From: Salinicola corii
GTDB lineage: Bacteria > Pseudomonadota > Gammaproteobacteria > Pseudomonadales > Halomonadaceae
Assembly: GCF_008298015.1 (NCBI RefSeq)
Contig: NZ_VTPX01000001.1
Span: 620,001-684,000 of the forward strand
Direction: 5' to 3'
DNA: 64,000 nucleotides
Positions 1 to 64,000 of this stretch are shown piece by piece (position 1 is the first letter of the stretch; every line of letters starts with the position of its first letter). Both the position numbers and the translations under genes were made by a program. The notes under the pieces are model-generated. The model was given only the letters and a program-made list of their open reading frames with translations, had not been told where the DNA came from and did not search any database.

Positions 1-14
1 GTTCTTCTTCATGG

Positions 15-43
15 TTGACGATGTACCTAATAGGTACTTTAAT
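15..43 (+). promoter_or_regulatory. Phage early promoter with palindromic operator
   Basis: TTGACG (15-20) and TTTAAT (38-43) are separated by 17 nt, a good sigma-70 promoter. The spacer contains the perfect odd palindrome GTACCTA-A-TAGGTAC (23-37), so a bound dimer would block RNA polymerase. A weaker half-match, GTACCTCGGTAT, lies at 66-77. This is the arrangement expected of a CI/Cro-type repressor operator at the head of an early operon. The repressor gene would be upstream, outside the window. Confidence 0.65.
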
Positions 44-63
44 AGGTTCCGTGAGGCGCAGAG

Positions 64-342
64 ATGTACCTCGGTATGAACGCAACGGACAGCGCCCAAA
101 AGGCCAGGAAGGCCACGCTCTTTAAAAACCAGGTAGCCCCAACAGCACGTAGCGTGGAGAGCGCGAGGGCCGAGGGGATTACGCCGACCGGGGCTGTCGA
201 AATACCGGTAAGGATTCAGCGCCTTGTTACGGCAGGGCGCATCCCCAAGCCCATTCGAGAGTGGGCTTCGGGATTTTTACAGGAGAGACAACGTGCAGAT
301 CACCGAAGACATGATCACACCGCATCACCATGCCGCCGCTAA
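64..342 (+). CDS. Possible first early phage protein (uncertain)
   Basis: A 92-codon frame starts 21 nt after the -10 box, with GAGG at 53-56 as a possible ribosome site. The translation is basic and matches no family I recognise, and its codon third positions are not clearly GC-biased. Its last 50 nt overlap the better supported gene at 293. It may be a genuine Cro-position gene or simply an untranslated leader; I consider the leader more likely. Confidence 0.25.
   Translation: MYLGMNATDSAQKARKATLFKNQVAPTARSVESARAEGITPTGAVEIPVRIQRLVTAGRIPKPIREWASGFLQERQRADHRRHDHTASPCRR
247..276 (+). terminator. Hairpin plus T-tract before the 293 gene
   Basis: AAGCCCA (247-253) pairs with TGGGCTT (262-268) and is followed by CGGGATTTTT. 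An AGGAGA ribosome site follows at 281-286 and a GTG start at 293. This is the first of a series of hairpin/T-tract/GGAG units in the phage operon. Confidence 0.5.
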
Positions 343-571
343 GCGCTGGATAGAAAAGCACGGCATGCCGGAGAGCGACGAAGAGCAGGTTCGAATGGCA
401 CGTGAAGTGGTGGCAGAGGCTGGGCGCGTAGTTCAGCACATGGCTGAAAAGACGTTTCAGGCAATTCAGGCTCACCGGATGGACCGGGAGTACGGGGTAG
501 AAACGATCCATGGTCGGCAGGGGCGTGAGCTTTTGAATGGCATCTACCACGAGCTACGCCAACGAGCATGA
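293..571 (+). CDS. Small phage protein of unknown function
   Basis: A 92-residue protein starting at GTG 293, chosen because AGGAGA lies 7 nt upstream; a longer frame from 224 has no ribosome site. The sequence is hydrophilic and probably helical (ITPHHHAAAKRWIEKHG near the start, a Met/Gln-rich middle). It resembles the small hypothetical proteins common just downstream of phage early promoters. I recognise no domain. It is co-directional with the following recombination genes but separated from them by a minus-strand gene. Confidence 0.6.
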   Translation: MQITEDMITPHHHAAAKRWIEKHGMPESDEEQVRMAREVVAEAGRVVQHMAEKTFQAIQAHRMDREYGVETIHGRQGRELLNGIYHELRQRA

Positions 572-627
572 CGCGATCCGCTGCGCAGTGCGGCCGATAG
601 CCTGCCGCTGGGCTGAGAATACGGCGG

Positions 628-666
628 CATCCGAAACGGCTTTCATATGGAGAGCCGCTTCGGATG
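628..666. repeat. Inverted repeat between convergent genes
   Basis: CATCCGAA (628-635) pairs with TTCGGATG (659-666), with inner GGCT/AGCC pairing (638-641 with 653-656). It lies between the convergent genes ending at 571 (plus) and 672 (minus) and could act as a weak bidirectional terminator, although it has no T-tract. Confidence 0.4.
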
Positions 667-671
667 GAGGT

Positions 672-962
672 TCAACCGTCGCAGGCGCACCCTGGTGGTT
701 GATGGCAAGTGTAGCTCCGGCTGATACAGCTGTTGCCGCAGGCTTTGCCAGCGCGACAGACCTTGCAGCAGCCTTGGGCGAGCATACGACCATCGTCTGC
801 AGTCAGCGCCGAAAACTCGGCGACTTCAGGGCACTGGCCCTCGAATTGAATCTCCTGCGTGAAGGTGTGGGAAGCAGCCCCGGCCTGTACCGGTTGGTCG
901 GCATAAGCGAACGCGAACGTCATGACCATGCTGCAAAGCATGGCGGCAAATATCTTCGTCAT
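672..962 (-). CDS. Secreted cysteine-rich small protein, probable phage cargo
   Basis: A 96-residue protein beginning MTKIFAAMLCSMVMTFAFA, a clear Sec signal peptide with cleavage expected after AYA. The mature part ends in a compact cysteine-rich tail of about 35 residues (CCKVCRAGKACGNSCI, then TCHQPPGCACDG). Related KGKxCGxSCI tails occur in small secreted proteins of unknown function in many bacteria. Start 962 has AGGTG upstream; a longer frame to 1055 would bury the signal peptide. It is transcribed against the phage operon, as is typical of lysogenic-conversion (moron) genes. The function is unknown; a metal-binding or disulfide-stabilised fold is an inference from the cysteines. Confidence 0.7.
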   Translation of the reverse strand: MTKIFAAMLCSMVMTFAFAYADQPVQAGAASHTFTQEIQFEGQCPEVAEFSALTADDGRMLAQGCCKVCRAGKACGNSCISRSYTCHQPPGCACDG

Positions 963-1110
963 GGGGATCACCTGCGTCGTTGTCATTTTTGTCGCCGCCT
1001 CTTCGGGCGGATAGCACGAAGCTCTCACTCTTGTGCTGGCAAGCCAATAGACCATTGGTAACCCGGCTAAAGTCTCCAGTCCCTGCGTGCCGCGATCCAG
1101 CGGCTCCCTT

Positions 1111-1134
1111 GCCCGGCACCCGCCGGGCTTTTTT
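1111..1134 (+). terminator. Hairpin plus T-tract before the 1152 gene
   Basis: GCCCGGC (1111-1117) pairs with GCCGGGC (1122-1128), followed by six T. A start codon follows 17 nt later at 1152. It looks like a normal rho-independent terminator placed inside the phage operon. Confidence 0.65.
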
Positions 1135-1151
1135 ATTCCAAAGGTCCAGCT

Positions 1152-1295
1152 ATGACCAGAACAGCAGATATTGCCCGGCGTCGGCTGGGCCTATCAGATC
1201 GCGCCCCGGAATCTCGGCTGACGCGATTCAAGCGCCGCCTGCAGCGCAAACGTTTCGGCGAACAGCCACTACTCGAAATCTGGAGGGTGTCATGA
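1152..1295 (+). CDS. Very small basic phage protein
   Basis: A 47-residue frame, MTRTADIARRRLGLSDR at the start, ending in IWRVS. AAAGG (1140-1144) precedes the ATG by 7 nt, and the stop overlaps the next start as ATGA (1292-1295), indicating translational coupling. The product is very rich in arginine. It resembles no family I can name. The coupling and ribosome site make it more likely to be translated than a random frame of this size. Confidence 0.5.
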   Translation: MTRTADIARRRLGLSDRAPESRLTRFKRRLQRKRFGEQPLLEIWRVS

Positions 1296-1618
1296 GCACA
1301 GTCGAACGAGACCTGGCGGACTACGAGCGCCGTGTGGACGACCGGGCGCGGTATGACTTGGCGCTCGGCCGGCAGACCGATGATCTGATCGACATGCTGC
1401 GGCGCGGCCATGGTTTCATGAACTGCAACCGCGGCGAGGCGATCAGCCGGGTCGACGAAGACGAGATAACGAAGCTCGTCACCGATTTGGCGCTGGCCGA
1501 ACAGCCAAGCGACATCGAAGCGGCAACCCGGGCTCTACGCAGAGTCGTTTACGACGAGATCAGCGGTATGTGCAGAGAGGTGGCACGGCGGGAGCTGGAA
1601 CGGAGGGAAGCAGCGTAA
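1292..1618 (+). CDS. Phage protein of unknown function, helical
   Basis: 108 residues starting MSTVERDLADYERRVDDRAR, with TGGAGG at 1281-1286. The protein is charged and probably all-helical (long runs rich in Glu, Arg and Leu) without a signal or membrane segment. It is coupled at both ends: ATGA overlap with the 47-residue gene before it and TAATG with the gene after it. Such proteins sit between the early promoter and the recombination genes in many siphophage-type prophages. No catalytic motif is visible. Confidence 0.7.
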   Translation: MSTVERDLADYERRVDDRARYDLALGRQTDDLIDMLRRGHGFMNCNRGEAISRVDEDEITKLVTDLALAEQPSDIEAATRALRRVVYDEISGMCREVARRELERREAA

Positions 1619-1860
1619 TGGGCGACATGGGCGATGACTTCCGAGCACTCAGAGAACACCACCGAGAGCGACGAGAACGCAACCTGCAGCAAGCCGATCC
1701 GGCTGGCTGGACCAAGCACACAGAGCACCACTGGTCACGAGAGTTAGACGGCCATCGGCTCGACTACTGGCCCAGCCGCCGGCGATTCCGCTACCTAGGT
1801 AGAACGCATACCGGTGACGTGGATGGGTTCATCCGCAACCGAACAACTCAAGCGCCCTGA
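1618..1860 (+). CDS. Phage protein with MGDMGDDFRA-type N terminus
   Basis: 80 residues, start overlapping the preceding stop (TAATG). The N terminus MGDMGDDFRALREHHRERR is followed by a basic, Trp- and Tyr-containing C-terminal half (WTKHTEHHWSR, YWPSRRRFRYLG). Short phage proteins with this type of N terminus are widespread in prophage early regions; none to my knowledge has an assigned role. The arginine-rich C-terminal part could bind nucleic acid, which is inference. It is followed directly by a terminator-like hairpin. Confidence 0.7.
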   Translation: MGDMGDDFRALREHHRERRERNLQQADPAGWTKHTEHHWSRELDGHRLDYWPSRRRFRYLGRTHTGDVDGFIRNRTTQAP

Positions 1861-1887
1861 GCGCATTTTTTTGCCCGCTTAACGGGC
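1852..1887 (+). terminator. Double hairpin before the annealing-protein gene
   Basis: GCGC (1852-1855) pairs with GCGC (1861-1864), followed by A and seven T (1866-1872). A second hairpin, GCCCG (1873-1877) with CGGGC (1883-1887), follows. GGAG (1889-1892) and the GTG start at 1901 come next. The first hairpin also overlaps the stop codon of the preceding gene. Confidence 0.55.
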
Positions 1888-1900
1888 TGGAGAGAGAAAC

Positions 1901-2737
1901 GTGACCGCGATTGATAAAGACGCCGGCGCTCAACAGCCCGGCTCTCACATGGCGCTGTGGGAGCGCGTGAAGACGACGCCCGAATCGGCGACCAAGGAAG
2001 CGACTGTCGGCGGGCAGAAGATCACATCGATCGACACCATCCACATGATCCAGATGGCCACGAAGGAATTCGGGCCGATGGGGATCGGCTGGGGCTACAG
2101 CATCGACGAAGAGAGGTTCGATCAGGGCGCCCCCGTCACCGACGCGCAGGGCACGGTAATTGGCCACGAGCAGACGCACACGATCCGCATGAAGCTCTGG
2201 TACAAGCTCAACGGCGAGCGCGGCGAGGTAGAGCAGTATGGCCATACCCGCGCCGTCTACCGCACCAACAAAGGCACGTGGATGACTGACGGCGAAGCGC
2301 CGAAGAAATCCACGTCTGACGCCATGAAGAAGTGCCTTTCGCTGCTCGGCTTTTCTGCCGACATCTTCAGCGGCCTCTACGACGACCAGGGTTATGTCGC
2401 CGCTAGGCGTACCGAAGAGCGACTGGCGAAGTCCGACAACCTCGACGCCGAGCTTGATCGTCTTCGCCAGGAGTTCAAGGGCTGGCTCGAGAGTCAGCGC
2501 AAGATGCTTCAGCACCAGTTGCCGCACCCCCGCAGCATCCAACTGGCCGGTGACAAGGCGCTCAACCAGTTATCCGACCGGGCCAGTATTGCCCGGCTGG
2601 ACGATGCGACCACCGGCGTTGCGCGCAAGCAGCTCCAAGACGCCATGCAGCAGGGCATCGAGCGCGTGACAAGCGCCAAGCAGGCAGAACGGCAGGCCCA
2701 GACAGCACAGCAACCACAGGAGAGCAACCATGGCTGA
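1901..2737 (+). CDS. Phage single-strand annealing protein, Rad52/ERF-like
   Basis: A 278-residue protein starting at GTG, 8 nt after GGAG. Its core, about residues 15-165, contains the block TDGEAPKKSTSDAMKKCLSL followed by LGFSADIF and DDQGYV. That block is characteristic of phage Rad52/ERF-type annealing proteins (compare TDDAPKKALTDAIKKALS-type motifs). These proteins coat ssDNA and drive homologous annealing during phage replication and recombination. The C-terminal part is helical and Gln-rich. The gene overlaps the next one by 8 nt, which fits a recombinase-plus-partner pair. The family is confident at superfamily level; I cannot tell Rad52-like from ERF by eye. Confidence 0.75.
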   Translation: MTAIDKDAGAQQPGSHMALWERVKTTPESATKEATVGGQKITSIDTIHMIQMATKEFGPMGIGWGYSIDEERFDQGAPVTDAQGTVIGHEQTHTIRMKLWYKLNGERGEVEQYGHTRAVYRTNKGTWMTDGEAPKKSTSDAMKKCLSLLGFSADIFSGLYDDQGYVAARRTEERLAKSDNLDAELDRLRQEFKGWLESQRKMLQHQLPHPRSIQLAGDKALNQLSDRASIARLDDATTGVARKQLQDAMQQGIERVTSAKQAERQAQTAQQPQESNHG

Positions 2738-3704
2738 TACCGCCGAAAACATGGAGCAGCAGGAACCCTATAGCAACGAGTTGATCGAGCTGACGCGCGT
2801 GGATCAGGCGCTGGCCGAGCTGCGCGCCAAGCACGGCAACGTGCCGGACTACACGACCGCCGAAGGCTACAAAGCCGGCAAGGCCTCGATCAAGGAGCTG
2901 ACCGGCTACCGTACCGGGACAGACAAAGCCCGACTGGCGATCACTAAGCCGCACCGTGAGTTCATCGAGCGGGTGAACAACTACGGCAAATCGCTCATCG
3001 CTGAGATCGAGAAGCTGGAGCAGCCGCACCGGGACGCAAAGCAGGTCGTCGACGAGGCCGAGCAGCGCAAGAAGGAAGAGCGGATTGCTCGGCTGCGACA
3101 GCGTATTGCTCGCGAGATCACAAGCTATCTCGACACGGCCCAAGGGCTCGACTCTTCCGCCCTGGCCGAGCTCTATGATCAGGCGCAGGGCATCGACACC
3201 GGCGACTATTTCGACGTGACCCAGGAAGCGGAAGACGAGCGGGCCCGGGTCATCAATGAGATCAGCGCCATGCACGATGCCGCTGTGCAGCGCGAGCAGC
3301 TCGCCGCCGAGCAGGCCGCCATCGAGGCCGAACATCGCCGGCTGCGCGAAGAGAATGAGCGCCAGGAGGCAGATCGCGCCGAGTTGGAAGAGTTGCGGCG
3401 CTTCAAAGCCGAGCAGGAAGCGCAAGCCGCGCGCAAGGAGTCAGATCCGACACCCGAGCCGACTCTGGCTGCGCCCTGGCCTCGCGAACCTGCAATCAGC
3501 CAGGACGAACGGACAGAGGCCGAAACATCCTGGGCTGACGAAGAGGAATGGGCTGCCACGGCGGCGAGTGGCAGCGAGTCGAACTGGGACGCCGCTCGCG
3601 CGGATCTCATCGACGCTGGGCTCGATTGGCAGTCCGCCGAAACCGCGGTTCAAGCGATCTTCGACGGAGCCGTTCGCCACGTTGCTTTCGACTCGGGAGA
3701 GTGA
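2730..3704 (+). CDS. Coiled-coil phage protein, probable recombinase partner
   Basis: A 324-residue acidic protein with GGAGAG at 2719-2724 and an 8-nt overlap with the annealing-protein gene. An N-terminal globular part (about 1-95, with YRTGTDKARLAITKPHREFI) is followed by long heptad-rich coiled coil (about 95-230) dominated by Glu, Arg, Ala and Gln. The C-terminal part, from about 270, is acidic and Trp-containing. The layout recalls DUF1351-type proteins found next to RecT/ERF recombinases. No nuclease motif is visible. A structural or accessory role in recombination is inferred from position only. Confidence 0.6.
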   Translation: MADTAENMEQQEPYSNELIELTRVDQALAELRAKHGNVPDYTTAEGYKAGKASIKELTGYRTGTDKARLAITKPHREFIERVNNYGKSLIAEIEKLEQPHRDAKQVVDEAEQRKKEERIARLRQRIAREITSYLDTAQGLDSSALAELYDQAQGIDTGDYFDVTQEAEDERARVINEISAMHDAAVQREQLAAEQAAIEAEHRRLREENERQEADRAELEELRRFKAEQEAQAARKESDPTPEPTLAAPWPREPAISQDERTEAETSWADEEEWAATAASGSESNWDAARADLIDAGLDWQSAETAVQAIFDGAVRHVAFDSGE

Positions 3705-3705
3705 C

Positions 3706-4134
3706 ATGGCCACATGCAAACCCCGCGAGAACTACCGCCCGTGGACGCGGGCGGAATACGACCTGGTCGAGAAGGCCATCATGCGCGACAACCGGCAGTA
3801 CGCCAGCATCGCCGCCGAGCTGGGAAGAAGCGTGAAAAGCGTCCGAGGCGCTGCTCAGCGGATCGGTGTCTCGTCATGCCGACGCCATTGGCGATCACCG
3901 GACTGGTCAAAGCTGGATCGCAAGATCGTCGACATGCTCGAGTGCGAGTTGATGACGCCACGCCAGATAGCCGAAAAGCTCACGGCGCTCGGGAATCCCG
4001 TCCACAAGGACACCATCTACCGCCGCATCGCGGCCATGCCGCACAATATCCGCGAGCGCGCCCGCCGCAACGGCACGCGCATCAGGGTTGCCACCGGCGA
4101 GCGCGTGCAGCGTCGGCGAAAGCTGGCTGCTTGA
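3706..4134 (+). CDS. Phage DNA-binding protein, SANT/HTH-like
   Basis: 142 residues, beginning 1 nt after the preceding stop. Residues 8-50 (WTRAEYDLVEKAIMR, then YASIAAELGRSVKSVRGAAQ) have the spacing of a Myb/SANT or sigma-like helix-turn-helix. A second helical segment (about 70-110: DRKIVDMLECELMTPRQIAE, then VHKDTIYRRIAAM) looks like a winged or homeodomain-like HTH. The C terminus is strongly basic. This fits a phage transcription or replication regulator. The exact family is not recognised. An inverted repeat, TGAGAA (4132-4137) with TTCTCA (4151-4156), sits at its stop codon. Confidence 0.65.
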   Translation: MATCKPRENYRPWTRAEYDLVEKAIMRDNRQYASIAAELGRSVKSVRGAAQRIGVSSCRRHWRSPDWSKLDRKIVDMLECELMTPRQIAEKLTALGNPVHKDTIYRRIAAMPHNIRERARRNGTRIRVATGERVQRRRKLAA

Positions 4135-4140
4135 GAAGTG

Positions 4141-4149
4141 TGATATACT
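4141..4149 (+). promoter_or_regulatory. Candidate extended -10 promoter
   Basis: TGATATACT has the TGn extension and a near-consensus TATACT hexamer (4144-4149), with no convincing -35. It lies 124 nt before the AT-richer gene at 4273 and could let that gene be expressed independently of the phage operon. It also falls inside the loop of the small inverted repeat at 4132-4156. Confidence 0.4.
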
Positions 4150-4272
4150 TTTCTCAGGGCGTGGGTAGACGCCTGCCATCCACTACGGCAAACCAGCTAT
4201 CAAACTGAAATACCCAACGAAATCACACATGATCTCTTTCTAGTGGATGAAAGGGAAATCGTCGGAGGCTAC

Positions 4273-4914
4273 ATGCCCACTTTTACAAGCACTTCTGAAG
4301 TTTACGCTTACATCGAGCAGATAAAATCTCAGGCTCGGAAATCTTCGAAAGACACTCCTACCATGAGTTATATGCAGCATCTTGATGCTGCTGCATTTCA
4401 AATAGCTCGTATGTCAAGCTACCACTCTATCAATAGTACTTATCGAAATTTAATCGATGGGTTGGCAGAGGCGGATCCGTATTCGTATGGAGTTGCTAGG
4501 TGCTCCTTGTGTTCCATGACCTTCTCAACTGACTCACGAGATGATGTCAAGGAGCATCGCAGGGTTCACCGGAACCTTGATGCATTAGCGGTCGATCGTG
4601 GAATCGTGCCGGACAATCACCAAGAGCGGGAGCGAAAAAAGAGTATTGCTTGGTCCGAGATGACTGGAGAAAACAGTGAGGCCGAGATGGCGAGATGGGA
4701 AGTGATCGCTAAGGCGTGGTTCGACCGCTCAGTCTTCTCAGCCGCGAGAGCAGGGTACTCAAAGAAACACCCGTCTCTTGATAGGTTCGTCGCGATGCTC
4801 GTTGATGATGGGATACACCCGCGTTGCAATTGCATCGGTTTGCTGAAGGCGAAATACGGCTCTGTTAAAGGTCCTGTTTCAATCAAGTCGAGCTACTGGC
4901 GCCCAGGCAGTTAA
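4273..4914 (+). CDS. Unknown protein with C2H2-like finger, AT-richer
   Basis: 213 residues. Start ATG 4273 is preceded by GGAGG (4264-4268); an upstream GTG at 4243 lacks a ribosome site. Residues about 70-95 hold a C2H2-type finger (CSLCSMTF, then HRRVH). A C-terminal pair of cysteines (HPRCNCIG) may bind a second metal. The middle is helical. The codon and base composition is visibly lower in GC than the neighbouring phage genes, and the gene sits in its own unit between a candidate promoter and a strong terminator hairpin, so it is probably recently acquired cargo. I recognise no family; a DNA-binding, defence or anti-defence role would be speculation. Confidence 0.65.
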   Translation: MPTFTSTSEVYAYIEQIKSQARKSSKDTPTMSYMQHLDAAAFQIARMSSYHSINSTYRNLIDGLAEADPYSYGVARCSLCSMTFSTDSRDDVKEHRRVHRNLDALAVDRGIVPDNHQERERKKSIAWSEMTGENSEAEMARWEVIAKAWFDRSVFSAARAGYSKKHPSLDRFVAMLVDDGIHPRCNCIGLLKAKYGSVKGPVSIKSSYWRPGS

Positions 4915-4945
4915 TTCAAAGAGTCTACAACTGACCTCACTTATC

Positions 4946-4972
4946 AAGGCCACCCACTCGGGTGGCCTTTTT
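4946..4972 (+). terminator. Strong hairpin before the C5 methyltransferase gene
   Basis: AAGGCCACC (4946-4954) pairs perfectly with GGTGGCCTT (4961-4969), followed by T residues to 4972. CTGGAG and the ATG at 4988 follow immediately. This is a canonical rho-independent terminator with the next gene's ribosome site abutting it. Confidence 0.75.
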
Positions 4973-4987
4973 CGTTCTGGAGCACCC

Positions 4988-6799
4988 ATGACCGAACACC
5001 GCGAGATTCGCCACTTCCACCTCTTCTGCGGTTTGGGCGGCGGCGCTGCTGGCTTCAACCGCGGCAACGCCCGGGTCGGCAACATGCAGGCCCGCTTTCG
5101 ATGCATCGGCGGTATCGACGTCGATGCTGGCGCGATTGCCGACTTCCAGCGTCTGACCGGTACGCCCGGCACAGTCATGGATCTGTTCGATCGGGACCAA
5201 TACCACACATTCCACGGCGCCGAGCCACCGCCTGGCTGGCGCGAGATAACACCTGCAGACATTCATGCGGCCGCCGGAAACGAGCGGCCGCATATCGTTT
5301 TCCTGTCCGCTCCGTGCAAGGGCTTCTCTGGTCTGCTTTCTCAGTCACGCAGCAGCACGCCGAAATACCAGGCGCTCAACCGCCTGACGCTTCGCGGCAT
5401 GTGGTTGACGCTCGAGGCGTTCGCAGACGATCCGCCCGAGCTGATCATCTTCGAAAACGTGCCGCGCATCGCGAACCGGGGGCGGCCGCTGCTGGACAAG
5501 ATCGTGGCCATGCTCGAGCACTACGGCTATGCCGTGGCCGAGACGACGCACGACTGCGGCGAGATCGGGGGACTGGCGCAGTCTCGGAAGCGCTTTCTGC
5601 TCGTCGCACGTCACCAGGAGAAAGTGCCGCCGTTCCTCTACGAACCGATCAAGCGCCCGCTTCGCTCAGTCGGCGAGGTGCTGGGCGAGATGCCGTTACC
5701 CGGCGATGAGCTGGCTGGGCCGATGCACCGCGTGCCGCGCCTGCAATGGAAAACGTGGGTGCGGCTCGCATTCGTCGAGGCCGGCAGCGATTGGCGATCG
5801 CTCAACAAGCTCGCCGTCGAAGACAGTCACCTGCGCGATTATCTGATCGTGCCGGAGGACCGTAACAACGGCTATCTCGGCGTGAACGGTTGGCGTGACA
5901 CCGCCGGAACAGTGGCAGGCGCTAGCCGCCCAGGAAATGGGAACTTCTCGGTCGCGGATCCGCGGTTTGATCAGTCAGCAGCATGGCGAGACGGCCAGGC
6001 ATACGGCGTCCGCCGCTGGGATGGACCGACTGGGGCCATTGCTGGACAGCAGTCGCCCGGCCAAGGCGCCTACGCAATCGCCGACCCGCGACCGCCCCAA
6101 CATCTGGCATTCACTCAGTACGGCGTCCAGCACTGGGACCGTCACAGTGGCGTTGTCACCGGACAGCGAAGTCCAGGTCAGGGCGTTTTCAGCGTCGCCG
6201 ATCCTCGACTCGCAGGTGTGCGCCACAACAACGTCTATCGCATTGCCAGGTGGGATCAGCATAGCCCGTCGATCACAGGCGGTACCGGCCCGACTGCCGG
6301 CGGCTTAACGGTAGCCGACCCTCGCCCCGGCATGCAGCGAGAGCGTGGCGACAACTACCTGACCGCGGGGCATTACGGCGTTGTGCCGTGGGCCAGCCCC
6401 AGCGGTGCCGTGTCGGCGGCCGCCGGCCATGACAACGGCCGTTGGTCGGTCGCCGATCCACGACTACCGGAGCCAAACGAGAAGCTGATCGCCGTGATTC
6501 GCTCGCTCGATGGCACATGGCACCGGCCGTTCACCACGCTTGAACTGGCCGCACTGCAGAGCCTGATCGATCCCCACGAATATCTGGAACTGTCCGGGCT
6601 TAGCGATAGCGCCTGGCGTGAGCGCATCGGCAATGCCGTACCGCGTGACGCCGCCGAGGCAATCGCCGGTGTCATGGGCACGACGTTGCTGCTGGCATGG
6701 AGCGGCGAGACATTCGCGCTCGGCTCCACGCCGATCTGGGTGCGCAACGTCGCTGCCGGTCTCGCCATTCATCAACCACCACGCGCGGCCGTTCACTGA
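4988..6799 (+). CDS. Phage C5-cytosine DNA methyltransferase with internal repeats
   Basis: A 603-residue DNA (cytosine-5) methyltransferase. AdoMet motif I is FHLFCGLGGG near the N terminus, and the catalytic Cys is C110 in APCKGFSGL. Motif VI ENVPR, motif VIII QSRKRFLLVARH and C-terminal motif X IGNAVPRDAAEAI are all visible, so the enzyme appears intact. Between motifs VIII and X, about residues 296-493, lie five repeats of about 40 residues, each running from YGVxxW to ADPR. They occupy the target-recognition region and roughly double the size of a typical C5 enzyme. No restriction partner is nearby, so an orphan phage methylase that protects phage DNA or alters host methylation is likely. 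Confidence 0.9.
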   Translation: MTEHREIRHFHLFCGLGGGAAGFNRGNARVGNMQARFRCIGGIDVDAGAIADFQRLTGTPGTVMDLFDRDQYHTFHGAEPPPGWREITPADIHAAAGNERPHIVFLSAPCKGFSGLLSQSRSSTPKYQALNRLTLRGMWLTLEAFADDPPELIIFENVPRIANRGRPLLDKIVAMLEHYGYAVAETTHDCGEIGGLAQSRKRFLLVARHQEKVPPFLYEPIKRPLRSVGEVLGEMPLPGDELAGPMHRVPRLQWKTWVRLAFVEAGSDWRSLNKLAVEDSHLRDYLIVPEDRNNGYLGVNGWRDTAGTVAGASRPGNGNFSVADPRFDQSAAWRDGQAYGVRRWDGPTGAIAGQQSPGQGAYAIADPRPPQHLAFTQYGVQHWDRHSGVVTGQRSPGQGVFSVADPRLAGVRHNNVYRIARWDQHSPSITGGTGPTAGGLTVADPRPGMQRERGDNYLTAGHYGVVPWASPSGAVSAAAGHDNGRWSVADPRLPEPNEKLIAVIRSLDGTWHRPFTTLELAALQSLIDPHEYLELSGLSDSAWRERIGNAVPRDAAEAIAGVMGTTLLLAWSGETFALGSTPIWVRNVAAGLAIHQPPRAAVH

Positions 6800-6825
6800 T
6801 CGGCCCCGTTACCGAGGGCCCACTC

Positions 6826-7677
6826 ATGGATAGCCCGATCATGCGCTACCACGGCGGCAAGTGGAGGATGGCGCGCTGGATCATGTCTCAGTTCCCGCCT
6901 GCGTCCGAGTTCGACGTCTACGTCGAGCCCTACGGCGGCGCTGCCGGGGTGCTGCTGCAGATGCCGCCATCACGGCACGAGGTCTACAACGACTTGGACG
7001 AGGATGTTGTGAATGTATTTCGCGTGCTGCGAGATCCCTGGCGAGCGCAGCAGCTCGCCAAGGCCTGCCGGCTGACACCCTACGCCCGGGCGGAGTTCGA
7101 GTTGGCCTACCAACCGACGGCTGAGCCAGTAGAGCGAGCCCGTCGGACGCTATTTCGAGCCTCAGCTGGCTTCGGTTCGGCATCGGCGACTGCTGGTTCG
7201 AGTGGCTTCCGCACCTATACCGGAGAAGACGGACCCAAGGGACGGATAGCCGGCACCTGGCTCGACTACCCCCGGGTCATCGACAGCTACGTCGACAGGT
7301 TGCAGGGAGTAGTGATCGAGAGCCGGCCGGCGCTGGACGTCATGTGGCAGCATGATCGCCACCGCGCGCTGCACTACGTAGACCCGCCCTATGTCGCGTC
7401 GACCCGACAGAAAGGCCATCGGATCGTTTACCGCCACGAGATGGACGAGACCGCCCACCAAGAGCTGCTCGCCACACTCCAGACGCTACATGGCTTCGTG
7501 GTGCTATCCGGCTACGACTGCGAGATGTACCGCGACATTCTCACCGGCTGGTCGCTGGTTCAAAAAGAGGTTTCCGTCTCTGGCCAGCGCGGTGGCGTTA
7601 ACCGAACCGAATGCCTCTGGCTCTCGCCGCGGGTGATCCAACAGCAACGCCAGCGCGACATGTTCACCTGCGCATGA
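6826..7677 (+). CDS. Phage N6-adenine DNA methyltransferase, D12/Dam class
   Basis: A 283-residue class D12 (Dam-like) adenine methyltransferase. The N-terminal PIMRYHGGKWRMARWI is the usual opening; the AdoMet motif is YVEPYGGAAGVLLQMP, followed by YNDLDEDVVNVF; the catalytic DPPY is at residues 186-189 (YVDPPYVAS). Start ATG 6826 follows GAGGG at 6814-6818; a longer frame from 6697 overlaps the preceding gene and lacks the motif context. A short GGCCC/GGGCC hairpin (6802-6820) precedes the start. Together with the C5 enzyme it gives the phage two types of DNA methylation, most simply as anti-restriction. The recognition sequence cannot be read from the gene. Confidence 0.88.
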   Translation: MDSPIMRYHGGKWRMARWIMSQFPPASEFDVYVEPYGGAAGVLLQMPPSRHEVYNDLDEDVVNVFRVLRDPWRAQQLAKACRLTPYARAEFELAYQPTAEPVERARRTLFRASAGFGSASATAGSSGFRTYTGEDGPKGRIAGTWLDYPRVIDSYVDRLQGVVIESRPALDVMWQHDRHRALHYVDPPYVASTRQKGHRIVYRHEMDETAHQELLATLQTLHGFVVLSGYDCEMYRDILTGWSLVQKEVSVSGQRGGVNRTECLWLSPRVIQQQRQRDMFTCA

Positions 7678-7761
7678 CTTAGCGTGTAGGTGATTGACGA
7701 TTGTGGCGGTATGGGCCGTCAAGTACGTTATCTAAGCAAATTCACATTCAAGGAGGGCGAG

Positions 7762-8184
7762 ATGCCAAAACAGATCGCGTTGGCACTATCCATCATGCTG
7801 CTACCGACTATGGCCTTTGCAGACGACTGCCAGATGATGAATAAGGGTGTCACGACGTGCGAATACGCTCAGCAGCTCTTCGATCAAGAAGCGGGCGACC
7901 TACCGAAGATGATTGGACCTGGTATCCAAGCGCAGGATATGGATGTCGAGGGAGCCACCATGAAAATGACCGCTCGTTTTCCAATCACGAAAAAAATGCT
8001 TGAGCAGAAAATGGCGGGTCAAGGCGAGGGCGCCGAAGAGAAGTTCGCGCGCCTCTTGGGTTCAGCGGCATGCATGGAGCCGGAAACCAAGGATTTCATT
8101 TCGTCGGGTGGTAAGTTGGAGTACACAACGCTCTACCAGGACGAAACTCCGATGGGCTCCTTTACCGTGGATCATTGTCCTTAA
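7762..8184 (+). CDS. Secreted cystine-containing protein, probable phage cargo
   Basis: 140 residues with an excellent ribosome site (AAGGAGGG, 7750-7757). Residues 1-20 (MPKQIALALSIMLLPTMAFA) form a Sec signal peptide. The mature part has Cys residues at its start (DDCQMMN, TTCEYAQ) and near its end (AACMEPETKDF, VDHCP). The pattern C-x-x-P-E-x(6-8)-G-x-x-L-x-Y-x-x-L-Y, then FTVDHC, is shared with widespread small periplasmic domains of unknown function. It is not a replication gene; placed inside the phage operon it is probably a lysogen-expressed envelope protein, perhaps superinfection exclusion, which is speculation. Confidence 0.65.
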   Translation: MPKQIALALSIMLLPTMAFADDCQMMNKGVTTCEYAQQLFDQEAGDLPKMIGPGIQAQDMDVEGATMKMTARFPITKKMLEQKMAGQGEGAEEKFARLLGSAACMEPETKDFISSGGKLEYTTLYQDETPMGSFTVDHCP

Positions 8185-8210
8185 AGCCCTCGCAACACTG
8201 ATTTTTAACC

Positions 8211-8234
8211 AGGCCGCCTCTCAAGGCGGCCTTT
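8211..8234 (+). terminator. Hairpin plus T-tract before rdgC
   Basis: AGGCCGCC (8211-8218) pairs with GGCGGCCT (8225-8232), followed by a short T run. GGAG (8244-8247) and the ATG at 8255 come directly after. Confidence 0.7.
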
Positions 8235-8254
8235 CTCGTTTCTGGAGACAAATT

Positions 8255-9193
8255 ATGTTCCCCAAAGCTTTTCATCTCTACCGCGTCCACGACCAGGACG
8301 TGCTTCTCGACACCGTGCCATTCGAAGAAGCGCTCGCCGAACTCCGGTTTCGCCCCGTGTCGCCTCGCGAAGCTCGCCGTGTCGGCTGGGCGCCACCGGC
8401 CGGTAAACGGAGCGAAGCGCTTTCCCACGAGATCCAGCGGCACATGCTGCTGACGATGCTAAAGCAGGAGCGCCTACTGCCCGCGGCGGTGATCAATGAG
8501 GAGGTCGCAGAACGAGTGGAGGCCCGCGAAGCCGCCGAAGGTCAACCGCTCTCCCGCCGAGAGCGTCAGCTACTCAAGGAGCAGGTGCTGGAAGAGCTAC
8601 TGCCGCAGGCATTCACGACCACGAAGCGCTTCGAGCTTTGGTGGGACACCGCAAACCGCATTATCGGCATCAATGCCGGCAGCCGGAAGGCGGCCGAAGA
8701 AGCGCTAGATCTGTTGCGGCAGACGCTGGGTTCGCTGAAGGTGACGCCACTGGTAACGAAGACGCCGCCGTCGCGTGGCATGACGCAGTGGTTGAGCGAT
8801 CCCGGCAGTCGCCCGGCGACTCTGCTGCTGGGCGACCAGGTCGAGTTACGCGCCACAGAAGACGAAGGCGTGCTGCGGGCCAAATCTGTCGATCTCGACA
8901 GCGAGGAAATGCAGTCGCTGCTTGAGAACGGGCGCCTGGCCGCAAAGATGGGTATCGGCATCGAAGGCCTGGCCCGGTTCCAGCTTCACGACGATCTGAG
9001 CATCAAGGGGCTGCAGTTCGACGATGCACTGCTGGATGAAGCCAGTCAGGCGGATGACGGCGACGATCCCGCCGTTCGGCTCGAAACTGACTTTGCGCTG
9101 TGGAGCGATGCAATGTCGAAGGTCATCGCCAGCCTGCTCGAGTGGCTGGGTGGGGAGGCTGATCCGAGCATGCCAAGTGAGGCGACCCCATGA
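8255..9193 (+). CDS. rdgC: Recombination-associated protein RdgC, phage copy
   Basis: 312 residues, close to the usual 300-310 of RdgC. N-terminal FPKAFHLYRVHD, the FRPVSPREARRVGW segment, and the central LPQAFTTTKRFELWWDTANR are typical of the family, as are the ADPR-free helical C-terminal half and the GIEGLARFQLHDDLSIKGLQ block. RdgC forms a ring-shaped dimer around DNA and restrains RecA. Phage and prophage copies are common beside recombination genes in Pseudomonas and Burkholderia phages. Start ATG 8255 follows GGAG and the hairpin at 8211; the longer frame from 8000 overlaps the secreted-protein gene. It shares the operon with the annealing protein, consistent with control of phage versus host recombination. 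Confidence 0.85.
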   Translation: MFPKAFHLYRVHDQDVLLDTVPFEEALAELRFRPVSPREARRVGWAPPAGKRSEALSHEIQRHMLLTMLKQERLLPAAVINEEVAERVEAREAAEGQPLSRRERQLLKEQVLEELLPQAFTTTKRFELWWDTANRIIGINAGSRKAAEEALDLLRQTLGSLKVTPLVTKTPPSRGMTQWLSDPGSRPATLLLGDQVELRATEDEGVLRAKSVDLDSEEMQSLLENGRLAAKMGIGIEGLARFQLHDDLSIKGLQFDDALLDEASQADDGDDPAVRLETDFALWSDAMSKVIASLLEWLGGEADPSMPSEATP

Positions 9194-9210
9194 CCACCAC
9201 CATTCACCAC

Positions 9211-9240
9211 ACGCCGGCCGCCGCCGGCGTTTCTGTTTTG
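9211..9240 (+). terminator. Hairpin before the 9250 gene
   Basis: ACGCCGGC (9211-9218) pairs with GCCGGCGT (9223-9230), followed by TTCTGTTTT and the TTGGAG ribosome site (9239-9243). Confidence 0.6.
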
Positions 9241-9249
9241 GAGCCCGCT

Positions 9250-9411
9250 ATGGCGAATCAACTACCGGTCACGCCCGAAGAGGATGAAGCGTTCGAGGCG
9301 CTGGCCAGGCGCAACGCTGAGCTCGAGGACGAGAAGCACGAGCGCTTGAGCCTGATTGATCAGCAAATGCGAGCGATGGAGGATGCCGACAACTTCGATC
9401 AGCATCTGTAG
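9250..9411 (+). CDS. Very small acidic phage protein
   Basis: 53 residues (MANQLPVTPEEDEAFEALAR at the start), start chosen at 9250 because TTGGAG lies 6 nt upstream and the hairpin/T-tract unit ends there; a start at 9190 would run through the hairpin. It is highly acidic with one long predicted helix (Glu, Ala, Leu, Arg rich). No family is recognised. It sits between rdgC and the excisionase-like gene, each separated by its own hairpin. Confidence 0.55.
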   Translation: MANQLPVTPEEDEAFEALARRNAELEDEKHERLSLIDQQMRAMEDADNFDQHL

Positions 9412-9434
9412 ACCACACCACACCGAACCACACG

Positions 9435-9453
9435 CCGCGAAAGCGGTTTTTTT
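9435..9453 (+). terminator. Short hairpin plus T7 before the AlpA-like gene
   Basis: CCGC (9435-9438) and GCGG (9443-9446) close a GAAA tetraloop, followed by seven T. The GGAGG at 9460-9464 and ATG 9470 follow. Confidence 0.6.
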
Positions 9454-9469
9454 ATGCCTGGAGGTTGGG

Positions 9470-9673
9470 ATGAACGAACCAATCATCATCAAGGGGGATC
9501 GCCTGATTCCGCTTAAGTCGGTCGAGGACAAAGTGGGCCACGGCAAGTCTTGGATCTACGTGCAGATCAAGGATGGCACGTTCCCGGATCGGCGCATGGT
9601 TCACGGCCGTGCGTTGTGGCGTGAGAGCGAGATTGACGCATGGCTGGCCAAGGCCTGGGCGCAAGCGTCGTGA
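9470..9673 (+). CDS. AlpA/excisionase-like DNA-binding protein
   Basis: 67 residues with GGAGG 5 nt upstream. The pattern RLIPLKSVEDKVGHGKSWIY, then FPDRRMVHGRALWRESEID and AWLAKAW, matches the MerR-like winged helix of AlpA and phage Xis proteins (R-L-I-x-L-x-x-V, S-x-x-x-Y-x-x-I-x-x-G-x-F-P, W-x-x-S-E-I-D-x-W). Such proteins direct excision or activate integrase. In lambdoid operons of this type the integrase gene should be next; here only about 230 nt of non-coding DNA separates it from trpG. Confidence 0.75.
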   Translation: MNEPIIIKGDRLIPLKSVEDKVGHGKSWIYVQIKDGTFPDRRMVHGRALWRESEIDAWLAKAWAQAS

Positions 9674-9675
9674 TC

Positions 9676-9810
9676 TTGACACCCCAACGGCCGAAACGCA
9701 CTATAGCGGCATGACTACCGCACCGATTGCCTCGATCAAAAGCTGGCGCCTCCACTGAGAGGCGGCTTTCGTGTGTCTGTATCATGCCGCCCGTTGAGGC
9801 GGCATTTTTG
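9676..9810 (+). other. Phage/chromosome boundary with promoter and terminator
   Basis: TTGACA (9676-9681) and CTATAG (9701-9706, 19-nt spacer) form a plausible promoter. It is followed by a 15-codon frame from ATG 9711 and an imperfect GC-rich hairpin (about 9746-9765). A clear terminator follows: ATGCCGCC (9784-9791) with GGCGGCAT (9798-9805) and T5. The unit could be a short RNA or leader peptide, or what is left after loss of the integrase gene. No tRNA and no obvious att duplication can be seen from one end. From 9811 to 9903 I see only the trpG leader with a TGGAG ribosome site. Confidence 0.4.
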
Positions 9811-9903
9811 TTTCCGCCTTGAGGGTTGCAAACACCGATGTGAGTCAGGATGTGAGTAAATCCGGCACATCGTCACAGACAACCCTAATGGAGTCAAATA
9901 GTT

Positions 9904-10497
9904 ATGCGCCAATCGGTCCTCATGATCGACAATTACGACAGCTTTACCTTCAACATCGTCCAGTACTTGGGAGAGTTGGGGGCGGATGTAGTGACCGTGC
10001 GCAACGACGAGACGGACATCGCCGGTCTCGAGCAGCACGCACCGACACATCTGGTGGTGTCGCCTGGTCCGTGCACGCCCAATGAAGCCGGGATAGCGAT
10101 GGACGCGATCCGCCACTTTGCCGGCAAGATTCCGATACTGGGTGTCTGCCTGGGGCACCAGGCCATCGGTCAGGTCTATGGGGGGGATGTGGTACGCGCG
10201 CCGCAGGTGATGCATGGCAAGACGTCCCGCGTTCGTCACCGCAGTGAAGGGGTTTTCGAAGGACTCGAGGACCCGCTCGAGGTGACCCGGTATCATTCGC
10301 TGGTGGTGGCTGCCGAGACGTTACCCGACTGCCTCGAAGTCACGGCCTGGGTCGACGACGACGATCCGACGCCGGGACTGATCATGGGCTTGAAGCACAA
10401 GACGTTGGATATCGAAGGGGTGCAGTTTCACCCCGAATCCATTCTGTCTCGCCAAGGTCACGAGCTGCTGGCGAATTTCCTCAAACGGCGCGGCTAA
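9904..10497 (+). CDS. trpG: Anthranilate synthase glutaminase subunit TrpG
   Basis: 197 residues. Class I glutamine amidotransferase: [19 protein letters not shown] at the N terminus, the oxyanion/PGP segment [13 protein letters not shown], the nucleophile Cys in [15 protein letters not shown], and the catalytic HPE in QFHPESILS. It supplies ammonia to TrpE for anthranilate synthesis from chorismate. TGGAG lies 10 nt before the ATG. It starts a trpGDC operon; trpE is not in the window and, as in Pseudomonas, may be on the other side of the inserted element. No attenuator with tandem Trp codons is visible upstream. Confidence 0.95.
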
Positions 10498-10519
10498 CTG
10501 GAAAAGGCGAGGAGCCAAC

Positions 10520-11539
10520 ATGCAAATGCGGGATGCCATTGGCGCGGTCATGCGTCGCCAGGACCTCAGCTACGAGGAGACTCACGCCGTCATGCAGGCG
10601 ATCATGACGGGGGAGGCCACCGAAGCGCAGATCGGCGGCTTCCTGATCGGGCTGGCGATGAAAGGCGAAACCGCCGACGAGATCACGGCGGCGGCGCAGG
10701 TCATGCGCGAGCTGATGCAGCCGGTATCGATCGACTGCGACAACGTCGTCGATATCGTCGGTACCGGCGGCGATGGCGCCAACCTTTTCAACGTCTCCAC
10801 CGCATCGAGTTTCGTCGTCGCGGCTGCCGGCGGCCATGTCGCCAAGCACGGCAACCGCGGCGTCTCGTCCTCCGCCGGCAGCGCGGACCTTTTCGACGTC
10901 GCGGGTATCTATCTCGATCTCGACGCCGCGACCATTGCGCGCTGTATCGAACAGGTCGGCGTCGGTTTCATGTTCGCGCCGCGTCACCATCAGGCGATGC
11001 GTCACGCCATCGGCCCGCGCAGGGAGATGGGAGTGCGCACGGTCTTCAATATCCTCGGGCCGTTGACCAATCCGGCGGGCGCCCCCAACCAGCTGCTGGG
11101 TGTCTATGCGCCCCGTCTCGTGCCGCTGGTGGCGGAATCTTTGCGCAAGCTGGGTAGCCGGCACGTGCTGGTCGTGCATGCCGAGGATGGCCTGGACGAA
11201 ATCTCGGTGGCGGCGCCGACGCGGGTGGCCGAACTTCGCGACGGCGAGATCCATGACTACACGATCACTCCCGAGTCGCTGGGCATTGAGCGTCAATCGC
11301 TCGAACCGCTGAAGGTCGTGACCGCCGAGGACAGCCTCAAGCTGGTCAAGGAGGCGCTGGTGGGCAAGGGCGTGGCCGGCGATATCGTCGCGCTCAACGC
11401 GGGTGCGGCGCTGTTTGCCGCCGGTATCGCCGATTCGCTGAAAGAGGGCGTGTTGATGGCCCAGGACGCCCAGGCTTCCAAACTTCCGCTGGAAAAGCTC
11501 AAGGAGCTTTCCGATTTCACGCGTATCTTCGCCGAGTGA
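10520..11539 (+). CDS. trpD: Anthranilate phosphoribosyltransferase TrpD
   Basis: 339 residues, 22 nt after trpG with GAGGAG upstream. It transfers phosphoribose from PRPP to anthranilate, the second step of tryptophan synthesis. The diagnostic PRPP/phosphate loop [20 protein letters not shown], the [16 protein letters not shown] block and the [20 protein letters not shown] region are all intact. The length is standard for the family. Confidence 0.96.
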
Positions 11540-11573
11540 GTTCTCGCCGAACAAGCCCAACAGGAACCGCTAC

Positions 11574-12386
11574 ATGACCGATGTCGCCGATAGTGAACTG
11601 CCGACCATCCTGGCCAAGATACTGACGCGCAAGCGCGAAGAGATTGCCGAGCGTCGCCCTGTCGTCAGCGAGCAGGCGTGGCTCGAGCGGGCGAAGTCCC
11701 AGGCCGCGCCCCGAGGTTTCGTGGCCGCGCTCGATGCCTGTATCGAGGGCGGCGACCCCGCCGTCATCGCCGAGATCAAGAAGGCCTCGCCCTCCAAGGG
11801 CGTCATCCGTGAAGACTTTCGACCCGCGGAGATTGCGGCCGACTATGCCGCGGCCGGCGCCAGCTGTCTTTCGGTATTGACGGATGCCGACTACTTCCAG
11901 GGGCACGAGGAGTACCTGATCGCCGCCCGGAACGCCTGCGACTTGCCGGTGATTCGCAAGGACTTCATCATCGACGGCTACCAGGTAGCGGAAGCCAGGG
12001 GCATCGGTGCGGACTGCATCCTGCTGATCGTGGCAGCGCTGAGCGACGAGCAGCTCAAGGATCTCTACCAGCAGGCGACGGCGCTGGGCATGGACGTGCT
12101 GGTCGAGGTTCACGATATCTTTGAGCTCGAACGGGCGCTGATGCTCGATCTGCCGCTGGTGGGGATCAACAACCGCGACCTGCGTACGTTCGAAACCTCG
12201 CTGGACACCACCTTCGAACTGCTGAAGCGGATCCCCCAGGGGGTCACGGTCGTCACCGAGTCCGGCATCCACAGTCGTGACGATGTCGAGCGGATGCGGG
12301 AGTTCGACGTCAACGCCTTCCTGGTGGGCGAGGCGTTCATGCGCGAGGAAGAGCCCGGTAGCGCGCTGCGCCGGATGTTTTTCTAG
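11574..12386 (+). CDS. trpC: Indole-3-glycerol phosphate synthase TrpC
   Basis: 270 residues, monofunctional TrpC (no fused TrpF). TIM-barrel landmarks: the catalytic Lys region [12 protein letters not shown], the barrel strand with [41 protein letters not shown] and the C-terminal [11 protein letters not shown]. It converts CdRP to indole-3-glycerol phosphate. It is the last gene of trpGDC; trpF and trpBA must be elsewhere, as in pseudomonads. Confidence 0.96.
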
Positions 12387-12414
12387 CCGCAGGCGGCGAC
12401 GTCGCTGGCGTTCG

Positions 12415-12447
12415 AGCGCCGCTCTCCATGAAAAGGGGGGCGGCGCT
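12415..12447. terminator. Candidate convergent terminator trpC/antiporter
   Basis: AGCGCCGC (12415-12422) pairs with GCGGCGCT (12440-12447) across a 17-nt loop between the convergent trpC and antiporter genes. There is no good T-tract on either strand, so termination may be partial or rho-assisted. Confidence 0.4.
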
Positions 12448-12500
12448 TCACGTTGGCGGGGAGAAAGGGTCGCTTCCAGGCATCCGCCGGGCTGGGGCGG

Positions 12501-14300
12501 TCAGAATTCGGGCGAGTCGGGGAAGATCAGGCTGATCAGCGTGTCGCCGGCTTTGGGGTTGAGCGGCCTGGCCGAGGTGGCGATGCGGATGCGACCGCTG
12601 GCGGAGAGCGTGAACAGCGTCAGCAGCCGGTCCTGGTGGATGCGGCGGTAATCCTCGATGTCGAAGTTGTCGCTGATCCTGGCGTGGCGCATCACCGCGC
12701 CCTGACCGATCAGGCTGGATAGGCGAGTGAAGGTGGTGTGCCCGTCGAACAGCAGCGGCAGGTGAGCCAGCGCCTGTTGGTGATGACGACGGGCGTTGCG
12801 GGAGGATTCCACCGCCAGCCGAAAGACCTTGCCGTGACCGAGAATGTGTTCGAAGTGCAGTGCGGCAAGATTGTTGAGCTCGCGGTAGGGCGACAGCGGC
12901 AGCAGATGGCCGATGCCCGTCAGCCCCAGATGCTGGGCGGCATGCTCCGACAGCGGGTTGCCGTAGTAGGTCGGGAGGCTGGCCATCCGTGCCTCCTGGA
13001 TTGCATCCCAGTTGTGATCGCACAGTCGCACCGCGAAGCCGGCTTCCTGCAGGGCGCTGCCGAAGGCCCGTGCCACCGGGTTGGCACCGATGATCAGAAA
13101 GCCCGACGCCGTCGGCGCGTCCACCTTCAGAAACCGGGCCAGCGGACGCGAGAACAGGCTCTGTACCACGACGGTGCTGATGATCACCAGGAAGGTGATC
13201 GGGACCAGCAGCTCCGCACCCGGCACCTCCAGCGCCTCGAGTCGGATCGCGAACAGCGAGGCCACCGCCGCGGCGACGATACCGCGGGGAGAGAGCCAGG
13301 CCAGCAGCGCCTTCTCCCGCCAGTTGAGCGAACTGCCCCAGGTACAGACCCACACCGCCAGCGGTCGCGCCACCCACACCAGGACCGCCAGGAACGCCCA
13401 CGCCTCCCACGACAGCAGCCCCAACTGCTCGAGACTCAAGCGCGCTGCCAGCAGAATGAACAGCCCCGAAATCAGCAGGATCGACAGCGTCTCCTTGAAC
13501 TCCAGAATCGGCTGGGTCGGCACGCCCCGCATGTTGGCCATCCACACCCCCATGACGGTGACGGTCAGCAGGCCGGACTCGTGGAACAGCAGGTTCGAGG
13601 CGGTGAACAGCGTCAGCATGATCATCAGGGTGCCGAAGCTGTGCAGGCGTTGCGGCAGCCAGTAGTGGCGCAGCACACTGCCCCACAGATAGCCGCCCGC
13701 CGTCCCCAGGCCGAAGCCGATCACCGCGGTCTGGGCAAAGCTCACCAAGGTATGGGTCGCTGCGCCATTGGAGAGTCCCAGGGCGACGAACTCATAGACG
13801 AGGACCGCGCCGATGGCACCGATCGGATCGATCAGGATGCCTTCCCAGCGCAGGATCTGGCTGACGTGCTCGCGGGCGCGCAGCGACTGCAGCAGCGGCA
13901 GGACCACCGTCGGTCCGGTCACGACCAGCAGCGCGCCCAGCACGCTGGCCATCTCCCAGGAGAGCCCGAGGATCAGGTGCGCGGCCACGATGGCCAGCAG
14001 CGCGGTGATCAATGCGCCCCAGGTCACCAGTCGGCTGACGGTGCGGCCGTGGCCCCGCAGCTCCCGGAAATCGAGGGTCAAGGCGCCCTCGAACAGAATC
14101 ACCGCGACTGCCAGGGAGACCAGCGGGAACAGCAGATCGCCGAGCACCGCATCCGGATCGAGCACCCCGGTGATCGGCCCGGCGGCGATACCGGCGATCA
14201 GCAGCGGCAGGATGGCCGGCACCCGGATCTGCCAGGCGAGCCATTGGCAGCCCAGCGCCAGCAGGCCGATGCCGGTCAGGGCAAGAGCGGCGTTTTCCAT
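12501..14300 (-). CDS. CPA1-type cation/proton antiporter with RCK/TrkA domain
   Basis: 599 residues, start at 14300 with GGAGAG upstream; longer frames merely run across trxC. The N-terminal 400 residues contain about 12-13 membrane segments of the sodium/proton exchanger fold, including GPTVVLPLL and the LSPRGIVAAAVASLFAIRLE segment typical of CPA1. Residues about 415-540 form a nucleotide-binding domain (SGFLIIGANPVARAFGSALQ), followed by a C-terminal TrkA-C-like tail. It probably exchanges sodium or potassium for protons at the inner membrane, under nucleotide control. Ion choice cannot be read from sequence. This fits a halophile. Confidence 0.85.
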   Translation of the reverse strand: MENAALALTGIGLLALGCQWLAWQIRVPAILPLLIAGIAAGPITGVLDPDAVLGDLLFPLVSLAVAVILFEGALTLDFRELRGHGRTVSRLVTWGALITALLAIVAAHLILGLSWEMASVLGALLVVTGPTVVLPLLQSLRAREHVSQILRWEGILIDPIGAIGAVLVYEFVALGLSNGAATHTLVSFAQTAVIGFGLGTAGGYLWGSVLRHYWLPQRLHSFGTLMIMLTLFTASNLLFHESGLLTVTVMGVWMANMRGVPTQPILEFKETLSILLISGLFILLAARLSLEQLGLLSWEAWAFLAVLVWVARPLAVWVCTWGSSLNWREKALLAWLSPRGIVAAAVASLFAIRLEALEVPGAELLVPITFLVIISTVVVQSLFSRPLARFLKVDAPTASGFLIIGANPVARAFGSALQEAGFAVRLCDHNWDAIQEARMASLPTYYGNPLSEHAAQHLGLTGIGHLLPLSPYRELNNLAALHFEHILGHGKVFRLAVESSRNARRHHQQALAHLPLLFDGHTTFTRLSSLIGQGAVMRHARISDNFDIEDYRRIHQDRLLTLFTLSASGRIRIATSARPLNPKAGDTLISLIFPDSPEF

Positions 14301-14386
14301 GCGGTCTCTCCGGTGCGTGGCAAAAGGCGCGCAGACTAGCGGCGGCACCGCATGGATGCAATGCCGAATCGTGAGGCGGACAGATT

Positions 14387-14830
14387 TCAGGGTGTGGCGA
14401 GTTGTCGCCGAGTCCAGGCGACGATGTCCGACTGCCCCATGGCGCCGGCCTGGCGCGCGATCTCGCGGCCGCCGCGGAACAGGATCAGCGTCGGAATGCT
14501 GCGGATGCCGAAGCGCGATGCGATATCGGTGGCCGCTTCGGTATCCAGCTTGGCCAGGCGGAGGTGGGGCTCGAGCTCGCCCGCGGCCTTGGCGAATCCC
14601 GGCGCCATCGCCTTGCAGGGGCCGCACCAGTCGGCCCAGAAATCGACCAGCAGCGGAAGATCGCTGCGCGTCAGGTGGCGGTCGAAGTTGGCGGAGTCCA
14701 GTGCCAGCGGTTCGCCGGTGAACAGCAGGTTGTGACAGCGACCGCAGTTCGGGGCATCGCCCAGGCGCGTACTGGCAACCCGGTTGACCGCGTGGCAGTG
14801 GGGGCAGACGAGGTGAAGCGTGTCGGACAT
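14387..14830 (-). CDS. trxC: Thioredoxin 2 (TrxC)
   Basis: 147 residues. An N-terminal zinc ribbon (CPHCHAVNR, CGRCHNLL) distinguishes TrxC from TrxA, and the thioredoxin domain carries the WCGPC active site (VDFWADWCGPCKAMAP) and the cis-Pro loop IRSIPTLILF. It is a cytosolic disulfide reductase with a zinc-dependent N domain, OxyR-regulated in E. coli; no OxyR site was identified here. It lies between the antiporter and the YdiJ-like gene on the same strand, 86 nt from each. Confidence 0.95.
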   Translation of the reverse strand: MSDTLHLVCPHCHAVNRVASTRLGDAPNCGRCHNLLFTGEPLALDSANFDRHLTRSDLPLLVDFWADWCGPCKAMAPGFAKAAGELEPHLRLAKLDTEAATDIASRFGIRSIPTLILFRGGREIARQAGAMGQSDIVAWTRRQLATP

Positions 14831-14915
14831 GAGGCGGGCTCCTGGTGAGCGAAAACCAATAGTGATTGGGGGGCTGTAAGGTGGGGCCGGGGTTCCCGCA
14901 GCCCCGGTTGTCCAC

Positions 14916-17900
14916 TCAATGCATGGCCACGTCCGTGACCTTGATCCATCTCAATAGCGCCTGCAGCGGGTGTGGCAGCGCCTGATCGGAGAGCCGCTTG
15001 ACCTGGCTGCGACAGGAGTAGCCCGTCGCCAGCAGCCGGCCCGCGTTGGCATCGTCCTCTACCGGTTCGCGCCAGGAGAGGTCGTAGATCGTCTCCGAGG
15101 TCCGGCGATGGCGCGCCTCGTGGCCATAGGTGCCCGACATGCCGCAGCAGCCGGTGTCGACCAGGCCCAGCGAGAGGCCGAAGCGCTCGAACAGCTGCTG
15201 CCAGCCCCTGGGGCTGCCCGGCGCGTTGGTCTTCTCGGTGCAGTGGCTCAGCAGGCGATAGCCCGGGTCGGGCTGCTCGATGCGCCCGCTGTTCCAGCCC
15301 TGGGGCAGGATCGACGGTCCCAGCGACAGCAGCCACTCCTGCAGCAACAGTACCTCCGGCACCGCCTGTGGCCCCAGGGTCTTGACGTACTCCTGGCGGT
15401 AGGTGAGCGTCATCGCCGGATCGATGCCCACCAGCGGCACGCCGAAACGCGACAGCGCCTGGAGCCGGGCGGCCTGCTTCTCCGCGACCCGCCCGAAGCG
15501 GCCGAGAAATCCCTGCACGTGCAGCGGCTTGCCGTTGGGCTGGAAGGGGGCGACGAAGACCCGGATATCGAGCCGCGACAGCAGCTCGACCACGTCCATC
15601 ACCAGCCGCGATTCGAAATGGCTGGTGAAGGCGTCCTGCACCAGCACCACGCTGCGGCTTCTCTGGGCGTCGGTCAGCCTGCCTAGCGTCAGCGGCGTGG
15701 CCTCGGCAACGCCCCAGGCATCGAGCACCTTCCCGAGGCTGGCGCGTGACAGTCTCGGACTGTCGACGATGCCCAGGCGTCGCGCCAGGAAGCGATCGAT
15801 CAGGCGATTGTCGAGCAGCGCGTTGTAGAGCGGTGCCACCGGCTGCAGATGCGGCACCACGAACTCCAGCCCGCCGATCAGGTAGTCGCGTAGCGGCCGC
15901 GCGTAGCGGCTGTGGTAGCTCTCCAGAAAGCGCGAGCGAAAGTCCGGCACGTCGACCTTGATCGGACACTGGCCGGCGCAGGACTTGCACGCCAGGCAGC
16001 CGGCCATGGCGTCGTAGACCTCGTGGGAGAAGTCCTCTTCTCCGCGGCGTTTCGCCAGCGAGCGCTTGAACTTGCCGGGCAGGGCAGTGAGCCAGTGACT
16101 GAAGCCGGCCTGACGCTGCTCCCGCGCCACCTCGAGCACGTCGACGCCGGCGTTGCCCTGGCGGCGTAGCCACTCGCGCATCAGGCTGGCGCGGCCCTTG
16201 GGCGAGTGCACCCGCTCGCGGGTCGCCTTCCAGGAAGGGCACATGGCATCGGCGGGATCGTAGTTGTAGCAGGCGCCGTTGCCGTTGCAGTAGACCGCGC
16301 TGGCGTTCTCCTGCCACACCCGCTCGTCGATCTGGCGATCCAGCTCGCCCCGGGTGGTGACGCCGTCGATCGCCAGCAGCCCGGGATCGTGGCCGTCGAC
16401 GATACCGATCTCGCCTGACCTGGCTCCCGGCACTGCGGAGTGCGTGATGGTATCTTCCGCCTTGCCCGCGGCTTCGGGCGGGCTGGGAAAAGACGTCTTT
16501 CCCGCGTCATCGGGGGGGATAACAAGCGGTGTCGCGATCTTGCCCGGATTGAACTGGTTGAACGGATCGAAGGCCGCCTTGACCCGCTGCAGCGCGGGGT
16601 AGAGCTCGCCGAAGAAGCGCGGCGAGTACTCGGAGCGGACGCCCTTGCCGTGTTCGCCCCACAGCAGCCCGCCGTAGCGCTGGGTGAGTGCCGCGACCTG
16701 ATCGGAGATCTCGCGGATCAGCCGTGCCTGGTTTGGGTCCTTTATGTCGATCGCCGGGCGCACATGGAGCACGCCGGCATCGACGTGGCCGAACATGCCG
16801 TATTCCAGGCCGCGGGCATCCAGCAGCTGGCGGAACTCGGCGATATAGTCGGCCAGGCTTTCCGGCGGCACCGCCGTGTCCTCCACGAACGGGATCGGGC
16901 GCTTCTCGCCATTGGCATTGCCGAGCAGCCCCACCGCACGTTTACGCATGGCGTAGACCCGGCCGATCTGCGGGCGGCCCTCGGCCAGGGTGTAACCGAG
17001 CCGCTCGACGCTGGCGTCCGAGCCCAGATGATCGGTGAAGACCCGCACCCTATCGGCCAGTCGAGCCGGATCGTCGTCGTTGAACTCGACCAGGTTGATC
17101 CCGCGAATCGGCGTCCCACGCTCGCCGTTTGCACCGACGACGGCGGGGAAGAACGCCGCCACGCTGTCCCAGACGAAATCCTCCATGGCCAGCGTCAGCA
17201 CGCGGTCGTCGATCGTCTCGATCGAGGTCGGATTGCTCACGGCCATCAGCGCCTTGGCGTCGCGCAGCGCCTCCATGAAACCGGCGTAGCGCACGTTGAC
17301 CAGGGTCGAATGCCGGGGCAACGGCAGCACGTTGAGCGTGGCCTCGTTGAGCAGCGCCAGCGAGCCCTCCGAGCCGCACAGGACGCTATTGAGATCGAAG
17401 CGCCCCTGGTCGTCGGTGAGATGGGCCAGGTCGTAGCCGGTCAGACAGCGATTGAGCGGCGGGAAGATGGCATCGATTCGCTCGCGCTCGGTCTCGGCGA
17501 TGCCGCTGACCGCGCGATGGATCTCGCCGACCCGATCATCGCGCTGGCACATGGCGGTCAGGGCCGCGTTGTCCAGCGGTTGGCTCTCGAGTCGCTCGCC
17601 GCCGGGCAGCACCACCTCCAGCGCCAGCACGTGGTTGCGCGTCTTGCCGTACTCGCAGCTGCCCTGGCCGCTGGCGTCGGTGGAGATCATGCCGCCGATC
17701 GTGGCGCGGTTGGAGGTGGAGAGCTCCGGCGCGAAGAACAGCCCGTGGGGCCGGAGCGCAGCGTTCAACTGATCCTTGACCACGCCGGCCTGGACGCGCA
17801 CGCGGCGGTTCTCGACGTCGATCTCGACGATCCGGTTCATGTAGCGGGAGACGTCCACCACCAGGCCGTCGGTCAGCGACTGGCCGTTGGTGCCGGTGCC

Positions 17901-18173
17901 GCCGCCCCGGGGCGCGAGCACGACGTCGCGATACGCCGCCTGCGCCATGAGCCGGGCGATCCGCTGGAGATCGGCGGCGTCGCGGGGATAAATAACGGCC
18001 GCTGGCTGGCGCTGGTAGATCGAGTTGTCGGTGGCCAGCACGATGCGGTTGGCCGCGTCATCGGCGATGTCGCCACGGAAGCCGGCCGCGGCCAGCTCGG
18101 CGAGGAAGCGGCGATAGCGCTCGGGCAGCGTCAGTTCGGCGCTGGTCGGGTCAAGGCGTGTCATCATTGTCAT
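14916..18173 (-). CDS. ydiJ: YdiJ-type FAD/4Fe-4S dehydrogenase (D-2-hydroxyglutarate-type)
   Basis: A 1085-residue fusion. The N-terminal FAD-binding PCMH domain (about 55-260) includes APRGGGTGTNGQSLTDG and FAPELSTSNRATIGGMISTD. The FAD-oxidase C domain contains FGHVDAGVLHVRPAID. The C-terminal iron-sulfur part, from about 640, has CNGNGACYNYDPADAMCPS and CLACKSCAGQCPIKVD, followed by CCG-type segments (DTGCCGMSGTYGHE). E. coli YdiJ, about 1018 residues, oxidises D-2-hydroxyglutarate; the same substrate is likely but D-lactate cannot be excluded. Start 18173 has a poor ribosome site and ATGs at 18167 and 18164 are alternatives. Confidence 0.88.
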   Translation of the reverse strand: MTMMTRLDPTSAELTLPERYRRFLAELAAAGFRGDIADDAANRIVLATDNSIYQRQPAAVIYPRDAADLQRIARLMAQAAYRDVVLAPRGGGTGTNGQSLTDGLVVDVSRYMNRIVEIDVENRRVRVQAGVVKDQLNAALRPHGLFFAPELSTSNRATIGGMISTDASGQGSCEYGKTRNHVLALEVVLPGGERLESQPLDNAALTAMCQRDDRVGEIHRAVSGIAETERERIDAIFPPLNRCLTGYDLAHLTDDQGRFDLNSVLCGSEGSLALLNEATLNVLPLPRHSTLVNVRYAGFMEALRDAKALMAVSNPTSIETIDDRVLTLAMEDFVWDSVAAFFPAVVGANGERGTPIRGINLVEFNDDDPARLADRVRVFTDHLGSDASVERLGYTLAEGRPQIGRVYAMRKRAVGLLGNANGEKRPIPFVEDTAVPPESLADYIAEFRQLLDARGLEYGMFGHVDAGVLHVRPAIDIKDPNQARLIREISDQVAALTQRYGGLLWGEHGKGVRSEYSPRFFGELYPALQRVKAAFDPFNQFNPGKIATPLVIPPDDAGKTSFPSPPEAAGKAEDTITHSAVPGARSGEIGIVDGHDPGLLAIDGVTTRGELDRQIDERVWQENASAVYCNGNGACYNYDPADAMCPSWKATRERVHSPKGRASLMREWLRRQGNAGVDVLEVAREQRQAGFSHWLTALPGKFKRSLAKRRGEEDFSHEVYDAMAGCLACKSCAGQCPIKVDVPDFRSRFLESYHSRYARPLRDYLIGGLEFVVPHLQPVAPLYNALLDNRLIDRFLARRLGIVDSPRLSRASLGKVLDAWGVAEATPLTLGRLTDAQRSRSVVLVQDAFTSHFESRLVMDVVELLSRLDIRVFVAPFQPNGKPLHVQGFLGRFGRVAEKQAARLQALSRFGVPLVGIDPAMTLTYRQEYVKTLGPQAVPEVLLLQEWLLSLGPSILPQGWNSGRIEQPDPGYRLLSHCTEKTNAPGSPRGWQQLFERFGLSLGLVDTGCCGMSGTYGHEARHRRTSETIYDLSWREPVEDDANAGRLLATGYSCRSQVKRLSDQALPHPLQALLRWIKVTDVAMH

Positions 18174-19762
<1,589 letters not shown>

Positions 19763-19956
19763 TGTCGGGTTTCGCACCGCACCGAACGACCCCGAGCGAA
19801 ATGGAGCGAGGGATCGTTTGGTTATAACCATGCAAGAAAGCGTTTCTTGGAGTGACGGCGTTGGCTCTTTACACTTTCGATATAAGAGCCAAGCTGAATC
19901 TGGTTGTTTGTTCTAAAGACACTCCTTTCTTTGTGTTCTCAACCGGCGTTTTCATC

Positions 19957-21165
19957 GTGACCGAATCCCTGACCCTGCAATACGATCCGGCTGCGCTTGA
20001 TCTCCACCTGTTTGGTGGTGGCTGCGAGGCCCTGACGCTGGCTCGCCAGTTCGCCGGACTCGCGCCGCGCCTGACGCTGCATGCCGATTCGGTGATGCCG
20101 GGACTGCGTGGGTTGTGCGAGGGGCAGGATTGGGCGATTCGGGCCGATGATCCTCCGCGCCCCGCTGCGAGTCAGTTGTGGGTGGTCGCCAGTGGCGACG
20201 TGGCGCGCGACGCGCTTCTGGCGCAGTACGCTCGCGAGGCTGGCGTGGCGGTTTTCGTACCGTCGCATCCGGCGCTTTGCAGCGTGCGTCTGCCGCCACG
20301 GGTGACGACCCAGGGCGTTACCGAGAGCGCGGAGGGGCTGGCGCCGGGCAACTGGCGGCGCGGCCACGTCTCGCTGGTCGGGGCCGGCCCTGGGGACCCT
20401 GAGCTGCTGACGCTGAAAGCCCTGAGGCAGCTGCAGCAGGCGGATATCGTCATCCACGACCGGCTGGTCAGCCAGGAGATCCTGGCCCTGGTGAGGCCCG
20501 ATGCCAGGCGTTTCTACGTCGGCAAGGCGCGCTCCCGGCACAGTGTGCCCCAGGAAGGCATCAACCAGGCGCTGGTCGATTGGGCCAGGGCGGGCAACCG
20601 GGTGGTTCGGCTGAAGGGCGGTGATCCGTTCATCTTCGGCCGCGGCGGGGAAGAACTCGAGACGCTGGTCGCCGCCGGGGTCGAATTCGATGTCGTGCCG
20701 GGGATCACCGCGGCCTCCGGCTGCGCCGCCTATGCCGGCCTGCCGTTGACCCATCGCGATCATGCCCAGTCGGTGCGTTTCGTCACCGGTCATCTCAAGA
20801 ACGGCAGTTGCGATCTCGACTGGCCGGCGCTGGCACGGGGCGGCCAGACCCTGGTCTTCTACATGGGCCTGGGTGCGCTGGCGCTGATTCGCGAACGCCT
20901 GGTGGCACACGGGCTGGACGCGGCCACGCCGCTGGCGCTGATCGAGCAGGGCACCACCGCCAACCAGCGTGTGCATCTGGGGACGCTGGCGCGGCTTCCG
21001 GACAGCCTCGCCCGACACCAGCCCCGGCCGCCGACGCTGATCGTCGTCGGCAGCGTGGTCGAATTGGCCTCGCGTCTCGACTGGTTCAAGCCGACCGATA
21101 GCGGCAGCCTGGGCTGGGTCGAGGGCAAGCACCCCACACCGCTCACCCGGGCCGACAGCGCCTGA
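19957..21165 (+). CDS. CysG-like uroporphyrinogen-III C-methyltransferase, decayed N domain
   Basis: 402 residues from GTG 19957. The C-terminal SUMT domain (about 135-385) is intact: [58 protein letters not shown] and [17 protein letters not shown]. It makes precorrin-2 for siroheme. The N-terminal 120 residues resemble the CysG Rossmann fold ([15 protein letters not shown]) but stop after [11 protein letters not shown]. The roughly 90-residue dimerisation/chelatase part is missing. Asp104 of E. coli CysG (NVVDAP) aligns with Ser in VPSHP. Dehydrogenase and ferrochelatase activity are therefore doubtful, and another enzyme should do those steps. The 194-nt gap after serS has no other gene. 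Confidence 0.85.
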
Positions 21166-21356
21166 GGCAATCCGCCACTGGCGGCCGCTGATCCTGGGCT
21201 CCCGGCCTCGTGGGGGGGCGGGACGGCAGGCGTCATCCTCCTCTCGGTCGACATCCTCGACGTTTCCATCGATAGATCAACCGGATAGCGGTCAGGTCGT
21301 CGTTGACGCCATCTTCCGGCGCTTCGACAATGAGAGCTCGCGACGGGGAGAGGCGC

Positions 21357-23330
21357 ATGAACGTTGAGCAGTTGGATATCCGTGGCCACATGGCGCAGTT
21401 CGCGCCGTTCGACGATCTTCCCGATGCGCTGCTCGACCGTATCGCCGGCGAAGTCGAAATCCGCTATTTCCAGGCCGGCAGCGAGCTGCTGGTCAAGGAC
21501 CAACCGATCGAATCGCTGTGGTACATTCGCAGCGGGGCGGTGGAGATGTACCAGCGCAGCGGCCGGCTTTTCAACCGTCTGAGCGAGGGCGACATCTTCG
21601 GCTACTCGGACCTGCTGCGCAGCAACCGCCGGGTGCGCTACCCGGTCAGCGCTATCGAGGACACGCTGATCTATTTCATCCCCGGCGATGTCTTCGAGAC
21701 GATCTGCGACGAGGACGACGACTTTGCCGAGTTCGTGGAGACCGGTGGCCAACGTCTCAAGGTAACGGTGGAGCAACAGCGCGACGATAGCGGCCTGATG
21801 ACGACCCGGGTGCGCAAGCTGATCAATCGACAGCCGCAGATGGTCGAAGCCTCCATGTCCCTGCAGCAGGCGGCATGGCAGATGCGCGATGCTAACGCCA
21901 CCTGCGTGCTGGTGGTTGATGTCACCGAGACCCAGTCCGCCTATACCTTCACCGGCCCCGACGGCCGACACTGGCAGCTCAACGGCATTCTGACCGATCG
22001 CGATTTCTGCACACGCGTGCTGGCGGAGGGTAAGTCGGCCCAGACCCCGGTGGGCGATGTCATGTCGCGGAAAGTCATCGTTATCCAGTCCGATGAATCG
22101 GTCTACGAAGCGATGCTATGCATGTTGCGCAATCAGGTTCATCACCTGCCGGTACTACACCGTCGTCAGCCGGTCGGCGTGCTCCACCTCTCAGACATCG
22201 TCCGCCACGAGACTCACAGCAGCCTGTTTCTGGTCAACAACATCTTCGTTCAGAACACGCCCGAGCAACTGGCACGGCTGGCGCCGGAGGTTCGCACGGG
22301 GTTCGTGCGCATGGTCTCCGACGGTGCCAACTCCGAGATGGTCTGCCGGGCGCTGGCGACGATCGGGCGGGCGTTCACGCAGCGTCTGATCGAACTGGCG
22401 GAAGCCGAGTTGGGACCGGCACCGGTACCCTACTGTTTCATGGTGCTGGGCTCGATGGCACGGGAGGAGCCGACCATCAACGCGGATCAGGACAACGCGC
22501 TGGTGTTCGACGATCGCTACGACCCGGTTCGGCACGGAGAGTATTTCGAAGCCCTGGCCAGTTTCGTCTGCGACGGTCTCGCCGCTTGCGGTTACGCCTA
22601 TTGCAAGGGCGATGTCATGGCGACCAACCCCCGCTGGCGCCAGCCGTTGCAGGTCTGGAAGGAATACTTTACCGAGTGGATGAACGAACCCAACGGCGAA
22701 CGGCTGCTGCACAGTTCGATATTCTTCGATCTCGCGCCCGTGCATGGCGAGACACCCATGGTCGAAGCGTTACAGGATCTGATCGCCGATCTGGCACCGC
22801 AGCGACCGGTCTTTCTGGCGGCGTTGGCGCGCAACGCCAAGAATCGCACGCCTCCGCTGGGATTCTTTCGCCAGTTCGTCATGGAGCAGGATGGCGAACA
22901 TCGCAAGTCGATCAACCTCAAGCGCCGAGGCACCGCGCCGCTGACCGACCTGGTTCGCGTGCATGCGCTGGCCTGCGGCTCCAAGGCGCAGAACAGCTTT
23001 GCCCGACTCGATGACATTGCCCAGACCAAACTACTGGCTGATGGTGTCACCGAGCGTCTGCGCTACGCCTTCGAGTTCATGTCGATGGTACGTATTCGCC
23101 ATCAGGCCGATGCGATCGAGCGGAGTGCCGAACCCGACAATAGCGTCGATCCGGAGAACATCGGTAGCCGGGAGCGGCACCATCTGAAGGACGCCTTCGA
23201 GGCGATCAGCAACGCCCAGAAATTTCTGTCCTTCCGTTACACCATGCCGTCCAAGTCGGGTTCCTCCCAAACGGGCGCGTCCTCCTCAGGAGGCCCTGAC
23301 AGCCAGGCTTCGCAGCGGAGCCGCCGATGA
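21357..23330 (+). CDS. cNMP-binding/CBS/DUF294 nucleotidyltransferase-like protein
   Basis: 657 residues; start 21357 follows GGGGAGAGG. Domains in order: a cyclic-nucleotide-binding-like domain (about 10-125), a pair of CBS domains (about 155-290, with GILTDRDFCTRVL and MSRKVIVIQSDESVYEAMLCM), a DUF294 nucleotidyltransferase-like domain (about 320-460, with MVLGSMAREEPTINADQDNA, whose GSxxREE/DQD pattern suggests metal ligands), and the DUF294 C-terminal helical domain. The role is unknown; proteins of this layout are thought to sense nucleotides. It overlaps the exonuclease gene by 4 nt, a pairing seen in many proteobacteria next to acetate/solute transport genes. Confidence 0.88.
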   Translation: MNVEQLDIRGHMAQFAPFDDLPDALLDRIAGEVEIRYFQAGSELLVKDQPIESLWYIRSGAVEMYQRSGRLFNRLSEGDIFGYSDLLRSNRRVRYPVSAIEDTLIYFIPGDVFETICDEDDDFAEFVETGGQRLKVTVEQQRDDSGLMTTRVRKLINRQPQMVEASMSLQQAAWQMRDANATCVLVVDVTETQSAYTFTGPDGRHWQLNGILTDRDFCTRVLAEGKSAQTPVGDVMSRKVIVIQSDESVYEAMLCMLRNQVHHLPVLHRRQPVGVLHLSDIVRHETHSSLFLVNNIFVQNTPEQLARLAPEVRTGFVRMVSDGANSEMVCRALATIGRAFTQRLIELAEAELGPAPVPYCFMVLGSMAREEPTINADQDNALVFDDRYDPVRHGEYFEALASFVCDGLAACGYAYCKGDVMATNPRWRQPLQVWKEYFTEWMNEPNGERLLHSSIFFDLAPVHGETPMVEALQDLIADLAPQRPVFLAALARNAKNRTPPLGFFRQFVMEQDGEHRKSINLKRRGTAPLTDLVRVHALACGSKAQNSFARLDDIAQTKLLADGVTERLRYAFEFMSMVRIRHQADAIERSAEPDNSVDPENIGSRERHHLKDAFEAISNAQKFLSFRYTMPSKSGSSQTGASSSGGPDSQASQRSRR

Positions 23331-24052
23331 CGTTACGTCCCGGCACGAGAGGGCAGAACCCGCCGACCTGGCCGGACTACATGGCCTCGCGCGCGCAGCA
23401 GGCTCGTGAACCCCGGTTGGTCAGCTTCTTCGCCGGGGGAACGCTGGACCCCGATACCCCAATCGGCGAGGCGCCGCTGGTGGCGATGGACTTCGAGACC
23501 ACCGGTCTGGATAGCAGCCGTCACGACATCGTCAGTGTCGGGGTGATGCCTTTCACCCTGTCCCGAATCCGGCCGGCCGACGGCCGCTACTGGGTACTGT
23601 CACCGCGCCGCAAGCTGAGCGGCGAGTCGGTCGCTTTTCACCACATTACCCATGCTGAGGTGGCGGACGCTCCCGACTTCTCGGCGATCATCGATGACCT
23701 GTTGGCCTCGCTCGCCGGCCGGCTGGTCGTCGTGCACTATCGCCAGTTGGAACGGGCGTTCCTCGATGCCGCGATACGCGAGCGGCTGGGTGATGGCCTG
23801 CTGATGCCGATGATCGACACCATGTCGCTGGAAGCACGGATTCACCGGCAATCCTGGTGGGCGAGGCTGCGTCGTTGGGCGGGGCGACCGATGGCGTCGA
23901 TTCGCCTGCACGAGAGCCGACAGCGCTACCATCTTCCTGCCTACACTGGCCATCATGCACTGATCGATTCGCTGGCGACGGCAGAGCTGCTCCAGGCGCA
24001 GATTCTCTACCACTACGACTGGGAGACGCCGGTCGGCGCGCTGTGGCGTTGA
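23327..24052 (+). CDS. DEDD-family 3'-5' exonuclease (DnaQ-like)
   Basis: 241 residues, ATGA overlap with the DUF294 gene. Exo I motif MDFETTGLD (residues about 51-59) carries the first Asp and Glu, Exo II region is HYRQLERAFLDAA, and Exo III includes HHALIDSLATAELL with the conserved His and Asp. It is therefore a DEDDh exonuclease resembling the epsilon subunit of DNA polymerase III, but with its own N-terminal extension of about 45 residues and no polymerase-binding tail. The substrate is unknown; coupling to the DUF294 gene implies a shared nucleotide-related job. Confidence 0.85.
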   Translation: MTLRPGTRGQNPPTWPDYMASRAQQAREPRLVSFFAGGTLDPDTPIGEAPLVAMDFETTGLDSSRHDIVSVGVMPFTLSRIRPADGRYWVLSPRRKLSGESVAFHHITHAEVADAPDFSAIIDDLLASLAGRLVVVHYRQLERAFLDAAIRERLGDGLLMPMIDTMSLEARIHRQSWWARLRRWAGRPMASIRLHESRQRYHLPAYTGHHALIDSLATAELLQAQILYHYDWETPVGALWR

Positions 24053-24096
24053 GCCGGATAGAGACAGGGCGCGACGAGCCTGGAAGCGAATGCAAA

Positions 24097-24127
24097 AAAG
24101 CGGGCGACTCTCTGAGCCGCCCGCTTT
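24097..24127. terminator. Bidirectional terminator exonuclease/BCCT
   Basis: AAAGCGGGCG (24097-24106) pairs perfectly with CGCCCGCTTT (24118-24127); A-rich upstream and T-rich downstream flanks make it work on both strands between convergent genes. Confidence 0.8.
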
Positions 24128-24154
24128 CATGATCCGCCGTTTAGAACGAGGTCG

Positions 24155-25786
24155 TCAGCCGCGAGGCTCGGATCGCAACCCCTGAATGATGGCGTAGCAC
24201 GCTGCCAGAAGGACGATCGTGAACGGCAGGCCCGTGGTGATGACGGCTGCCTGAAGTGCCCCCAGGCCTCCGCCCAGCAGCAACGCGATGGCTATGGCAC
24301 CTTCGATCAGAGCCCAGAACACGCGCTGTGGTGTCGGTGCATCGACCTTGCCGCCGGCGGTGATCGAGTCGATGACCAGTGAACCGGAGTCCGACGAGGT
24401 GATGAAGAACACCATGACCAGAACGATGCCGACGAACGAGGTGATCGACGTCAGCGGCAACTGGCTCAACATGGTGAACAACTGCAACGGCAGGTCGGCG
24501 TTCTTGACACCTTCGTAACCCTGGCTGACGAGCTGGTCGATCGCGGTGTCGCCGAAAGCGGTCATCCACAGCACGGAAACGATGGTCGGCACCAGTAGTA
24601 CCGCGATCAGGAACTCACGAACGGTGCGGCCACGGCTGACACGAGCGATGAACATGCCGACGAACGGTGACCAGGAGATCCACCAGGCCCAGTAGAAGGC
24701 AGTCCAGCCATGCACGAAGTCGCTGTCTTCACGGCCAAACGGGTTGGAGAGCGCCGGCAGGTTCTTCAGGTAGGATCCCAGATTCTCCACGAAACCGGTG
24801 GCGATCAGCAGCGTCGGACCAACGAAGATCACGAACAGCAGCAGCAGGAACGCGAGGGCCATGTTGATCTGCGACAGGCGTTGTACGCCCTTGTCGACAC
24901 CCAGCATGACCGACATGAGCGCGATGAGCGTGATGCCGATGATCAGCAGCACCATGGTCACATCGGTGTTGGGAATACCGAACAGGAAGTTGAGCCCGGC
25001 AGACGCCTGCGAGGCACCGAAACCGAGCGAGGTCGCCAGGCCGAACAGCGTCGCCAGTACGGCCAGGATGTCGATCACATGGCCCGGCCAACCCCAGATC
25101 CGTTCACCCAGGATCGGGTAGAAGATCGAGCGCATGGTCAGCGGCAGGCCCTTGTTGAAGGAGAATAGCGCCAGCGACAGGGCGACGACCGCGTAGATGC
25201 CCCACGGGTGCAGTCCCCAGTGGAAGATGGTGGAAGCCATCGCCAGCGATTGCGAGGCGGCCTGATCGCCTTGGGCACCGCCCAACGGCGCCCAGGAGTC
25301 ACCTGTCACTGAAGTACCGTAATGGGTTATGGGCTCGGAGACGCCGTAGAACATCAGTCCGATACCCATGCCCGCCGCGAACAGCATGGCGAACCAGCCT
25401 GCGTAGCTGAAGTCAGGCTTGGCGTGCAGGCCACCGATTCTCACCCTGCCCAGCGGTGTGAAGATCAGCACGACGGAGAGCAGAACGAAGATGTTGGCGG
25501 CAAACAGGAACAGCCAGCTCAAGTTGTCGGTCAGGAAGCTCTTCGCCCCGTTGAAGATTGGGCCCATCTGATCCGGTAGCGCCAGCGTGATGATGACGAA
25601 GAACAGGATAAGCAGAGACGAGACCGAAAAGACCTTGCCATGCAGATCGACGTTGAGACCAAATTTATTGGTCTGAATATTGTCCTGGCCAATCACATAA
25701 TCAGTATCGATGAGATTGGCGGGACCCTCTGGTGCCGGTATGCCTTCCTGCGGCGCATCCGGCTGATTGTTGGCGTCTTGAGCCAC
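24155..25786 (-). CDS. BCCT-family compatible-solute transporter
   Basis: 543 residues from a GTG at 25786 with GGAGACGG upstream. Twelve predicted membrane segments and the family signature around the Trp box: GWTAFYWAWWISWSPFVGMF, followed by IARVSRGRTVREF. The glycine-rich GMGIGLMFYGVSEPI segment supplies the sodium-binding helix of BetP-type transporters. It imports a quaternary amine such as glycine betaine, choline or carnitine with sodium. The N-terminal 45 residues are polar and acidic. The aromatic box suggests betaine, but the ligand is not certain. No osmoregulated promoter could be pinned down. Confidence 0.9.
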   Translation of the reverse strand: MAQDANNQPDAPQEGIPAPEGPANLIDTDYVIGQDNIQTNKFGLNVDLHGKVFSVSSLLILFFVIITLALPDQMGPIFNGAKSFLTDNLSWLFLFAANIFVLLSVVLIFTPLGRVRIGGLHAKPDFSYAGWFAMLFAAGMGIGLMFYGVSEPITHYGTSVTGDSWAPLGGAQGDQAASQSLAMASTIFHWGLHPWGIYAVVALSLALFSFNKGLPLTMRSIFYPILGERIWGWPGHVIDILAVLATLFGLATSLGFGASQASAGLNFLFGIPNTDVTMVLLIIGITLIALMSVMLGVDKGVQRLSQINMALAFLLLLFVIFVGPTLLIATGFVENLGSYLKNLPALSNPFGREDSDFVHGWTAFYWAWWISWSPFVGMFIARVSRGRTVREFLIAVLLVPTIVSVLWMTAFGDTAIDQLVSQGYEGVKNADLPLQLFTMLSQLPLTSITSFVGIVLVMVFFITSSDSGSLVIDSITAGGKVDAPTPQRVFWALIEGAIAIALLLGGGLGALQAAVITTGLPFTIVLLAACYAIIQGLRSEPRG

Positions 25787-26112
25787 TAGCCGTCTCCATT
25801 CTTTGATGAGTCAGTTCGAGGTCGCACTCGCGTGGCGACGATTCCCTTGCGCTCCCTTGCGTCGTTCGGGCGTCGTGTCAGCACGTGCCCACCCGGTCCA
25901 GGCAGAGCACACAGTCTGGCGTATCCGCGGGAACACGCAAGTTTCCCAATTATCCTGAATCAAGTCGGTGCTTCCAACCGTCTCGGCAAGAATCCGGCAG
26001 TTCTTCGCCGCTGGTCGCGACCGATATCGCGATGATAGCGGCTTTCGATTCCCGATCCTGTTCTGACGACGACGTGAGGGATAGACCAAGGTCAGAGTGA
26101 AACGCACTGCTG
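25787..26112. other. Divergent intergenic region, BCCT side
   Basis: 326 nt upstream of the BCCT gene. I find no supported gene; the small frames here read through low-complexity Arg-rich translations. Several stretches are AT-richer than the neighbourhood (for example 25935-25990), as expected of promoters, but no clear -35/-10 pair could be assigned by eye. Confidence 0.4.
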
Positions 26113-26153
26113 TTGTCGCCTATAGTCGTAGTTGTATTTAAACGAATGTTTGA
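26113..26153 (+). promoter_or_regulatory. Promoter with PsrA-like operator
   Basis: TTGTCG (26113-26118) and TATTTA (26135-26140) are 16 nt apart. Overlapping the -10 and start site is AAAC-GAAT-GTTTG (26140-26152), which fits the PsrA operator described in Pseudomonas, (G/C)AAAC-N2-4-GTTT(G/C). PsrA is a fatty-acid-responsive TetR repressor of beta-oxidation genes. A site over the promoter of an acyl-CoA dehydrogenase is what that regulation predicts. Confidence 0.5.
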
Positions 26154-26171
26154 ATCTCCGGGAGGGTTCGA

Positions 26172-27971
26172 ATGGCTGACTATCGCGCGCCGCTCGTGGA
26201 CATGCGGTTCGTCCGTGAAGAAGTGTTTCAGGCTGAGCAGGAGTGGCAGGCCATGCCGGCGACTGTCGATTTCAACGCCGAGCTCGCCGATGCCGTCCTC
26301 GAGGAAGCCGCTCGTCTGGCCGAAGCAGAGCTGTTTCCGCTCAATCCGCGTGGAGACGCCGAGGGCTGCGTGATGTCGGGCGGCGCGGTGACCACACCGG
26401 GCGGGTTTCGCCAAGCCTTTGTAGAGATGGCGCGGGGGGGATGGTGCGGCCTCGGCGGCAATCCTGCCTATGGCGGACAGGGCCTGCCGAAACTGCTGAC
26501 CCAGGCCTTTGACGAATTGCTCTACGCCAGCAACACCGGCTTCGCGTTGTATCTGGCGCTCAACAACGGTGCTGGGCTGCTGCTCGACGCTTACGCCGAC
26601 GACGCGGTCAAGTCCCGCTATTTGCCACGGCTATACGCCGGCGACTGGTTGGGCACCATGTGCCTGACCGAGCCGCACTGCGGCACCGATCTCGGATTGA
26701 TCAGGACTCGAGCCGTGCCCAACGATAACGGCCGTTACGCGGTCACCGGCAGCAAGATCTGGATCACCGGCGGGGAGCATGACCTGACCGAGAACATCGT
26801 TCATCTGGTGCTGGCCAAGCTGCCGGATGCGCCCTCGGGCGCCAAGGGCATCTCGCTGTTCCTGGTGCCTAAACGCCGGGTACTGGACGACGGTTCGTTG
26901 GGGGAGCCGAACGGCGTTATTTGTGGTGGACTCGAGCACAAGATGGGGATCAAGGGCAGCGCGACCTGCGTGATGCATTTCGAAGGTGCCGAGGGAATCC
27001 TGATCGGCGAGCCCCATCAGGGCCTGGCAGCGATGTTCACGATGATGAACTACGAGCGGCTCTCGATCGGCATTCAGGGGCTTGGATTGGGCGACGTCGC
27101 CTATCAGAGCGCCATTGCCTTTGCCCGCGAGCGGCGTCAGAGCCGCGCGCCGGGTGCTGCTGCCGAGCCCGATCAGGCCGCCGATCCGATCCTGGTCCAT
27201 CCGGACGTGCGGCGCATGGCACTCAACGCTCGTGCCTGGAACGAAGGCGGGCGACTGTTTGCCGCCTTCGTTGCCCGTGAACTCGATCGGGCCAAATATC
27301 ATCCTGATGACCAAGTGCGCGGGGAGGCCGGGGATTTGGTCGCACTGCTCACCCCGGTAGCCAAGGCATTTCTGACTGATCGGGGCTTTGCGACCACGGT
27401 GGAGGCACAGCAGGTCTACGGCGGCAGCGGCTACTGTGTCGAATGGGGCGCCGAGCAGTTCGTGCGCGATGCGCGAATCGCGATGATTTACGAAGGTACC
27501 AATGGCATTCAAGCCATGGATCTGATTGGCCGCAAGCTGACGCGAAACCAGGGGGCCTACGTCGAGCGCCTTGCCGAGCGGGTCAGGGCGGATCTCGATG
27601 ATGATGATATCGATACGCCGGAATTACGTCCGTTCCGGGAGGCGCTCGAGAGCGAGCTGACCCGGCTCGAGCGAGTCAGCGACGCCGTGATCGAGGCCGC
27701 CAGAGCGAATGCGGCAGCGCCGGGCGCGGCAGCCCATGACTACCTACACCTGTTGGGCTATGCGGTTTATACCTGGATGTGGTGGAAAGCGTCTCGCGCG
27801 GCGCAGCGAGGTCTGGCCCAGCAGGGGCCATCCGGTGATGATTTCTATCGAGCGAAGTTGATAGTGGGGCATCATTTCCTGACCCGCCAGTTACCGCATG
27901 TCGAAGCGTTGGAGCGCCAGATCGCCGCCGGGCCGTCTGGGCTGATGGCGCTCGACGCATCGTATTTTTGA
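26172..27971 (+). CDS. Acyl-CoA dehydrogenase, large DmdC/FadE5-like type
   Basis: 599 residues with GGGAGGG upstream. The FAD/acyl-CoA dehydrogenase core is present: CLTEPHCGTDLGLIRTRAVP, SKIWITGGEHD, MNYERLSIGIQGLGLGDVAY, QVYGGSGYCVEWGAEQFVRD and ARIAMIYEGTNGIQAMDLIG with the catalytic Glu. A C-terminal extension past residue 450 marks the approximately 600-residue subfamily that includes DmdC (methylthiopropionyl-CoA dehydrogenase) and the PsrA-controlled FadE proteins of Pseudomonas. It introduces the 2,3 double bond in acyl-CoA. The PsrA-like box favours a fatty acyl-CoA substrate; DMSP-derived substrate is possible in a marine organism. Confidence 0.88.
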   Translation: MADYRAPLVDMRFVREEVFQAEQEWQAMPATVDFNAELADAVLEEAARLAEAELFPLNPRGDAEGCVMSGGAVTTPGGFRQAFVEMARGGWCGLGGNPAYGGQGLPKLLTQAFDELLYASNTGFALYLALNNGAGLLLDAYADDAVKSRYLPRLYAGDWLGTMCLTEPHCGTDLGLIRTRAVPNDNGRYAVTGSKIWITGGEHDLTENIVHLVLAKLPDAPSGAKGISLFLVPKRRVLDDGSLGEPNGVICGGLEHKMGIKGSATCVMHFEGAEGILIGEPHQGLAAMFTMMNYERLSIGIQGLGLGDVAYQSAIAFARERRQSRAPGAAAEPDQAADPILVHPDVRRMALNARAWNEGGRLFAAFVARELDRAKYHPDDQVRGEAGDLVALLTPVAKAFLTDRGFATTVEAQQVYGGSGYCVEWGAEQFVRDARIAMIYEGTNGIQAMDLIGRKLTRNQGAYVERLAERVRADLDDDDIDTPELRPFREALESELTRLERVSDAVIEAARANAAAPGAAAHDYLHLLGYAVYTWMWWKASRAAQRGLAQQGPSGDDFYRAKLIVGHHFLTRQLPHVEALERQIAAGPSGLMALDASYF

Positions 27972-28021
27972 GGGAGCTGTGGCGAGCGCGCCTGATTAGC
28001 TGAAACACCCATGTGCTTTTG

Positions 28022-28233
28022 TGGTGCATTCACCTTCCGTGGACGCGTTTTCATATCCATTGTGGTGCATTGCTTCGTCTGTGATGGCGAAGGTTGCACC
28101 AGTAAAGCAATAAGACGGTCGGTGAACGATTGTTTCGTGCACCAATAACGGCCGTTTCGTCGAATTTTGGCTACCTTTTTAGATTTTTGTATACAAGATT
28201 CTCGCAATCATCCATCAAGGCACGAAAAATGCA
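28022..28233 (+). promoter_or_regulatory. Sigma-54 promoter and NtrC-like half-sites for urtA
   Basis: AAGGCACGAAAAATGCATC (28217-28235) has GG (28219-28220) and GC (28231-28232) exactly 10 nt apart, with the CAC of the -24 element: a sigma-54 promoter. Upstream are two TGGTGCA (28022-28028, 28063-28069) and two TGCACCA (28095-28101, 28138-28144) half-sites of the NtrC consensus. This predicts activation under nitrogen limitation. The region 27972-28305 contains no gene. Confidence 0.6.
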
Positions 28234-28305
28234 TCGGGTTCTCCAGTCGAGATCCACGCCTGAGACCGGATCTCGATCATCAGGGATCATGACCAGGAGA
28301 ATCCG

Positions 28306-29613
28306 ATGACAACAATACCCCTCCGCAAGTGGATTGCCGGCTCCGGGCTGGCACTGGCACTCACCGGTTTCGGCCATGCCGCCATGGCGCAGGATGAAGG
28401 CCCGATACGTGTCGGCATTCTGCATTCGCTTTCAGGCACCATGGCCATCAGCGAGTCGACGCTCAAGGACGAAATGCTGATGTTGATCGACAAGCAGAAC
28501 GAAGCCGGCGGTCTGCTCGGCCGCCAGCTTGAGCCGGTGGTGATGGACCCGGCATCGGACTGGTCGCTCTACGCCGAACAGGCGCGCGACATGTTGACCG
28601 GCGACGATCACGTCGACGTCATCTTCGGCAACTGGACGTCGGCCTCTCGCAAGGCGGTGCTGCCGGTGGTAGAGGAGCTCAACGGGCTGCTGTTCTACCC
28701 GGTGCAGTACGAAGGCGAGGAGTCCTCCGAGAACATCTTCTACACCGGCGCTGCGCCCAATCAGCAGGCAATTCCGGCCGTCGACTACTTGATGAGCCAG
28801 GGCGTCGAGCGCTGGGCGCTGTTGGGCACCGACTACGTCTACCCGCGCACCACCAACAAGATCCTCGAAGCCTATCTCAAGGCAAATGGCGTCGCCGACG
28901 ACGACATCATGATCAACTACACGCCGTTCGGTTTCAGCGACTGGCAGTCGATCGTCTCCCAGGTCAAGGATTTCGGCAGCCAGGGCAAGAAGACCGCCGT
29001 CGTCTCGACCATCAACGGCGATGCCAACGTGCCGTTCTACAACGAACTCGCCAACCAGGGCATCTCGGCGGGCGACATTCCCGTCGTCGCGTTCTCTGTG
29101 GGCGAGCAGGAGCTGACCGGTATCGATACCGCACCGCTGGTCGGCCACATGGCGGCGTGGAACTATTTCATGAGCGTCGACAGCGATGCCAACTATGACT
29201 TCATCGACGACTGGGTCGCCTACACCGGCAATGACGAGGCGGTGACCAACGATCCAATGGAGGCGCACTACATCGGCTTCAACATGTGGACCCAGGCAGT
29301 CGAGAAAGCCGGGACCACCGATGTCGACGCGGTCAAGGATTCGATCATCGGCGTGACCGTGCCCAACCTCTCGGGTGGTGCCTCTACCATGATGCCCAAC
29401 CACCACATCACCAAGCCGGTGATGATCGGCGAGATCCAGGACGACGGGCAGTTCAGCGTGGTCTGGCAGACGCCGACGACGGTTGCCGGTGATGCCTGGT
29501 CGGACTACCTGCCGGGTTCCAAGAACCTGATCAGTGACTGGAGAGCACCGCTGCGCTGCGGCAAGCTCGACGTCGAGTCGATGACCTGCGAAGACGGCCC
29601 GGGCGCCGAATGA
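28306..29613 (+). CDS. urtA: Urea ABC transporter substrate-binding protein UrtA
   Basis: 435 residues. Signal peptide (GSGLALALTGFGHAAMAQDE) followed by a Leu/Ile/Val-BP type I periplasmic fold: IRVGILHSLSGTMAISESTL, a GNWTSASRKAVLPVVEELN core and the LFYPVQYEGEESSENIFYTG segment typical of UrtA. It captures urea in the periplasm. It is the first gene of a locus that ends in urease genes and has its own sigma-54-type promoter; a stable hairpin follows it. Length and motifs are standard. Confidence 0.95.
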   Translation: MTTIPLRKWIAGSGLALALTGFGHAAMAQDEGPIRVGILHSLSGTMAISESTLKDEMLMLIDKQNEAGGLLGRQLEPVVMDPASDWSLYAEQARDMLTGDDHVDVIFGNWTSASRKAVLPVVEELNGLLFYPVQYEGEESSENIFYTGAAPNQQAIPAVDYLMSQGVERWALLGTDYVYPRTTNKILEAYLKANGVADDDIMINYTPFGFSDWQSIVSQVKDFGSQGKKTAVVSTINGDANVPFYNELANQGISAGDIPVVAFSVGEQELTGIDTAPLVGHMAAWNYFMSVDSDANYDFIDDWVAYTGNDEAVTNDPMEAHYIGFNMWTQAVEKAGTTDVDAVKDSIIGVTVPNLSGGASTMMPNHHITKPVMIGEIQDDGQFSVVWQTPTTVAGDAWSDYLPGSKNLISDWRAPLRCGKLDVESMTCEDGPGAE

Positions 29614-29619
29614 AGCCAG

Positions 29620-29648
29620 GCCGCCGGCGCCCAGCGGGCGTCGGCGGC
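29620..29648 (+). other. Stable intercistronic hairpin urtA/urtB
   Basis: A 13-bp stem with one G-T pair (29620-29632 with 29636-29648) and a 3-nt loop lies just after urtA. There is no T-tract. It probably stabilises the upstream mRNA or partly attenuates, giving more binding protein than permease. Confidence 0.6.
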
Positions 29649-29704
29649 ATCGAGCAGAACCTGGGGCGGACGCCGCACCGAAAGGGCGGTGTCGAGGAAC
29701 GAAA

Positions 29705-31357
29705 ATGACCAAGATTCAACACTCGGCAGGCCGCTTTCTGACGCGCCTGCTGACCCATTCCATGCTGCTGTGCCTGTTGCTGGCCTGCGGTCTGGGTATC
29801 GGTTCGGCGGCCTCGGCCGCCCCAGGCGAGCCCCAGGCGCAGGCAGAAGAAGAGCCACGAGCGCTGCTGGAAGCGCTCGACACGCGCAGCTTCGAGGACA
29901 AGGGCGACGCCGCCCAGGCGATCGCCGAGAGCGCCGCCGAGCAGAAGACCCGCTGGCTGCAGGCGCTACTCGACGGCCGCCTGGGCAAGGAGCGCCGCGG
30001 CGAGCGTTTCTATATCATCACCGATGATAGCGGCCGCGAGTGGCCGATCATCGATGCCATCACGTTCGAGGATGCCGGTACCGGCACGCGTCGCACGGTC
30101 GAGGCGTTCAAGATCAACAACGATCTGCGTACTCGCATCGAGGGATTGCTGGCCTCGCTCTCCCTCAACGCTGGCGATGAAGCCTCTCGGCTGTCGGCAG
30201 CGCAGCGCTTGGTCGGAGAGGTCACGGCCGGCAACGCCGATCGTGTGCGCGGGATGCGCGACGACGAAGAGAGCGATGCCGTCCGCGACCAGCTCGATGT
30301 CGCGCTGGCGCTCTACGATGTCCAGCAGGGCGACATCGAGGCGCTCGGCACCCTGCGCGGCAATCTCGATACGCGGGTGCGCAACACGTTGAGCTCGATC
30401 GCCGCCGGCGATTCCGAGCTTGCCGCCGAGGCGCAGTCGGTCCTTGGCGGCATCGAGAGCAAGCGCGCCTGGTACGACCGTGCACAGACGCTGTTCTTCG
30501 GCCTCAGTGCCGGTTCGATTCTGGTGCTGGCGGCGATCGGTCTGGCGATCACCTTCGGCGTCATGGGCGTGATCAACATGGCCCATGGCGAGCTGATCAT
30601 GATCGGCGCCTATACCACCTGGATGATCCAGCAGGCGCTACCGGGGCAACCGGGGCTGGCGCTGGCGCTGGCCATTCCCGGCGGCTTTCTGGTCGCCGGT
30701 GCGTTCGGCGTGTTGATCGAGCGCACCGTGATCCGCTTCCTGAAAGGCCGTCCGCTGGAGACGCTGTTGGCCACCTTCGGCCTCAGCCTGATCCTGCAAC
30801 AGCTGGTGCGCAGCGTGTTCTCGCCGCTCAATCGTCGGGTGACCTCGCCGGACTGGCTGCAAGGGGCGTGGCAGATCAACGAGGCGCTGTCGTTGACCCT
30901 CAACCGACTGGCGGTACTGCTGTTCTGTCTGGCGGTCTTTGCCGGCCTGTGGGCGCTGATGCGCTATACCCGACTGGGGCTGGAGGTGCGTGCGGTAACC
31001 CAGAACCGGGCGATGGCCCGCGCCATGGGCGTACGTGCCACCCGGGTCGACATGCTGACGTTCGGCCTGGGCGCCGGGGTCGCTGGGCTGGCGGGGGTCG
31101 CCCTGTCCCAGTTGACCAATGTCGGCCCCAACCTGGGCCAGAGCTATATCGTCGACTCCTTCCTGGTCGTGGTCTTCGGCGGGGTCGGCAACCTGTGGGG
31201 AACGCTGGTGGCCGGCATGTCTCTCGGCGTGATCAATCAGGTGCTGCAGCCCTGGGTCGGCGCGGTACTGGCCAAGATCATCGTGCTGGTTGGCGTGATC
31301 CTGTTCATCCAGAAGCGTCCGCAGGGCATCTTCGCACCCAAGGGGCGGACCTCATGA
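29705..31357 (+). CDS. urtB: Urea ABC transporter permease UrtB
   Basis: 550 residues. After a signal-anchor, a soluble region of about 220 residues (heat-repeat-like, typical of UrtB and absent from LivH) precedes eight or so membrane segments. Branched-chain-type permease landmarks are ITFGVMGVINMAHGELIMIG, TRLGLEVRAVTQNRAMARAM and VVVFGGVGNLWGTLVAGMSL. It forms the inner-membrane channel with UrtC. ATGA overlap with urtC. Confidence 0.94.
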   Translation: MTKIQHSAGRFLTRLLTHSMLLCLLLACGLGIGSAASAAPGEPQAQAEEEPRALLEALDTRSFEDKGDAAQAIAESAAEQKTRWLQALLDGRLGKERRGERFYIITDDSGREWPIIDAITFEDAGTGTRRTVEAFKINNDLRTRIEGLLASLSLNAGDEASRLSAAQRLVGEVTAGNADRVRGMRDDEESDAVRDQLDVALALYDVQQGDIEALGTLRGNLDTRVRNTLSSIAAGDSELAAEAQSVLGGIESKRAWYDRAQTLFFGLSAGSILVLAAIGLAITFGVMGVINMAHGELIMIGAYTTWMIQQALPGQPGLALALAIPGGFLVAGAFGVLIERTVIRFLKGRPLETLLATFGLSLILQQLVRSVFSPLNRRVTSPDWLQGAWQINEALSLTLNRLAVLLFCLAVFAGLWALMRYTRLGLEVRAVTQNRAMARAMGVRATRVDMLTFGLGAGVAGLAGVALSQLTNVGPNLGQSYIVDSFLVVVFGGVGNLWGTLVAGMSLGVINQVLQPWVGAVLAKIIVLVGVILFIQKRPQGIFAPKGRTS

Positions 31358-32445
31358 CGACCCAAACCTTCCTGCACGAACGTGATCGGTCGCGTCAGGC
31401 GTTTCTGTCCCGCTCGACGCTGTTGACCAGCCTGGTGCTAATCGTCGGCATGCTCGTGGTGCTGGTATTGAACGCCTTGCCGGAATCGAGCGCCTGGCAC
31501 GTCAGCAATGCGACGGTATCGCTGCTTGGCAAGTATTTCACCTACATGCTGCTGGCGCTGGCGGTGGATCTCATCTGGGGCTATCTCGGCATCCTCAGCC
31601 TGGGGCATGGCGCGTTCTTTGCCCTGGGCGGCTATGCGATGGGGCTCTATCTCAACGCGCAGACCTCACCGCTACCGGGCTGGCAGTCGATCATGACCTA
31701 CTTCCCCGTGGCGGCGCTGGCGGTCCTGCTGGCGCCGGGTTTGCTGGCGCTGGTATTCGGCTGGCTGGCCTTCCGCTCCCGAGTCACCGGCGTCTACTTC
31801 TCGATCATCACCCAGGCGCTGACCTTCGCGCTGATGCTGGCGTTCAACCGTAACGAGATGGGCATGGGTGGCAGTACCGGGCTGACGCGTTTCTATGAGC
31901 TGCTGGGCTTTTCGCTCGCGAGCGAGGGCATGACCGTGGCGCTGTTCGTGGCATCCGGCATGGCCGTGCTGCTGGCGTTCTGGCTATGCCAGGCGATCAC
32001 CGTGTCACGCCTTGGGCGGGTCAGCGTGGCGACCCGCGATGCCGAGGCGCGGGTGCGCTTCATCGGCTACCGGGTCGACCACGTCAAGCTGGCGCTGTTC
32101 GTGGTCTCGGCGATGATCGCCGGGGTGGCCGGTGCGCTCTATGTTCCCCAGGTGGGCATCATCAATCCCAGTACCTTCGCGCCGCTGTTCTCGATCGAGG
32201 TGGTGGTGTGGGTCGCGCTGGGCGGCCGGGCGACGCTCTACGGTGCGCTGCTCGGTGCCCTGGTGGTCAACTATCTGAAAACGGTGCTGACCGGGGTGAT
32301 GCCGGATGCCTGGTTGTTCATTCTCGGTGGCCTGTTCGTGCTGGTCACGATGTTGCTGCCGCAGGGTATTGCCGGCGTGATCTCGACCTGGCGCGGGAAG
32401 CGTCGCGATGGCGAAAAGCAGGATCGACAGGAGGTGAGCGCATGA
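31354..32445 (+). CDS. urtC: Urea ABC transporter permease UrtC
   Basis: 363 residues, start 31354 overlapping the urtB stop by 4 nt; the longer frame from 30868 lies inside urtB. About nine membrane segments, with WGYLGILSLGHGAFFALGGY, SRVTGVYFSIITQALTFALM and EVVVWVALGGRATLYGALLG, match the LivM/UrtC family. It is the second half of the channel. The C-terminal tail is short and basic. It overlaps urtD by 4 nt. Confidence 0.94.
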   Translation: MTTQTFLHERDRSRQAFLSRSTLLTSLVLIVGMLVVLVLNALPESSAWHVSNATVSLLGKYFTYMLLALAVDLIWGYLGILSLGHGAFFALGGYAMGLYLNAQTSPLPGWQSIMTYFPVAALAVLLAPGLLALVFGWLAFRSRVTGVYFSIITQALTFALMLAFNRNEMGMGGSTGLTRFYELLGFSLASEGMTVALFVASGMAVLLAFWLCQAITVSRLGRVSVATRDAEARVRFIGYRVDHVKLALFVVSAMIAGVAGALYVPQVGIINPSTFAPLFSIEVVVWVALGGRATLYGALLGALVVNYLKTVLTGVMPDAWLFILGGLFVLVTMLLPQGIAGVISTWRGKRRDGEKQDRQEVSA

Positions 32446-33299
32446 GCGTGATCGATAGCACTCGCTTCGACAGGTTGCGGGAATTCGCCCGTCCGGACCG
32501 CGTGTTCGATTTCATGGCGCCGGCGCAGTCGCCGGTGGATGTGCGCCATGGGCCGATTCTCTATCTCGAGGACGTCAGCGTCAGCTTCGACGGCTTTCAG
32601 GCCATCAATCGGCTCAACCTGACCATCGATGACGGCGAGCTGCGCTGCATCATCGGCCCCAACGGGGCCGGCAAGACGACGATGATGGACATCATCACCG
32701 GCAAGACCCGGCCGGATCACGGGCAGGTCTGGTTCGGCAGCCGCCACAATCTGCTGACGCTGGATGAACCGCAGATCGCCAATCTGGGAATTGGCCGCAA
32801 GTTCCAGAAGCCCACGGTGTTCGAGGCACTCGACGTGACCGAAAACCTGGAACTGGCGATGGCCGGGGAACGGCGGGTCTGGAAGACGCTGCTGGCGAGG
32901 CTAGACCACGAGGGGCAGGCGCGGATCGACGAGGTGCTCGAGACGATCGGTTTGAGCGGGGAGCGCTACCGCCTGGCCGGCGTGCTCTCGCATGGTCAAA
33001 AGCAGTGGCTGGAAATCGGCATGCTGCTGATGCAGCGACCGCGTCTGCTGCTGGTGGACGAACCGGTGGCGGGCATGACCGAGCCGGAAATGCATCGTAC
33101 CGCCGCGCTGCTGACCCGGCTCGCCGGCCAGCAATCGGTGGTGGTCGTCGAGCATGACATGGGGTTCGTGCGTTCGATCGCGCGGCAGGTCACGGTGCTC
33201 CATCAGGGCAGCGTGCTGGCAGAGGGCACCATGGACGACGTGTCGAGCGATCCGCGGGTGGTCGAGGTCTATCTCGGCGGCGACGAGGAGGCGGCCTGA
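32442..33299 (+). CDS. urtD: Urea ABC transporter ATPase UrtD
   Basis: 285 residues. ABC ATPase of the LivG type: Walker A IIGPNGAGKTTMMDIITGKT, a LSHGQKQWLEIGMLL signature (SHGQ in place of LSGGQ, usual for UrtD), Walker B LLLVDEPVAGMT and the switch His in VVVVEHDMGFVRSI. A family-typical 40-residue N-terminal extension precedes the ATPase. It powers urea import together with UrtE. Overlaps at both ends indicate tight translational coupling. Confidence 0.95.
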   Translation: MSVIDSTRFDRLREFARPDRVFDFMAPAQSPVDVRHGPILYLEDVSVSFDGFQAINRLNLTIDDGELRCIIGPNGAGKTTMMDIITGKTRPDHGQVWFGSRHNLLTLDEPQIANLGIGRKFQKPTVFEALDVTENLELAMAGERRVWKTLLARLDHEGQARIDEVLETIGLSGERYRLAGVLSHGQKQWLEIGMLLMQRPRLLLVDEPVAGMTEPEMHRTAALLTRLAGQQSVVVVEHDMGFVRSIARQVTVLHQGSVLAEGTMDDVSSDPRVVEVYLGGDEEAA

Positions 33300-34009
33300 T
33301 GCTGAGCGTGGAAAACCTGAATCAGTACTACGGCGAAAGCCATATTCTGCGCGACCTGTCGCTGGAGGTGCCCGCTGGCCGCTGTACCTGCGTGATGGGG
33401 CGCAACGGCGTCGGCAAGACGACCCTGCTCAAGGCGATCATGGGCGAGGTGGCCGTGCGCGGCGGGGAGATTCGCTTCGATGGCGAGGAACTGCTCAAGC
33501 GCCGCCCGGAAGCGCGGGCCGGCTTGGGTATCGGCTACGTGCCTCAGGGGCGTCAGATATTCGCCACCCTGAGCGTGGAGGAAAACCTGAAGATCGGGCT
33601 GCCGTCGCGGCGGGTTCGCGGCCAGGAGAAGCGCGTCCATAAGATCCCCGAGCGTATCTACGAGCTGTTTCCGGTACTCAAGGAGATGCGCTATCGTCGA
33701 GGCGGGGACCTTTCCGGTGGGCAGCAGCAGCAGTTGGCGATTGGCCGGGCGCTGGTGCTCGACCCGAGACTGTTGATTCTCGATGAGCCCGGCGAGGGCA
33801 TTCAACCCAATATCGTTGCCCAGATCGGGGAGGTCATTCGCAAACTGAACCGCGAGGATGGCCTGACGGTGCTGCTGGTCGAGCAGAAATTGCCGTTCGC
33901 GCGAAAATACGCCGACGCCTTCGTGATCATGGATCGCGGACAGAAAGTGGCCGAGGGAGAGATTGCGTCATTGAGCGACGATCTGATCAAGCGACACCTG
34001 ACGGTATGA
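33299..34009 (+). CDS. urtE: Urea ABC transporter ATPase UrtE
   Basis: 236 residues. LivF-type ATPase: VMGRNGVGKTTLLKAIMGEV (Walker A), DLSGGQQQQLAIGRALVLDP (signature), LLILDEPGEGIQPNIVAQIG (Walker B), VLLVEQKLPFARKYAD. The intact LSGGQ complements the variant signature of UrtD. The start shares one base with the urtD stop, and its own stop overlaps the ureD start by 4 nt, joining transport and urease genes. Confidence 0.95.
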   Translation: MLSVENLNQYYGESHILRDLSLEVPAGRCTCVMGRNGVGKTTLLKAIMGEVAVRGGEIRFDGEELLKRRPEARAGLGIGYVPQGRQIFATLSVEENLKIGLPSRRVRGQEKRVHKIPERIYELFPVLKEMRYRRGGDLSGGQQQQLAIGRALVLDPRLLILDEPGEGIQPNIVAQIGEVIRKLNREDGLTVLLVEQKLPFARKYADAFVIMDRGQKVAEGEIASLSDDLIKRHLTV

Positions 34010-34941
34010 CGGCAGCAACGTCATCTCCGTTGCGGCGTGAGGGTGCGATGAGTGCGGGAGATTCCGGGCATCGCTTCGATGCCGGGCGTCGTTGGGAGGC
34101 CTCGCTGTCGTTGGTGTTCGCGGCGCGTCTTTCCGGTGCGGCCGAGGCGACGCGGACGCGCCTGATCCGGGCCCGGCATCATGGCCCCTTGCGCGTCCAG
34201 CGGCCGTTCTACCCGGAGCAGCGCCAGATCGATCTGGCCGACCCCTGTCACGTCTACCTGCTGCATCCGCCGGGTGGGCTGGTCAGCGGCGATGCCCTGA
34301 AGATCGGCGTGAACGTCGAGGCATCGGCGCATGCGGTGCTGACCACGCCTGCGGCGACCAAGCTCTATCGGGCGGACAGTTACGGCGTGGTCTGGTCGCA
34401 GACCAATCGGCTCGAGGTCGAGGATGGTGGCATCCTCGAGTGGCTACCCCAGGAGACCATCGCCTTCGATGGCTCGCGGGGCGAACAGCGTACTGAGATC
34501 GCCTTGCACGGGGAGGCGCGCTGCCTGGGGTGGGAAATCATGGCGCTGGGGCGCCCGGCGAGCCATCTCCCGTTCGAGAGCGGCCGCATCGAGCAGCGCT
34601 TCCAATTGACCCGGGATGGCCGACCGCTATGGCTCGAGCGTCAGCCGCTGGATCCGGTGCACCCGCGCTTTGTCGGCCGCTGGGGGCAGGGCGAGGCGAC
34701 GGTGCAGGCCACACTGTGGGCGGCGGGCCTGCCGGACCCCGGGGCGGCGGTGACGACCGTCAGAGCGGCGTTGCCGGCGAATCCGAGCTGGGCGGTGACG
34801 CAGCGTCATGACGTGCTGCTGTTGCGTTACCTGGGCGGTTCTCGCAATGAAGCCTGGGCCCTATGCTGCGCTGCCTGGCACGCGCTCAGGCCGTTGCTTG
34901 CCGGGCGCGCCGCTTGCGAGCCGCGCATCTGGCGGACGTGA
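34006..34941 (+). CDS. ureD: Urease accessory protein UreD
   Basis: 311 residues if started at 34006, which overlaps the urtE stop; ATG 34048 is an alternative without the first 14 residues. Conserved UreD/UreH features: GPLRVQRPFYPE, CHVYLLHPPGGLVSGDAL, TPAATKLYRAD, LPQETIAFDGS. UreD scaffolds the UreDFG complex that loads nickel and the carbamate into apo-urease and is thought to carry the nickel tunnel. It lies ahead of the structural genes, the usual ureDABC order. Confidence 0.94.
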   Translation: MTAATSSPLRREGAMSAGDSGHRFDAGRRWEASLSLVFAARLSGAAEATRTRLIRARHHGPLRVQRPFYPEQRQIDLADPCHVYLLHPPGGLVSGDALKIGVNVEASAHAVLTTPAATKLYRADSYGVVWSQTNRLEVEDGGILEWLPQETIAFDGSRGEQRTEIALHGEARCLGWEIMALGRPASHLPFESGRIEQRFQLTRDGRPLWLERQPLDPVHPRFVGRWGQGEATVQATLWAAGLPDPGAAVTTVRAALPANPSWAVTQRHDVLLLRYLGGSRNEAWALCCAAWHALRPLLAGRAACEPRIWRT

Positions 34942-35054
34942 CAATCGAGTTTCGTAGCGTCTCTTTACAGCGCCCCGAAGCCGGTGGCGCTTTCGTAGCT
35001 TGAAGCTCGAACGGCTGAACATTGAAAAACGCGAAACACCAGGGAGCAGTCGCG

Positions 35055-35357
35055 ATGGAATTGACCCCGAGAGACAAAGATAAGCTGCTGCTGTTCAGTG
35101 CCGCCCAGTTGGCCGAGCGGCGGCGCGCCCGCGGGCTCAAGCTCAACTATCCGGAAGCGATGGCACTGATCAGTTTCGAGATTCTGGAAGGCGCGCGGGA
35201 TGGCAGGAGCGTGGCCGACCTGATGGGTTACGGGCGCGAGATACTGACTCGAGAAGACGTCATGGAAGGGGTTGCCGAGATGATCCACGAAGTGCAGGTC
35301 GAGGCGACGTTCCCGGATGGGACGAAGTTGGTGACGGTCCACGATCCTATCGTCTGA
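35055..35357 (+). CDS. ureA: Urease gamma subunit
   Basis: 100 residues, start 35055 after AGGGAG. The family sequence is complete: [58 protein letters not shown], and [20 protein letters not shown]. It is the small subunit of the three-subunit bacterial enzyme, (UreABC)3. The subunit is not fused to beta, unlike Helicobacter. The gap of 144 nt to ureB contains no gene. Confidence 0.97.
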
Positions 35358-35501
35358 CGTGGCTGTGCCCGGTCAGGCCGTGCCAGTTGCGCTCTTCGAC
35401 GCTTGCCGCCGGCCCTGACCTTCTCGCGTCGGGTCGGAAAGTGGCAATTGGCAGCCCACGCGTCGCTCATACGATGAACAACCTATGACAAGGGAAAATC
35501 G

Positions 35502-35840
35502 ATGATTCCCGGTGAAACGCAGATTCAGGATGGCGAGATCGAGCTCAATGCCGGCCTCGAGACGATCACGGTGGCGGTGGCCAATACCGGCGACCGGCCG
35601 GTGCAGGTCGGCTCCCACTATCACTTTGCCGAGACCAATCCGGCGCTGGTCTTCGACCGCGTCGCCGCGCGCGGCTATCGTCTCGACGTGCCCGCCGGTT
35701 CGGCGATCCGCTTCGAGCCAGGTCAGAGTCGCGAGGTGACGCTGGTGCCCTACGTGGGCGAGCGAAGGGTCTACGGTTTCCGTGGCGATGTCATGGGTGC
35801 GCTGGATGGTGCCGAGAATCACGGGGGGGGAGCGAACTAA
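35502..35840 (+). CDS. ureB: Urease beta subunit
   Basis: 112 residues. [40 protein letters not shown] and [20 protein letters not shown] are standard for urease beta. It packs on the alpha subunit and stabilises the active-site flap. Its stop shares its last base with the ureC start, so the two are translated together. Confidence 0.97.
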
Positions 35841-37546
35841 TGGTCAAGATCACCCGGCAGGCGTACGCGGACATGTACGGCCCCACGGTCGGCGATCGTG
35901 TGCGCCTGGGCGATACCGAGCTGTGGATCGAGGTGGAGCGCGACGCGACGGTCTATGGCGACGAGGTCAAGTTCGGTGGCGGAAAGGTCATTCGTGACGG
36001 CATGGGCCAGAGTCAGCGTCACGATGGCTCGGTCATGGATACCGTCATCACCAACGCCCTGATTCTCGACTGGTGGGGTGTGGTCAAGGCGGATGTCGGC
36101 CTGCAGAAGGGCCGGATCGCGGCGATCGGCAAGGCCGGCAATCCCGACGTGCAACCGGGCGTCGATATTGTCATCGGGCCGGGCACGGAGATCATCGCGG
36201 GGGAGGGCAAGATCCTCACCGCTGGCGGCATCGACGCGCACATTCACTTCATCTGCCCGCAGCAGGTCGAGGAAGCGCTGATGAGCGGTGTCACAACGAT
36301 GCTGGGCGGCGGCACCGGTCCGGCGACAGGCACCAACGCCACGACCTGCACGCCGGGCGAGTGGCATCTGGGCAAGATGCTGCAGGCGATCGACACGCTG
36401 CCTATGAACATCGGCCTGCTCGGCAAGGGCAATGCCAGCCTGCCCGAGGCGCTGGAGGCGCAGATCGTGGCCGGGGCGATCGGGCTCAAGCTGCACGAGG
36501 ACTGGGGCACCACGCCGGCGTCGATCGACAATTGCCTGAGTGTGGCGGAGCGGTACGACATCCAGGTCGCGATCCATACCGATACGCTCAACGAGTCCGG
36601 TTTCGTCGAGGACACGATCGCCGCGTTCAAGGAGCGCGGCATCCATACCTATCACACCGAAGGCGCGGGCGGCGGCCACGCCCCGGACATCATCACTGCC
36701 TGCTCGAAGGATTACGTGTTGCCATCGTCGACCAACCCGACCCGGCCCTACACCGTCAACACCATCGATGAGCATCTCGACATGCTGATGGTGTGCCATC
36801 ACCTCGACCCAAACATTCCGGAAGACGTGGCCTTTGCCGATTCACGCATCCGCCGCGAGACCATCGCCGCGGAAGACATCCTGCATGATATGGGCGTAAT
36901 CTCGATGATCGCGTCGGACTCCCAGGCCATGGGGCGCGTCGGCGAGGTGGTCTGCCGCACCTGGCAGACCGCACACAAGATGAAGGTACAGCGCGGCCTG
37001 CTGCCGGAAGACGAAGCGCTGGGGGCGGACAATTTCCGCGCGCGTCGCTATATCGCCAAGTACACCATCAACCCGGCGCTGACTCACGGCATCGCTCACG
37101 AGGTCGGATCGGTGGAGGTTGGCAAGCTGGCCGATCTGGTACTGTGGAGTCCGGTATTCTTTGGGGTCAAGCCGGCATTGATCGTCAAGGGCGGCATGAT
37201 CGCGGCGGCGCCGATGGGCGACGCCAACGCCTCGATCCCGACGCCGCAGCCGGTCCACTACCGGCCGATGTTCGGGGCGTTCGGCAAGGCCGCCAGCGCG
37301 ACCCGCTTCAGTTTCGTCAGCCAGGCGGCACTGGATGTCGGTATCAAGGCGCGACTGGGACTGGAGAGCGAACTCTCGGCGGTCAGGCAGGTGCGTGGCG
37401 TTCGCAAGAAAGACATGAAGCTCAACGACGCCTGTCCGCAGCTGACCGTCGATCCGCAGACCTACGAAGTGCACGCCGATGGCGAACTGCTGAGCTGCGA
37501 GCCGGCGACCGAGCTGCCGCTGGCTCAGCGTTATCATCTATTTTGA
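35840..37546 (+). CDS. ureC: Urease alpha (catalytic) subunit
   Basis: 568 residues. The nickel site is intact: HIHFICPQQ supplies the first two His ligands, [13 protein letters not shown] holds the carbamylated Lys, and downstream His residues are in [13 protein letters not shown], the [11 protein letters not shown] block and MVCHHLD (flap). It hydrolyses urea to ammonia and carbamate in the cytosol. The length is normal and no key residue is missing. Confidence 0.98.
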
Positions 37547-37638
37547 TTCGACTATTCATCCGCCGGCCGGGCTAGTTTTCGGTTATCTATTTCAAGGTCA
37601 TCCCGAGCCCCGTATCGGCCATCATGAGGCAGACAGAC

Positions 37639-38193
37639 ATGTGGAAATTGATTGAGCGGCTGGAGGCGACATCCGATGCCGTCGCTGTCGATAGCGTGAC
37701 GCTACCGTTCGAACTGCGAATGCGGGGAAGACTGAAGGCCGTCAGCGACAGCGGCCGCGACATCGGGCTCTTTCTGGATCGCGGACCGGTGCTTCGCGAC
37801 GGTGCGTTGCTGCGCGCGGAGACCGGGGAAGTCGTCGAGATTCGCGCCGCCGCCGAGCCCGTCGTGACGGCATTGATCCCTTCTGGTCTGGCGCTGGCCA
37901 GGCTCTGCTACCACCTGGGTAACCGTCACGTACAGCTGGCGATCGGCGAAGACGAGGAGACTGGCTGGGTACGCTTCCCGCCGGATCACGTTCTCGAGGC
38001 GTTGGCCGCACGATTGGGTGCGACGCTGGAGCGCCACAAGGCGCCATTCGACCCCGAACCAGGGGCCTACGCCGAAGGGCTGGGCCATGGACATGGGCAT
38101 GACCACCATCACGGTTCCGCGGAAGGTCACGCTCAGGTATACGATTTTCAGCATCACCGTTCCTGGCGACAGGGCCACAAGCATGAGCATTAA
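37639..38193 (+). CDS. ureE: Urease nickel chaperone UreE
   Basis: 184 residues from ATG 37639 (GAGG 9 nt upstream; 37624 is an alternative start). The N-terminal peptide-binding domain and the C-terminal metal domain (about 75-140, with LCYHLGNRHVQLAIGEDEE containing the conserved nickel-binding His) are followed by a tail rich in His (GHGHGHDHHHGSAEGH and a terminal HKHEH). The His tail, as in Klebsiella UreE, binds extra nickel. It delivers nickel to the UreDFG-urease complex. Confidence 0.93.
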   Translation: MWKLIERLEATSDAVAVDSVTLPFELRMRGRLKAVSDSGRDIGLFLDRGPVLRDGALLRAETGEVVEIRAAAEPVVTALIPSGLALARLCYHLGNRHVQLAIGEDEETGWVRFPPDHVLEALAARLGATLERHKAPFDPEPGAYAEGLGHGHGHDHHHGSAEGHAQVYDFQHHRSWRQGHKHEH

Positions 38194-38199
38194 TGGGTG

Positions 38200-38883
38200 A
38201 TGGTCGAGTCGACACGCGACCCGCTGGCCCTGATGGGGTTGATGCAACTGGTCAGTCCGGCCCTGCCGATCGGTGCCTTTGCCTGGTCCCAGGGGCTGGA
38301 GAGCGCCATCGAACTGGGTTGGGTGAGTGACGAGCAGAGCTTGCGAGAGTGGCTGGCCGGTGTTCTGCAGGATGGCCTGACAGTGTGCGAACTGCCGGTT
38401 CTGGCCAGGCTTCAGCAGGCCTGGGCGAACGAGGATCGAGAAGCGCTGCAGCACTGGAATGACTGGCTCCAGGCTAATCGCGAGACCGCCGAACTGGCGG
38501 ATGAGGATCTGCGTCTGGGGCAGGCACTGGCTCGGCTATTGGGCGACCTGAAGGTGTTGCCGGCCTCCGGCTGGCTACCGCCGCGGCCCGCCTACGTCAC
38601 GCTTTTCGCCTGGATGGCCCACCGGCGCGGGGTCGTCGTCGGCGATGCCCAGCTCGGCTTTGCCTGGGCATGGCTCGAGAACCAGCTCGCGGCGGCGTGC
38701 AAGACTCTCCCGCTGGGGCAGACAGCGGCACAGCGGCTCATCGAGCGGCTGCGGCCCGAACTGGCCACGGCCGTCAGCGCCGCCAACGTATTGACAGATG
38801 CCGAGTTGGGACCGGTGCTGCCGGGTTTGGCACTGGCGAGTGCACTACACGAAACACAATATTCGCGGCTGTTCCGCAGTTGA
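38200..38883 (+). CDS. ureF: Urease accessory protein UreF
   Basis: 227 residues. [20 protein letters not shown] is the typical N-terminal UreF block; the remainder is all-helical with the C-terminal [18 protein letters not shown]. UreF bridges UreD and UreG and gates GTP hydrolysis during nickel insertion. The ATG follows the ureE stop by 6 nt. A GTG at 38197 is a possible alternative start. Confidence 0.94.
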
Positions 38884-38909
38884 GGGTTGGCAAGGAGGAG
38901 GTGAGTACG

Positions 38910-39572
38910 ATGAAGCACTGCTTACGCGTGGGCGTCGGTGGTCCGGTAGGGTCGGGAAAGACGGCGCTGCTCAAGCAGCTCTGTCTGGCATTGCGCGACC
39001 ATTACGAGATCGCGGTGGTGACCAACGACATTTACACCCGCGAGGACGCCGATTTTCTGCTTCGGCACGATGCGCTGGCCGCGGATCGTATCATTGGCGT
39101 GGAAACCGGGGGCTGCCCGCATACGGCGATTCGCGAGGACGCCTCGATGAATCTGGCAGCGATCGACGACCTTCATGCGCGCCATCCGGCGCTGGAGCTG
39201 GTTCTGGTGGAGTCCGGCGGCGATAACCTGGCCGCCACCTTCAGTCCCGAACTGTCGGATCTGACACTTTACGTGATCGATGTTTCCGCCGGCGATAAGA
39301 TTCCGCGCAAGGGCGGGCCGGGGATTACCAAGTCCGACCTGCTGATCATCAACAAGATCGACATTGCCGACTACGTCCACGCCTCGCTCGACGTCATGGA
39401 GCGTGACGCCAAGAAGATGCGCGGTGAACGGCCCTTCGTCTTCGCCAATCTGCATGACGGCATCGGTGCCGAAACCATCGTTCGTTTCATTCTCGACCGT
39501 GGCATGTTGCCCGAGCGGCGCGGCGATGCGCGTCGCGCCATCCAGGACCAGGCGCTGCTGAGCGCCAACTGA
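38910..39572 (+). CDS. ureG: Urease GTPase accessory protein UreG
   Basis: 220 residues, start 38910 after AAGGAGG (38892-38898). SIMIBI-class GTPase: P-loop [49 protein letters not shown] (nickel-binding CPH), [18 protein letters not shown] and NKIDIADYV for guanine recognition. GTP hydrolysis drives nickel transfer to urease. All motifs are intact. Confidence 0.96.
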
Positions 39573-39607
39573 TTTCTCGTTTTACATTCAATTCAAGGAG
39601 ATTCGTC

Positions 39608-40213
39608 ATGACCGCATCAACTCTCCCGGCTCGTTGCCTGGCCTGGCTGTCCGCGCCGTTCATGCTGTTGGTCGCCTCGGCGGCCATGGCTCACCCCGGC
39701 GCGCTGCCGCATACTCATGGGGGCAGCTTCCTGGCCGGATTGATGCATCCGCTATCGGGACTCGACCACCTGCTCGCCATGCTGGCTATCGGCTTGTGGA
39801 GCTGCCGCCAGTCCTCGACGCTGCGCCGCGCCATGCCGCTGCTGATTGCGCTGGGCATGGTCGCGGGGGCAGGGCTGGCCTGGGCTGGCGTGCCGCTACT
39901 CGGTGTCGAATTCGGTATCGCCTCCAGCGTCCTGCTGGCGGGCGTGATGCTGGCCTGTCTGGTCAAGCTGCCCACCGCGGTCGGGGGCACCCTGGTCTTT
40001 GCCTTCATCCTGTTGCATGGCCATGCTCACGGTAGCGAGCTGGCTCCCGGGGCATCGGCGGCGCTCTACGCCGTTGGCTTTGTCATCGCCAGCGTTGCTA
40101 TCACGGTGGTCGGCCGTCTGGTAGGCAACTGGTTGATGCAGCGCGACAGCCGCTGGTTGCGCGGTATCGGTGCCGCCATCGCCGCTGCGGGTGGGGCGCT
40201 CTTGCTGGGTTGA
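39608..40213 (+). CDS. ureJ: HupE/UreJ-family nickel permease
   Basis: 201 residues. Signal peptide, then HPGALPHTHGGSFLAGLMHP and LSGLDHLLAMLAIGLW, the His-rich first helices of the HupE/UreJ family, and a later HGHAHGSELAPG motif; six or so membrane segments. Family members import nickel (or cobalt). Its place directly after ureG makes nickel supply for urease the likely task. AAGGAG precedes the ATG. Confidence 0.9.
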   Translation: MTASTLPARCLAWLSAPFMLLVASAAMAHPGALPHTHGGSFLAGLMHPLSGLDHLLAMLAIGLWSCRQSSTLRRAMPLLIALGMVAGAGLAWAGVPLLGVEFGIASSVLLAGVMLACLVKLPTAVGGTLVFAFILLHGHAHGSELAPGASAALYAVGFVIASVAITVVGRLVGNWLMQRDSRWLRGIGAAIAAAGGALLLG

Positions 40214-40528
40214 AGCCGTATGGGGCTCTACACCCGTTTTCAGGACATCGGCGTACATGGGGATAGGCGGCCATAACTGCCATGGGCGGCAGTGCACCTA
40301 AAACAGCACCGATCAGGTAACACCCCCCAGAAAAGGGCAACACCGCTGCCATGCGGCCCACGATGGATAATGGCGCCTCCATGAGTGGAGCGACCAGGAA
40401 GGTGCTGCTGGCAAGGATTTCGTCAGTGGTGAACCCTTCAATACGGAGGCACCGCCAGAAGTCGAAACCAGAGTTCGTGTCGACGACAAGTCGTCTCGTC
40501 CTTTCGAGATAGGGTATCGATCGTTTGA
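40214..40528. other. Non-coding stretch after ureJ
   Basis: About 315 nt without a supported gene. Antisense frames here (40101-40382 and 40313-40591) overlap ureJ or the terminator and have no family resemblance. Composition is mixed; together with the gene remnant at 40601 it looks like a scar from rearrangement or gene loss. Confidence 0.4.
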
Positions 40529-40550
40529 GACCGCTACGGCGGTCTTTTTT
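40529..40550 (+). terminator. Rho-independent terminator
   Basis: GACCGC (40529-40534) pairs with GCGGTC (40539-40544) around a TACG loop, followed by six T. It may end the ureJ transcript, 315 nt downstream of its stop, or an unannotated RNA. Confidence 0.7.
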
Positions 40551-40600
40551 GTGCGCTGCGTCCGGTGGTCTAGTTGTCCCCGACGCCGCAAGCGGGTCGG

Positions 40601-40759
40601 TCAGGTCCCGTTCTGCGGGGGCCTGATCCGGCGATAGCCGGCGTTGATGAAACAGTATCCACCGTAAGCGATCAGGCCGACCGCAGCGGTGCCCAGGAGC
40701 CAGTCGTTGAAGGCGTTGCGTGGGGCCGAGGGAACCAATTCCGGAATGACAGGTAATAG
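40601..40759 (-). pseudogene. DUF1206 C-terminal remnant
   Basis: An open stretch of about 52 codons on the minus strand, ending at TGA 40601-40603, reads FNDWLLGTAAVGLIAYGGYC then FINAGYRRI near its end. This is the closing membrane segment of DUF1206 proteins (WLL..A.GLIAYG.Y..V.ARYRRI). An in-frame stop lies immediately upstream (40760-40762) and there is no start codon, so only the last of the repeated DUF1206 units survives. The full gene was probably lost by deletion. Confidence 0.6.
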
Positions 40760-40813
40760 TTAGTGCGGTAACTTAATTTGTCTTTAAGAATCACTGTTTC
40801 CTAATCCTGTCCG

Positions 40814-41818
40814 ATGCCCTGGCATTGGTTACGAGCAGATCAAATGTCACCTGTCTTCTGTCATCACTGGTCGTCTATGACCCCATACGAGGCGTCGCTG
40901 CATGCCTATCCCGAAAAACGAGAGCGCAGGATGCGTCTCAAGCTCTGGGGGCGAATGTTGATACAGACTCGGCTCTATCGAGAATTGATGGTTGGGCTCG
41001 ATGCCGATCAATTGTTGCAGGCAGCCGTTGCCAGACGCCGAACCCTGTTGGTAAAGCCATTTCGGACTTATATCACTACGCGTTACACGGCGCGCCAACG
41101 CCTGGAGCATCTCCTCGGGCACTACGCGCTGCAGCGGCAGTATCTCGGCGACTCACTCTCCGCAAGCGTTCTGGACGGGATTGGCTTGCCGCTAATGCGC
41201 CTGACCGTCGGCGATCAGGCCGTCGATTTCGTGCTTGGCTACAGGGGGCTGCACGATCGCGAGGGTGAACTCATGCTGATGCTGCTCGATGGCTTGAGTG
41301 GCAAGCGTCTATATAGTGCGGCCTTTTCGCTGATGAGCGACCCGGGCGGCACCGCCTCGTTGTGCCTGGGGACCCTGCAGGGAAATCGCGACCAGGCTGA
41401 TTGGATCAAGGCGTTTGCCCGTCAATATCACGGACTGCGTCCTCAGGCTTTCATGCTCGAGGCGCTATTGATGTTGGCGCGAATCTGGGGAGTGGCGGGT
41501 TTGGTCACGGTGGACAACGCGCATCATGTCTATCGGGCGCGAAAGCGGACCGCTGCCAAGCGTCGCTTTGATCTGGACGCGCTGGTCGCGGGTTTTGGCG
41601 GCAAGGCCTCCGCCGATGGCTGGTTTCGCCTGGGACTGGATGATGGGCGACGGTCGATCGAGGAGATCGCCTCGCGCAAGCGCAGCCAATATCGCAAGCG
41701 TTACGCTTGGTTGGCGTCGATGGAGACACAGCTAGGCGAGCGTCTGGCCCCGACAGAACCGGCGATATCCTGCCCCGGTTCGAGACGGCGCGAGGAGAGT
41801 CATACGGTGGTCGGTTAG
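40814..41818 (+). CDS. DUF535 (VirK/YbjX) family protein
   Basis: Up to 334 residues. The central part (KRERRMRLKLWGRMLIQTRL, then HYALQRQYLGDSL, FVLGYRGLHDREGELMLMLL, LCLGTLQGNRDQADWIKAFA and a C-terminal YRKRYAWLASMETQ) matches DUF535 proteins such as VirK and YbjX, soluble proteins of unclear function linked to envelope stress and virulence in enterics. The start is uncertain: ATG at 40814, 40844, 40877 and 40931 are all in frame and none has a good ribosome site. It is a stand-alone gene facing the ABC transporter genes, whose stop overlaps its end by 4 nt on the other strand. Confidence 0.8.
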   Translation: MPWHWLRADQMSPVFCHHWSSMTPYEASLHAYPEKRERRMRLKLWGRMLIQTRLYRELMVGLDADQLLQAAVARRRTLLVKPFRTYITTRYTARQRLEHLLGHYALQRQYLGDSLSASVLDGIGLPLMRLTVGDQAVDFVLGYRGLHDREGELMLMLLDGLSGKRLYSAAFSLMSDPGGTASLCLGTLQGNRDQADWIKAFARQYHGLRPQAFMLEALLMLARIWGVAGLVTVDNAHHVYRARKRTAAKRRFDLDALVAGFGGKASADGWFRLGLDDGRRSIEEIASRKRSQYRKRYAWLASMETQLGERLAPTEPAISCPGSRRREESHTVVG

Positions 41819-42561
41819 ACGACGTTCGCTGCCAGGATCTTGCGCAGAAACTGCTGCGTACGCTCGTCCTTGGGATGGCTGAACAGCTCGGCGGGCGGCG
41901 CTTGCTCGATGATGCGACCCTGATCCATGAACACCACCCGATCGGCGACCTCGCGAGCGAACTGCATCTCGTGAGTGACGACGATCATGGTCTGGTGCTC
42001 CGCCGCGAGTTGTTTCATCAGGCCTAGCACCTCTTCCACCCACTGCGGATCCAGCGAGGATGTCGGTTCATCGAACAGGATGACCTCTGCATTGGCTGCC
42101 ATGGCTCGACCGATACCCACGCGCTGTTGTTGCCCGCCGGATAGAGCGGCAGGGTAGGCGTCGGCCTTGTCGGCCAGTCCGATCCGCTCGAGAATTTCCC
42201 TCGCCCTGGCGTACGCCTCGCGCTTGGCAATGCCATCGACCACGATCATGCCTTCGGCAATGTTCTGCAGTGCGGTCTTGTTGGCGAAGAGAGCATAGTT
42301 CTGAAACACGAAGGCGGTACGCCGCCGCAGGGCCAGGATCTGTTCACGCGTCGCGCTCGTGGCATCGAGGCTGAGATCGCCGATGGTCAACTGGCCGGCA
42401 TCGGGCGTCTCCAGGAAATTGATGCAGCGCAGCAGCGTGGATTTGCCGGTGCCCGAGGGCCCGACGATCACGATGATCTCGCCGCGCTCGAGATGAAGAT
42501 CGATATCGTCGAAGACGACGTGACTGCCGAATTGCTTGCGGATGCCCTTGAGTTCGATCAT
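41815..42561 (-). CDS. Polar amino-acid ABC transporter ATPase (cystine type)
   Basis: 248 residues, start 42561 overlapping the permease stop as ATGA; the 16-codon extension to 42609 lies inside the permease gene. Walker A IVGPSGTGKSTLLRCINFLE, signature LSGGQQQRVGIGRAMA, Walker B VILFDEPTSSLDPQWV and VTHEMQFAREVADRV mark the GlnQ/TcyN subfamily. It energises uptake by the adjacent permease and binding protein. Confidence 0.92.
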   Translation of the reverse strand: MIELKGIRKQFGSHVVFDDIDLHLERGEIIVIVGPSGTGKSTLLRCINFLETPDAGQLTIGDLSLDATSATREQILALRRRTAFVFQNYALFANKTALQNIAEGMIVVDGIAKREAYARAREILERIGLADKADAYPAALSGGQQQRVGIGRAMAANAEVILFDEPTSSLDPQWVEEVLGLMKQLAAEHQTMIVVTHEMQFAREVADRVVFMDQGRIIEQAPPAELFSHPKDERTQQFLRKILAANVV

Positions 42562-43232
42562 CGCTGATAAGCCCGGTTGAGTCGTTGTTCCAGCCATTTC
42601 TGCACCCACGAGAGTGCCTCGACCACGATCCAGTAGATGACCGCCACGACCAGAAAAGCCTCGAAGTAGAGAAAGCTGCCGGCGGCTTCCTTCTGGGTGG
42701 CACCCATCAGCTCGGTGACGCCGAGCGTGAAGGCCAGCGAGGTCGACTTGATCATGTCAATGAAGTAGTTCATCAACGTCGGCGTTGCCACCCGGGTTGC
42801 CTGGGGCAGCACGATTCGACGCATCAGTTGCGCCCGCGTCATGCCGATCGATAGCGCGGCTTCGGTCTGGCTACGATCGATCCCCACGATAGCCGCTCGG
42901 ATCGACTCCGCCATATAGGCGGAGAAGTGGAGCGTCAGACCGAGAATCGTGGCGGTGATGCCGTTGATCGCCACCAGAAAGGTCAGCACCTGAGGGAGCC
43001 CATAGTAGAACAGGAACAGTTGCACCAGCAGTGGCGTGCCGCGGAAGAAGGAGATGAAGAGAAGGGCGAAAGCGTTGAGGCCGGGAAGCCGGGTCACGCG
43101 AATGACCGCCAGAAGGCAGGCCAGTATCAGCGCACAGGCCATGCCTGCGGCGGCCATCTCCAGTGTGAGGGGCAGGTAGCCTAGAAGAATGGGCACCAGG
43201 CCCAGCATGTAGTCGAAATCGAGTGCGTGCAT
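42558..43232 (-). CDS. Polar amino-acid ABC transporter permease
   Basis: 224 residues, about five membrane segments. The EAA loop region ALSIGMTRAQLMRRIVLPQA identifies a His/Glu/Gln/Arg/opine-type permease (HisM/YecS class). YMAESIRAAIVGIDRSQTEA immediately precedes it. A single permease gene suggests a homodimer, as in TcyL/YecS cystine importers. It follows the binding-protein gene after a 90-nt gap that contains a 12-bp hairpin. Confidence 0.92.
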   Translation of the reverse strand: MHALDFDYMLGLVPILLGYLPLTLEMAAAGMACALILACLLAVIRVTRLPGLNAFALLFISFFRGTPLLVQLFLFYYGLPQVLTFLVAINGITATILGLTLHFSAYMAESIRAAIVGIDRSQTEAALSIGMTRAQLMRRIVLPQATRVATPTLMNYFIDMIKSTSLAFTLGVTELMGATQKEAAGSFLYFEAFLVVAVIYWIVVEALSWVQKWLEQRLNRAYQR

Positions 43233-43274
43233 AGTGCTTGGCGCTCCGCGCTTGGCGACCTCAGATAACGGAAA

Positions 43275-43304
43275 GGCCCATGGCGCCGATCAGCGCCATG
43301 GGCC
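43275..43304 (-). other. Intercistronic hairpin, binding protein/permease
   Basis: GGCCCATGGCGC (43275-43286) and GCGCCATGGGCC (43293-43304) form a perfect 12-bp stem just after the binding-protein gene. With no T-tract it more likely protects the upstream mRNA 3' end than terminates. Confidence 0.65.
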
Positions 43305-43322
43305 ATCGAAGCGAAACGGCGA

Positions 43323-44105
43323 TCAGGGCTGGGTAATGTCGGACCCGAACCACTTCTCCGAAATGTCGCTCAACTTGCCGTTGTCACGCAACTTGGCGAG
43401 CGCGTCGTCGATTCTGCTCTTCATCGCCTTGCCCGCCTCGTCGTCGCGGAACGGATAGGCATTCTCGATGCGGGAGAAGGGCTGCCCGGCCAGTTGCAGC
43501 GGCAACGGCTTGTCCTTGATCACCTGCGTGGCGCTCACACGGTCCATGACGAAGGCATCGGCGCGGCCCAGGGCGACGTCCTGCTCGATGTTGGAGTCAT
43601 ACGTCTTGATATCGATGTCATCGGCATACGGCAGCTCATTCAGCAACTGCTCGTAGTTGGAACCGAGGTTCACCGCGACCGTCTTGCCCTTGAGATCCTC
43701 GACCCCATGAATGGCGTCGTTGCCTTTGCGAACCACCACCTGGGCACCGTCATAGACATAGGGCTGGCTGAAAAGATACTTCTTCCGGCGCTCCGGCGTG
43801 ATGGTGATCTGATTGGCGATGGTATCGATTCGGTTGGAGTCCAGCATACCGGCCAGGCCGGAGAAGCTGGCGGTCACGAACTCGACGTCGTCGCCGGTGA
43901 TCTCACCGATCGCGTTCATGAGGTCGACCTCGAACCCCTTGAGTTCGTCGCGCTCGACGTAGGTGAAAGGGTAGTACCCTCCCGACATGCCCACTCTCAA
44001 GGTGTCGGCCTGTGCCAAGGTTGCACCCAGCGATGCGGTGAGCCCTAGCGCGAGAGCCAATGTGGCCTGTCGGAGAGACGCCATTGCAATCGATCGTGTT
44101 GTCAT
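43323..44105 (-). CDS. Amino-acid ABC transporter binding protein (cystine type)
   Basis: 260 residues with a signal peptide (LALALGLTASLGATLAQA). Type II periplasmic fold: LRVGMSGGYYPFTYVERDEL, GFEVDLMNAIGEITGDDVEF, ITITPERRKKYLFSQPYVYD and AVNLGSNYEQLL. The pattern resembles FliY/TcyJ-type cystine-binding proteins more than glutamine or arginine ones, but ligand assignment by eye is tentative. It is encoded first in its operon, as expected for higher expression. Confidence 0.85.
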   Translation of the reverse strand: MTTRSIAMASLRQATLALALGLTASLGATLAQADTLRVGMSGGYYPFTYVERDELKGFEVDLMNAIGEITGDDVEFVTASFSGLAGMLDSNRIDTIANQITITPERRKKYLFSQPYVYDGAQVVVRKGNDAIHGVEDLKGKTVAVNLGSNYEQLLNELPYADDIDIKTYDSNIEQDVALGRADAFVMDRVSATQVIKDKPLPLQLAGQPFSRIENAYPFRDDEAGKAMKSRIDDALAKLRDNGKLSDISEKWFGSDITQP

Positions 44106-44628
44106 GAGCGAAGAGATTCCTTGAGAAGGTTGTGGGAACGTCGCCTTTGGACGCGCTCAATCTGGAGATAGAATAGCGCAATTCTGAAATAGGTAATAAG
44201 AAAAATAATTTATATGCCCTTTTGTTTGGCGCTATCGTCGACATGCCGAAACCGTGGCGGTGGACGGTCGCATCGGGCCGCATTCCGTGTCAGTAACTGA
44301 AACCAATCTATACTTGGCTTTGCCGTTTGTAATGTATTGATCTAACATTTGCGCGATTCTTTCTGTGAAGGCTGCTGCAGGGACGTGACCAAGGGATGTA
44401 CGCTTCGCGTTGGTTAGTGGCATGGGCTAAGGAACGAGCCGACAGGCTCAAGAGCGCGGGAAGTATCGGCGCATGACCGTCAGCAGTGTTATGCGGCCTC
44501 TTTCGCCACCGGCATTGAGGTTCATGACGCGGGGGGTGGCAAGTGTCTCGGGAAAACCGGCGTCCTTCCGTCGGTTTTCTTCTTCAATCTCGATTGCCAA
44601 CCTTCGACAGCCCATTCTTTTGAAATGC
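44106..44628. other. Intergenic region upstream of the sRNA
   Basis: 523 nt without a supported gene. An AT-rich block (44160-44220) is the probable promoter area of the binding-protein operon. GAAAACCG (44552-44559) with CGGTTTTC (44572-44579) is a terminator-like hairpin on the plus strand. A transcript could end there, but I could not define its start or product. Confidence 0.4.
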
Positions 44629-44655
44629 TTGACCGATGGAAAACCCTTGTATAAT
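44629..44655 (+). promoter_or_regulatory. Promoter of the CsrB/RsmZ-like sRNA
   Basis: A consensus TATAAT (44650-44655) lies 15 nt after TTGACC (44629-44634); TGCTTG (44627-44632) gives an alternative 17-nt spacing. Start is expected near 44662. No GacA-type TGTAAG-N6-CTTACA element was found by eye in the 300 nt upstream. Confidence 0.6.
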
Positions 44656-44661
44656 TTTTAT

Positions 44662-44877
44662 TCGTTAGCTGACTCACTGCACCCGTGGATGGAGCCAAGG
44701 ATGCAAGAGCTGAGTCGGAGCCACAGTCAAGGAACACTGTCGGCCCGTTGGATTCAGGGAGATGAAAGCAGGGCTCAAGCGTTACCGTGAACTCGTTCCG
44801 TCAGGATGACGAAGATATAAGGCAGGACGCCCGGGTTCAGCGGTTGATGCAAGGGCGGGCCTAGAGGCCCGCCTTTC
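44662..44877 (+). ncRNA. CsrB/RsmZ-like CsrA-sequestering small RNA
   Basis: About 216 nt between a strong promoter and a terminator (GGCGGGCC 44854-44861 with GGCCCGCC 44866-44873, then T3). It is rich in GGA motifs, several displayed in hairpin loops: ACAGT-CAAGGAAC-ACTGT (44723-44740), TTCA-GGGAGA-TGAA (44753-44766), CGTCA-GGA-TGACG (44799-44811) and GGC-AGGAC-GCC (44821-44831). CAAGGATG (44696-44703) matches the CsrA consensus CANGGANG. This is the hallmark of RNAs that titrate CsrA/RsmA. No open reading frame fits; the frame 44473-44790 runs across the promoter. Confidence 0.72.
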
Positions 44878-45091
44878 GTGTTTCCGGGCCCCGAGGCAAG
44901 TTAGATACCGTCTGTGATACAAACTGGGTTATATCGCCGGCTATGGTTCTCGCTTACATTGGCGTTTCTGCGATCCCGGCAGGCAGTAGCACGCCCATCT
45001 GTCAACTCGACGGCTGAATCGTCCTTGGAAGTCCGGAGGGCTGCCGACCCGGCTTCGGGAACGATAGGTTATTAATACGGCAGGAATTCGA
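44878..45091. other. Spacer between sRNA and tRNA-Leu
   Basis: 214 nt with no supported gene. The 60-codon minus-strand frame whose product starts MWEFESPHPHH is a translation of the tRNA 3' half and its flank, a well-known artefact. No second tRNA or hairpin stands out. Confidence 0.5.
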
Positions 45092-45176
45092 TGGTGCGGA
45101 TGGGGAGACTCGAACTCCCACACCTTTCGGCACTAGAACCTAAATCTAGCGTGTCTACCAATTCCACCACATCCGC
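45092..45176 (-). tRNA. tRNA-Leu (anticodon UAG)
   Basis: 85 nt including encoded CCA (TGG on the plus strand at 45092-45094). The acceptor GCGGATG pairs with CATCCGC. The D-arm GGAATTGGTAGACACGC, the anticodon loop with TAG in TTTAGGT, a long class II variable arm and the T-loop GTTCGAGTC are all present. It decodes CUN leucine codons. Confidence 0.95.
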
Positions 45177-45315
45177 ATTCTGGCAGGCGCGCTTATTGTA
45201 CTGTCGCCTTCATCGATGTCAATCGTTGCGCCCTGCGCATCGGTCAGCGCTCGCTACCGCTTCAGTTTTCACCGTCGTGGTCGACATGATGACTGAACGG
45301 GGCGAGGAAGAGTCG

Positions 45316-46071
45316 ATGCTGCGATGCCTGGAACTCATGTGGCCGCTGACCCGCAGGTCACTGAACGGGTTCAACACGCAACTCAAAAGAGCGTTGCCGG
45401 GTTACTGCGCCTTTTGCAGTGTCGCCGCCGAGGGCGGGCAGTCCTGGTGCCCCGACTGTTTCGCCGACATGCCCTGGAATCACGGCGCCTGTGAGCTCTG
45501 CGCCGAGCCGCTGCCGACCGCGCACGTCGGGACGCTTCGCCCGCGCCAGTGTGGGCGATGCCTGAAACGTCGACCGGCGCAGACGTCGTCATGGGTACCG
45601 CTGCGCTACGAGTCGCGGGTGACGCGCCTGGTTCAACGCTACAAGTTTGCGGCGGATCCTCGGGCAGGAGAGGTGTTGGTACAGCTGATGCTGGCATCGC
45701 TGGATCACGCTCCCGAGCTGGGGGCGGCCATGATCGGAGTGCCGGGGCAACATGAGCGCACGCGGGAATGCGGGTTCGATCACACCGCCTGGTTGACCAG
45801 ACGCCTGGCAGCAAGATTGGCGCTACCGGTGATCGTGGCCGAGCGGGTGCGGGAGACGCCTTCCCAGCGGGGATTGGATCGACTTTCTCGCCGCCGCAAC
45901 GTGAAACGCGCGTTCGTCGTCAATCGATCGCTGCCAGCAGCGGTCACGATCGTCGATGATGTCATGACGACCGGCGCCACGCTGGATTCGCTGGCCAAGG
46001 CTTGTCGAGACGCCGGCGCAGAGCGGGTGACAGCGGTGGCTTTCGCCCGCACGCCGTCGGCGCGAATCTGA
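45316..46071 (+). CDS. comF: ComF-family phosphoribosyltransferase-like protein
   Basis: 251 residues from ATG 45316 (GAGGAAG upstream); longer frames run into the tRNA. The N-terminal zinc-ribbon cysteines CAFCS, CPDC, CELC and CGRC precede a PRTase domain with the PRPP loop VTIVDDVMTTGATLDSLAKA. ComF/GntX proteins act in DNA uptake or handling of external DNA; the biochemical role is unsettled. A stand-alone gene downstream of a divergent tRNA. Confidence 0.85.
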   Translation: MLRCLELMWPLTRRSLNGFNTQLKRALPGYCAFCSVAAEGGQSWCPDCFADMPWNHGACELCAEPLPTAHVGTLRPRQCGRCLKRRPAQTSSWVPLRYESRVTRLVQRYKFAADPRAGEVLVQLMLASLDHAPELGAAMIGVPGQHERTRECGFDHTAWLTRRLAARLALPVIVAERVRETPSQRGLDRLSRRRNVKRAFVVNRSLPAAVTIVDDVMTTGATLDSLAKACRDAGAERVTAVAFARTPSARI

Positions 46072-46111
46072 TAGCATGCGCGCAAGCCTGCCGCTGCTAG
46101 CCGAGGTTCGT

Positions 46112-47098
46112 ATGAGCGCCGTTTCCCTGCATCCGTTCGAGACACTGACGCCACAGCGAGTGGTCGAGGCCGTCGAGTCTCTGGGGTTCTGGCTGCCAGG
46201 CGAGCCGTTCGCCCTCAACAGCTACGAGAACCGCGTCTATTCATTGACCGATGACGACCGCCGTCGCTGGGTGGTGAAATTCTATCGCCCGGAGCGATGG
46301 AGCGACGAGCAGATACTCGAAGAGCACGCTTTCCTCCAGGCGCTTGCCGCGGCGTCGGTGGCGGTCGGCGCCCCGTGGGAAAGCGCCGAGGGCAACACCC
46401 TGCATCATTTCGAGGGTTTTCGCTTCGCGCTGTTTGCGCATGTGGTCGGCCAGGCGCCGGAACTCGAAAATCCCTCCCATCTGTTTGCGCTCGGCGAGCT
46501 GATCGGCCGAGTTCACGAGATCGGTGCCCGCCAGCCTTTCCGTCATCGCCTGCGACTCGACCTGAACGTCATGGTCGACGAAAGCCGACGCCGCGTCCTC
46601 GAGGCTCGCTGGCTGGATGCGCGACAACGGCGCCTTTATGGCCAGGTCATCGACGCCCTGGTGCCGCTGCTGGCGGAGCACGCCTGGCCCGAGAGTGCGC
46701 TCCAGCGGGTTCACGGCGATTGCCACCTCGGCAACATGCTGGGACGGGACGAACGGTTCTCTCTGGTCGATTTCGATGACTGCCTGATGGCGCCGGCGGT
46801 ACAGGATCTCTGGATGCTGCTGACCGCGCAGTCGCCGGGGGAGTGGCAGATGCAGTTGTCCGAGATCATCGAAGGCTACGAGATGACCCGGGAGTTCGAT
46901 CGGCGCCAGCTCGATTGGATCGAGACGCTGCGCACGCTGCGCCTGATTCGCCATAGCGCCTGGGTAACGGCGCGCTGGGAGGACCCCGCCTTCCCCCGGG
47001 CATTTCCCTACGTCGCGGAGAGCGGTTACTGGGATCAGCATATCCGTGATCTGGAGCAGCAGCGTGTGGCACTCGACTCGCCGCGCTGGCTCGCCTGA
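46112..47098 (+). CDS. srkA: Stress response kinase SrkA (YihE/RdoA)
   Basis: 328 residues, GAGG 5 nt before ATG 46112. Aminoglycoside-phosphotransferase-like kinase: LNSYENRVYSLTDDD, WVVKFYRPERWSDEQILEEH, the catalytic loop VHGDCHLGNML and metal site SLVDFDDCLMAPAVQDLWML are intact. In E. coli SrkA counteracts MazF-mediated death under stress and is encoded upstream of dsbA; here dsbA is absent and folE follows. Confidence 0.92.
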   Translation: MSAVSLHPFETLTPQRVVEAVESLGFWLPGEPFALNSYENRVYSLTDDDRRRWVVKFYRPERWSDEQILEEHAFLQALAAASVAVGAPWESAEGNTLHHFEGFRFALFAHVVGQAPELENPSHLFALGELIGRVHEIGARQPFRHRLRLDLNVMVDESRRRVLEARWLDARQRRLYGQVIDALVPLLAEHAWPESALQRVHGDCHLGNMLGRDERFSLVDFDDCLMAPAVQDLWMLLTAQSPGEWQMQLSEIIEGYEMTREFDRRQLDWIETLRTLRLIRHSAWVTARWEDPAFPRAFPYVAESGYWDQHIRDLEQQRVALDSPRWLA

Positions 47099-47232
47099 AC
47101 CCGTCATGAGTCGGTGCCGAGATAGTGATGCCGGTGCAGTTTCGCTAGAATCGGCCCTCACCGAGAGTGGGGCCGGAGCGGTCGCGGTGGCGAGCGTGTT
47201 CGATCGATGATAACGATAGACAAGGCAGCAAC

Positions 47233-47790
47233 ATGACAGAGCAACTGGCAGGCCATTATCACGGCATTCTGGAAAAGCTGGGGGAGGATCCCCAGCGTGA
47301 AGGCCTGCGCGACACCCCGATGCGTGCCGCCAAGGCGATGCAGTTCCTGACCCAGGGTTACAGCCAATCGCTGGAGGAACTGGTCAACGGTGCGGTTTTC
47401 GCTTCCGACACCGACGAAATGGTGCTGGTGAAGGATATCGAGATGTACTCGATGTGCGAGCACCACGTGCTGCCTTTCATCGGCAAGTGCCATATTGCCT
47501 ATCTGCCCCAGGGAAAAGTGCTGGGGCTGTCGAAATTCGCGCGAATCGTCGACATGTACGCGCGTCGACTGCAGATTCAGGAACATCTGACCCGACAGAT
47601 CGCAGAAGCGGTGATGCAGGTGACCCAGGCGCGCGGTGTTGGCGTGGTGATCGAGGCCCAGCACATGTGCATGATGATGCGGGGGGTTGAAAAGCAGAAC
47701 TCCAGCATGAAGACATCGGTGATGTTGGGCAGCTTCCGCAAGAATCAGACCACGCGCCAGGAGTTTTTGATGCTGGTCAACGGTCGCTGA
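47233..47790 (+). CDS. folE: GTP cyclohydrolase I (FolE)
   Basis: 185 residues. The zinc ligands and active-site residues are in [20 protein letters not shown] and [37 protein letters not shown] is the family core. It converts GTP to dihydroneopterin triphosphate, the first step of folate (and queuosine precursor) synthesis. This is the zinc-dependent FolE, not the FolE2 type. GGCAGCAAC before ATG 47233 is a weak ribosome site. Confidence 0.96.
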
Positions 47791-47861
47791 GGACCGTTTT
47801 GCCTGACCCCGCTCGGGCTCCCGATAACCGGTTCCATATGGATAGCCGCAAGGACAGCAGG

Positions 47862-48314
47862 ATGGACGGTCGCCTTTCCCATTTCGACGATGAAGCGCAG
47901 GTCGGAGAGATCGAGTGCAACGATGGCAAGCGCTATGCCTTCGACTTCTCCCAATGGCGCGGTCGCGGCCTGCCGAGCGCCGGAACGCCAGTGCGCTTCG
48001 AACTCCGCGGCGGTCGGGCCATTCAGGTTTTTAATCGCCCCGAGGCCCAGCGAGGTGCCAGTACCACCCGTGACGTCAACGGCAAGACTCGGCGCAAGGT
48101 ACTTTCGCACTGGGCACTGGCCGCTTTCGTGGTAGCCGTCGCCGGGGTGGGCGCAGGGCGCTATACGCCGGCAGTGGGAGCGGTGGCTATCGTGCTGGCG
48201 TGGCTGGGATTGCGTCATGTCCATCGCGAGCCCCAGCGTCTGAACGGTCAATGGCTAAGCGGTATCGCCATCGTGGTGGCCGTAGGAGTGACACTATGGT
48301 CCCAGTGGTGGTGA
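47862..48314 (+). CDS. CSD-like small membrane protein
   Basis: 150 residues from ATG 47862 (AAGGA 7 nt upstream; ATG 47838 is an alternative). Residues 1-58 (RLSHFDDEAQVGEIECNDGK, then YAFDFSQWRGRGLPSAGTPV, RFELRGGRAIQVFN) have the layout of a divergent cold-shock (OB-fold) domain. A basic linker, then two membrane segments (ALAAFVVAVAGVGAGR; WLSGIAIVVAVGVTLWSQWW) follow. The family resembles CSD-plus-DUF1294 proteins but lacks a clear DUF1294. Function unknown. Confidence 0.6.
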   Translation: MDGRLSHFDDEAQVGEIECNDGKRYAFDFSQWRGRGLPSAGTPVRFELRGGRAIQVFNRPEAQRGASTTRDVNGKTRRKVLSHWALAAFVVAVAGVGAGRYTPAVGAVAIVLAWLGLRHVHREPQRLNGQWLSGIAIVVAVGVTLWSQWW

Positions 48315-48562
48315 GTGCGCTCGCTTCGAATTCGTGAGCGGCATCCGGCGCGGATCGACTCGTCGTTCGGCACTGGCGGGGCGCGAATGCGACTGGCACG
48401 AGTGACGCTAACGCGCCATCCTGTCCAGTAGAATCGTGGCGGCTGACTCGTTTTCACGGGGCCAGCCACGACCGACCCCCGTTGCACGCCGACTCGTGGC
48501 AACAGCCGGGCGGGTAGGCGGCACGCCCGCTTCCGGCGAGCACATCCAGGAAGGAGTGAATC

Positions 48563-50032
48563 ATGCAATCCGTTAAAGAGAGTGCGCTGTTCAGGCCCTT
48601 TGCCTATATCGATGGCAATTGGGTCGCGGCCGACAGCGGCGAGCAGATCGACGTCGACAACCCCGCCAACGGCGAAATTCTCGGGCGCATGCCGCGCCTG
48701 GGGGGCGCCGAGACCGAGCGCGCCATCGAAGCCGCGGAAGCGGCGCTGCCGGGCTGGCGCAATCACACGGCGCTGGAGCGTGCCGATATCCTGATGAAGT
48801 GGTACGAGCTGATGCTCGAGCACAAGGATGAGCTGGCCGCGATCATGACCGCCGAGCAGGGCAAGCCGGTCAAGGAAGCGGCGGGGGAGATCGTCTACGC
48901 CGCGAGCTTCATGCGCTGGTTCGCCGAGGAGGCACGCCGTATCTATGGCGACACCATCCCTGCGGCCAACACCCGGCAGCGTATCGTCGTCACCAAGCAG
49001 CCGGTGGGCGTCGTCGGCGCCATCACGCCTTGGAATTTCCCCTCGTCGATGATCACGCGCAAGGCGGCTGCCGCACTGGCGGCGGGCTGCACCATCGTGA
49101 TCAAGCCCGCCAGCCAGACCCCGTTCTCCGCGACGGCGCTGGCCGCACTGGCAGAGCAGGCCGGTGTTCCCCGCGGCGTCTTCAACGTGGTGCCAGGCAA
49201 GGCCAGCGAGATCGCCAAGGCGATGACCGACTCTTCCGTGGTACGCAAGGTCACCTTCACCGGCTCCACCGAGGTCGGTAGCTCCTTGATGGCCAATGCT
49301 GCCCAGCATATCCAGAAGATCTCGCTGGAGCTCGGCGGCAACGCGCCGTTCCTGGTGTTCGAGGACGCCGACCTCGACGCGGCGGTCGAAGGTGCCATCG
49401 CCTCCAAGTTCCGTAACGCGGGCCAGACGTGCGTCTGCACTAACCGCTTCCTGGTCCAGTCCAGCGTGATCAACGCGTTCAGCGAAAAGCTGGCCGCAGC
49501 CATGAACAGTGAGCTCAAGGTCGGCGACGGATTCGAGGACGGGGTTAACATCGGCCCGCTGATCGATGGCGATGCCGTGGCCAAAGTGACCGACCACATC
49601 AAGGATGCCACCGACAAGGGGGCCCAGCTGCTGCTCGGCGGCCACGAACACTCCCTCGGCGGGCGCTTCTTCTCGCCCACGCTGATCAGCCACGCCACCC
49701 CGGAGATGAAGGTGGCGAGCGAGGAGACCTTCGGTCCGCTGGCGGCGGTGTTCCCGTTCGAGACCGAGGAGGAGGCGATGCGGCTGGCCAACGATACCCA
49801 GTTCGGGCTGGCATCCTATTTCTACTCGAAGGACCTCGGCCGCGTCTGGCGGGTGGCGGAAGCGCTCGAGTACGGCATGGTCGGCATCAACACCGGCCTG
49901 ATCTCCAACGCCAGCGCGCCGTTCGGTGGCGTCAAGGCCTCCGGATTGGGCCGCGAAGGCTCCAAGTACGGTCTCGATGAATACCTCGAGACCAAGTATC
50001 TCTGTATCGATCTAGGTACCAATGAAGGCTGA
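48563..50032 (+). CDS. gabD: NAD(P)-dependent succinate-semialdehyde dehydrogenase
   Basis: 489 residues, AAGGAG before the ATG. Aldehyde dehydrogenase core: PWNFPSSMITRKAAAALAAG (cofactor site), LELGGNAPFLVFEDADLDAA (general-base Glu) and FRNAGQTCVCTNRFLVQ with the nucleophile Cys. The SMITRKAAAAL and KASGLGREGSKYGLDEYLE segments match GabD closely. It oxidises succinate semialdehyde to succinate in GABA or polyamine breakdown. gabT is not adjacent. Confidence 0.93.
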   Translation: MQSVKESALFRPFAYIDGNWVAADSGEQIDVDNPANGEILGRMPRLGGAETERAIEAAEAALPGWRNHTALERADILMKWYELMLEHKDELAAIMTAEQGKPVKEAAGEIVYAASFMRWFAEEARRIYGDTIPAANTRQRIVVTKQPVGVVGAITPWNFPSSMITRKAAAALAAGCTIVIKPASQTPFSATALAALAEQAGVPRGVFNVVPGKASEIAKAMTDSSVVRKVTFTGSTEVGSSLMANAAQHIQKISLELGGNAPFLVFEDADLDAAVEGAIASKFRNAGQTCVCTNRFLVQSSVINAFSEKLAAAMNSELKVGDGFEDGVNIGPLIDGDAVAKVTDHIKDATDKGAQLLLGGHEHSLGGRFFSPTLISHATPEMKVASEETFGPLAAVFPFETEEEAMRLANDTQFGLASYFYSKDLGRVWRVAEALEYGMVGINTGLISNASAPFGGVKASGLGREGSKYGLDEYLETKYLCIDLGTNEG

Positions 50033-50050
50033 GCTTCGGGCTTCGAGTGA

Positions 50051-50079
50051 AAAAAACCGCGACAAGGTCGCGGTTTTTT
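50051..50079. terminator. Bidirectional terminator gabD/purH
   Basis: AAAAAACCGCGAC (50051-50063) pairs perfectly with GTCGCGGTTTTTT (50067-50079), loop AAG. Ideal for both convergent genes. Confidence 0.9.
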
Positions 50080-50112
50080 CCTTCCGGGGAGTGCTATTTC
50101 GAGGCTTGCGGG

Positions 50113-51729
50113 TCAGTGCCGGAAGTGGCGCATCCCGGTGAACACCATCGCGATGTCGGCCTCGTTGGCCGCGGCGATCACTTCCTCGTCGCGCATCGAG
50201 CCGCCGGGCTGGATGACGGCGGTGATACCCGCCGCCGCAGCGTTGTCCAGACCGTCGCGAAAGGGGAAGAAGGCGTCCGAGGCCATCACCGAGCCGGCCA
50301 CCTGGAGTCCGGCGTGCTCGGCCTTGATCGCAGCGATACGTGCCGAATTGACACGGCTCATCTGGCCGGCGCCGACGCCGATGGTCTGGCGCTTGCTGGC
50401 GTAGACGATCGCGTTGGACTTGACGAACTTGGCGACCTTCCAGGCGAACACGAGATCGTGCAGCTCCTGTTCGGTGGGCGCGCGCCGGGTGACGACCTGG
50501 AGATCGTCGGCGCCGATCATGCCGGTGTCGCGGCCCTGCACCAGCAGGCCACCGTTGACACGCTTGTAGTCCCAGCCGGCGGCGGTTGTCGCGGGTAGCT
50601 CTCCGCACTCGAGCAGACGCACGTTGGTCTTGCTGGCGACCGCCTTGCGCGCCTCGGCAGAGATGCGCGGTGCGATGATCACCTCGACGAACTGGCGCGC
50701 GACGATGGCGCTGGCGGTGTCGCCGTCCAGCTCGCGGTTGAACGCGATGATGCCGCCGAAAGCGGATTCACTATCGGTCTCGAAGGCCAGGTCATAGGCC
50801 TTGCGGATACCGCCCTCATCTTCCGGCACCACCGCCACGCCGCACGGGTTGGCGTGCTTGACGATGACACAGGCCGGCTTGGTGAAGGATTTGACGCACT
50901 CAAGCGCCGCGTCGGTGTCCGCGACATTGTTGAACGAGAGCGCCTTGCCCTGAAGCTGCTCGGCGGTGGCGATGCTGGCTTCCCGCGCACCGGACTCGGC
51001 CGTGTCTGACTCGACGTAGAAGGCCGCTTTCTGGTGCGGGTTCTCGCCGTAGCGCATGCCCTGTTTCTTGGTGAACTGCAGCGACAGCGTGCGCGGAAAA
51101 TCCGGCTCGCCGCTACCGACCCGCTGGCCGAAATAGTTGGCAATGGCGGCGTCATAGGCGGCGGTATGCTCGAACGCCTTGATCGCCAGATCGAAGCGGG
51201 TCTTGTGGCTGACGCCGCCGTCGTGGCTGGCCATATCCTTCAGTACGCGGGAATAGTCTTCGGCGCTGACCACGATCGTGGTGTGCTCGTGGTTCTTGGC
51301 ACAGGCCCGAACCATCGTCGGGCCGCCGATATCGATGTTCTCGACGGCGTCTTCCAGGGTGCAGTCGGATTTGGCCACGGTTTGTTCGAAAGGGTAGAGG
51401 TTGACGACGACCATATCGATCGGGTCGATACCGTGCTCCGTCATGACCGCGTCGTCCTGCCCGCGACGTCCGAGAATGCCACCGTGAATCTTGGGGTGCA
51501 GCGTCTTGACGCGTCCATCCATGATCTCCGGAAAGCCGGTGTGCTCGGAGACTTCGGTGACCGCGATACCGCTCTCCCGTAGCAGGCGATAGGTACCGCC
51601 AGTCGACAGAAGTTCGACACCCAGCGAGGTCAGTTGGCGAGCGAATTCGACGACGCCGGTCTTGTCGGACACGCTGAGCAGGGCGCGACGGACGGGGCGG
51701 GGGGCGGTAGAAGCAGGGGGTTGAGACAT
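50113..51729 (-). CDS. purH: Bifunctional AICAR transformylase/IMP cyclohydrolase
   Basis: 538 residues, start 51729; the 38-codon extension of the frame is not family-like. N-terminal IMP cyclohydrolase ([49 protein letters not shown]) and C-terminal AICAR transformylase with [10 protein letters not shown] and [18 protein letters not shown]. It carries out the last two steps of IMP synthesis. It lies directly after fis on the same strand. Confidence 0.97.
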
Positions 51730-51839
51730 GCCAGTCCACTCTTGTGCGATGAGACGGCTAGCGCAGCCAGGAGACCCTCGGGTCGTCGGCAGCGTCGCGC
51801 GTCCGGGTGGCGCTTCGCTCGGGCGAAGCGAGAGAGAGT

Positions 51840-52148
51840 TCACATCAGGTCGTACTGCTTGAGCTTCTTGCGCAGCGTGCCGCGATTGAGGCCAAGCAGC
51901 TCGGCGGCGCGAGTCTGATTGCCTCCCACGTTGCGCATCACGACTTCGAGGAGAGGTGCCTCGACTTCCGCCAGCACCATCCCGTAGAGATTCGATACGG
52001 ATTCACCCTCGAGGTGAGAGAAGTAGCGTTCCATGACTCGCTCGACACACTCTCTGAGCGTTGTGTGGGATAGCGCATCGGGCATTTGAAGGGAGTCGAT
52101 CTCGGCGGATGACTCACCATCGAGAGCTAAAGGCTGCCGGCTATTCAT
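51840..52148 (-). CDS. fis: Nucleoid protein Fis
   Basis: 102 residues. The C-terminal helix-turn-helix [20 protein letters not shown] is almost identical to enteric Fis; the N-terminal Fis core ([18 protein letters not shown]) mediates dimerisation. Its start overlaps the dusB stop by 4 nt, the classic dusB-fis operon. Fis controls rRNA transcription and DNA topology in growing cells. Confidence 0.96.
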
Positions 52149-53179
52149 GCTGCGTGGATTCCATTACCGATCGCGGCGGCGTCACCGCGAAAGAGTTCAT
52201 GAAGAAACTCGAATTGTTGTTGGGTCTGCTCGAGACGATTGAAGCGAGAGCGGTAGGCCCGGCTCGGGTCGTATGAGGCAAGGTACCAACCGACATGCTT
52301 GCGAGCCACCCTGACGCCGAGATAGTCGCCATAGTGCTCATGGAGTGCCCGTAGATGACGTCCCATGGTGGTGGCGATCTCGTCCGCGTTCGGTGGTGCG
52401 TGTTCGAGACCGGTACGCAGGTAGTGTTCGATCTCCCGGAACAGCCACGGGTTGCCCTGGGCGCCGCGCCCGATCATCACCGCATCGGCGCCGGTGTAGG
52501 CGAGCACTTCCGCAGCGCGCTGCGGCGTGGTCACGTCGCCGTTGGCGAAGACCGGTATCGACACGCGCTGCTTGATCGCGGCGATGGTGTCGTACTCCGC
52601 GGCGCCGGTATAGCGCTGCTCACGGGTTCGGCCGTGAACGGCCAGGGCTGCGATACCGGCATTTTCGGCGAGGCTGGCGACACGCTCTGCATTGCGGGTC
52701 TGCGCACACCAGCCGGTGCGAATCTTCAGCGTGACCGGGATATCGACCGCCGCGACCACGGCCTCGAGGATATCGGCTACCAGGCGTTCGTCTCGCAACA
52801 GCGCGGACCCCGCCGCCTTGTTGCAGACTTTCTTGGCTGGGCAACCCATGTTGATATCGATGATTTCGGCGCCAGCGTCGGCATTGAGCCGTGCTGCCTC
52901 GGCCAGCATCTGCGGGTCGCCGCCGGCGATCTGCACAGACCTTGGTCCTGGCTCGCCGCGATGGATCATGCGCTGCCGGGATTTCCGGGTGTGCCAGAGT
53001 CGGCTATCGGCGGTGACCATTTCCGATACCACGAGACCTGCGCCCAATTCGCGACAAAGCTGGCGGAAAGGGCGGTCGGTCACCCCGGCCATGGGGGCCA
53101 GGATCACGCGATTGGGTAGCGTGTGATGGCCGATGCGGGGTAACGGGCGATCGGTCTGCGGTGACACGGAATCACGCAT
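52145..53179 (-). CDS. dusB: tRNA-dihydrouridine synthase B
   Basis: 344 residues. FMN TIM-barrel: RVILAPMAGVTDRPFRQLCR, the catalytic Cys in NMGCPAKKVCNKAAGSALL, VTLKIRTGWC and GADAVMIGRGAQGNPWLFRE. It reduces uridine 17 in tRNA. Translationally coupled to fis downstream. The divergent 190 nt upstream (to prmA) hold no other gene. Confidence 0.95.
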   Translation of the reverse strand: MRDSVSPQTDRPLPRIGHHTLPNRVILAPMAGVTDRPFRQLCRELGAGLVVSEMVTADSRLWHTRKSRQRMIHRGEPGPRSVQIAGGDPQMLAEAARLNADAGAEIIDINMGCPAKKVCNKAAGSALLRDERLVADILEAVVAAVDIPVTLKIRTGWCAQTRNAERVASLAENAGIAALAVHGRTREQRYTGAAEYDTIAAIKQRVSIPVFANGDVTTPQRAAEVLAYTGADAVMIGRGAQGNPWLFREIEHYLRTGLEHAPPNADEIATTMGRHLRALHEHYGDYLGVRVARKHVGWYLASYDPSRAYRSRFNRLEQTQQQFEFLHELFRGDAAAIGNGIHAA

Positions 53180-53370
53180 CGTTACAGGGGCTCAGGCAAA
53201 ACGGGGAGGCTATGATACCGGCCACTCCAGCTTTGTTGAAGCGCTGTTTGCCGACTCACGACCTAAGCCGCAAAGCGCGCCCAGGTGTGTATGAAAATCG
53301 TTCATGTCAGACCGCTTCGGCATGAAACCGGCCGCCGGCATGAGCCCATGGTAGGCCGGTCGTGTAACGT

Positions 53371-54270
53371 TCAGGCCGATCGATGTCCGATGAGGAGAAC
53401 CCAGCCTTCCTTCTCCTGAGGTTCCTCCATGCGCAGGCCCTGAGCCCGGTAGGCGTCCAGCACGGCATCTGCCTGCGTGGCCAGAATGCCGGAGAGCGCC
53501 AGATGGCCATCGGGTTTGACCCGGTCGGCGATCGTTGCCGCCATGTCGACCAGGGGGCCGGCGAGGATATTGGCGACGACCACGTCGAACTGCCCCTGGC
53601 CGATCCTTTCCGGATAATCGAGGATCAGGCTGGACTCATCGATCCGATTGCGTTCGGCGTTGCCCCGGCTCGCCTGGAGTGCCTGGGGGTCGATATCGAC
53701 ACCGACGGCGGTATCGGCACCGAGCTTGAGCGCGGCGATCGCCAGGATGCCAGAACCGCAGCCGTAATCCAGGACCTGTCGTTGCGCGAGATCCTGGGTA
53801 TCGAGCCAGCCGAGGCAGAGCGCCGTGGTGGGATGGGTGCCGGTGCCGAAAGCAAGACCGGGGTCGAGCAGCAGATTAACGGCATCGGGGTCCGGGGCCT
53901 GGTGCCAACTGGGCACGATCCACAACCGACGGCCCATTTGCAGGGGTTCGAAGCCGTCCATCCACTCACGCTCCCAGTCGCGGTCGGCCAGCAGTTCGTA
54001 CTCGATCTGCGGTGCGGGATCGTCGGGGGACTGCTCCGACCAGGCTCGCTGGACACGCTCGATCATTGCCTCGACGCCGGGAAGATCGTCGTAGAGGCCG
54101 GTGAGCACGGTCTCTCGCCACAAGGGGGTGGCTCCCCGGTCGGGCTCGAAGACCGGTTCGTCGTGAGCGTCCTGCAGGGTGATCGCGCTGGCACCCTCGG
54201 CCAGCAGCAGTTCCTCCAGCCATTCGGCCTGCTCGGGGGCGATGGATGCCTTGAGTTGTAGCCACGCCAT
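53371..54270 (-). CDS. prmA: Ribosomal protein L11 methyltransferase
   Basis: 299 residues, start 54270 (GGAG upstream; the 44-codon extension of the frame is not family-like). N-terminal substrate domain MAWLQLKASIAPEQAEWLEE, then the AdoMet domain with LAFGTGTHPTTALCLGWLD, LDYGCGSGILAIAALKLGA and VVANILAGPLVDM. It trimethylates L11. In the same accBC-prmA-dusB-fis neighbourhood as in other gammaproteobacteria. Confidence 0.95.
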   Translation of the reverse strand: MAWLQLKASIAPEQAEWLEELLLAEGASAITLQDAHDEPVFEPDRGATPLWRETVLTGLYDDLPGVEAMIERVQRAWSEQSPDDPAPQIEYELLADRDWEREWMDGFEPLQMGRRLWIVPSWHQAPDPDAVNLLLDPGLAFGTGTHPTTALCLGWLDTQDLAQRQVLDYGCGSGILAIAALKLGADTAVGVDIDPQALQASRGNAERNRIDESSLILDYPERIGQGQFDVVVANILAGPLVDMAATIADRVKPDGHLALSGILATQADAVLDAYRAQGLRMEEPQEKEGWVLLIGHRSA

Positions 54271-54300
54271 GAGTCGATCTCCGGATTGACGGCGGTGACG

Positions 54301-54337
54301 AAAACGGGGCGAGCTATCGCAGGATAGGCCGCCCCGT
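54301..54337 (-). terminator. Terminator after accBC
   Basis: On the minus strand ACGGGGCGGCCTATC and GATAGCTCGCCCCGT pair through two segments around a 4-nt loop and are followed by TTTT (54301-54304 read in reverse). It separates accC from prmA. Confidence 0.7.
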
Positions 54338-54352
54338 CGGGATAGCTCAGGT

Positions 54353-55696
54353 TCAGCTGAGGCCGAGCTTCTTCTCCAGGTAGTGGATATTGACGCCTCC
54401 ACGCTGGAAGGCGCTATCGCGAACCAGGTCCTTCTGCAGATCGATATTGGTCTTGATGCCTTCGACCAGCAGTTCGTCGAGTGCGTTGCGCATTCTGACC
54501 AGTGCGATATCGCGGTCCGCGCCCCAGGTGATCAGCTTGCCGATCAGCGAGTCGTAATAGGGCGGCACGCTGTAGCCGGTATAGATGTGAGAGTCCATGC
54601 GCACGCCCAGGCCGCCGGGCGGGTGATAGAGGTCGATCTTGCCGGGGGAGGGCATGAAGGTGCGGGAGTCCTCGGCATTGATGCGGCACTCGAACGCATG
54701 ACCGCGCAGCTCGACGTCGGACTGCTTGAGCGATAGCGGTTGACCGCAGGCGATGCGAAGCTGTTCCTTGACGATGTCGACGCCGGTGACCATCTCCGTC
54801 ACGGGGTGCTCTACCTGAACGCGGGTATTCATCTCGATGAAGAAGAACTCGCCGTTCTCGTAGAGAAACTCGAAGGTTCCCGCACCCCGATAGTTGATTT
54901 CGATGCAGGCGTCGGTGCATGACTTCAGCACCTTGGCGCGAGCCTCGGGATCGAGATGCGGCGCTGGCGCTTCCTCGAGCACCTTCTGGTGACGGCGCTG
55001 AAGGGAGCAGTCACGGTCGTACAGATGGATGGCGTTGCCCTGGCCGTCGGCGAGAACCTGCACCTCGACGTGGCGTGGATTCTCGAGGAACTTCTCCATA
55101 TAGACGGTGCCGTCGCCGAACGCCGCTGCGGCCTCCGAGCGAGTCACGCTGGCCGCCTTGGCGACCTCGTCGTCGTTGCGCACGACGCGCATGCCGCGAC
55201 CGCCGCCGCCGGCTGCCGCCTTGATGATCACCGGGTAACCGATACGACCGGCGATGCGGCGAATCTCGGTGTCGTCGTCCGGCAATGGCCCATCGGAGCC
55301 GGGAACCGTCGGCACGCCGGCCGCCTTCATGGCGTTGATCGCGCTGACCTTGTCACCCATGAGGCGAATGGTTTCCGCCCTCGGCCCGACGAAGGTGAAA
55401 CCGGAGCGCTCGACCTGCTCGGCGAAGTTGGCGTTCTCGGACAGGAAGCCGTAACCGGGGTGAATGGCGCTCGAGTCGGTGACTTCCGCCGCACTGATCA
55501 GGGCGGGAATATTGAGATAGGACTGAGCCGAGGCGGCAGGGCCGATACAGACGGCCTCGTCTGCCAGACGCACATGCATCAGTTCGCGGTCGGCCTTGGA
55601 ATGAACCGCCACGGTCTTGATCCCCAGTTCCTTGCAGGCGCGCAGGACGCGGAGGGCGATCTCGCCGCGGTTGGCGATGAGTACCTTGTCCAACAT
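54353..55696 (-). CDS. accC: Acetyl-CoA carboxylase, biotin carboxylase subunit
   Basis: 447 residues. [23 protein letters not shown]-grasp loop [39 protein letters not shown] and [20 protein letters not shown] are intact. It carboxylates biotin on AccB using ATP and bicarbonate, the first half-reaction of fatty acid synthesis. 21 nt after accB. Confidence 0.97.
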
Positions 55697-55717
55697 GATG
55701 GTTTCGCTCGTGTGGCC

Positions 55718-56185
55718 TTAGTTGATGATGATCATCGGCTGGTCGAACTCGACCGGCTCGCCATCCTCGACCAGGATCGCTTCGATCACGCCATCCTTGT
55801 CGGCTTCGATCTGGTTCATCATCTTCATCGCTTCGACGATACACACGGTATCGCCCTTCTTGACGCTCTGACCGGCTTCGACGAACGCCTTGGCGCCCGG
55901 TGCCGGCGACCGATAGAAAGTCCCGACCATGGGGGAGGTCACCGCGTGGCCCGTAGGCTGCACGGGAGCCGGCTCGGCGGGATCCGGTGCCGGCGTGGCT
56001 GCTGCACTGGGCCCCTGGGCTGCCGGTGCCATGGTTTGCGGCATGACCATCGGCTGCTGCATGGCACCGAAGCCATTGGGATGGCGACTGATGCGAACTG
56101 ACTCCTCACCTTCCTGGATTTCGATTTCGCTGATGTTGGACTCTTCCAGGAGTTCGATGAGTTTCTTGACCTTGCGTATATCCAT
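55718..56185 (-). CDS. accB: Biotin carboxyl carrier protein
   Basis: 155 residues. N-terminal [20 protein letters not shown], a flexible Ala/Pro linker (about 55-80) and the biotinyl domain with [20 protein letters not shown] and [20 protein letters not shown], where the Lys in EAMKM is biotinylated. It forms the accBC operon with accC. The protruding thumb of enteric AccB is present (YRSPAPGA). Confidence 0.96.
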
Positions 56186-56277
56186 GGCGATGTCTCGGCT
56201 TGGTTGAATGTGACGGTTGAATGTGACGGCTGACCGCGATGGTGCCAGTCACCGAGTGCCCTTCGGCAGATAAAGAC

Positions 56278-56721
56278 TCAGGCGCGATCCAGTTGCGAAA
56301 GTGCGGCTTCCAACGCGAGGGTATAGCTCTCGGCTCCAAACCCGGCGATGACGCCTCGGGCGACGTCGGTGAAATAGGAGTGGGCGCGGAAGGGCTCGCG
56401 GGCGTGCACGTTGGAGAGATGCAGTTCGATGAACGGGATATCGACCCCGGTCAGCGCATCGCGCAACGCCACGCTGGTATGCGTGAAGGCAGCAGGGTTG
56501 AGCAGGATGAAATCGATGTTCTCCTGCCTTGCGCGGTGCACGCGCTCGACCAGCTCGTATTCGGCGTTGGATTGTAGCCACTCGAGTTGATGACCGGTGC
56601 TCAGCGCGCGCTCGGTCAGGCGCACCCGGATATCCTCCAGCGTGGTCGTGCCATACACCGCCGGCTCGCGAGTGCCGAGCAGATTCAGGTTGGGACCATT
56701 GAGAACCAGGAGTCTAGCCAT
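56278..56721 (-). CDS. aroQ: Type II 3-dehydroquinate dehydratase
   Basis: 147 residues from 56721; the longer frame to 56877 lacks a ribosome site. [20 protein letters not shown] with the catalytic Tyr, [20 protein letters not shown]-like block ([18 protein letters not shown]), [20 protein letters not shown]. It dehydrates dehydroquinate in the shikimate pathway. Upstream of accBC, the conserved aroQ-accB-accC order. Confidence 0.95.
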
Positions 56722-56888
56722 GACCGTCCTTGCGCTGTTAACCCGTTCATGAATTGCCGAGATCGCGTCACTTTGCTGCAAGATGGCGTCTTCGGCGCAC
56801 CGTTTTCGTTGGTGTCGAAGTTTGCCGAAAAAGACTGGGGGTGTCCACCCTGACCATCGAACGATGTTCGGTAACACATGGCCACGGG

Positions 56889-58895
56889 CTAAGAATCACG
56901 CGTCGGGCCGACAGGTCCGGTGTCCCGCACCCGTCGCTGCACCGCCTCCAGGTGGCTGGCCAGTGCCGAGGCATCGATTTCGCCCTGGACGCGTGCGTCG
57001 CGGATCTCCTTCCCGTCGGTGAAGAACAGCAGTCCCGGCGGCCCGAACAGGCTGTAGCGATCGAGCAGTTCCCGGCTGGCGGCCACATCCCGGGTGACAT
57101 CGGCGCGAAGTAGTGTGAAGTCGGCCAGACGATCGGCCACGGCTGGCTCGGGGAATACCCTCTGTTCCATCACCTTGCACGAAATGCACCAGTCGGCGCT
57201 GACGTCGACCATGACCGGGCGTCCCGCGGCGCGGGCCGACGCCAGCGCCGCATCGAGCTGGTCGAGATCGTCGACCGTCTGGAAGGTGGGGCGCGCCACG
57301 TCCGACGCCGTTCGTGCATCAATTCCGGTCAGGGGCTGCAACGGATCGCCACCGCCCTGGGCCGCACCCCATATCATCGCCGTGCCCCACACCAGCAGCG
57401 CCCAGCCCGCCGCCTGGCGTGCCCGTGGCCAGCCGGCAGCGGTTTTCATATCCAGCGCGCCGAGTGCCAGTGCGCACCCCAGCGTCAACGCGCCCCACAG
57501 CAGCAGGCCGATAGGGCCGGGCAGCAAGCGTTCGATCAGCCAGATGGCGACGCCGAGCAGCATCACGCCGAACATTGCCTTGACGCCCTGCATCCAGGCG
57601 CCGGTACGAGGCAACCACTGCCCACCAAAGGTACCGACCAGAATCAGCGGCACGCCCATCCCCAGCGCGAGTGCCAATAGCGCCAACGCGCCGCCCAGCG
57701 TCTCGCCGGTGGTGGAGATGAACACCAGCGCGCCGGCCAACGGTGCGGAAACACATGGTGACACCACCAGTACCGACAGGGCGCCGGCCGCTGCCAGTCC
57801 CGCTGGGCCGCTACGCTGGAGCCGGTTCTGCCAGGCGTCGACCCGCTGGCCGATCGCGCTGGGCAGGCGCAGGTCGAAAGCGCCGAACATCGCGATCGCG
57901 AACAGTGCGAACAGCAGCGCGAAGGGGATCAGTACCCAGCCCGACTGGAGCCGGGCCTGCAGATTGAGCGAAGCGCCGAACATGCCCATCAGCGTGCCGA
58001 GCAGGGTGAATGTAACGACCATGCCGGCGACGTAGCTTGCCGACAGCGCCAGCGCGCGCCCTCGCCGGGCGTTCTGGCCCACGATGATGGCGGTCAGGAT
58101 CGGCAGCATGGGGAGCACGCAGGGGGTGAAGGTCAGCCCCAGTCCGGCGAGGAAGAACAGACCCAGGGCGCTCAGGCCAATGCCGGCGTCGAGCAGTGAC
58201 CGGAATTGGCCGTCGGCACCGGCATTGGAGAGCGTCGAGGACTCGCCGGCCGCAGGTATCGGGGCCGGGGTCGACTGGACGCCATCGGAGGCGCGGGCGG
58301 GGTTGGCGAGTGGCACGTCGCCGCCGGATGCCGAAAAAGGATCGCCGGCATCCTGCCCGATCGGCGAAGCCTTGGCGTCACGGGTCGCGTCGGTATATGC
58401 CGCTGGCGGCGGGCCGGTCTTGGCCTCCAGCTTCCAGTGTTCGGGAGGGTAACAGAGCCCCGCGTCGGCGCAGCCCTGGAAGGTGAGGGTGATGGGGATC
58501 GAGCGATGGGTATCGGCGGCGTCCTCGACTTTCGATAGCGGCGCGCTGATCTCGACCTGGTCGTGAAAGACATGCACGTCGCCCAGGTACGGATCGTGCT
58601 TGAACTCGCCCGGCGGCAGGTCGAGCTTGCCCAGCGTCACGCCGGGTTGACGGCTCTCCAGCGCGAAACGGTGGCGATAGAGATAGTGGCCCGGTTCGTT
58701 GCGCATGCCGACGTAGACGCGTTCATCGTCATGCCAGGCGTAAGCGTGGAATGCCTGATCGACCGCGAGAAACTGCGCGTCGCTCTGGGCGAACGGGGGC
58801 TGCCGTTCCCGTTGAAGGGCATCGGCGTGGGCAGCGCCCAGCGGCACCGACAGACAGCAGCAAAACATCAAAACCAACCGGTAGAAACGCGACAT
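56889..58895 (-). CDS. dsbD: Thiol:disulfide interchange protein DsbD
   Basis: 668 residues. Signal peptide; periplasmic alpha domain with the redox pair in [15 protein letters not shown]; eight membrane segments with the intramembrane cysteines in [13 protein letters not shown] and [15 protein letters not shown]-terminal thioredoxin domain with [20 protein letters not shown]. It carries electrons from cytosolic thioredoxin to the periplasm for DsbC/DsbG and cytochrome c maturation. All three redox pairs are present. A long Ser/Ala/Pro linker separates the alpha and membrane domains. Confidence 0.95.
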
Positions 58896-59182
58896 TCGTT
58901 AATGGGTATCCCGACGACGGTTGAGGCTTGGCCCTGACGGGCTGGCGTTGGCGGCAAAGCAGTGTGAATCGATGCGTCTTTCGATCGTGCGGGCGCGGAA
59001 AAGTGCCATCGATCCCACCGGTGGGCCCGGCCCGGCATGCAGCGAAAGGCGGGCTGCGCGTTACGGGGAGCATGATAGGATAGAGTCATATCGTCTCCCA
59101 ACCCCGTTCCGGTCGAGCCTGGCTACCGCAGATGGCCTTTCTCGACATGTTTTCCAACCTCTCGAAATGACAAGGATCGTCC

Positions 59183-60214
59183 ATGGCTCTATTTCGCAAG
59201 AAGAAGGCGCCACTGTCGCGCACCGAGGTTCTCGAAACGCCTCAGTACGGCTGGATCTGGAAGCCGTTGGTGGGGTTGGTCGCCATCTACCTGCTGGTCT
59301 GTATCGTTCTCGGTATCTGGTGGAGCTGGACGCCCGCGCCCATGGACCCGAAGCAGGCGGTCGAGATGCAGCGGGGCTTCCCCCAGAGTGTCGATACCGG
59401 CGGAGGGGAGAAACCGGTGCCGCCGGGCGAAGCCTTGCTGGCCAGCAATATCGCGATTCTGGATACGCTGCTCCACAAGCCGGGCGGTTACCTGCGCAAT
59501 GACGTGATGCCACCGGGGCTGTGGCTCGACAACATGCCCAACTGGGAGGCGGGCGTCACTCGACAGGTGCGCGACGCGGTCGCCATGCTGGGCGGCGCGC
59601 TGACCGTGGGTAATGCGCCCTTGAGCCAGGCCAGCGAGTCGCTGGGCGGCGATCTCGACAGCTGGCGCTGGCCAGCGTCCGAGACTCTCCTGAAATCGGC
59701 GCGCAATAATCTGGGCGAAGCTTTCACCGCACTGGAAAACAGTGCCGGACCGGGCGCCCCGACCCAGGATGCGGCGGCATCGACCGAGCCGGCTGCTGTG
59801 CCCGATGCCGCAGCGCTGACCGAGTGGCTGGCCCAGGTCCAGCAGCGGTTGCGGACCCAGACCCGGCAACTGGCTGCCAACGTTGGCCAGTCGCCGAATG
59901 GCGATCAGCAGACCGACAGCACGCCCTGGCTTCGAATCGACAATGTGTTCTTCGAGGCGCGTGGAACGACCTGGGCGCTGGCGCAACTGCTGCAGGCCGC
60001 CAGGATCGACTATGCCGACGTGATCGATGGCAGCGGCGTCGGTGCCGATTTCGACCAGCTCGTCGCGGAGTTGAAGAGTTCTCAGGCCCGCGTCTGGAGT
60101 CCGGTCATTCTCAACGGCTCCGGGTTTGGACTGTTCGCCAATCATTCGCTGATGATGGCCAACTACACGGTGCGGGCGTCCCAACTTGTCGAGAAGATCC
60201 GCAGTCGGCTCTGA
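59183..60214 (+). CDS. DUF2333 inner-membrane protein
   Basis: 343 residues. One N-terminal membrane segment (WKPLVGLVAIYLLVCIVLGI) follows a short basic cytosolic tail; the rest is periplasmic. The block PKQAVEMQRGFPQSVDTGGG, PGGYLRNDVMPPGLWLDNMP and NWEAGVTRQVRDAVAMLGG is the DUF2333 signature. The family is common in Pseudomonas and Halomonas relatives with no known function. Divergent from dsbD and followed by a hairpin before convergent ppa. Confidence 0.88.
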   Translation: MALFRKKKAPLSRTEVLETPQYGWIWKPLVGLVAIYLLVCIVLGIWWSWTPAPMDPKQAVEMQRGFPQSVDTGGGEKPVPPGEALLASNIAILDTLLHKPGGYLRNDVMPPGLWLDNMPNWEAGVTRQVRDAVAMLGGALTVGNAPLSQASESLGGDLDSWRWPASETLLKSARNNLGEAFTALENSAGPGAPTQDAAASTEPAAVPDAAALTEWLAQVQQRLRTQTRQLAANVGQSPNGDQQTDSTPWLRIDNVFFEARGTTWALAQLLQAARIDYADVIDGSGVGADFDQLVAELKSSQARVWSPVILNGSGFGLFANHSLMMANYTVRASQLVEKIRSRL

Positions 60215-60252
60215 GTGTCATCCATACGGACCTTTCGTCGCCTGCAATGCAG

Positions 60253-60285
60253 AACGCCGCTCCGGTCAGCGACCGGGGCGGCGTT
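60253..60285. terminator. Convergent hairpin DUF2333/ppa
   Basis: AACGCCGC (60253-60260) pairs with GCGGCGTT (60278-60285), with inner CCGGTC (60262-60267)/GACCGG (60271-60276). Long GC-rich stem but little T-tract. Confidence 0.6.
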
Positions 60286-60318
60286 GTCTGATGGCGAGCT
60301 AAGCACGCCTCCTCGTCG

Positions 60319-60849
60319 TTATTCGTTCTCGTAGGCGCTGACGGCTTTCTCGATGGCCTTGCGGGCCGCGTCGGCGCCGTCCCAGGAGTCGATCTTGACC
60401 CACTTGCCTTTCTCGAGATCCTTGTAGTTCTCGAAGAAGTGGGCGATCTGCTGACGCAGCAGCTCGGGCAGGTCCGTGACCTCGTGCACGTCGTCGTAGA
60501 GCGCGCTCAGCTTCTCGTGGGGCACGCATACCAGCTTGGCGTCCTCGCCGGCTTCGTCCGACATGTTCAGCACACCCACCGGGCGGGCGCGGATCACGCT
60601 ACCTGGCTGAACCGGGTAGGGCGTGACCACCAGAGCGTCGAGAGGGTCGCCATCGTCGGCCAGTGTGTTCGGGATGAAACCGTAGTTGGCTGGATAGAAC
60701 ATCGGCGTGGCCATGAAGCGGTCGACCACCAGTGCGTCCATCTCCTTGTCGATTTCATACTTGATCGGTGCGTGGTTGGCGGGAATCTCGATCGCCACGT
60801 ACACGTCGTTGGGGAGATCCTTTCCGGCGGGAATCTTGTCGAAACTCAT
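60319..60849 (-). CDS. ppa: Inorganic pyrophosphatase, family I
   Basis: 176 residues. [20 protein letters not shown], the metal-binding [20 protein letters not shown] and [16 protein letters not shown] are diagnostic of the soluble magnesium enzyme. It hydrolyses pyrophosphate from biosynthesis in the cytosol. It is convergent with the DUF2333 gene and divergent from the PP2C-kinase gene. Confidence 0.97.
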
Positions 60850-61050
60850 CGTTGAGTCCTTGCGGTTTGCAGGTTGAACACCAGCGGGCGAAAATCCGGG
60901 GAATTATACGAACAGGCTAGGCCGATTACCAACCCGGGCCACGAACCGCCATCCGGAAATATCGACATCGAGACGCCGATGTCGCTGGTGGTGTCGGCCC
61001 CCGGGGCAGGGACATCCCTTACCATTCGTCGACCAATCGGGAGAAAGCCG

Positions 61051-62766
61051 TTGTCGAAAAGCTCACTGTCGTTGACCTATGGTCAGGCCTTCGTCGCACC
61101 GGATCTGCATCGTCATCGTAGCTCGATGTCGGTTCAGGTTCCTCAGGGCGAGCAGTTGGTCTCCAAGGGTGGCTGTGCGCTGATCAGCGACTCCACCTGG
61201 CGTAACTCGATCGCCAAGCAGGCCGGCGATCTCAGTGTGCGGGGATTCCTCGCCGACTACTACTCGACCCCTGAGCACTGGGACATCAAGACCTCCGCGA
61301 CCCGCGTGCTGCGTGCCCTGAATAGCTGGTGCCACAGTCAGAGCGGCTATATCGAAGGGGGAAGTTACATCTGCTCGCTGTCGGCGATGATCTTTCATCA
61401 GCATGACGCCCACCTGTTCCACATGGGTGACACCCTGGTCTACCGCATCCGGGGAGCGGAGTTCGAGCAACTGACGCGGGATCACGTTACCGACCTGGGC
61501 GGATATCGCTATCCTTCCCGAGCGCTAGGGATGGATGGCCACGTGGACATCGACTACTCCACCTTTTCGCTCAAGCAGGGCGATCTGTTCCTGTTCATGA
61601 CCCAGGCGGTCCGCGGCACTCTGGTGCCATCGGAGTATGTGCAACTGATTCGGGCCGATGTCAGTGACCTGGACGCCGCTTGCGAGCGTCTTGCCGAGGC
61701 AGCTAACCAGAGGGCGATCGAGCGCGGATATAACGCCAACCAGTTCTGTTTCCAGCTGGTACGTGTCGATCGGCTCTCGGACGATGAACCGGACGAGCCG
61801 CCGCGCGTCTTTCACCATCTACCGGTACCGCCGGAGTTGTCCAAGGGCGAACGGCTCGACGGCCTGGAAGTCGTCGATATCCTGTCCCGAACCGCCAAGG
61901 CCCGACTCTACCGTGTACGGGACGTGCGCAGCGGGCGCGAGATGGTGATGAAAGCGCCCAGCCCCGAGCTCTCCACGCGCAATGTTTATCTCGAGCACTT
62001 CGGCTTGCAGCAGTGGGTTGTCGAAAGGGTCAACTCGCCGTTCGTGGTCAAGGTGATGGAACCTGCTCGGCCACGACGTTATCTCTACTACTTGATGAGC
62101 TACGTCGATGGCGAGACATTGACCGAGTGGCTGGGACGACATCCCCAGGCCAGTTTCGAGCAGCGTCTCGAAATCGCGCGCCAATTGGTCAAGGCAGTGC
62201 AGGCGCTACACCGACACGACGTACTACACCAGCACATTCACCCTGACAACATCCTGATCGACCGGCATGGTAACCTGCTGCTGACCGATTTCGGGGCTTG
62301 CCACAAGCGCGAGGGCGACGCTCAGGGTGAAGCACGTCAACTGGCGCGTCAGGTCGGGCTGACCGAACACAGCGCGCCGGAGTACGCGTTGGACACCGAG
62401 GTCGGTCGGCGCAGCGACCAGTATTCATTGGCTTCCACTATCTACTGGATGCTCACCGGTCACTTGCCTTATACCCTCCTGCCCAATCATCTGCGTAGCC
62501 ATACCGATCTGGAGCAGATGACCTACCGGCGCGCGCACTTGAGCAATCCGGCGATCAGCGGTGATCTCGACGATGCGCTGCGCCGCTCCCTCGATCCGCT
62601 GCGGGCGCTTAGGTTCCGTCGCATCACGGAGCTTGCCTACCATCTTCGCCCAGCTCCGAAAAGCGACGAAGAAAGGCGGCGTCCGTGGCGGGAGCCGGCT
62701 AACGTGTGGCAGGCCATCGCCACCGTACTGCTGCTACTGCTGATTCTGTCCTGGTGGTTGAAGTAA
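61051..62766 (+). CDS. PP2C-kinase fusion with degenerate catalytic sites
   Basis: 571 residues from TTG 61051 (GGGAGA 6 nt upstream), which gives the family-typical opening MSKSSLSLTYGQA; an ATG-free extension to 60874 is less likely. Residues 1-235 are PP2C-like, 270-540 a Ser/Thr-kinase fold, 551-571 a C-terminal membrane anchor (AIATVLLLLLILSWW). The PP2C metal-site DGVS is replaced by DSTW (D47) and TDGV by TQAV (Q185); the early N-E-D motif is also gone. In the kinase, K301 (MVMKAPS) and D413-F-G are kept but HRDIKPEN is HQHIHPDN, lacking the catalytic Asp. It is probably a membrane-tethered pseudoenzyme. Confidence 0.82.
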   Translation: MSKSSLSLTYGQAFVAPDLHRHRSSMSVQVPQGEQLVSKGGCALISDSTWRNSIAKQAGDLSVRGFLADYYSTPEHWDIKTSATRVLRALNSWCHSQSGYIEGGSYICSLSAMIFHQHDAHLFHMGDTLVYRIRGAEFEQLTRDHVTDLGGYRYPSRALGMDGHVDIDYSTFSLKQGDLFLFMTQAVRGTLVPSEYVQLIRADVSDLDAACERLAEAANQRAIERGYNANQFCFQLVRVDRLSDDEPDEPPRVFHHLPVPPELSKGERLDGLEVVDILSRTAKARLYRVRDVRSGREMVMKAPSPELSTRNVYLEHFGLQQWVVERVNSPFVVKVMEPARPRRYLYYLMSYVDGETLTEWLGRHPQASFEQRLEIARQLVKAVQALHRHDVLHQHIHPDNILIDRHGNLLLTDFGACHKREGDAQGEARQLARQVGLTEHSAPEYALDTEVGRRSDQYSLASTIYWMLTGHLPYTLLPNHLRSHTDLEQMTYRRAHLSNPAISGDLDDALRRSLDPLRALRFRRITELAYHLRPAPKSDEERRRPWREPANVWQAIATVLLLLLILSWWLK

Positions 62767-62828
62767 CGCCTCAGACCTCGCAGGGGGTGGCGTTTGAGGC
62801 GCCGTGAAAACGGGGCGAGAAAAAGAAG

Positions 62829-62851
62829 AGGGCGCCGCGATGGCGCCCTCC
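62829..62851 (-). terminator. Terminator after the TRAP permease gene
   Basis: GAGGGCGCC (62829-62837) pairs with GGCGCCCTC (62843-62851); the A-rich flank before it (62821-62828) supplies a U-rich tail on the minus strand. It also lies downstream of the PP2C-kinase gene. Confidence 0.75.
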
Positions 62852-62884
62852 ATGGTTGCGTCGTATGCGAACTGGTCTCGTCCG

Positions 62885-64000
62885 CTACGGCATCCCCAGC
62901 CAGTTCGGCAAACCGAGTGACAGGAAGGGCACGTAGGTCACCAGCAGCAGGAAGCCGAGCAGCAGGAACAGCCACGGCGTTGCCGCTCGGATCGTGCGCG
63001 TCAACGGCATGCCGGTGACGGCCGAAGCCACGAACAGGTTCAGGCCCACCGGTGGCGTCACCAGGCCGATCTCCATGTTGACCACCATGATGATGCCGAA
63101 GTGGATCGGGTCGATGCCCAATTGGGCGGCGACCGGGAACAGGATCGGGGCCAGGATCAGAATGATCGCCGACGGTTCCATGAACGACCCCGCCGCCAGT
63201 AGCACGATATTCACCACCAGCAGAAAGGTGATCGGCGAGAAACCTTGTTCAACGACCCACGCCGTGATGGTCTGCGGGATCTGCTCCGTGGTCAGGACAT
63301 GGGCGAACAGCATCGCGTTGGCGATGATGAACATCAGCACCACCGACAGCTTGGCGGCGTCGAGCAGCACGCCGGGACACTGCCTGATGGTGATGTCGCG
63401 ATAGACGAACAGCGCGACGAAGCCGGCATAGACCGCGGCCACGGCAGCGGCTTCGGTTGGCGTGAAGAACCCGCCGTAGATGCCGCCCAGCACGATCACG
63501 ATGGTCAGCAGCCCCCAGCTCGCCTTGCGGGCGGTGGCGAGGAACTCGCCGACCGACGGACGCGGCAGGGCTGGCATCTTCTTGATCCGAGCGACGATGT
63601 AGATCGCGACCATCAGGATCAGGCCCAGCAACAGACCGGGTACGATGCCCGCGACGAAGATCTTGCCGACGGAGCTTTCGGTGACCGTGGCGTAGACCAC
63701 CATCACGATGGAGGGCGGGATCAGGATGCCCAGAGTGCCGGCGTTGCAGACGATGCCGGTGGCAAAATCCTTGGTGTAGCCAGATCGCGCCATCCCGGCG
63801 ATGACCACCGAACCGACGGCGGCGACCGTGGCCGGAGATGAACCGGAAAGGGCCGCGAACATCACGCAGGCGAGCACCGAGGCGATCGCCAGGCCGCCGC
63901 GGATGTGGCCGACGCAGGCGTTGGCGAAATTGATCAGGCGTCTCGCCACGCCGCCGCTGGTCATGAAGGCGCCGGCGAGAATGAAGAACGGGATCGCCAG
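62885..64000 (-). CDS. TRAP transporter large permease DctM (partial)
   Basis: At least 371 residues; the 5' end lies beyond the window edge, where the frame is still open (LAIPFFILAGAFMTSG-like N-terminal block at the edge). DctM features: GSSPATVAAVGSVVIAGMAR, CNAGTLGILIPPSIVMVVYA, GGFFTPTEAAAVAAVYAGFV and MEIGLVTPPVGLNLFVASAV. It is the large membrane subunit of a sodium-driven solute importer with periplasmic binding protein; ectoine, C4-dicarboxylate or another acid is possible. The partner genes dctQ and dctP should be upstream, outside the window. Confidence 0.92.
   Translation of the reverse strand: MAIPFFILAGAFMTSGGVARRLINFANACVGHIRGGLAIASVLACVMFAALSGSSPATVAAVGSVVIAGMARSGYTKDFATGIVCNAGTLGILIPPSIVMVVYATVTESSVGKIFVAGIVPGLLLGLILMVAIYIVARIKKMPALPRPSVGEFLATARKASWGLLTIVIVLGGIYGGFFTPTEAAAVAAVYAGFVALFVYRDITIRQCPGVLLDAAKLSVVLMFIIANAMLFAHVLTTEQIPQTITAWVVEQGFSPITFLLVVNIVLLAAGSFMEPSAIILILAPILFPVAAQLGIDPIHFGIIMVVNMEIGLVTPPVGLNLFVASAVTGMPLTRTIRAATPWLFLLLGFLLLVTYVPFLSLGLPNWLGMP

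Follow-up and report, generated by a model that had tools for sequence, protein, structure and literature searches.

Csr1, a predicted CsrA-sequestering small RNA conserved across Salinicola, and a second class of Csr-type RNAs in Halomonadaceae

In this study, we analyse a 64,000-nucleotide stretch of the Salinicola corii genome (hereafter the window) and describe Csr1, an unannotated element whose comparison with relatives supports its being a real, predicted RNA of the CsrB/RsmZ functional class that would sequester CsrA. We put at roughly 0.92 the probability that Csr1 is a noncoding RNA which lacks a GacA box and titrates CsrA through about five hairpins displaying GGA in the loop. Its promoter, RNA and terminator stem are common to all 18 Salinicola genomes examined, and this conservation lifts the predicted element well above chance. 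A second, shorter class of Csr-type RNAs, found through a weak match to the Csr1 model, occurs in many other Halomonadaceae genomes and is present in up to 15 full-length copies in one of them.

Genomic location, predicted promoter and terminator of Csr1

The locus lies between a tRNA-Leu gene and a divergent transporter gene, and its features in the window are as follows.

43323-44105, - strand: divergent amino-acid ABC transporter substrate-binding gene, on the other flank of Csr1
44629..44634, + strand: -35 hexamer TTGACC, read from the sequence (CTTGAC-N16-TATA in 18/18 Salinicola genomes)
44650..44655, + strand: -10 hexamer TATAAT, perfect consensus, read from the sequence, 15 nt past the -35 hexamer
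44662..44877, + strand: Csr1, predicted CsrA-sequestering small RNA of about 216 nt with 9 GGA, its start placed from the -10 hexamer
44851..44876, + strand: intrinsic-terminator-like stem of 11 pairs, followed by UUUCGUGUUU (helix 6 of the 18-sequence alignment)
45095..45176, - strand: tRNA-Leu (Rfam match), a syntenic marker downstream of Csr1

The tRNA-Leu falls inside the fetched flank at 8 of 10 Salinicola loci, and a ComF/GntX-like gene, with scores below the model cut-offs, lies beyond it. For the substrate-binding gene, the best NCBIfam model is of the cystine type, at 204 bits against a cut-off of 312.

The near-consensus TATAAT promoter noted in the sequence-only reading is borne out, the -10 hexamer being a perfect consensus preceded by TTGACC in the window copy and the pattern CTTGAC-N16-TATA recurring in every genome. 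In the Salinicola alignment, promoter positions have an information content of 1.2-1.9 bits each, compared with 0.14-0.39 upstream; conservation drops to background directly before the -35 hexamer, giving a sharp onset at the sigma-70-like promoter. The rho-independent terminator proposed in the same reading holds for its 11-pair stem, which is kept in 18/18 sequences, but the U-tract that follows (UUUCGUGUUU) is imperfect and broken. Both promoter and terminator are absent from the lists of a simple scanner, because the spacer is 15 nt, where the promoter scan requires 16-18, and because the U-tract is broken. Csr1 thus carries a putative promoter and terminator stem of its own in all 18 genomes, with no conserved reading frame: the check for a protein frame conserved across the region found none, all six frames holding stops in 17 of the 18 sequences.

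GGA motifs, hairpins and covariation

CsrA targets have a known shape, an ARGGAU-type loop closed by a short stem, and five predicted hairpins with GGA motifs were recognized on the + strand.

44683..44692, + strand: GGA hairpin 1, with 2 pairs in the window copy and 4 in most relatives (helix 1, 93.1% of cells paired)
44723..44740, + strand: GGA hairpin 2, ACAGUC-AAGGAA-CACUGU (helix 2, 98.1% of cells paired; changes on both sides in 5 of 6 pairs)
44753..44766, + strand: GGA hairpin 3, UUCA-GGGAGA-UGAA, in a register shifted from that of most relatives (helix 3, 66.7% of cells paired in a fixed register)
44799..44811, + strand: GGA hairpin 4, CGUC-AGGAU-GACG (helix 4; loop GGA in 18/18)
44821..44831, + strand: GGA hairpin 5, GGC-AGGAC-GCC, 3 pairs (helix 5; loop GGA in 18/18)

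Without its relatives, the Csr1 sequence is suggestive, not conclusive. The interval 44662-44880 holds 9 GGA against a mean of 6.0 in dinucleotide shuffles, and 8% of 2000 shuffles reach 9; the excess is mild, although the densest GGA stretch on the + strand of the window is located here (10 per 219 nt, at 44625). The window copy forms 3 GGA-loop hairpins of at least 4 pairs (shuffle mean 1.16, p 0.07), and with one further hairpin of 3 pairs and one cut to 2, the earlier count of at least four was a fair one. The innermost C-C of hairpin 2 is mismatched in this copy, and the fold of the whole RNA has a z of -2.21, equal stability being reached in 7 of 200 shuffles.

The relatives provide the stronger evidence. 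BLASTN alone matched Csr1 in 10 of the 18 Salinicola genomes, one of them through a 34-nt terminator match only, and the locus in the remaining 8 was located by using an adjacent conserved element, R3 (see below), as an anchor. Across the 18 genomes, the RNA measures 218-283 nt and carries 8-14 GGA, and each sequence forms 3-6 GGA hairpins with 4 or more pairs, as against 0.9-1.7 in shuffles (p ≤0.02 in 16/18). When the five GGA hairpins and the terminator are laid over the 18-sequence alignment, in which one sequence (L043) is misaligned at hairpin 1, 90.5% of cells pair. Cells changed on both sides number 60, compared with 26.8 in shuffles (0/500 reach 60) and at most 21 in slid structures; pairs with changes on both sides number 14, compared with 10.9 and at most 10, respectively; and the covariation score is 0.300, with slid structures at 0.111 or below. 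Further pair types showed no gain over shuffles (31 versus 32.2). Hairpin 3 is the weakest, owing to its shifting register. The terminator stem pairs in 99.5% of cells across the 18 sequences and is too conserved to covary, none of its pairs being changed on both sides. GGA trinucleotides are kept more than others (mean 11.6 of 18 versus 6.5; p 0.002 by permutation). The GGAs at 44687, 44731, 44804 and 44825 are retained in 17, 18, 18 and 18 of the 18 sequences, and the five other GGAs of the window copy in just 3-9.

Identity of Csr1 and proposed mode of action

At gathering thresholds, Rfam gave zero matches across the Csr1 region. The top-ranked match was PrrB_RsmZ (RF00166), a member of the CsrB clan, at 21.7 bits (E 0.007, 44722-44880) against a gathering score of 44, which leaves Csr1 outside that family by the Rfam rule; because each clan is represented in the output by its top match alone, lower-scoring matches of Csr1 to CsrB or RsmY may exist. 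The Infernal search suggested at the outset thus ranked the expected clan highest, but with all matches below Rfam thresholds. A covariance model built on Csr1 (R1) found one full-length copy in the source genome, at 181.5 bits, the other matches listed being partial. The same genome has a single CsrA gene (CsrA equivalog model, 123.1 bits, cut-off 73) and a GacA-like response regulator scoring 243.5 bits, where the curated cut-off is 280 and the next best protein reaches 75. The assignment to the CsrB/RsmZ type is upheld by the covariation around GGA loops, the promoter, the terminator-like stem, the lack of a frame, the CsrA gene and the sub-threshold PrrB_RsmZ match, and it implies a function that we infer from these features.

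Csr1 would be transcribed from its near-consensus sigma-70 promoter, and the transcript would end at the GC-rich stem. The RNA is predicted to display about five GGA-loop hairpins, a display backed by covariation. By analogy with CsrB/RsmZ, CsrA dimers would bind these loops, and mRNAs held by CsrA would be freed.

The upstream element R3

Directly upstream of Csr1 in 18/18 Salinicola genomes lies a separate conserved RNA element, which is not part of Csr1.

44335..44594, + strand: R3, with the box TATTGATCTAACAT, three GGA and a structured core extending to about 44460
44552-44579, + strand: terminator-like hairpin of R3 with a UCCUUCC loop, present in 16/18

The box TATTGATCTAACAT is near-invariant across Salinicola, and in those relatives, 8 in number, where both elements give long matches, identity is 78-94% for R3 versus 70-84% for Csr1. 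The R3 alignments comprise 17 of the 18 sequences (L036 was left out); the three GGA motifs are retained in 17/17, and 97.5% of cells pair, with 41 cells changed on both sides compared with 11.1 in shuffles. Taken by itself, R3 has a fold no more stable than that of its shuffles (z -0.30), and Rfam returned chance-level matches only at this element, none near threshold. With the corresponding model, each of the 18 Salinicola genomes yields a single copy. A further genus has lower-scoring copies, at 29-41 bits, in 10 genomes, and the 22 remaining genera of the sample gave no match at E ≤0.01. At 7 of the 10 other-genus R3 loci, a search with the Csr1 model found no Csr1. The three such loci that were read far enough carry a short GGA-bearing stretch and a terminator-like stem after R3, and in two a tRNA-Leu lies beyond that stretch.

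Control of Csr1 and alternative explanations

The GacA box has the consensus TGTAAG-N6-CTTACA. Within 450 nt upstream of Csr1, the best match to it shows 4-5 mismatches of 12 in all 18 genomes, which agrees with the sequence-only reading that the usual upstream element is missing; the same box is recovered at 26 of 40 copies of the second RNA class. A strict search of the window yielded 5 matches at ≤3 mismatches, where 5.6 are expected by chance, and the only one near Csr1 is at 44848, inside the RNA, none lying near it upstream of 44629. Since the search turned up no such box upstream, Csr1 is probably made constitutively or under a regulator different from GacA. The suggestion that control may differ from that in Pseudomonas accordingly gains support, as an inference from the negative box search and the lack of conservation before the -35 hexamer.

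In one alternative, Csr1 would be a typical Rsm RNA under GacA control, its box having diverged or standing at a greater distance upstream, for example at the conserved TGTAATGTATTGATCTAACA within R3. The genome does encode a GacA-like regulator, and this R3 box is near-invariant, stands about 330 nt before the Csr1 start, is upstream in 18/18 genomes and resembles TGTAAG-N6-CTTACA, but with 8 rather than 6 bases between the halves. This box could just as well serve R3 as its promoter, with a terminator-like hairpin coming after it, and the spacing between the box and the Csr1 -35 hexamer ranges over 291-419 nt; together with the 4-5 mismatches of the best strict match and the absence of conservation just upstream of the promoter, this makes GacA control of Csr1 unlikely in our view.

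Clearly less probable is that Csr1 acts by base pairing, as an Hfq-type sRNA, or forms the leader of an orphan mRNA, its GGAs being incidental purine-rich loops. Small RNAs commonly have GC-rich hairpins with a terminator-like stem at the end, and the GGA density of the single Csr1 sequence is just mildly raised, as such an origin would allow; however, in four hairpins the loop GGA is kept in 17-18 of 18 sequences while the stems change by compensation, the closest Rfam relative falls in the CsrB clan, and there is no conserved open frame. That Csr1 is conserved at the DNA level, as an untranscribed repeat or regulatory element, we regard as very improbable: conservation begins sharply at a sigma-70-like promoter, substitutions follow RNA pairing, and the source genome has one full-length copy only.

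Class-2 Csr-type RNAs of Halomonadaceae

A weak match to the Csr1 model (16.4 bits) in the source genome led to a second Csr-type RNA, whose class is represented by the model R2. Two source-genome loci are listed here.

G000:C22:46220-46359: class-2 Csr-type RNA (L134), seven GGA; R2, 156.6 bits
G000:C30:17078-17204: class-2 Csr-type RNA (L194); R2, 47.5 bits

BLASTN matched the first of these in 15 of 18 Salinicola genomes, and in an alignment of 18 class-2 sequences, 96.7% of cells are paired, with 31 changed on both sides versus 8.3 in shuffles. At E ≤0.01, R2 matches 84 of 151 Halomonadaceae genomes, comprising 18/18 Salinicola and 66/133 others. Copy number can be high: genome G126 has 17 matches at E ≤0.01 and 15 full-length copies at E ≤0.001, all 15 of which were read and carry 4-9 GGA each, and two further genomes (G127 and G136) have 10 each at the latter threshold. 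In G129, 14 matches less one antisense overlap and one partial give 12 copies. By comparison, csrA is present in one to three copies in each of 19 genomes searched. Rfam, run on 17 class-2 loci (9 of the 15 in G126 among them), never reached the threshold of a CsrB-clan family, RsmY at 30.1 of 57 bits being the best.

Unsupervised motif discovery in the sequence preceding 14 of the 15 G126 copies returned sites resembling TGTCAGCGATCTCTTACA, of which two match TGTAAG-N6-CTTACA exactly; the log-likelihood was 115.6 compared with 45.6-55.0 after shuffling. Counted at ≤3 mismatches, a GacA-type box precedes 26 of 40 class-2 copies, where 1.8 would be expected; the 40 are made up of 15 from G126, 12 from G129 and 13 of 14 best-hit non-Salinicola loci (L154 was left out), and the respective counts are 10/15, 8/12 and 8/13 (expected 0.68, 0.58 and 0.58). 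For G126 and G129 together, the box lies within 130 nt upstream in 18 of 27 copies, and in G129 a fixed pattern recovers 3/12 where counting at ≤3 mismatches recovers 8/12. Salinicola class-2 loci, of which the motif search took 16 of 19, instead show, in 14/16, a TACAT-like element at positions -76 to -78, with a motif score that partly reflects descent, these sequences being closely related.

Some class-2 RNAs stand divergent beside one or two csrA genes (G126:C12:20915-22014, G129:C23:225923-226987 and G120:C28:327578-328043), in three genomes of one genus, each with more than one csrA. In at least six Salinicola genomes (G015, G005, G017, G004, G007 and G002), a class-2 RNA follows Csr1 on its strand, about 0.7-0.9 kb further downstream; R3, Csr1 and class 2 therefore form a cluster there.

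Other candidates and side observations

Outside Salinicola, the matches listed for the Csr1 model are mostly terminator stems alone, and a few weak ones span the model. Two of them (L078 and L079) were read as coding or other sequence and set aside. A third (L080; G106:C1:83674-83878, - strand), from another genus, has the look of a true Csr RNA of a different sort, and its CsrB match, at 26 of 71 bits, is sub-threshold; the palindrome TGTACAAAGCTTGTACA stands before this Csr-like RNA. In the source genome, the candidate at C29:60154 (L056; G000:C29:60063-60333) proved to be a dispersed repeat and not a Csr1 copy, with matches in 16/18 Salinicola genomes, as many as 17 in a single genome; the repeat bears GGGCAGGATGCCC-type hairpins. 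Elsewhere in the window, positions 35989-36275 on the - strand match Rfam 5_ureB_sRNA at 125.8 bits. We take this family to be antisense to the urease coding sequence, and the match may reflect conservation of the urease gene rather than an RNA.

Implications for CsrA regulation in halophiles

For Halomonas anticariensis, Table 2 of one review gives GacS-GacA, and CsrA by genome inspection, with the sRNA as unknown (PMC7366521). CsrA targets have been modelled in species including Halomonas hydrothermalis, with sponge sRNAs named as future work (PMC12889724). Passages of a study predicting RsmA-binding sRNAs mention neither Halomonas nor Chromohalobacter (PMC5568370), and those of another show no Halomonas Csr RNA (PMC13414033). 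In Pseudoalteromonas fuliginea, Pf2 and Pf3 have been added to Pf1 (PMC11882849). Among the papers listed in a literature search, for the most part from journals other than subscription ones, none describes in its title or abstract opening a Csr or Rsm RNA for Halomonas, Halomonadaceae, Chromohalobacter or Salinicola. Csr1 and its relatives would supply candidate sRNAs for this halophile family, and would show that Rfam misses such RNAs.

Csr1 itself belongs to a known kind of RNA; the surprising part is the family-wide class-2 expansion, with 15 copies in one genome compared with the seven Rsm RNAs reported for P. syringae (PMC6715622). Such numbers raise the question of why so many sponges would serve one to three CsrA proteins, and it can be asked whether they divide into Gac-dependent and Gac-independent sets. 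In the source genome, class-2 RNAs elsewhere may provide the regulated part of CsrA titration. On a broader proposal we are evenly divided: Halomonadaceae may harbour an unrecognised, expanded set of CsrA sponges, consisting of a GacA-independent Csr1 with a strong promoter at tRNA-Leu (R3 upstream, and class 2 downstream in at least 6 of 18) and of GacA-box class-2 RNAs, about 15 in one genome and some divergent to csrA, in which Csr1 would titrate CsrA at a constant baseline, with regulation supplied by the class-2 array.

Comparison with known systems

In general design, many GGA loops sequestering CsrA, Csr1 resembles CsrB/RsmB (RF00018) and RsmY (RF00195), neither of which appears for Csr1 in an output that shows each clan by its top match. 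In other genera, some class-2 loci reach 23-30 bits with RsmY, below its cut-off. Class-2 RNAs share with Csr1 covarying GGA hairpins and a terminator, but they are shorter (R2 has 140 positions and scores Csr1 at just 14.7 bits), and many of their copies in other genera have a GacA-type box upstream, which Csr1 lacks. Among known families, the best match is PrrB/RsmZ of Pseudomonas (RF00166), whose model covers 133 positions compared with about 216 nt for Csr1, and from which Csr1 further differs in having no GacA box within 450 nt; the two have in common their GGA hairpins, a terminator and the presumed target.
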